The notes under the pieces are model-generated. The model ran no database searches and was not told where the DNA came from. It saw only the letters and a program-made list of their open reading frames with translations. Source: a virus. Taken from it: a stretch of DNA of 20,122 nucleotides. The DNA is taken from positions 1 to 20,122 of IMG/VR virus record IMGVR_UViG_3300006810_000558. One strand, 5' to 3'. How positions within the stretch are numbered: position 1 is the first letter of the stretch; every line of letters begins with the position of its first letter. Shown one piece after another: positions 1-20,122 of this stretch. The translations under genes and the position numbers were made by a program.

Positions 1-156
1 GATCTAATTTCTGCTTGATCGGCTGTAATGGCACCAGTTCCACTATTGTAATTTACACCAGTACTACCACTAAAGAAAGATCTAATTTCTGCTTGATCGG
101 CTGTAATGGCACCAGTTCCACTATTATAATTTACACCAGTACTACCACTAAATAAT
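1..156 (-). repeat. Two tandem 78-bp units in the tail fibre gene
   Basis: Units 1-78 and 79-156 are nearly identical (one internal substitution, plus a few bases at the far end). Each encodes a 26-residue unit with the core FFSGSTGVNYNSGTGAITAD. A third, more diverged relative follows at about 157-234 (GLFSGSTG). The array may continue beyond the left edge. Near-identity at the DNA level suggests recent duplication or ongoing recombination within the fibre gene. Confidence 0.85.
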
Positions 157-2030
157 CCTCTTACGTCTGCATTGCTAAGTTCTATATCATCTGCATTAAC
201 AGTAATACCATAACCGCCGGCCGCATTAACTGTTACTGCTCCTGATGAACCACCACCTGTTAAACCGTTACCTGCTGTTACGGCTGTGATGTCCCCTACT
301 GGAACATCCTGAGAAATAGTAATTGTATTACCACTATGTGTAACATCAACGCCTGTACCACCAGATATTGTTATTGTTTCACCACTTGTTACTGATTCTG
401 TACCAGCACTATCTGTTGTGAATCCCCAACTGCTATAGTTGTCTGCTGAAGTAGATATAACACCTGTGCCACTATTGTATCCTATTAAACCTGTACCACT
501 TATGTGGGCTCTTGTTTCACTTGCACTAGGACCTGTATATGTGAACACACCATTAGAATAACTTAATGAACCATCACCGCCGGCGTCAGAAACACTAAAT
601 GCATTTCTAATTGCTGTTATGTTTCCATCTATTGTAATAACATTACTTGATTCTGAAGCAGTTGTATAAGTGCCACCATCTATACTTCTGATATAATATC
701 TAATTGTTCCGTTACCAAGTGTTTCACTGCCTTGTAAAATATCAACACCTGTACCACCTACATCAACACTTTCAATTGTTCCTGAAAATCCTGTTTGTGA
801 TAGCACACCGTTTGTAGCACTCAATCCTGAACCTGCCATTGCTGCTACTAAATCTGAAATAGTTTCTTTCTTTGAACTATTATCAGTTGCATCTATAATT
901 GCTATGCTGTCTGCACTTACATCAACTGCCGCTGATGTTAGTTCATTTAAATCTAATGCAAAAGTTCTACTTGCTGAAATATCACCGCCGCCGCTTAGAC
1001 CATTACCTGCTGTTAAAGTTACACTAGTGTGATCTATGTGTTCGTTTGCTACAAAATTTTGTAACGCATCGTGATCAATTGCTACATCACTTGCACTTGT
1101 AATTTGTCCTTGAGCATTTACTGTAAATTGTGCAACATCGTTGCTTGTACCATATGTACCTGCACTTACGCCTGAATTTGTAATACTTATAGCACCACTA
1201 CTTAATGTAATACCTGTACTGCCACTAAAGTGTGCTCTAGTTTCACTTGCACTTGGTCCTGTATATGTAATAACACCTGTACTATTATTGTAAGCAAGTG
1301 ATCCATCTCCGCCTGCATCTGTTACACTAAGGTGAGCTCTAACTTGTGTAGGCGCGGCTGAAATTCTTGCATTTGCTTCTGCTTGATTAGGTCCAGTGTA
1401 TGTAAATACTCCTGCTGAGTAAGTAAAACTTCCGTCTCCACCTGCATCACTGGCACTAAAGAAACCTTCTACATCTGCTTCTGTAAGCATATTATAGTCT
1501 GTAGAACCATCATTACTAAACTGCCATCTATCTGTTCCTTCGTCCCATTTTAAATATACATTTGCAGTAGTGTGTTCTACTTGTATTTTTGCGTCTTGAT
1601 CAGAACCACCTTTGTTAAGATAGATATTATTATCTGTTACTATAGAATCAGTTTGAGTTACAGTATCAATATTCGTTGCTGTTATATTTCCAGCAAAATT
1701 AACATTACCAGGTAATGTTGCACCTGATAAATCTACCGTACCTGTGAATGTTTTATCGCCTGTAATAGTTTGCGTACCAGTTGTTCTTACAACTGTACTA
1801 TCAACTGCTATATCATCTGCGTTAGCAGTAATACCATCACCGCCTACAACATTTAATGTTCTTGTAGATGCTATTGTGCCTCCACCAGTTAGACCATCTC
1901 CTGCTGTAATACTTACAGAAGTATGATTAACGTGTTCGTTTGCGTCAAAATTTTGTAAGGCATCGTGATTAATATTACCATCGTCTGAACTAATTTCGCC
2001 TAAACTAATGTTTATACCCGTACCGGTGTA
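1..2030 (-). CDS. Tail fibre protein, downstream part (frame-shifted, 3' end beyond window)
   Basis: Translating the minus strand from 2030 down to 1 gives an unbroken frame of about 676 codons that leaves the window. It continues the repeat-rich protein that starts at 3004, but lies one base out of register with it. The residues are Gly/Ser/Thr/Asn-rich with recurring modules: DAGGDGS...FTYTGPS, RAHFSG-type turns, ITAGNGLTGGG, and ALQNFxANEHxxHTSV. Such modules are typical of long fibres in marine T4-like phages, which are trimeric beta-structured proteins used for host recognition. The frame has no start of its own, because a stop lies at 2040-2042 just upstream. It is therefore best read as the second part of one gene. 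Identity as a fibre is inferred from composition, repeats and position after gp23. The receptor-binding tip lies outside the window. Confidence 0.75.
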
Positions 2031-2290
2031 AAGTGAGCTCTAACGTTACTTGCTGAATTGTCTATTCTTTCTTGTACTTCTGCAAGACTTGGACCAGTGT
2101 AAGTAAATACACCTGTTGTATTGTTATAACTAAATGAGCCATCGCCACCTGCATCTACATGACTAAGATGTGCTCTTACTTGTGTAGGTGCCGCCGCTAT
2201 CCTGGCGTTTGCTTCTGCTTGGCTAGGGCCAGTATATGTAAATACACCAGAAACATTACTGTATGTTAAACTTCCGTCTCCACCTGTATC
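525..2290 (-). repeat. Dispersed DAGGDGS/FTYTGPS fibre modules
   Basis: At least five copies of a module of about 21-23 codons occur, at roughly 525-587, 1251-1319, 1386-1448, 2087-2155 and 2221-2290. Each reads D(A/T)GGDGS, then a short aromatic/Asn stretch, then (F/I)TYTGP. Most are followed by a helical A/E-rich stretch and RAHF/RAHL. Copies differ at the DNA level, so they are older than the 78-bp tandem units. They form the repeating framework of the fibre shaft. Confidence 0.8.
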
Positions 2291-3004
2291 AGTTACACTT
2301 AAATTTGTTATTTGATCTGAGGTAATACTAATTGGTTGATTAGCCGCCGCTGTTAAACGTCCTTGTTCATCAACTGTAAAATTACTTACTGTAGAAGCAT
2401 TGGCTCCATAACTTGCCGCTGTAACGGCCGTATTGTCTAAATTTATTGTAGGTGTTGCAGACTCTCCACTTGTTACGGTAGAAGTTAATCCTGTTCCACC
2501 TGTAATTGTTGCAACATAATTACCTGTTGTATCTGTGCCTAACTCTACTGCATTAGCAGTAATAGTAACATTTAAAGAGGGAGAAGATGTATTTGCATTT
2601 AATCCTAAAGAAACACTTCCTGATACATCACCTGTTAATGTTAATGTCCTATCATTTGTTAGAGCACCTGCTTCGTTGGCAACACCTGTAAATATATTAC
2701 CAGTTAAGGTGGCACCAGAGTCAACCACCAAACTACCTGAATTAGGTATTAAAATATTACTTGTAATTGTTTGGCTTGAAATTAAATTTGTACCAGCAAA
2801 GGTTAAATTAGCAAAATCACTTCCGCTTTTAATTGCTAATACCGAAGTACCTGCATCGCCGTCAGCATTAATTACAAATACATTTGATTCTACACGGTTT
2901 ACTTCTTGTGTGGATTCTATTTGGGTAACATTACCCTCAATCGTTAGTCTACCCTTGACTACTAATTCTTCATCAACACCGATATAAGTACGTTTTGTTG
3001 CCAT
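2012..3004 (-). CDS. Tail fibre protein, N-terminal part (reads to a premature stop)
   Basis: This 330-residue frame starts with MATKRTYIGVDEELVVKGRL. The ATG follows an AGGAA ribosome site and lies about 37 nt below a GATAAATA late promoter. The N-terminal 100 residues should be the virion-attachment region. After that come low-complexity beta repeats, including two copies of a DxGGDGS...FTYTGPS module (residues about 239-262 and 284-307) joined by a short helical AEANARI/AEVQERI stretch. The frame stops at 2012-2014 straight after RAHF, where the same repeats carry on in the -1 frame to the left edge. The full gene would exceed 1000 residues. Either a base is missing from the sequence (TTT for TTTT at 2030-2032 would restore the frame) or the gene is really broken. 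Host attachment is the expected role, by analogy with repetitive fibres of marine T4-like phages. Confidence 0.75.
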   Translation of the reverse strand: MATKRTYIGVDEELVVKGRLTIEGNVTQIESTQEVNRVESNVFVINADGDAGTSVLAIKSGSDFANLTFAGTNLISSQTITSNILIPNSGSLVVDSGATLTGNIFTGVANEAGALTNDRTLTLTGDVSGSVSLGLNANTSSPSLNVTITANAVELGTDTTGNYVATITGGTGLTSTVTSGESATPTINLDNTAVTAASYGANASTVSNFTVDEQGRLTAAANQPISITSDQITNLSVTDTGGDGSLTYSNVSGVFTYTGPSQAEANARIAAAPTQVRAHLSHVDAGGDGSFSYNNTTGVFTYTGPSLAEVQERIDNSASNVRAHFTPVRV

Positions 3005-3040
3005 TTAAAATTTCCTATGCTCTATTAAGTTCTATAAGAC

Positions 3041-3048
3041 TATTTATC
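3041..3048 (-). promoter_or_regulatory. T4-type late promoter for the tail fibre
   Basis: The minus strand reads GATAAATA, one base from the T4 late -10 octamer TATAAATA. It sits between the terminator after gp23 and the fibre start codon at 3004, so the leader would be about 30 nt. The same octamer stands before gp20, the tape measure, gp26 and gp48, which makes chance unlikely. Confidence 0.7.
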
Positions 3049-3075
3049 ATAAATCTTAAATATGGAATTCCACTC

Positions 3076-3103
3076 AAAAAAAGAGCCCTCAAAGAGAGCT
3101 CTT
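3076..3103 (-). terminator. Rho-independent terminator after gp23
   Basis: On the minus strand a 10-bp stem (AAGAGCTCTC with GAGGGCTCTT, one G-U pair) closes a 3-nt TTT loop and runs straight into seven T residues. It lies 25 nt past the gp23 stop and before the fibre promoter, so it separates the head operon from the fibre gene. Confidence 0.9.
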
Positions 3104-3127
3104 AATTTATCTAATAAGTCTTTCGGC

Positions 3128-4270
3128 TTACTGGAATGTTACACCTGACAATGTGACTGCGTCAACATAGTCTGCCGCATTACCAAGAGATGAAGCAGTA
3201 TTTGTAAGTTCTTTATAACCGTATCTGGTCATGAAACTTACTACTGGTTCAAATGTGCTTGGGTCCATTACTGGGCCTGTGCTCATTAATGGAATGTACG
3301 GACAATAGAATGCTGGAGCATCAGTTTCGCTTGATCCTTTGTAACCAACAAGAACTTTAGTTCCGTCAGCCGCATAGTTATCAGCAAAAACTTTGATTGA
3401 TCCGTTTAGTGTACCAACAAATTTAGTATTTGTAGGTGCTTCAAAAGATCCTTCAGTTGTTCTAGCAAATGTTGAAGTACTTGCAGATTGTAGTATTGTC
3501 AATGCTTCTGGAGAAACAACAATATAGTTACCAGCACCACGTCTTGTTCTAGCCGCGATTCTGTTAGCCGCTCTGTTAATCTCGATTGCTAATAGAGCAT
3601 GTCTATCACCAATATATGCTGGAGTACCTGTTAGGGAACCACCGAAGTTCAAAGTTGTACCTGCACCTGCAAGAGTTCTTAGTGAACCGATAATTTCTTG
3701 GTCGATTTCAACTACGATTTCTTGTGCTAATGCCTGCATAATTTCTGCTTCGACGTCTACGCCATGCATTGATTCTGCGTCTTGAGCCGCCTCAAAAGTC
3801 CATCTAGCACTTAGACGTCTTGTCTTTGCTTCAACGGTTTCTTTTAAGATTTGAATGCTCATTTTTCTTCCTGCACTACCTTCAGCAGTTGCCGTAGCAT
3901 CTGGAGATCCTGCATATGAAGAAGCAAGTTTAAATGGGCTTAGAGCCTCATCACCTGCTGTTGCTCCACCACCAGTTTCCGCATAACGTACTCTTAATGT
4001 GTGGATTTGGCCCACTGGACCACTCATTGGTTGTACACCAACAAGTTCGTTAGCGATAACAGAAGGCATAACCCTTCTAATTAACGGTAACATTACTTTG
4101 TTTAAAGTTGCGACTGAACCTGCACCTGTGGCACCTGCTGTTGCGGCCTCTGACAAATGTCTTTTTGTATTCTCGAGGACAACATCTAAAGAAGATTTTC
4201 TGTTTCCAGAAAGACCTTCTAGTAAAGCGTCTTTAGTTGCTGACCAGTTGCTTTCAAATAAGTCTGCCAT
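3128..4270 (-). CDS. 23: Major capsid protein gp23
   Basis: This is the hexameric shell subunit of the T4-type head. Residues about 58-100, with LPLIRRVMPSVIANELVG and QPMSGPVGQIHTLRVRY, are the hallmark gp23 segment used in marine T4-like surveys. At 380 residues it is clearly shorter than T4 gp23 (521) and than cyanophage versions as I remember them. Residues 39-43 read LSEAA, which fits the T4 prohead protease rule (L/I)-x-E with cleavage before A. Removal of a 41-residue propeptide is therefore predicted, done by the gp21 encoded two genes upstream. An AGGAG ribosome site precedes the ATG. It is the last gene of the gp20-gp23 operon and is followed by a strong terminator. Identity is firm; the cleavage site is inferred. 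Confidence 0.96.
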   Translation of the reverse strand: MADLFESNWSATKDALLEGLSGNRKSSLDVVLENTKRHLSEAATAGATGAGSVATLNKVMLPLIRRVMPSVIANELVGVQPMSGPVGQIHTLRVRYAETGGGATAGDEALSPFKLASSYAGSPDATATAEGSAGRKMSIQILKETVEAKTRRLSARWTFEAAQDAESMHGVDVEAEIMQALAQEIVVEIDQEIIGSLRTLAGAGTTLNFGGSLTGTPAYIGDRHALLAIEINRAANRIAARTRRGAGNYIVVSPEALTILQSASTSTFARTTEGSFEAPTNTKFVGTLNGSIKVFADNYAADGTKVLVGYKGSSETDAPAFYCPYIPLMSTGPVMDPSTFEPVVSFMTRYGYKELTNTASSLGNAADYVDAVTLSGVTFQ

Positions 4271-4282
4271 TTCTAACTCCTA

Positions 4283-5398
4283 TTAATTTATTGAAAGTCC
4301 GGCTAATTTACGAATCATGTCAATTTCTACAACATCATTCGCACTTTTGTCATCGGCTTCTGTTATTACAGTTGCCTTATTACCAGTATGTTCACTAGTA
4401 ATTGATTCTGACAATGTCTTCTTCACTCTTGGTGTTTCTCCATCTAAAACTGAAGGCAAGTACTTGTTAAAGGACTCTTCCAGTTTTTCAGTTTTAACAC
4501 TTTCAAGTAAATCTGACATAATTTCTTTCTTTTCTTTACCCAATGGGGCCATCAATTCGTTTAGTTTTTCCTTTCTTTCGAAACGATCTTCTGAAACTCT
4601 TAACTTAGATTCAGTTAATTTAACTGCTTCTTCTTTCTTAGCAATTTCTTGCTTAGATTCGTTAAGTTGATTTTCCAACTGAGTTACCTGTTTTTGTATT
4701 TTCTTGATTTCTTTTGCTTCATTCAAATAGCTCACGCCATATTCATTTGCAAATGCTTCAAAAATTCTTCGACCGAAGTCATTTTCACGTGCTTTAGTGA
4801 TATCATCACGGAAAGATTTAACTTCATTAGTAATAACGTTATTAACAACGCTTTCGACCTTGTCTGCCGCTTTCTTAATGAAATCTTGTTTGGCTTCTGC
4901 TAATTGCTTCTTGCCTTCTCTTACCATTTTGACTTTCTGTTCTACAAGACCTTTTTTGTCTTCGTGGAACTCTGATAGTTCATTAGCAAGTTGCTCTGCA
5001 ACAAAATTATCTAATTTAGTTACATGTTCACTTGTTCTTGCTCTATCTGCTCTAAGTTCCTTAACTTCTTTAGCAACCATTTCAGTTACAAATTTGTCAA
5101 GTACTTTGGAGTGCTCACTAATTGCTTTCGTGTATTTTACTCGATCGTTCGCAAGGGCTTGTTTTTCTGATACAATTTCAGAAATTTCTGCTTCTACTTT
5201 TTCAGAAATAAAGTTGTCAACTGCTTCTACTATTTGACCTTTGTCATGTTCGTATCGCTGTGCAAACTCTTCTCTAAGTTCCGCAGTAAGTTCTTCTCTT
5301 GCTTCAGAAATTTTACCTTCCCATGCTTCTTGAAGAGCAGATTTAACGTCTTCTGTTAATTCTGCGTTCTCAAGTAGTTCTGTAAAATTCACTGCCAT
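4283..5398 (-). CDS. 22: Prohead scaffolding core protein gp22
   Basis: This protein forms the internal core on which the gp23 shell assembles, and in T4 it is degraded by gp21 before DNA packaging. Its 371 residues are Lys/Glu-rich and almost wholly helical. A long coiled coil covers residues about 50-290, with repeated blocks of the type DNF(I/V)xE...VE in residues 60-200. The N-terminus MAVNFTELLENAELTEDVK is typical of marine gp22. Potential gp21 sites (L-x-E before A) occur at LQE/A (residues 22-25) and LNE/A (about residue 225). An AGGAG site precedes the ATG. The order gp21-gp22-gp23 is exactly that of T4. Length is greater than T4 gp22 (269 aa). Confidence 0.93.
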   Translation of the reverse strand: MAVNFTELLENAELTEDVKSALQEAWEGKISEAREELTAELREEFAQRYEHDKGQIVEAVDNFISEKVEAEISEIVSEKQALANDRVKYTKAISEHSKVLDKFVTEMVAKEVKELRADRARTSEHVTKLDNFVAEQLANELSEFHEDKKGLVEQKVKMVREGKKQLAEAKQDFIKKAADKVESVVNNVITNEVKSFRDDITKARENDFGRRIFEAFANEYGVSYLNEAKEIKKIQKQVTQLENQLNESKQEIAKKEEAVKLTESKLRVSEDRFERKEKLNELMAPLGKEKKEIMSDLLESVKTEKLEESFNKYLPSVLDGETPRVKKTLSESITSEHTGNKATVITEADDKSANDVVEIDMIRKLAGLSIN

Positions 5399-5411
5399 AG
5401 TAGTCTCCTAC

Positions 5412-6035
5412 TTATAATTTTAAATCATTGATGAAACCAGTGATTGCTTTCACCAAGTGTTTTTCTGCACTTTTATCGTGTGTTAATGCACTAGCGGTCT
5501 CAAACATTTGAGCTCCGCCTCGCATATTAAATAAACTTTCATATATAGATTTAGGATAGGCATCAGGAGCACTTGGTTGTGCCACAATGTCCACTGTAAC
5601 AATATCAAAGTCGCTTACTTGTCCACTTCCGTCGACGTTTCCACTACCTCTACTGCTTACACCAAGTTTAGCGCCTGCTTTTAATAATGCTCTCGCAATA
5701 TTACCCATCGGTGTTTCTATAATTTTAAGTTTGCCCAAACCGTTTGAATCGTCATAAGTCATTTCTTGAATTATGTGACTCACACGGTCTAAATTTATTT
5801 GTAATTCTTCAGGGTGATCTAACTCACCCATCACAGTCTCACCTTTGGCAAGACGTTCTTTTACACTATCAACAGCCTTCTTAATTTCATCTTTGGGATA
5901 TACTCTACCATTTTGGTTTTTTACATCACCTTGTATGAACAAACCCTGCATATATAGGTCCTTACCATCTTTTGATTCCATTATCTGGACATTAGATGCT
6001 TCTGGACTTAGATATTCATAAAGTTTATTAGCCAT
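5412..6035 (-). CDS. 21: Prohead core protease gp21
   Basis: This serine-type protease sits inside the prohead, activates itself, then trims gp23 and degrades the core. Its 207 residues match the T4 gp21 size (212). Visible family marks are the GxVKNQNGRVYP segment (residues 36-47), the catalytic His in GELDHPE (His74), the catalytic Ser in LGVSSRGSG (Ser127 or Ser128) and an Asp-rich strand, FDIVTVDIV (143-151). The start at 6035 has a GAGGA site about 8 nt upstream. It lies between the acidic core protein and gp22, as expected for the T4 head cluster. Function is assigned from family knowledge plus the visible His/Ser motifs. Confidence 0.95.
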   Translation of the reverse strand: MANKLYEYLSPEASNVQIMESKDGKDLYMQGLFIQGDVKNQNGRVYPKDEIKKAVDSVKERLAKGETVMGELDHPEELQINLDRVSHIIQEMTYDDSNGLGKLKIIETPMGNIARALLKAGAKLGVSSRGSGNVDGSGQVSDFDIVTVDIVAQPSAPDAYPKSIYESLFNMRGGAQMFETASALTHDKSAEKHLVKAITGFINDLKL

Positions 6036-6062
6036 TGTTTAATCCTCAGTAATTAAAAAGAC

Positions 6063-6863
6063 TTATGCCTTTTTAGGTTCAACTTTAATGTTGTCTGATG
6101 GTGTGTGATCTTTTGCTGACTCACCTTTGTTGCCTTCGCCGCCGTCTTTTAGGACTACTGCTTTAGTTTTACCGTCTGCGATTTTAGATGGAGCAGGCAT
6201 TTTCATACCATGTTCGTTATCTGCATTTCCGCCACTTGGTGCCGCTACATTGTCAGAAAGTTTAGTTGCTTCTTCAACAACTTCATCTTCTTCTGCAACT
6301 TCTTCGTCTAAGTCATATTCGACTGACTCTAGGTCCATTTCATCTGGCATTTCAGCATCCATTTCTGCTTCTTCGCCGTCTTCCATATCGCCTTCTTCGT
6401 CGTCTGCTAATAATTTTTCAAATTCTGCTTTGAGGTCTTCTAGCTCGTCTTCGATATTATCAACTTTATCTTCTAGGTCTTCTTCACTGTCATCTTCAGC
6501 GTCTAACTCTAACTCGTCTTCTGCTTCGTCTTCAAATGTACCTTCTTCGTCTGCTGAAATATCATCTGCAAAGTCATTTGATTGATCAATTACTTCATCA
6601 ACTTCAATTTCTTCTTCGACTGCTTCTTCTTCTGACTCTTCTGCTTCTTCAACAGCCTCTTCCTCAGATTTCTCTGATTCTTCTACTGCTTCTTCTGATT
6701 CTTCAACTGCTTCTTCCTCTGAAACGTCTTCGTCTAGAACTTTTTCATATTCTGCTCTTGCTTTAGCAACAACATACTCATGAAGCAATTCTTCCGCTTT
6801 TTCGTTTTCTTCGGCTAGTAATAGTTCAAGAATGTTTTCTAATTGTGTTCTTGATTCTGACAT
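6063..6863 (-). CDS. Highly acidic prohead core protein (gp67/gp68 position)
   Basis: These 266 residues are dominated by Glu and Asp. Residues 1-42 form a predicted amphipathic helix (LENILELLLAEENEKAEELL). Residues 45-200 are almost continuous acidic runs with degenerate EEAVEESE repeats. The tail of about 65 residues is Gly/Lys-rich and ends in KVEPKKA. T4 has gp67 (80 aa, short helix plus acidic tail) and gp68 between genes 20 and 21, and this gene occupies that place. I infer a gp67-like internal core component, later digested by gp21 to acidic internal peptides. It is much larger than T4 gp67, apparently by repeat growth. A GGAGAG site precedes the ATG. Homology to gp67 rests on layout and position rather than on clear identity. 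Confidence 0.7.
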   Translation of the reverse strand: MSESRTQLENILELLLAEENEKAEELLHEYVVAKARAEYEKVLDEDVSEEEAVEESEEAVEESEKSEEEAVEEAEESEEEAVEEEIEVDEVIDQSNDFADDISADEEGTFEDEAEDELELDAEDDSEEDLEDKVDNIEDELEDLKAEFEKLLADDEEGDMEDGEEAEMDAEMPDEMDLESVEYDLDEEVAEEDEVVEEATKLSDNVAAPSGGNADNEHGMKMPAPSKIADGKTKAVVLKDGGEGNKGESAKDHTPSDNIKVEPKKA

Positions 6864-6984
6864 TGTGGTCTCTCCGATTAAATTTTTTTTTGGTGGCTCA
6901 GACGTAAGTGTCTAAACTACCCTGTTAAGTACTTATATGATGTATGTATATTTGTTGCAAAACGGTGTGAAAATGATGTTTTTG

Positions 6985-7007
6985 ATGCGAAAATGATGAT
7001 TTCGCAT
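6985..7007 (-). other. Hairpin in the 190-nt gap between the 69-aa and acidic genes
   Basis: An 8-bp inverted repeat, ATGCGAAA with TTTCGCAT, encloses a 7-nt loop. A 10-nt direct repeat, GAAAATGATG, occurs at 6969-6978 and 6989-6998. There is no T run behind the stem on the minus strand, so this does not look like a terminator. It could be an mRNA processing or stability element inside the head operon. No late-promoter octamer is visible in this gap (6864-7056). Confidence 0.5.
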
Positions 7008-7056
7008 TATTATGTCTTAATATTTACTATTTTAGGTGTTTTACTTAAAAACTAGT

Positions 7057-7266
7057 TTAAATTAAACCGCCACCTGCATCGCCTGAAGGAGCCGCATACA
7101 TGACCTTAACAAATTTATCATGTTCTGTTTTTTCTTTGTCTTTAAGGTCCCTTACTTTTCTTAATTTGCCTAACTCTTCCAAAGTAAGTTTGGATTTTCT
7201 AGTGTCCTCTTTACTTCTTTTAACAAACTTGTCAAGTTCTGGATTGTAAAATTCTATTAATCTCAT
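7057..7266 (-). CDS. Small basic protein following the portal gene
   Basis: This 69-residue protein starts with MRLIEFYNPELDKFVKRSKE. It is rich in Lys and Arg, with a helical LTLEELGKLRKVRDLKDKEK stretch at residues 27-46 and a small-residue tail (SGDAGGGLI). Its ATG overlaps the gp20 stop by one base (TAATG), which implies translational coupling to the portal. T4 places core genes 67 and 68 here, but this protein is not acidic. I do not recognise it as gp67. I believe small proteins of this kind follow gp20 in other marine T4-likes. A head-assembly role is inferred only from the operon. Confidence 0.65.
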   Translation of the reverse strand: MRLIEFYNPELDKFVKRSKEDTRKSKLTLEELGKLRKVRDLKDKEKTEHDKFVKVMYAAPSGDAGGGLI

Positions 7267-8996
7267 TATAAACTACCTGCTCCGCCTGGTGTTATTGGAG
7301 GCGTCCCTTCACCTGTATCATCAGTATTTATGCCTTCTTCACCGGCTGTTGGATCTGCCAATGGAATATCTCCTGCTGGTATTTCAAAATTAGGATCTAC
7401 TGCCATTGGATCATTAGGTCTAATACCCAAGTTTCTAAGTTCTGCAGATTTACCATCCTGTGTATCATACTTTTCATATCCGTTTTCAGATCTCCAGAGC
7501 TCTTCGTTTTCTTTTATCTCTTGTTCTGTTAATCCTAAATATTTTTTAAGTTTAAATTGGTTGGATAAGTGTGGAACTGCCGCTACTGCATTATATAATT
7601 GAGCACGTTCTGTATCTAATTGTAAGTCTTTATAAGTACTAAAATTAAGTGGTTTATTGAATTCTATATTGAATAATGCACTATCTATATCAATGCCACG
7701 ATGCTTTAAAAACATCTTAAATTCTTTATCTAGGTCTTCTTGTATCTGTCTTTGAAGCCTTTCTACGTATTTTGCAAACCTATATTCCTGTATATAAGCA
7801 ACACCTACTTTACCGTCATTGTATACTGCTGACCCGTCATCAGGCCCTGTAGGTAAGTAAGAACTTGGTATTCTAAGTCCTCTTAATAGTTTATTATTAA
7901 AGTATCTTAAGTCATCTATTTGTCCTAAATTCTCTCCGCCTGGTAGTGTGTCAACTTTTGAACCTCTACCATCTGCCGTTTGTGCAAAGAAGTAGTCTTC
8001 TAACATACTCATTGGATTATATGCGGCATCTACAACACCACTGCCGTCTGCTTTCTTATTAGGTACACGTTTTTGTTGTACTTCATATTTTACTTGTTCT
8101 AAATACTGTCTTGCTTTGTGAGGTGGCATATTACCAACATCAATCATAAACACACGTCTTTCAGGTGCTCTGTGTACCCTGTATATAATTATAGAGTCTT
8201 CAAGCAATTCCTTTTGCTTGAAAACCTTAAATATGGGTTCTAATATACTAACACCAAATGGCCATGCATGGTCCATGCCCTGTGTTAAACTTACGTGAAC
8301 AATGTGTTTAGCATCAACAGGTGTGCCTTGATCTGCACCATCTATTGCTCCAGTACCATAAGCATTTGCTGTACTGTTTACGCCTGCCATTACACCTGTA
8401 AGACCCTGTCCACTTCCGTATGGTCTTGCATGTAATCCTGCTACACTTGTTGCTGTTAATTCTTCAAATAAAGGTTCTAAATTTTTAATAAAGTAAGTTT
8501 CAATCTTCTTACCTTCACTTTCGTTTACAATAACCTTTTCAATGTTTGCAGGATCAACCCAATATAACTTATATGTTTCTGGGTCTCTGATAAAGAATTG
8601 ATCTCCGTATTTAATAGTACTTCTAAATATACCAAATACTCTTTTGTGTAAATCGTTTAATTTACTCCATTGTTTAATTGTTTTGCTGATAATGGAATTT
8701 TCTGTATCTGTAGGATCTGCATTAAACTTGACTTCAAAAGGTAATCCTGTATATTCATCTTCTTGTGTGCCAAATTCTGCGACTGTATCCAAAGCGGCAT
8801 TTATTTCCAAATCGTTATCCATTTGGTCATACTGCATATATCTCATTAATCTGTTGGGAGAACCTGCATATACTTCAGGTAGCCAACTTGCATATCTGCT
8901 GGAAGCCGCACCAGGACCTGTTTCAGACTGGTTGCCTGTTACATTCAGTGGTAATCCACTGTTGTCGACTGATGTAAAATACTTTTTCCAACTCAT
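7266..8996 (-). CDS. 20: Portal vertex protein gp20
   Basis: The product is the dodecameric portal that nucleates the prohead, admits DNA during packaging and later joins the tail. Its 576 residues compare with 524 in T4. The marine gp20 signature, YAGSPNRLMRYMQYDQMD, is at residues 43-60. Further conserved stretches are DPANIEKV, AKHIVHVSLTQGMDHAWPFG and RVHRAPERRVFMIDVGNMP in the clip/stem region, then the LRIPSSYLP segment. The last 50 residues are Gly/Pro/Thr-rich and look disordered. An AAGGA site precedes the ATG. The gene is first in the late head operon, with a GATAAATA promoter at 9024-9031. Confidence 0.96.
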   Translation of the reverse strand: MSWKKYFTSVDNSGLPLNVTGNQSETGPGAASSRYASWLPEVYAGSPNRLMRYMQYDQMDNDLEINAALDTVAEFGTQEDEYTGLPFEVKFNADPTDTENSIISKTIKQWSKLNDLHKRVFGIFRSTIKYGDQFFIRDPETYKLYWVDPANIEKVIVNESEGKKIETYFIKNLEPLFEELTATSVAGLHARPYGSGQGLTGVMAGVNSTANAYGTGAIDGADQGTPVDAKHIVHVSLTQGMDHAWPFGVSILEPIFKVFKQKELLEDSIIIYRVHRAPERRVFMIDVGNMPPHKARQYLEQVKYEVQQKRVPNKKADGSGVVDAAYNPMSMLEDYFFAQTADGRGSKVDTLPGGENLGQIDDLRYFNNKLLRGLRIPSSYLPTGPDDGSAVYNDGKVGVAYIQEYRFAKYVERLQRQIQEDLDKEFKMFLKHRGIDIDSALFNIEFNKPLNFSTYKDLQLDTERAQLYNAVAAVPHLSNQFKLKKYLGLTEQEIKENEELWRSENGYEKYDTQDGKSAELRNLGIRPNDPMAVDPNFEIPAGDIPLADPTAGEEGINTDDTGEGTPPITPGGAGSL

Positions 8997-9014
8997 ATAA
9001 GATTCCTTTTAGTT

Positions 9015-9043
9015 ATATTACACTATTTATCTGAAGTTGTCAA
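9015..9043 (-). promoter_or_regulatory. Possible sigma-70 promoter overlapping the gp20 late promoter
   Basis: On the minus strand TTGACA (9043-9038) is followed after 17 nt by TAATAT (9020-9015), which matches the -10 consensus at four of six bases. The late octamer lies inside the spacer. If used, host polymerase could read head genes before gp55 is made. The weak -10 leaves this tentative. Confidence 0.3.
9024..9031 (-). promoter_or_regulatory. T4-type late promoter for the gp20-gp23 operon
   Basis: The minus strand reads GATAAATA 28 nt before the gp20 start codon. No other late-type octamer was found in an intergenic position between here and the terminator at 3076-3103, so one late transcript of about 6 kb may cover gp20 to gp23. 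Confidence 0.75.
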
Positions 9044-9063
9044 GAAGAAACTGGAAGTCTTGG

Positions 9064-11400
9064 CTACATATTGCCTTGTTCTATGGTTTTTGTTTGTTTT
9101 CTTGTTAAGAGGATAAGAGTTTCTAGATATTTTTTCATTTCTTCATTGGATAGTCCTTGCACGTTATCTGTGTCGAAGGATTGTTTAAAATCACGACCGG
9201 ATATACTCCTCATATTATCTGGACCTCGTGCCGCCTGCATTTGTAATTGTGTCTCTAACTGATTGAGTTTGCCTTCATTATGTAATTTCATATACATATC
9301 CATACTCTGTTGTTCTTTATTGCTTAATGTTGTAGAACCCAAACTGATTACTTGAGCTGGAGAACTTTGAGTACCCGCTGTATTTAAAAATCTTTGACCC
9401 TGTACGTCTGCTAGGTAACCAGGTGTCGTTTTACCATATTGATTTGTTCTGGAGTCAATTATATCTTGGGTGTCTTTTTTGTCTTTTTTCGGGGGACCGA
9501 TAAATGCTGGATCTACCGGATCATTATCTTGAGTGTCTTTTTTCGGGGGACCGATAAATGCTGGATCTACCGGATCATTTTTAACTATGCCTGCCTTTTC
9601 TGCAATATTTTGTGCTGTGTCAAAACTGTATTTTTGATTTAATGAAGTTTGAATTTCCTGTCTTTTAGCATCTTTTCCTGCTTGTATTTCTTCTTCACTT
9701 AATTCATAAAAAGGAAGCAATGCTGACTTTATTCTTAAACCTATACCGTGAAGCATTACACCGAATTCCATTGCTATCATATCAAACAATTTTACAAGAG
9801 CTGGTTTTACAACATCAGTAAATGTTTTGAAAAATCCTGCATCTTTATTTTTATCTAAGAAATCCTGTACCTTTTGGTTAAATAATCCAATTTTCACAGT
9901 CATAAAGTCTATTGCTACAGGAAGTTTTTCACCTAAACTTTTTGCTATTTCTGATTGATCACCTTCTATTCCAAAAAATGTTTGTGCTAGTTCTGTTACT
10001 GCATTTCTTAATGCCTTAAAAGAATTATTAAATGCGTCGTAATCTATACCTTCTATAAACGACATTATAAACTTATCTTTTACAGCACCGAATGTGGTTA
10101 TAAGTTGCGTTCCTGTAGAAGTCAACAAATTCATAGTTCTTTGGAATTCCACTGGAGTTAGATCTACTCCGGCTTCTGCTATTTTTTTCACCGATTTTTC
10201 AAATTGCATCACACCTTTAGCCAATGCCAGAGCCTGAGCATCACCTGTTCTGGCAATAGCAAATATTCTCTGTTTTTCTCCCTCGGTCAACTGACCCATG
10301 GTTTCTGTAAATTGTAAAGCAACATCTTCGCCGTCTAATAAACCACGGTTAAATCCTTGTACTACCCTATTAAAGTCTCCTGCTAGACTAGGTAATACAG
10401 TTACAAATCTTTTTGCGGCTTCACTGAATCCTATTGCACCAAACGAACCTGCTTCTATGGCCGCCGCGGCTAGTTCACCACCTAGTTCACCGCCTGTTGC
10501 TCTTAAAACACTTGCAAACTCCTGGGTGCCTTTTATCAGTTCCTGTCTTGCGTCTTCATTTAGCATTAACAGTCTTGCTTGAAAGTCTGATTGTGATTGC
10601 AATAATTGTATAGTAAATGCTCGAACAGTTTCAACACTTTCCCCTAATACACCTGAATATTCAATTTGTGTTTCTAAAAGTTTTTCTGTTCGTTGTATTA
10701 ATCTAGTTCGTTGTTTTTCATCTAATTGGCCAATATTTCCCAATCTAGTTGCAAAGTTTATTTCTTCTCTTAAAATATCTATGTTATCTTGTAGTGTTAA
10801 TCCAAAATCGGCACCATTTGCATTTAAGGCATTAAACTGTTTAAGTAAATTATTAACAGAATCTCCTCCCAATGCCTGTATGGCTCCTGCCGCACCTAGA
10901 GTAAAGTTAGTGGCTTCCTCTAAACTCATACCCAATGATCTCAAAGCAAAATTAGTATCCATAAATTCGTTGGCTTGATTCAATCCAACATCAGTTAATC
11001 GGTTAAGCGATGCAGTATATCTAAATAAAGTATCTGTAGTTAGAGCCGCTATAGCACCAGCAAGTGCGGCAGAGCCCTTCACTACTGTTCCTATAAATCC
11101 GCCTAAACCAACTCCCAAAGCCACAGATGCGGCTCTTAATTTACCATATTCTTTAACAGTATTTTTAACTTCTTTTGTTTCTTCTTTTTTTGTTTGTGTG
11201 GATTCTTTAGAGGCCTTAGATGCATCATTGGCATCTTTATTACTACCCTTACCTCCTGTAATTGCTTTTATTAACTTTTCGTTTTCGGATTGTATAGTAC
11301 CTGACAATTTAGACATATCAGACGCCATTTTTTTCATGGTCACTTCTTTAGCCCAATCTGGTACTACTGTTTGTCCATTATCTAAATTAATTGTATCCAT
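9064..11400 (-). CDS. Probable tail tape-measure protein
   Basis: This 778-residue protein is mostly helical. Residues about 1-85 are a charged leader rich in Lys/Ser. Residues about 90-122 are strongly hydrophobic and Gly/Ala-rich (VALGVGLGGFIGTVVKGSAA), as in tape-measure proteins that insert into the host membrane. Residues 130-560 are alpha-helical with many Gln/Asn. A Pro/Asp linker with an exact 18-residue duplication sits at about 610-650, and the C-terminus is helical. Tape measures set tail length and occupy the tube lumen. In T4 this is gp29 (590 aa), but I cannot show homology to gp29 by eye. The adjoining gp26-like gene with a frameshifted extension strengthens the call, because phages often place the tape measure beside a frameshifted chaperone. 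The ribosome site is weak (GGAA). Confidence 0.65.
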   Translation of the reverse strand: MDTINLDNGQTVVPDWAKEVTMKKMASDMSKLSGTIQSENEKLIKAITGGKGSNKDANDASKASKESTQTKKEETKEVKNTVKEYGKLRAASVALGVGLGGFIGTVVKGSAALAGAIAALTTDTLFRYTASLNRLTDVGLNQANEFMDTNFALRSLGMSLEEATNFTLGAAGAIQALGGDSVNNLLKQFNALNANGADFGLTLQDNIDILREEINFATRLGNIGQLDEKQRTRLIQRTEKLLETQIEYSGVLGESVETVRAFTIQLLQSQSDFQARLLMLNEDARQELIKGTQEFASVLRATGGELGGELAAAAIEAGSFGAIGFSEAAKRFVTVLPSLAGDFNRVVQGFNRGLLDGEDVALQFTETMGQLTEGEKQRIFAIARTGDAQALALAKGVMQFEKSVKKIAEAGVDLTPVEFQRTMNLLTSTGTQLITTFGAVKDKFIMSFIEGIDYDAFNNSFKALRNAVTELAQTFFGIEGDQSEIAKSLGEKLPVAIDFMTVKIGLFNQKVQDFLDKNKDAGFFKTFTDVVKPALVKLFDMIAMEFGVMLHGIGLRIKSALLPFYELSEEEIQAGKDAKRQEIQTSLNQKYSFDTAQNIAEKAGIVKNDPVDPAFIGPPKKDTQDNDPVDPAFIGPPKKDKKDTQDIIDSRTNQYGKTTPGYLADVQGQRFLNTAGTQSSPAQVISLGSTTLSNKEQQSMDMYMKLHNEGKLNQLETQLQMQAARGPDNMRSISGRDFKQSFDTDNVQGLSNEEMKKYLETLILLTRKQTKTIEQGNM
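9481..9579 (-). repeat. Exact tandem duplication in the tape-measure linker
   Basis: A 45-nt block at 9481-9525 recurs without change at 9535-9579, a period of 54 nt or 18 codons. It encodes NDPVDPAFIGPPKKDTQD, followed by a second copy that continues into KKDTQD. The absence of any substitution suggests a very recent event or a slippage-prone region. It keeps the reading frame. Confidence 0.9.
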
Positions 11401-11434
11401 CTACTAAAATTCCATTATATGCTGTTTTAACTAT

Positions 11435-11442
11435 GATAAATA
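11435..11442 (+). promoter_or_regulatory. T4-type late promoter for gp26
   Basis: The plus strand reads GATAAATA 56 nt before the gp26 start codon, giving a leader of about 50 nt. It faces the oppositely directed octamer at 11465-11472, so the 5' ends of the two transcripts should overlap. Confidence 0.7.
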
Positions 11443-11464
11443 TATCGTAGATAAACTCATATAG

Positions 11465-11472
11465 TATTTATC
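11465..11472 (-). promoter_or_regulatory. T4-type late promoter for the tape-measure gene
   Basis: The minus strand reads GATAAATA, with a leader of about 58 nt to the ATG at 11400. The octamer lies downstream of the plus-strand promoter at 11435-11442, so each promoter sits in the other's leader. Confidence 0.7.
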
Positions 11473-11497
11473 AGAAGAATTAACAGGAGTTTTAATT

Positions 11498-12349
11498 ATG
11501 ACGAATAAAACAAATCCATTAGCAGGACATTTTAGACAACCTAAATTGTACATGAAATTACCTAGTGGAGGTTTGTTCAATACAGACGAAGATCTAGATT
11601 TTCCAGAAAGCAAAGAAGTTGCCGTTTTTCCTATGACAGCAAAGGATGAAATCTTAATGAAGAATCCAGATGCATTGTTGAATGGTGAAGCAGTAGTACA
11701 GGTTATTAAGAGTTGTGTTCCTAGTGTATTGAAGCCACAAGAATTAACAAATATAGATGTAGATGCAATACTTATGGGTATTCAGTCTGCTACCTATGGT
11801 GACGAGATGGAAGTAACTGCAAAATGTAAAAATTGTGAGGACAAAGAACTAACAGGTACAACAAGTATACAAGACTCATTGGACCAAATACAACCTTTAG
11901 AAGAAATTAATATTGCAGAATGGGAAGGGTTAAAAGTAGCACTAAGGCCTGTTAAATATAAAAGCACTATAGAAGCAGGACTTATAAATTTCCAAACAAC
12001 TAGAAGTTTACAGGGAATATCAGAGTTGCCTGACGATATGGACAAACTACGAATATTCAACGAAACATTTAATAGAATTGCTGTTTTAAACTTTAACTTA
12101 ATTGCAGACAGTATAGAAAAAATAATTATGCAGGAAGGAGAAGAAACTATTGAAGTGACTGATCGAGAACATATTATAGAGTTCTTAAATAACTGTGAAG
12201 CATCTATTGGAAAGAAAATAGAAGAACAAAGCAGTAAAATTTCCACAAATGGTATTAAAAAAGAAATACAATTCATTTGTGAAGATTGTGAGGAAGTTAC
12301 AGAAAGTACAATAGTATTAGATCCTGTAAATTTTTTCATGGCTTCCTAG
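11498..12349 (+). CDS. 26: Baseplate hub / tail assembly protein, gp26-like
   Basis: The 283-residue product resembles the T4 gp26/gp51 family (baseplate hub assembly). It has an N-terminal LAGHFRQPKLYMKLPSGG motif typical of marine members and a helical body. Two CxxC pairs, Cys110/Cys113 and Cys261/Cys264, could bind one zinc ion. The ATG has AGGAG 8 nt upstream and is served by the GATAAATA promoter at 11435. The last codons before the stop run over a double slippery sequence (12328-12337), and a start-less -1 frame follows to 12576. I infer that the protein exists in a short form and a form of about 359 residues, like the tail chaperones gpG/gpGT of lambda. T4 gp26 is 208 aa and gp51 249 aa. 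The symbol is by family resemblance. Confidence 0.8.
   Translation: MTNKTNPLAGHFRQPKLYMKLPSGGLFNTDEDLDFPESKEVAVFPMTAKDEILMKNPDALLNGEAVVQVIKSCVPSVLKPQELTNIDVDAILMGIQSATYGDEMEVTAKCKNCEDKELTGTTSIQDSLDQIQPLEEINIAEWEGLKVALRPVKYKSTIEAGLINFQTTRSLQGISELPDDMDKLRIFNETFNRIAVLNFNLIADSIEKIIMQEGEETIEVTDREHIIEFLNNCEASIGKKIEEQSSKISTNGIKKEIQFICEDCEEVTESTIVLDPVNFFMAS
12328..12337 (+). promoter_or_regulatory. Putative programmed -1 ribosomal frameshift site
   Basis: In the gp26 frame the codons are gtA AAT TTT TTC. Two canonical X-XXY-YYZ heptamers therefore overlap: A-AAT-TTT at 12328-12334 and T-TTT-TTC at 12331-12337. The zero frame stops at 12347-12349, 9 nt further on. Slipping back one base opens a 79-codon frame to 12573. 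No strong downstream stem is obvious; a 4-bp GGCT/AGCC pairing just after the site is the best seen. Confidence 0.7.
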
Positions 12350-12576
12350 CGACAGCCGAACCTGAAGAAATAGTTCAGTTCCTAGAGAAGTTAAAAACAG
12401 ACAGATCGGCACTTTATAAGAACATTGTAGAATTAACAATATACAGTGAAGGCAAACTTTCTTATACTGAAGCATGGAATATGTCTACTGAAGAAAGGTC
12501 GTTATTTATAGAAGTGTTAAGCAACTACACCAAAGCAAAAAACGGCGATAGTTCTGAAAGCAACGAATACTTATAA
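12337..12576 (+). CDS. -1 frame C-terminal extension of the gp26-like protein
   Basis: This reads in the -1 frame from the slippery site to TAA at 12574-12576. It gives 79 residues starting HGFLATAEPEEIVQFLEKLK and ending in an Asp/Ser/Glu-rich tail. The composition is that of a real protein (amphipathic helices, acidic). The frame is open from 12292 but holds no ATG, GTG or TTG before codon 49 of the extension, and no ribosome site, so independent initiation is unlikely. The stop overlaps the ATG of the GIY-YIG gene by one base, which is the coupling seen for genuine gene ends in this genome. By analogy with lambda gpGT, the extension would contact the tape measure encoded next door. Confidence 0.7.
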   Translation, partial: HGFLATAEPEEIVQFLEKLKTDRSALYKNIVELTIYSEGKLSYTEAWNMSTEERSLFIEVLSNYTKAKNGDSSESNEYL

Positions 12577-12992
12577 TGTGGTTATATAAACAAAAAGAAG
12601 TCACAGAATTACCAGAAGACTGTGAAGCATTTGTATATCTTATCACAAACAATACCAACAATAAAAAATATGTAGGTAAAAAACTTGCAAAGTTTAAAAC
12701 CACAAAACCCCCTTTAAAAGGCAAAAAGAACAAACGACGTGGTTATAAAGAATCAGACTGGCGTACTTATTGGGGTAGTAATGATTACTTAAAAGAAGAT
12801 GTAATTAAGTTAGGTGAAGACAATTTTACAAGAGAAATATTATATTTTTGTCCAAGTAGAGGTGTTGCCAGTTACTTAGAAGCCAAAGAACAATTTGATA
12901 GAGAAGTACTATTATCAGACGACTACTACAACGGAATTATCAACGTTAGAGTAGGCGGTTCAAAAATCCTTAAAGAAGCATTGTCAGACTGA
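12576..12992 (+). CDS. GIY-YIG fold protein, putative endonuclease
   Basis: This 138-residue protein starts with MWLYKQKEVTELPEDCEAFV. The first half of a GIY-YIG nuclease is visible: VYLI (residues 20-23) stands for GIY and KYVGKK (31-36) for YIG. It is followed by a Lys-rich loop, an SDWRTYWGSND segment and a helical C-terminal part (SYLEAKEQFDREVLL). GIY-YIG proteins include homing and repair nucleases. The basic loop suggests DNA or RNA binding. It overlaps the preceding frameshift product by one base and so belongs to that operon. From memory, similar small proteins accompany tail genes in marine T4-likes, so it may be a resident gene rather than a mobile one. The catalytic Arg and Glu were not assigned with certainty. 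Confidence 0.65.
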   Translation: MWLYKQKEVTELPEDCEAFVYLITNNTNNKKYVGKKLAKFKTTKPPLKGKKNKRRGYKESDWRTYWGSNDYLKEDVIKLGEDNFTREILYFCPSRGVASYLEAKEQFDREVLLSDDYYNGIINVRVGGSKILKEALSD

Positions 12993-13468
12993 TAACTATT
13001 TGCTGATAAGAACTCATTATGGCCCAAACAGACACCAAGTCAAACTAACACAGGCACACATAGGATCATACACCGGCCCCAACCGAGGCAAATTAAATCG
13101 GGCTCCTTGACAATCCGTTAAACACGGTGCGGGATTCTGGAGATGTATGACGGCAAAGATACAAACACACGTTAAACAGTATTAAAAGGATGTAGGCAAT
13201 GAGAAAAAGCAACCTACGAGTCATATGACTAAACTTACAAAGGTTATATGGCTTCCGTGAGATTCGTGACGGTAGTGTATGGGGACAGAAGGCTCACCGG
13301 TTCCTAATAGCACCCGAAGTTAAGAAGGCGATGGCATCACATGATGACACCTTTCTCACCTTGTATAGGTGAGTTATGGCTCCAACATACATGATAACGG
13401 TCTACTTTAAAAACTTTCAAACAAATGAAAGAGTTGAGTGAAACGAAACGATTGAATGTAGTTTGAAA
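12993..13468 (+). ncRNA. Candidate structured non-coding RNA, family unknown
   Basis: This gap of nearly 480 nt between converging genes has no credible ORF. Its G+C is about 50% in 13021-13140, against roughly one third in the flanking genes. Many inverted repeats occur on the plus strand: CCGA/TCGG (13083/13098), CCGT/ACGG (13115/13124 and 13255/13269), GTAGG/CCTAC (13192/13213), the palindrome AGTCATATGACT (13219), CTCACCT/AGGTGAG with a 5-nt loop (13355-13373), and CTTTCAAAC/GTTTGAAAAG (13414/13461) closing the 3' end. The 9-mer CGTTAAACA is present twice. High G+C and dense pairing in an AT-rich phage are typical of structured RNA. The plus strand is favoured because the minus-strand operon terminates at 13466-13483 and the gp26 operon reads in. 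I could not match it to tRNA, tmRNA, RNase P or an intron. Confidence 0.55.
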
Positions 13469-13483
13469 AGGTCCGTAGGACCT
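13466..13483 (-). terminator. Terminator of the gp55-gp47-gp46 operon
   Basis: On the minus strand AGGTCC TAC GGACCT forms a 6-bp stem with a 3-nt loop that runs directly into TTTT. It starts 3 nt past the stop of the 262-aa gene. On the plus strand it is followed only by ATTTACTG, so it should act mainly leftward. Confidence 0.75.
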
Positions 13484-13485
13484 AT

Positions 13486-14274
13486 TTACTGTGTTGCTAT
13501 TATAGAATGAATATATCTATTTTGTTTGATAAGTTCTTTATTAGGCTCGTGTGTTAATTTTCCTAATGGTAATTTACCTATTGCCAATCTTTTGTCTTCC
13601 AAGGGATAAGGAAGTTTATTATGTATTTTTGCTAAGAATCTTTTTTGCATGATGTCTAGTCGTTCAGTCCAAATTCTGTCAGGATTAAACCAACCGAATA
13701 AATCATTTTTAAGAACACTTGTAGGCATTATTTGTTCTGCGGGTATATCAACATCGTTGTTTTGATAAATGCCCATAATTTCTTTTCCTACATGTGGGTA
13801 GTTCATATATAAATGATTCTGCAATATATTTTTATCAAATAAATCGTAATCACTAATCTCTAGTGGTTCGCCCTCATCTTCGGTGGTTGTAATAAATCGA
13901 GTTGGCAGACCTATATCAAAGGTTTCTAAATGGTGTATATCATAATTAAATTTACTTAACCAGTATCTTGCTTCATCTTCTTCGGGAGATAAACTACGAT
14001 GTACTTCTACAAAATTCTCATGTAGATAGTTTAAATCATCTTCGGGTAAGTACAAGTCAGGTTTAAGTCTTTGTAAATTTTCTATATCTTCTTGTAGTTT
14101 AATTTCTATTTCTTGTTTGGTTTCACCAAAGCCATAGAATCTATCGTGACTTAATAGTTTATATTCCTGTTCTTGAAATCTTTGCCATATACGTTTGGCT
14201 ACTCTGTGGTCAAATAACTCGTAAACGAGTGTATAATTTATATTATCTTTTCCGAGATTGACATTAATTAACAT
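13486..14274 (-). CDS. Unknown protein in the gp46/gp47 operon
   Basis: I do not recognise this 262-residue protein. It starts MLINVNLGKDNINYTLVYEL, is rich in aromatic and charged residues (many Tyr, Phe, His, Asp, Glu), and has no signal peptide or membrane segment. Residues 51-75 look like an amphipathic helix, residues 120-160 an acidic loop region, and the C-terminal quarter is basic (KRLAIGKLPLGKL). Its start overlaps the end of gp46 by 11 nt, so the two are translationally linked, and the operon terminator follows. Location suggests a helper in recombination or DNA end processing, or simply an early gene carried with it. No catalytic motif is evident. Confidence 0.75.
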   Translation of the reverse strand: MLINVNLGKDNINYTLVYELFDHRVAKRIWQRFQEQEYKLLSHDRFYGFGETKQEIEIKLQEDIENLQRLKPDLYLPEDDLNYLHENFVEVHRSLSPEEDEARYWLSKFNYDIHHLETFDIGLPTRFITTTEDEGEPLEISDYDLFDKNILQNHLYMNYPHVGKEIMGIYQNNDVDIPAEQIMPTSVLKNDLFGWFNPDRIWTERLDIMQKRFLAKIHNKLPYPLEDKRLAIGKLPLGKLTHEPNKELIKQNRYIHSIIATQ

Positions 14275-16030
14275 ATTCAGTATCTGTGTTATAACTTGTA
14301 AACCCGCCTTCTTTTACAACGGTTAATACATTATTTACACGACCTACAAGTTCTTCCTTATGTGATATTAACATAATATTTTTGCTGGATTCTCTATGCA
14401 TTTTCTTTAAGATACCTAGAGCATTCTCTACACCCATGCTGTCCATACCACTATCAATAAGTTCATCTATACACATCAAGTTCATAGGCCTGTTAAGACT
14501 CTCGTAGATATCTCTGAAACTCCAACTTAGACCAAGTATAAGTCTATTACGTTCTCCTCTACTTAAATTATCAAAGTCTAAATCTCTACCGTATTCAGTA
14601 ATCTCTACACCTAGATCACTTGCAAATTTAACATCATGTGGTAGTCCTAATTTGTCTAAGTAATATGCCAATCTGTGATTTAAGTATGCTATGTTTTGGT
14701 CTATAATTCTTTTACGGATAAAACTGTCTTTACTAGTAAGCAATTTATATAAGAAATCCTGGTGTTCCTGTAAATGTGTAAGCTCATTCATTAGTTCAAA
14801 ACTAATTTCCTGTATGCCTGTAGACTTTAATCCTTCTATTTGTTCTATGTAGGGATTTACATCTAATGCCATTGTTTCTAAATTTGTTTGCATTGTTTCT
14901 ACATTATGTTTATGCTCTAATGCTTCTTCTAATGTATCATAATATACTTCTGGAACAGCAGGAATATCACCTAATTCATCTATCGCTCCACATGTTTTTA
15001 ACAGTTGTAACTCTAGATCATCATAGTATTCTTTTTCTGCTGTGATTTTTTCCTGTAGTTCTTCAGTGTATTCTTCATGTGTTTCTAAGTGTGCTGTATC
15101 TTGGCCACAAGCAGGACATACACCTTCTTTAGCACTTGATAAATTATTTTTTAGTTCGTCCAGTTTATTTTTACTGCGATCTGCACTATTGGTCAATCTT
15201 TTCTGATCTGCTTCTAAAGTATTCTTTTGTGCAACTTTATCTTTTATAATTGACAATAATTTATGATTTGCCAATTCTGTATCAATATCTATTCTTTCCA
15301 TGCGAATTATTTTTTCGCCTAATTCAATAAGTTTATCTTCCTTATTCTTTTCCCATGCTCTACTGCGACTTTCTATCTCGTTAATATTTTTTTCAATTCT
15401 TTTATTACTTTCTTCTACAGCATTTATTCTGATTTCCTCTTCTCTGATATTTTCTCTTGTATGCTTTTGTCTTTCTTTTAGTACTTCTGCCTTTTCAGAT
15501 AATTCTGTAATACCCAACAACTGTTCAATCATATCTCGTTGATCGTTGTTTTTCATAGCAAGAAAAGGTTCTGTATATGTGTTTAAGGCAATTAAATGCT
15601 TGAACATATTATGAGGAAAGCCAATGATCTTTTCTATTTCTTTTTGTGTTTCCCTGCTATCGCCTTGTTGTTCTTCATTAATTGCATCTTCACCATCTAT
15701 GTAAAATTTTAATACATTAGGTCGTCTGCCTCTTTCTATACGATAAGATTTACCCTCTATTTCAAACTCTACAGTGGTAATCATACCTTTACCGTTAGTT
15801 TTGTTTATTAGATTATCTTTTCTGATATTAGTTAAGGCATCTCCATAAAGAGCGTAACTTAATGCATTTATTATAGTAGTTTTACCAGTACCGTTTCTGC
15901 TACCGTCTCCGCCCATGTCTAAGTTATGACCTAATACAAGTGTAAGTTGGCAGTTGTCAAAATTAACTGCCTGTGTGTTGTTGCCAACACTCATAAAGTT
16001 CTTTGCTGATACGTTTTTAATCTTTAACAT
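14264..16030 (-). CDS. 46: Recombination nuclease ATPase subunit gp46 (Rad50/SbcC-like)
   Basis: This is the ATPase half of the gp46/gp47 complex, which resects DNA ends for T4-type recombination-dependent replication and helps degrade host DNA. All Rad50-type marks are visible in its 588 residues: Walker A GSRNGTGKTT (43-52), a coiled coil from about 175 to 300, the zinc hook CPAC (305-308) at the tip, the returning coil to about 440, the ABC signature LSRGE (489-493), Walker B LMCIDE (518-523) and the H-loop ISHKEE (555-560). T4 gp46 is 560 aa. The ATG overlaps the gp47 stop by one base. The protein appears complete and active. Confidence 0.96.
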   Translation of the reverse strand: MLKIKNVSAKNFMSVGNNTQAVNFDNCQLTLVLGHNLDMGGDGSRNGTGKTTIINALSYALYGDALTNIRKDNLINKTNGKGMITTVEFEIEGKSYRIERGRRPNVLKFYIDGEDAINEEQQGDSRETQKEIEKIIGFPHNMFKHLIALNTYTEPFLAMKNNDQRDMIEQLLGITELSEKAEVLKERQKHTRENIREEEIRINAVEESNKRIEKNINEIESRSRAWEKNKEDKLIELGEKIIRMERIDIDTELANHKLLSIIKDKVAQKNTLEADQKRLTNSADRSKNKLDELKNNLSSAKEGVCPACGQDTAHLETHEEYTEELQEKITAEKEYYDDLELQLLKTCGAIDELGDIPAVPEVYYDTLEEALEHKHNVETMQTNLETMALDVNPYIEQIEGLKSTGIQEISFELMNELTHLQEHQDFLYKLLTSKDSFIRKRIIDQNIAYLNHRLAYYLDKLGLPHDVKFASDLGVEITEYGRDLDFDNLSRGERNRLILGLSWSFRDIYESLNRPMNLMCIDELIDSGMDSMGVENALGILKKMHRESSKNIMLISHKEELVGRVNNVLTVVKEGGFTSYNTDTEYVN

Positions 16031-17046
16031 TATTGAGTTTCTATGCTGTTATAGATGTCTATTAAAACATCTTTATCTACTGTATTACTTTCTATTGTTT
16101 CTAATTGTTGTATAACAATTTGATCAACACTTTCAAAACTTATTTCACCGCCTTCATATTCCTCTTCTTCTTTTATAGGAATAAGTTGTAGTTCTCTAAC
16201 TTTATACTGTTCAGCCATTTTCTCTCTTATGAAGTTTGCTTCTTCATACGAAATACTAATGTCTAATTTCACTCTTGCATAAGTGTATTGGTCTAATAAG
16301 TTTGCATGGTCGTCTAATAATTGTTTAAGTGTAAACACTTTATACTTAGGACATTCTGCCCAATTAACATACAAAGGTTCTTCTCCCCATGTTAAGAACA
16401 TGGCGCCTCTTTCGTTATCATCTACATCTGCGTAATTATGTGGGAAAGCATTACCTATATAATGTATATTATTTTTAAACTGTCTTTTATGAAAATGCCC
16501 ACTAAACACATACTCTGGCCCACTTAACATTTTATCGTTAATGCCACCATGGTCTGGCATTTCTACCATCGCATTCATTTTAAAGTATGGTAATTCAAAA
16601 TGGCCAAACATGTATTTGCATTCCATTTTTTGTACTTGTTTGAATTCATCACCAACAAGCCAAGGAATAATCGCTACATCATCTTGTAAGAAATGTTCAT
16701 CCACCATTACAAAGTTAGACAAGTCTCTGGCATACTCGATGCTGTTTAATTCACGTTTGTCTTTATAGTATAAGTCGTGGTTGCCTGTTATAAAGTAAAC
16801 AGTTTCAAATGCATCATTTAATTTTTTAAAGTCTTGAATAGATGCATTCATTGTTGCAACACTAATACTTGCTCTGTGATGATTCCAATCGCCGAGGAAT
16901 ATACAAGTTTCTGCATTTCTGGCTTTTGCTTCTGCAATAAACCAGTCCACAAACCTGTGACAATCTTCTATATGTAAACGACTATTCTGCTTTAATCCGT
17001 AATGAATATCCGTAAAGCAGGCCGCTGTCTTAAACAGTTGCGCCAT
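16030..17046 (-). CDS. 47: Recombination nuclease subunit gp47 (Mre11/SbcD-like)
   Basis: This is the metallophosphoesterase nuclease partner of gp46. The five metal-binding motifs are present in order in 338 residues: DIHYG (13-17), GDWNHHR (52-58), GNHD (88-91), GHFE (148-151) and SGHFHKRQ (182-189). T4 gp47 is 339 aa, essentially the same length. The C-terminal third is acidic and should carry the gp46-binding cap. It lies 3 nt after gp55 and one base ahead of gp46, the T4 order 55-47-46, behind the same sigma-70-type promoter. All expected ligands are there, so it should be active. Confidence 0.96.
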   Translation of the reverse strand: MAQLFKTAACFTDIHYGLKQNSRLHIEDCHRFVDWFIAEAKARNAETCIFLGDWNHHRASISVATMNASIQDFKKLNDAFETVYFITGNHDLYYKDKRELNSIEYARDLSNFVMVDEHFLQDDVAIIPWLVGDEFKQVQKMECKYMFGHFELPYFKMNAMVEMPDHGGINDKMLSGPEYVFSGHFHKRQFKNNIHYIGNAFPHNYADVDDNERGAMFLTWGEEPLYVNWAECPKYKVFTLKQLLDDHANLLDQYTYARVKLDISISYEEANFIREKMAEQYKVRELQLIPIKEEEEYEGGEISFESVDQIVIQQLETIESNTVDKDVLIDIYNSIETQ

Positions 17047-17049
17047 AAA

Positions 17050-17910
17050 TTAGTCTTGTGTATCTTCTTGTTGTGCGGCCTCTCTGAGGACACGCATTTC
17101 TTCTTCATGTTGGATTTGTCTACCGTAACTTGGTAAATGTCCACTGTCGATTAGAATATCATCTCTAATCATCTGATTTCTTTTCTCTAAATTTAAAATT
17201 CTTGTAAAACTATTATTAACTGCGGCAGTATAATATGCAAACGGATTATCTGATTTTGCTTCATTAAATTGTAATCCAATTTGCGATAATTGAACTAATG
17301 CCTGACCTCTCATTTCGTCAACATAAGTATATCCTCTCCAGTTTGATCTGTGTGAATAACGTTCAACTAGTTTTAGGAACATAGTTCCCAATTTGTTTGT
17401 AATCCTTCCATGATCTACAGAGAACTCACCATTACTTAAACTACCTTGCCAATGACTTCTTGCAACTTCTTTTAATTCACCGCCTATGTAAGCATAATGT
17501 TTAAAGGGAGGAAAGTTTACTTTTGCTTTAGTTTCTGACTCGTTTCTAGGATTCTTTTTTCTACCAGGTTCTTGAGGTATATGATCCATATCCATAACTC
17601 TAAAAACTAAATCTTCTTTGTCTATGCTTTTAGGATCTATTGCAAATTCTTTTTGTTTAGGTTTATTCTTGTAATCTTTAGGGTCATGTAATGCCATTGC
17701 GGCTTGGTACCCTGCTGATTGTATTTGTGCCGCTCTGTTTTCTCTAGCAACCTTTATACTGTTTCTATTGATTTTATTAACATCTTCTAAAATTACGTCA
17801 AAACCTGCGTATTTGTCGTCTGCTACATAACAGTAAGTCATCTTACTTTTGTGTATTTCTTTTAGAATGTCTTTGTTGTTAAGATAATTAACCTTTTTAG
17901 GCTGTGCCAT
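17050..17910 (-). CDS. 55: Late-gene sigma factor gp55
   Basis: gp55 directs host RNA polymerase to late promoters. The sigma region 2-like core, with RSNWRGYTYVDEMRGQAL, NPFAYYTAAVNNSFTRIL and NLEKRN, spans residues about 175-245. The N-terminal NYLNNKDILKEI matches the T4 start (NNKELL). Between these lies an insertion of about 125 residues absent from T4 gp55 (185 aa), Lys- and Pro-rich with DHIPQEPGRKKNPRN. The C-terminus lacks the T4 sliding-clamp motif SLDFLYE. I place the start at the ATG at 17910 (286 aa), 7 nt below GAGGAG. A longer version would need TTG at 17925, inside that ribosome site. The gene heads the operon with gp47 and gp46. Confidence 0.9.
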   Translation of the reverse strand: MAQPKKVNYLNNKDILKEIHKSKMTYCYVADDKYAGFDVILEDVNKINRNSIKVARENRAAQIQSAGYQAAMALHDPKDYKNKPKQKEFAIDPKSIDKEDLVFRVMDMDHIPQEPGRKKNPRNESETKAKVNFPPFKHYAYIGGELKEVARSHWQGSLSNGEFSVDHGRITNKLGTMFLKLVERYSHRSNWRGYTYVDEMRGQALVQLSQIGLQFNEAKSDNPFAYYTAAVNNSFTRILNLEKRNQMIRDDILIDSGHLPSYGRQIQHEEEMRVLREAAQQEDTQD

Positions 17911-17917
17911 TATAACT

Positions 17918-17923
17918 CTCCTC
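17918..17923 (-). promoter_or_regulatory. Ribosome binding site that fixes the gp55 start
   Basis: GAGGAG lies 7 nt before ATG 17910. The upstream in-frame TTG overlaps this site and has no ribosome site of its own, so the ATG is preferred. Confidence 0.8.
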
Positions 17924-17950
17924 AAAATTATCGTTCATTTATATTGTGTT

Positions 17951-17978
17951 ATTATACACAGTTCCTGTGCATTGTCAA
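17951..17978 (-). promoter_or_regulatory. Consensus sigma-70 early promoter for gp55-gp47-gp46
   Basis: On the minus strand a perfect TTGACA (17978-17973) and a perfect TATAAT (17956-17951) are separated by 16 nt. The spacer holds an inverted repeat, CACAG GAA CTGTG, that could be a repressor operator. The leader to the gp55 ATG would be about 35 nt. Unmodified host polymerase could read this promoter straight after infection. Confidence 0.85.
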
Positions 17979-17982
17979 TAAG

Positions 17983-17990
17983 TATTTATA
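17983..17990 (-). promoter_or_regulatory. Late promoter upstream of gp55 (exact T4 octamer)
   Basis: The minus strand reads TATAAATA, the exact T4 late consensus, just upstream of the sigma-70 -35 box. The start point would fall in or next to that -35 box. It would let gp55 drive its own operon late in infection. Confidence 0.55.
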
Positions 17991-18025
17991 GAAACTGGCA
18001 AATTAAAACTTGTTTTAATGAATAC

Positions 18026-18033
18026 GATAAATA
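18026..18033 (+). promoter_or_regulatory. T4-type late promoter for gp48-gp53
   Basis: The plus strand reads GATAAATA 20 nt before the chosen gp48 ATG. A transcript starting about 6 nt later would have a leader of roughly 15 nt containing just the ribosome site, as at many T4 late genes. Confidence 0.75.
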
Positions 18034-18042
18034 GTTACATAC

Positions 18043-18048
18043 AAGGAG
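18043..18048 (+). promoter_or_regulatory. Ribosome binding site that fixes the gp48 start
   Basis: AAGGAG is followed after 5 nt by ATG 18054. An in-frame ATG at 18018 lies upstream of the late promoter octamer, so it would not be in the late transcript. Confidence 0.85.
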
Positions 18049-18053
18049 ATTTA

Positions 18054-18983
18054 ATGCCAAGCGGAAAAGATTACTTAAAAGGATTAATAGGCGGTGTAGG
18101 TAATAACCTATTAGGCAAAATACCGGGCGGAACAACAGTTACAGGTGCAATATTAGGCGGATTGTCTGATGCAGATTTTTATTCATTCTTTTATGATGGT
18201 AATGCCGGTCCTAGTAGGAATCCAGGTAGTAATTTGCTTTTTGGTGCTAGGCAATTAAGTGAGCAACAATTAAAACAACAGTTGGGCCAGCAAAGTAATC
18301 AGGCCGCAAGTTCAACAGCAATTAATCCAAGTGAAGGACAAGGATTTACATCAAACTTTGATTGGAGAGCGAGACTAAGACCAAAGGCCGGAGGTGCTAA
18401 AAGATTTTACGGAGAAGACAAAAACTCTGTTATGCAACCTATTAAGTCATCAGGCGGTTTAGTTTGGCAGTACACTCCACAAATTTATGTATCGGCATCT
18501 GCAGAATATGATCAACAACAGATGCAGGGGATGAATTATCCTATTAATACGTATCAAATGTCAACACCACCTAGATTAACAGTAGTATCGACATTCTCAG
18601 TTAATAATATAGACGAGGGCAGGTATTTTGTGGGATTGATGCAATTTGCCAGAGTAGTAACTAAATCTTTTTATGGTGATCAATCGGTTGCTAACGGAAC
18701 ATTTGGTACCCCGCCTCCTGTAATGTTATTTGAATATTTAGGTGATCACGGATTTAACAAAGTTCCTGTAGTTGTATTGTCTTATTCAATTGAACTACCG
18801 CCCGATGTTGATTATGTTCCTGTAGAAATAAAAGTAGGTAACGAAAATACTACAACGTATGTACCAACAACTTCCACAGTTACTTTTGATTTATACCCAA
18901 CTTACATACCACATAAATTGCGTAAAAACTTTAATCTCGATACATTGAGAAATGGCAAAGCATACAAGGACGGATATATTTAA
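18054..18983 (+). CDS. 48: Baseplate tail-tube cap protein gp48
   Basis: gp48 sits on the baseplate hub and, with gp54, starts tail-tube polymerisation. With the start at ATG 18054 it has 309 residues (T4: 364), beginning MPSGKDYLKGLIGG. A Gly-rich N-terminal part and a Gln-rich helix (residues about 68-90) precede the tube-like beta domain. That domain has WQYTPQIYVSASAEYD, YQMSTPPRLTVVSTFSVNN, YFVGLMQFARVVTKSFYG and PPVMLFEYLGDHGFNKVPVV in the second half, characteristic of the marine family. The upstream in-frame ATG at 18018 is rejected because the late promoter lies between the two ATGs. The stop overlaps gp53 by one base. The operon is divergent from the gp55 operon. Confidence 0.88.
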   Translation: MPSGKDYLKGLIGGVGNNLLGKIPGGTTVTGAILGGLSDADFYSFFYDGNAGPSRNPGSNLLFGARQLSEQQLKQQLGQQSNQAASSTAINPSEGQGFTSNFDWRARLRPKAGGAKRFYGEDKNSVMQPIKSSGGLVWQYTPQIYVSASAEYDQQQMQGMNYPINTYQMSTPPRLTVVSTFSVNNIDEGRYFVGLMQFARVVTKSFYGDQSVANGTFGTPPPVMLFEYLGDHGFNKVPVVVLSYSIELPPDVDYVPVEIKVGNENTTTYVPTTSTVTFDLYPTYIPHKLRKNFNLDTLRNGKAYKDGYI

Positions 18984-19282
18984 TGGCAGATTTTCATAGA
19001 AGTGATAGTTTTTTAAGAAATGCAGGAACATTTGAAGGATTTCTGGATATAAATACCTTACCTAAAATACCAACAGATTCTTACGAAATAGATTTTAAAA
19101 TCAAAGATGCACATGTAGGTAGACCGGATATTTTAGCAAATGAATTATATGGTACTCCCAGACTATGGTGGGTATTCGCACTTAAGAATCCTGATATAAT
19201 TAAAGACCCTCTCAATGATTTCAAAGCAGGAGTTGTAATAAAAATACCATCGCCGGAAACAGTCAAAAATATGATGGGCTAA
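18983..19282 (+). CDS. 53: Baseplate wedge protein gp53 (short form)
   Basis: gp53 locks neighbouring wedges around the hub of T4-type baseplates. This 99-residue version carries the family mark: RPDILANELYGTPRLWWVFA (residues about 48-67), a short loop NPDIIKDPLNDF, then VVIKIPSPETV. This is the LysM-like fold shared by T4 gp53 and small baseplate proteins of other contractile systems. T4 gp53 is 196 aa, so the C-terminal half seen in T4 is absent, as I believe is common in marine relatives. The ATG overlaps the gp48 stop (TAATG), so the two should be made together. Confidence 0.85.
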   Translation: MADFHRSDSFLRNAGTFEGFLDINTLPKIPTDSYEIDFKIKDAHVGRPDILANELYGTPRLWWVFALKNPDIIKDPLNDFKAGVVIKIPSPETVKNMMG

Positions 19283-19284
19283 AA

Positions 19285-20122
19285 ATGGCAGGAACAAACA
19301 CAACTAAAAACGGATACCTAGGTGATATACCAACTAATCCCTTAGACAATTTTGATAATGTTACATATAACATAAAGTTATATATGATACCGCCTGTAGA
19401 AGATCAAACAGAAGTTAGAAGCGATGATACCGAAGGAGAACCAAGAACAACCACAGGAGGAGAAGTTACATCTAAGGGCGGATTCTTAAATGGCGCCTAT
19501 TCGGCTAAACCGGAAAATACTGTAGTACTAGCACAAACAGGCGTAACCGGAACACTTATAGATGATGTTGAAATAATGTCAGTTCCTAGTGGCACCGGTG
19601 GCAAAATCACAAAAACTATTGATTGCACTATAAAACAACCAGGTGCGGCTAACTTTTTTGATATGATAGTATTAGGTAGACGTAGACTGGGTATACCAGC
19701 CAATTCTGCCAGAGGTGTAGACGGAGCACCCTTCTTTTTTGAAATTAATTTTCAAGGGTACGAAGATGATATAAATGATCACGATAACGGTGGGCAAATT
19801 AAGGACATAGCAGGACCTTACAGGTTCAAGGTACTTTTAAAAACAGCAACTTTTGAACTTAATAGTACTGGCACCTCATACGATTTAACATTTGCTGTAG
19901 CAGATGAAATTGCATATACCGATGCAAATTATAAAATTCCAACAACAATGACCACAATAGGTGAAACAATAGATGAGCATATAGATAGTTTAGTTACACA
20001 ATGGAACCACTATATACAAAGAACATCTGCAGAATCAAAAGATACTATAGATGAAATAGTATTTAAAAAGGAAAATATAACAGGTTCCGGCCAAACAATT
20101 ATTAAAGATCAGACATTACAAA
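19285..20122 (+). CDS. Virion structural protein, probably baseplate (3' end beyond window)
   Basis: The ATG lies 2 nt after the gp53 stop, and the frame is open for 279 codons to the right edge. It starts MAGTNTTKNGYLGDIPTNPL. Features are DNFDNVTYNIKLYMIP (residues about 22-37), an acidic Thr/Gly loop (about 40-60), a beta-rich domain with VLAQTGVTGTLIDDVEIMS, FEINFQGYED and YRFKVLLKTATFELNSTGTS, then a helix (TIGETIDEHIDSLVTQWNHY). There is no signal peptide or membrane segment. I do not recognise the family with certainty. Its place after gp48 and gp53 and its beta-rich makeup point to a baseplate hub or other virion protein. The ribosome site is weak, so coupling to gp53 is likely. Confidence 0.75.
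   Translation, partial: MAGTNTTKNGYLGDIPTNPLDNFDNVTYNIKLYMIPPVEDQTEVRSDDTEGEPRTTTGGEVTSKGGFLNGAYSAKPENTVVLAQTGVTGTLIDDVEIMSVPSGTGGKITKTIDCTIKQPGAANFFDMIVLGRRRLGIPANSARGVDGAPFFFEINFQGYEDDINDHDNGGQIKDIAGPYRFKVLLKTATFELNSTGTSYDLTFAVADEIAYTDANYKIPTTMTTIGETIDEHIDSLVTQWNHYIQRTSAESKDTIDEIVFKKENITGSGQTIIKDQTLQ

Follow-up and report, generated by a model that had tools for sequence, protein, structure and literature searches.

The closest described counterparts of the gene studied here are found in IMG/VR contigs of uncultured T4-like phages (L002, L003, L153, L127, and L181; loci are denoted by L numbers). In these relatives, the gene lies at the same site after the major capsid gene and encodes a protein with a similar N-terminus (MATKRTYI...EGNVTQ) and the same repeat modules. 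Their gene is one open frame wherever the relevant point is covered, whereas the gene in our window, which is the whole analyzed stretch of 20,122 bases, is interrupted once. The window is a complete virus record but probably a fragment. It contains T4-like genes for a major capsid protein, a portal, an SbcD-like nuclease, a late sigma factor, and others, and a megablast search with its full sequence found no match among 50,697 phage records. The repeat-rich gene, encoded on the minus strand, immediately follows the major capsid gene. The main features are as follows.

Whole record IMGVR_UViG_3300006810_000558, 20,122 bases, from an uncultured virus.
3128..4270, minus strand: major capsid protein (MCP) gene, PHROG 138 with E 7e-98, used as the anchor for same-position genes in relatives.
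2012..3004, minus strand: N-terminal part of the fibre-like structural gene, 330 aa with a TAA at 2014-2012, 83% identical to L002, matching PHROG 356.
3..2033, minus strand: C-terminal remainder of this gene, read in the -1 frame, which stays open to the edge of the contig; homologous to an internal part of the one L002 frame, with BppL_N.
1..156, minus strand: tandem pair of 78-nt repeats, 96% identical, where the contig ends.

The best-ranked matches of the capsid protein (window 3128-4270) among cultured phages are jumbo phages, namely the PA5oct/MIJ3 group (about 67%), Sinorhizobium phage Phosso (63%), and GAP32/CBB (61%). Elsewhere in the window, the best PHROG of a 138-aa gene (12576-12992) is named 'NAD synthetase', yet the gene also matches three homing endonuclease families, and the PHROG name may be a misnomer.

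The repeat-rich protein has limited likeness to known families. PHROG 356, 'minor tail protein', matches residues 54-321 (E 2.7e-6). This is a weak match to the repeats, and the C-terminal frame of the window has no match to any PHROG. The Pfam family PF18338 (BppL_N, lower baseplate protein N-terminal domain) was detected in the -1 frame (E 1.7e-6), where a 25-residue motif scores above the curated cut-off, as it also does in L181. The window shares only this short motif with BppL_N, and no receptor-binding domain was identified. Partial matches were also obtained to five phage records, whose annotations read tail fibre or head decoration. L127 and L181, two complete relatives, have a conserved C-terminal region in common (TATKAQYADLAENY...), which a 330-aa product would lack, and the L181 C-terminal part resembles hypothetical proteins from phages of Campylobacter, Agrobacterium, Sinorhizobium, and Pseudomonas. 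These matches give modest support to a tail fibre identity, and 'fibre-like structural protein' is the safer name.

In the zero frame (3004-2012, minus strand), the gene ends after 330 aa at the TAA (2014-2012), and repeats of this kind go on in the -1 frame, which reaches base 3 with 676 codons and no stop. The remaining two frames contain 55 and 82 stops over the same stretch, so the -1 continuation is not due to chance. Homology to L002 spans both sides of the break, and L002 is one open frame across it. The stop counts and this homology confirm the initial annotation in its basic observation that the N-terminal frame stops at 2012-2014 and the repeats go on in the -1 frame. The net deficit is one base: among 33 distinct contexts in relatives, RAHx and GTG[I/V] are two residues apart in 29 and ten residues apart in four. 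The window has an isolated one-base deficit in a fibre-like gene that is expected to form a single frame exceeding 1000 codons.

We next consider the same-position gene in relatives. A capsid-protein search gave 80 MCP loci, and the next gene was checked in 76 of them, leaving out L135, L155, L160, and L175, in which the match extends to, or almost to, the end of the contig. In 22 of the 76, fewer than 250 bases lie downstream; among the 54 left, L178 and L196 carry another gene and then end. In all 52 loci kept, the gene next to the capsid gene has an N-terminus of this kind, and the number of independent relatives is smaller than 52 because some are likely near-duplicates (L181, L183, L184, and L185 are all 1159 aa; L195 and L198 are both 1081 aa). 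The gene is complete in 22 of the 52 (1069-1390 aa) and open to the contig end in 30. It extends past residue 330 in 40, none of which is interrupted, and the break is not present in any relative found to cover the point. L002, the closest relative found (83% identity over residues 1-324), stays in one frame across the equivalent point and remains open to the end of its contig (623 aa), as does L003 (894 aa). Three exact-pattern scans of viral contigs found no near-identical contig crossing the break, and in L122 and L123, which have the identical capsid protein, the fibre ends before residue 330, at 304 and 123 aa. A separate gene below 2012 in related phages, which had been named as the observation that would overturn the frameshift, was looked for and excluded, as the relatives encode one continuous protein.

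We also surveyed the repeat genes of the relatives for frame breaks in general. Hits were present on 116 locus-strands, of which 47 were single-segment, and close-lying pairs were picked from the other 69. Among these, 15 boundaries in 14 loci were inspected, and they read as gene ends, most with a fresh downstream start.

The position of the slip can be narrowed by comparison with the relatives. The relevant features are these.

About 2013..2029, minus strand: interval of the one-base frame slip, bounded by the 17 bases that are in frame in L153 and by GTGI, read in the -1 frame.
2015..2039, minus strand: 25 nt shared by both frames, flanked by the stop of the -1 frame (2042-2040) and that of the zero frame (2014-2012), without an X_XXY_YYZ heptamer.
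1935..2080, minus strand: module unlike L002 between well-conserved flanks (mosaic boundary), with the slip inside it.

The initial annotation had located the missing base in TTT (2032-2030) and mended the protein to AHFYTGTGI. The identical 17 bases, AGAGCTCACTTTACACC, occur in L153 in the unshifted frame, where they give RAHFTP, with GTGI following, and the GTGI of the window is read in the -1 frame. The residue after RAHF in distinct contexts of the relatives is Ser (41), Thr (8), or Gln (1), and tyrosine follows RAHx in none of 125 distinct RAH contexts. Because the window agrees with L153 for codons after TTT, the slip appears to lie downstream of TTT, at about 2026-2013, and judging from this comparison, the window stays in frame for a minimum of one or two codons past TTT. 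The placement at TTT was probably wrong. The interval proposed earlier, 2012-2042, does contain the slip, although just downstream of TTT rather than at it.

The downstream frame bears the marks of coding sequence. Compared with L002, it has a dN of 0.041, a dS of 0.466, and a dN/dS of 0.089 (263 codons, with the first 33 codons after the break, a diverged module with dN/dS 0.40 and dS 1.6, left out). The corresponding values of the upstream frame are 0.100, 0.525, and 0.191 (300 codons). By these ratios, the downstream part was under selection as coding sequence in this frame until very recently, or still is. Because its dN/dS is as low as 0.09, the break would be either very recent or not real.

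Several biological explanations of the break were weighed against these data. In programmed -1 ribosomal frameshifting, a minor full-length product would be made beside a short major one, and the 25-nt overlap of the frames and the open, constrained -1 frame are compatible with it. However, the 2039-2015 overlap contains no X_XXY_YYZ slippery heptamer, and the earlier remark that CAC TTT ACA is no canonical slippery site was right. Four in-phase heptamers are present upstream (2789, 2576, 2444, and 2306), but a shift there would meet a stop at or before 2042-2040. No stable fold was found 3' of the slip (2026-1940), where the stability is below the shuffle mean (z +0.91, folded without pseudoknots), and the relatives encode the protein in one frame without a shift (0 of 40 interrupted). 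We regard such recoding as very unlikely. A fibre turned on and off by slippage, altering host range as the initial annotation had suggested, is more improbable still. All that speaks for it is that the gene is fibre-like and out of frame. TTT is not a hypermutable tract, and no run of six or more A/T or five or more G/C occurs in 1-3004; the TTT itself appears to be in the correct frame by comparison with L153; and no off state is seen among the 40 relatives passing residue 330. A homopolymer-switched phage fibre was not apparent among the papers listed by our literature search. This sequence offers no substrate for programmed frameshifting or for slippage-type phase variation. The least probable explanation is that two separate genes are present, the second starting near ATG 1490 or upstream of it. 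An ORF caller would list 3-1490 as an ORF of its own, but in L002 the site matching ATG 1490 (NMLTESDVEG) lies inside one frame, the -1 frame of the window is also open over the 180 codons before the ATG and constrained beyond the first 33 of them, and L002, L003, L092, and L100 all contradict a division. It is also highly improbable that the short form is real and maintained, with a truncated 330-aa version beside the full-length one in the population, for example as a short-fibre variant arising by mutation or repeat-module recombination.

A technical cause of the break is most likely, and we lean toward a consensus or assembly error. Reads of this repeat-rich, mosaic gene from co-occurring strains may have been merged, resulting in the one-base deficit, in a stretch where contigs of the group often end; the virus itself would then most likely make the full-length protein. 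The constrained downstream frame (dN/dS 0.089) and the absence of interruption in the 40 relatives are consistent with an error, as are the location of the break in a module unlike L002 between conserved flanks and the equal or near-equal lengths of the other genes common to the window and its sister contig. In addition, the contig ends in the 96% identical tandem pair, and 30 of the 52 related contigs end inside the gene, although short contigs may end anywhere. One report describes short-read viral assembly as confounded by microdiversity and genomic islands, and indel errors in long reads as shifting reading frames (PMC6487183). The position of the slip speaks against an error, as it is not in a homopolymer. 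Homopolymers are the usual site of long-read errors. The main competitor, to which we assign a smaller but considerable probability, is a genuine recent one-base deletion, in the virus or in the strain dominating the consensus, that cuts the fibre protein at 330 aa. The sequence as given reads this way, and the break does not coincide with a long homopolymer. The record is clean apart from this break, given the rarity of frame breaks elsewhere. However, the truncated form was found in none of the 40 relatives passing the point, and the downstream part has not decayed (0 stops in 676 codons, dN/dS 0.09), so a null allele would have to be very young. Such an allele would leave the same traces as an error, and we favor the error because losing a protein of this kind should cost fitness. 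If the deletion is real, the particles would have neither the repeat shaft nor the conserved C-terminal region, and they would be either defective or reliant on other fibres or complementation. In a control for frame breaks, one candidate was found in 398 gene instances (about 404 kb) from 82 loci, most of which were picked by capsid similarity, which favors intact capsid genes. This rarity gives a low prior for an error and also for a real mutation; neither is a common event, and it was its odd look that led to the finding being selected. Of the causes listed earlier (error, natural truncation, and phase variation), an error and a one-off truncation are possible, and phase variation lacks a substrate. 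The frameshift call is true for the record, its placement was slightly wrong, its cause is ordinary, and the host-range switch is without support.

The sole other candidate break in the control is in L155 (1516-2641), where a relative of the window gene at 4283-5398 appears to be split over two frames. That window gene is scaffold-like and is located between the capsid and protease genes.

The break matters mainly for annotation: in place of the single repeat protein of over 1000 residues encoded by the phage group, gene callers will report two or three short genes. Of greater biological use are the related genes, which suggest that the fibre evolves by module swapping. The capsid proteins of L122 and L123 are 100% identical to that of the window, and their fibre N-termini (window 2725-3004) are 88% (L122) and 60% (L123, as L204) identical to it. 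Going by these two loci, the fibre gene may undergo fast turnover or swapping beside an unchanged capsid gene.
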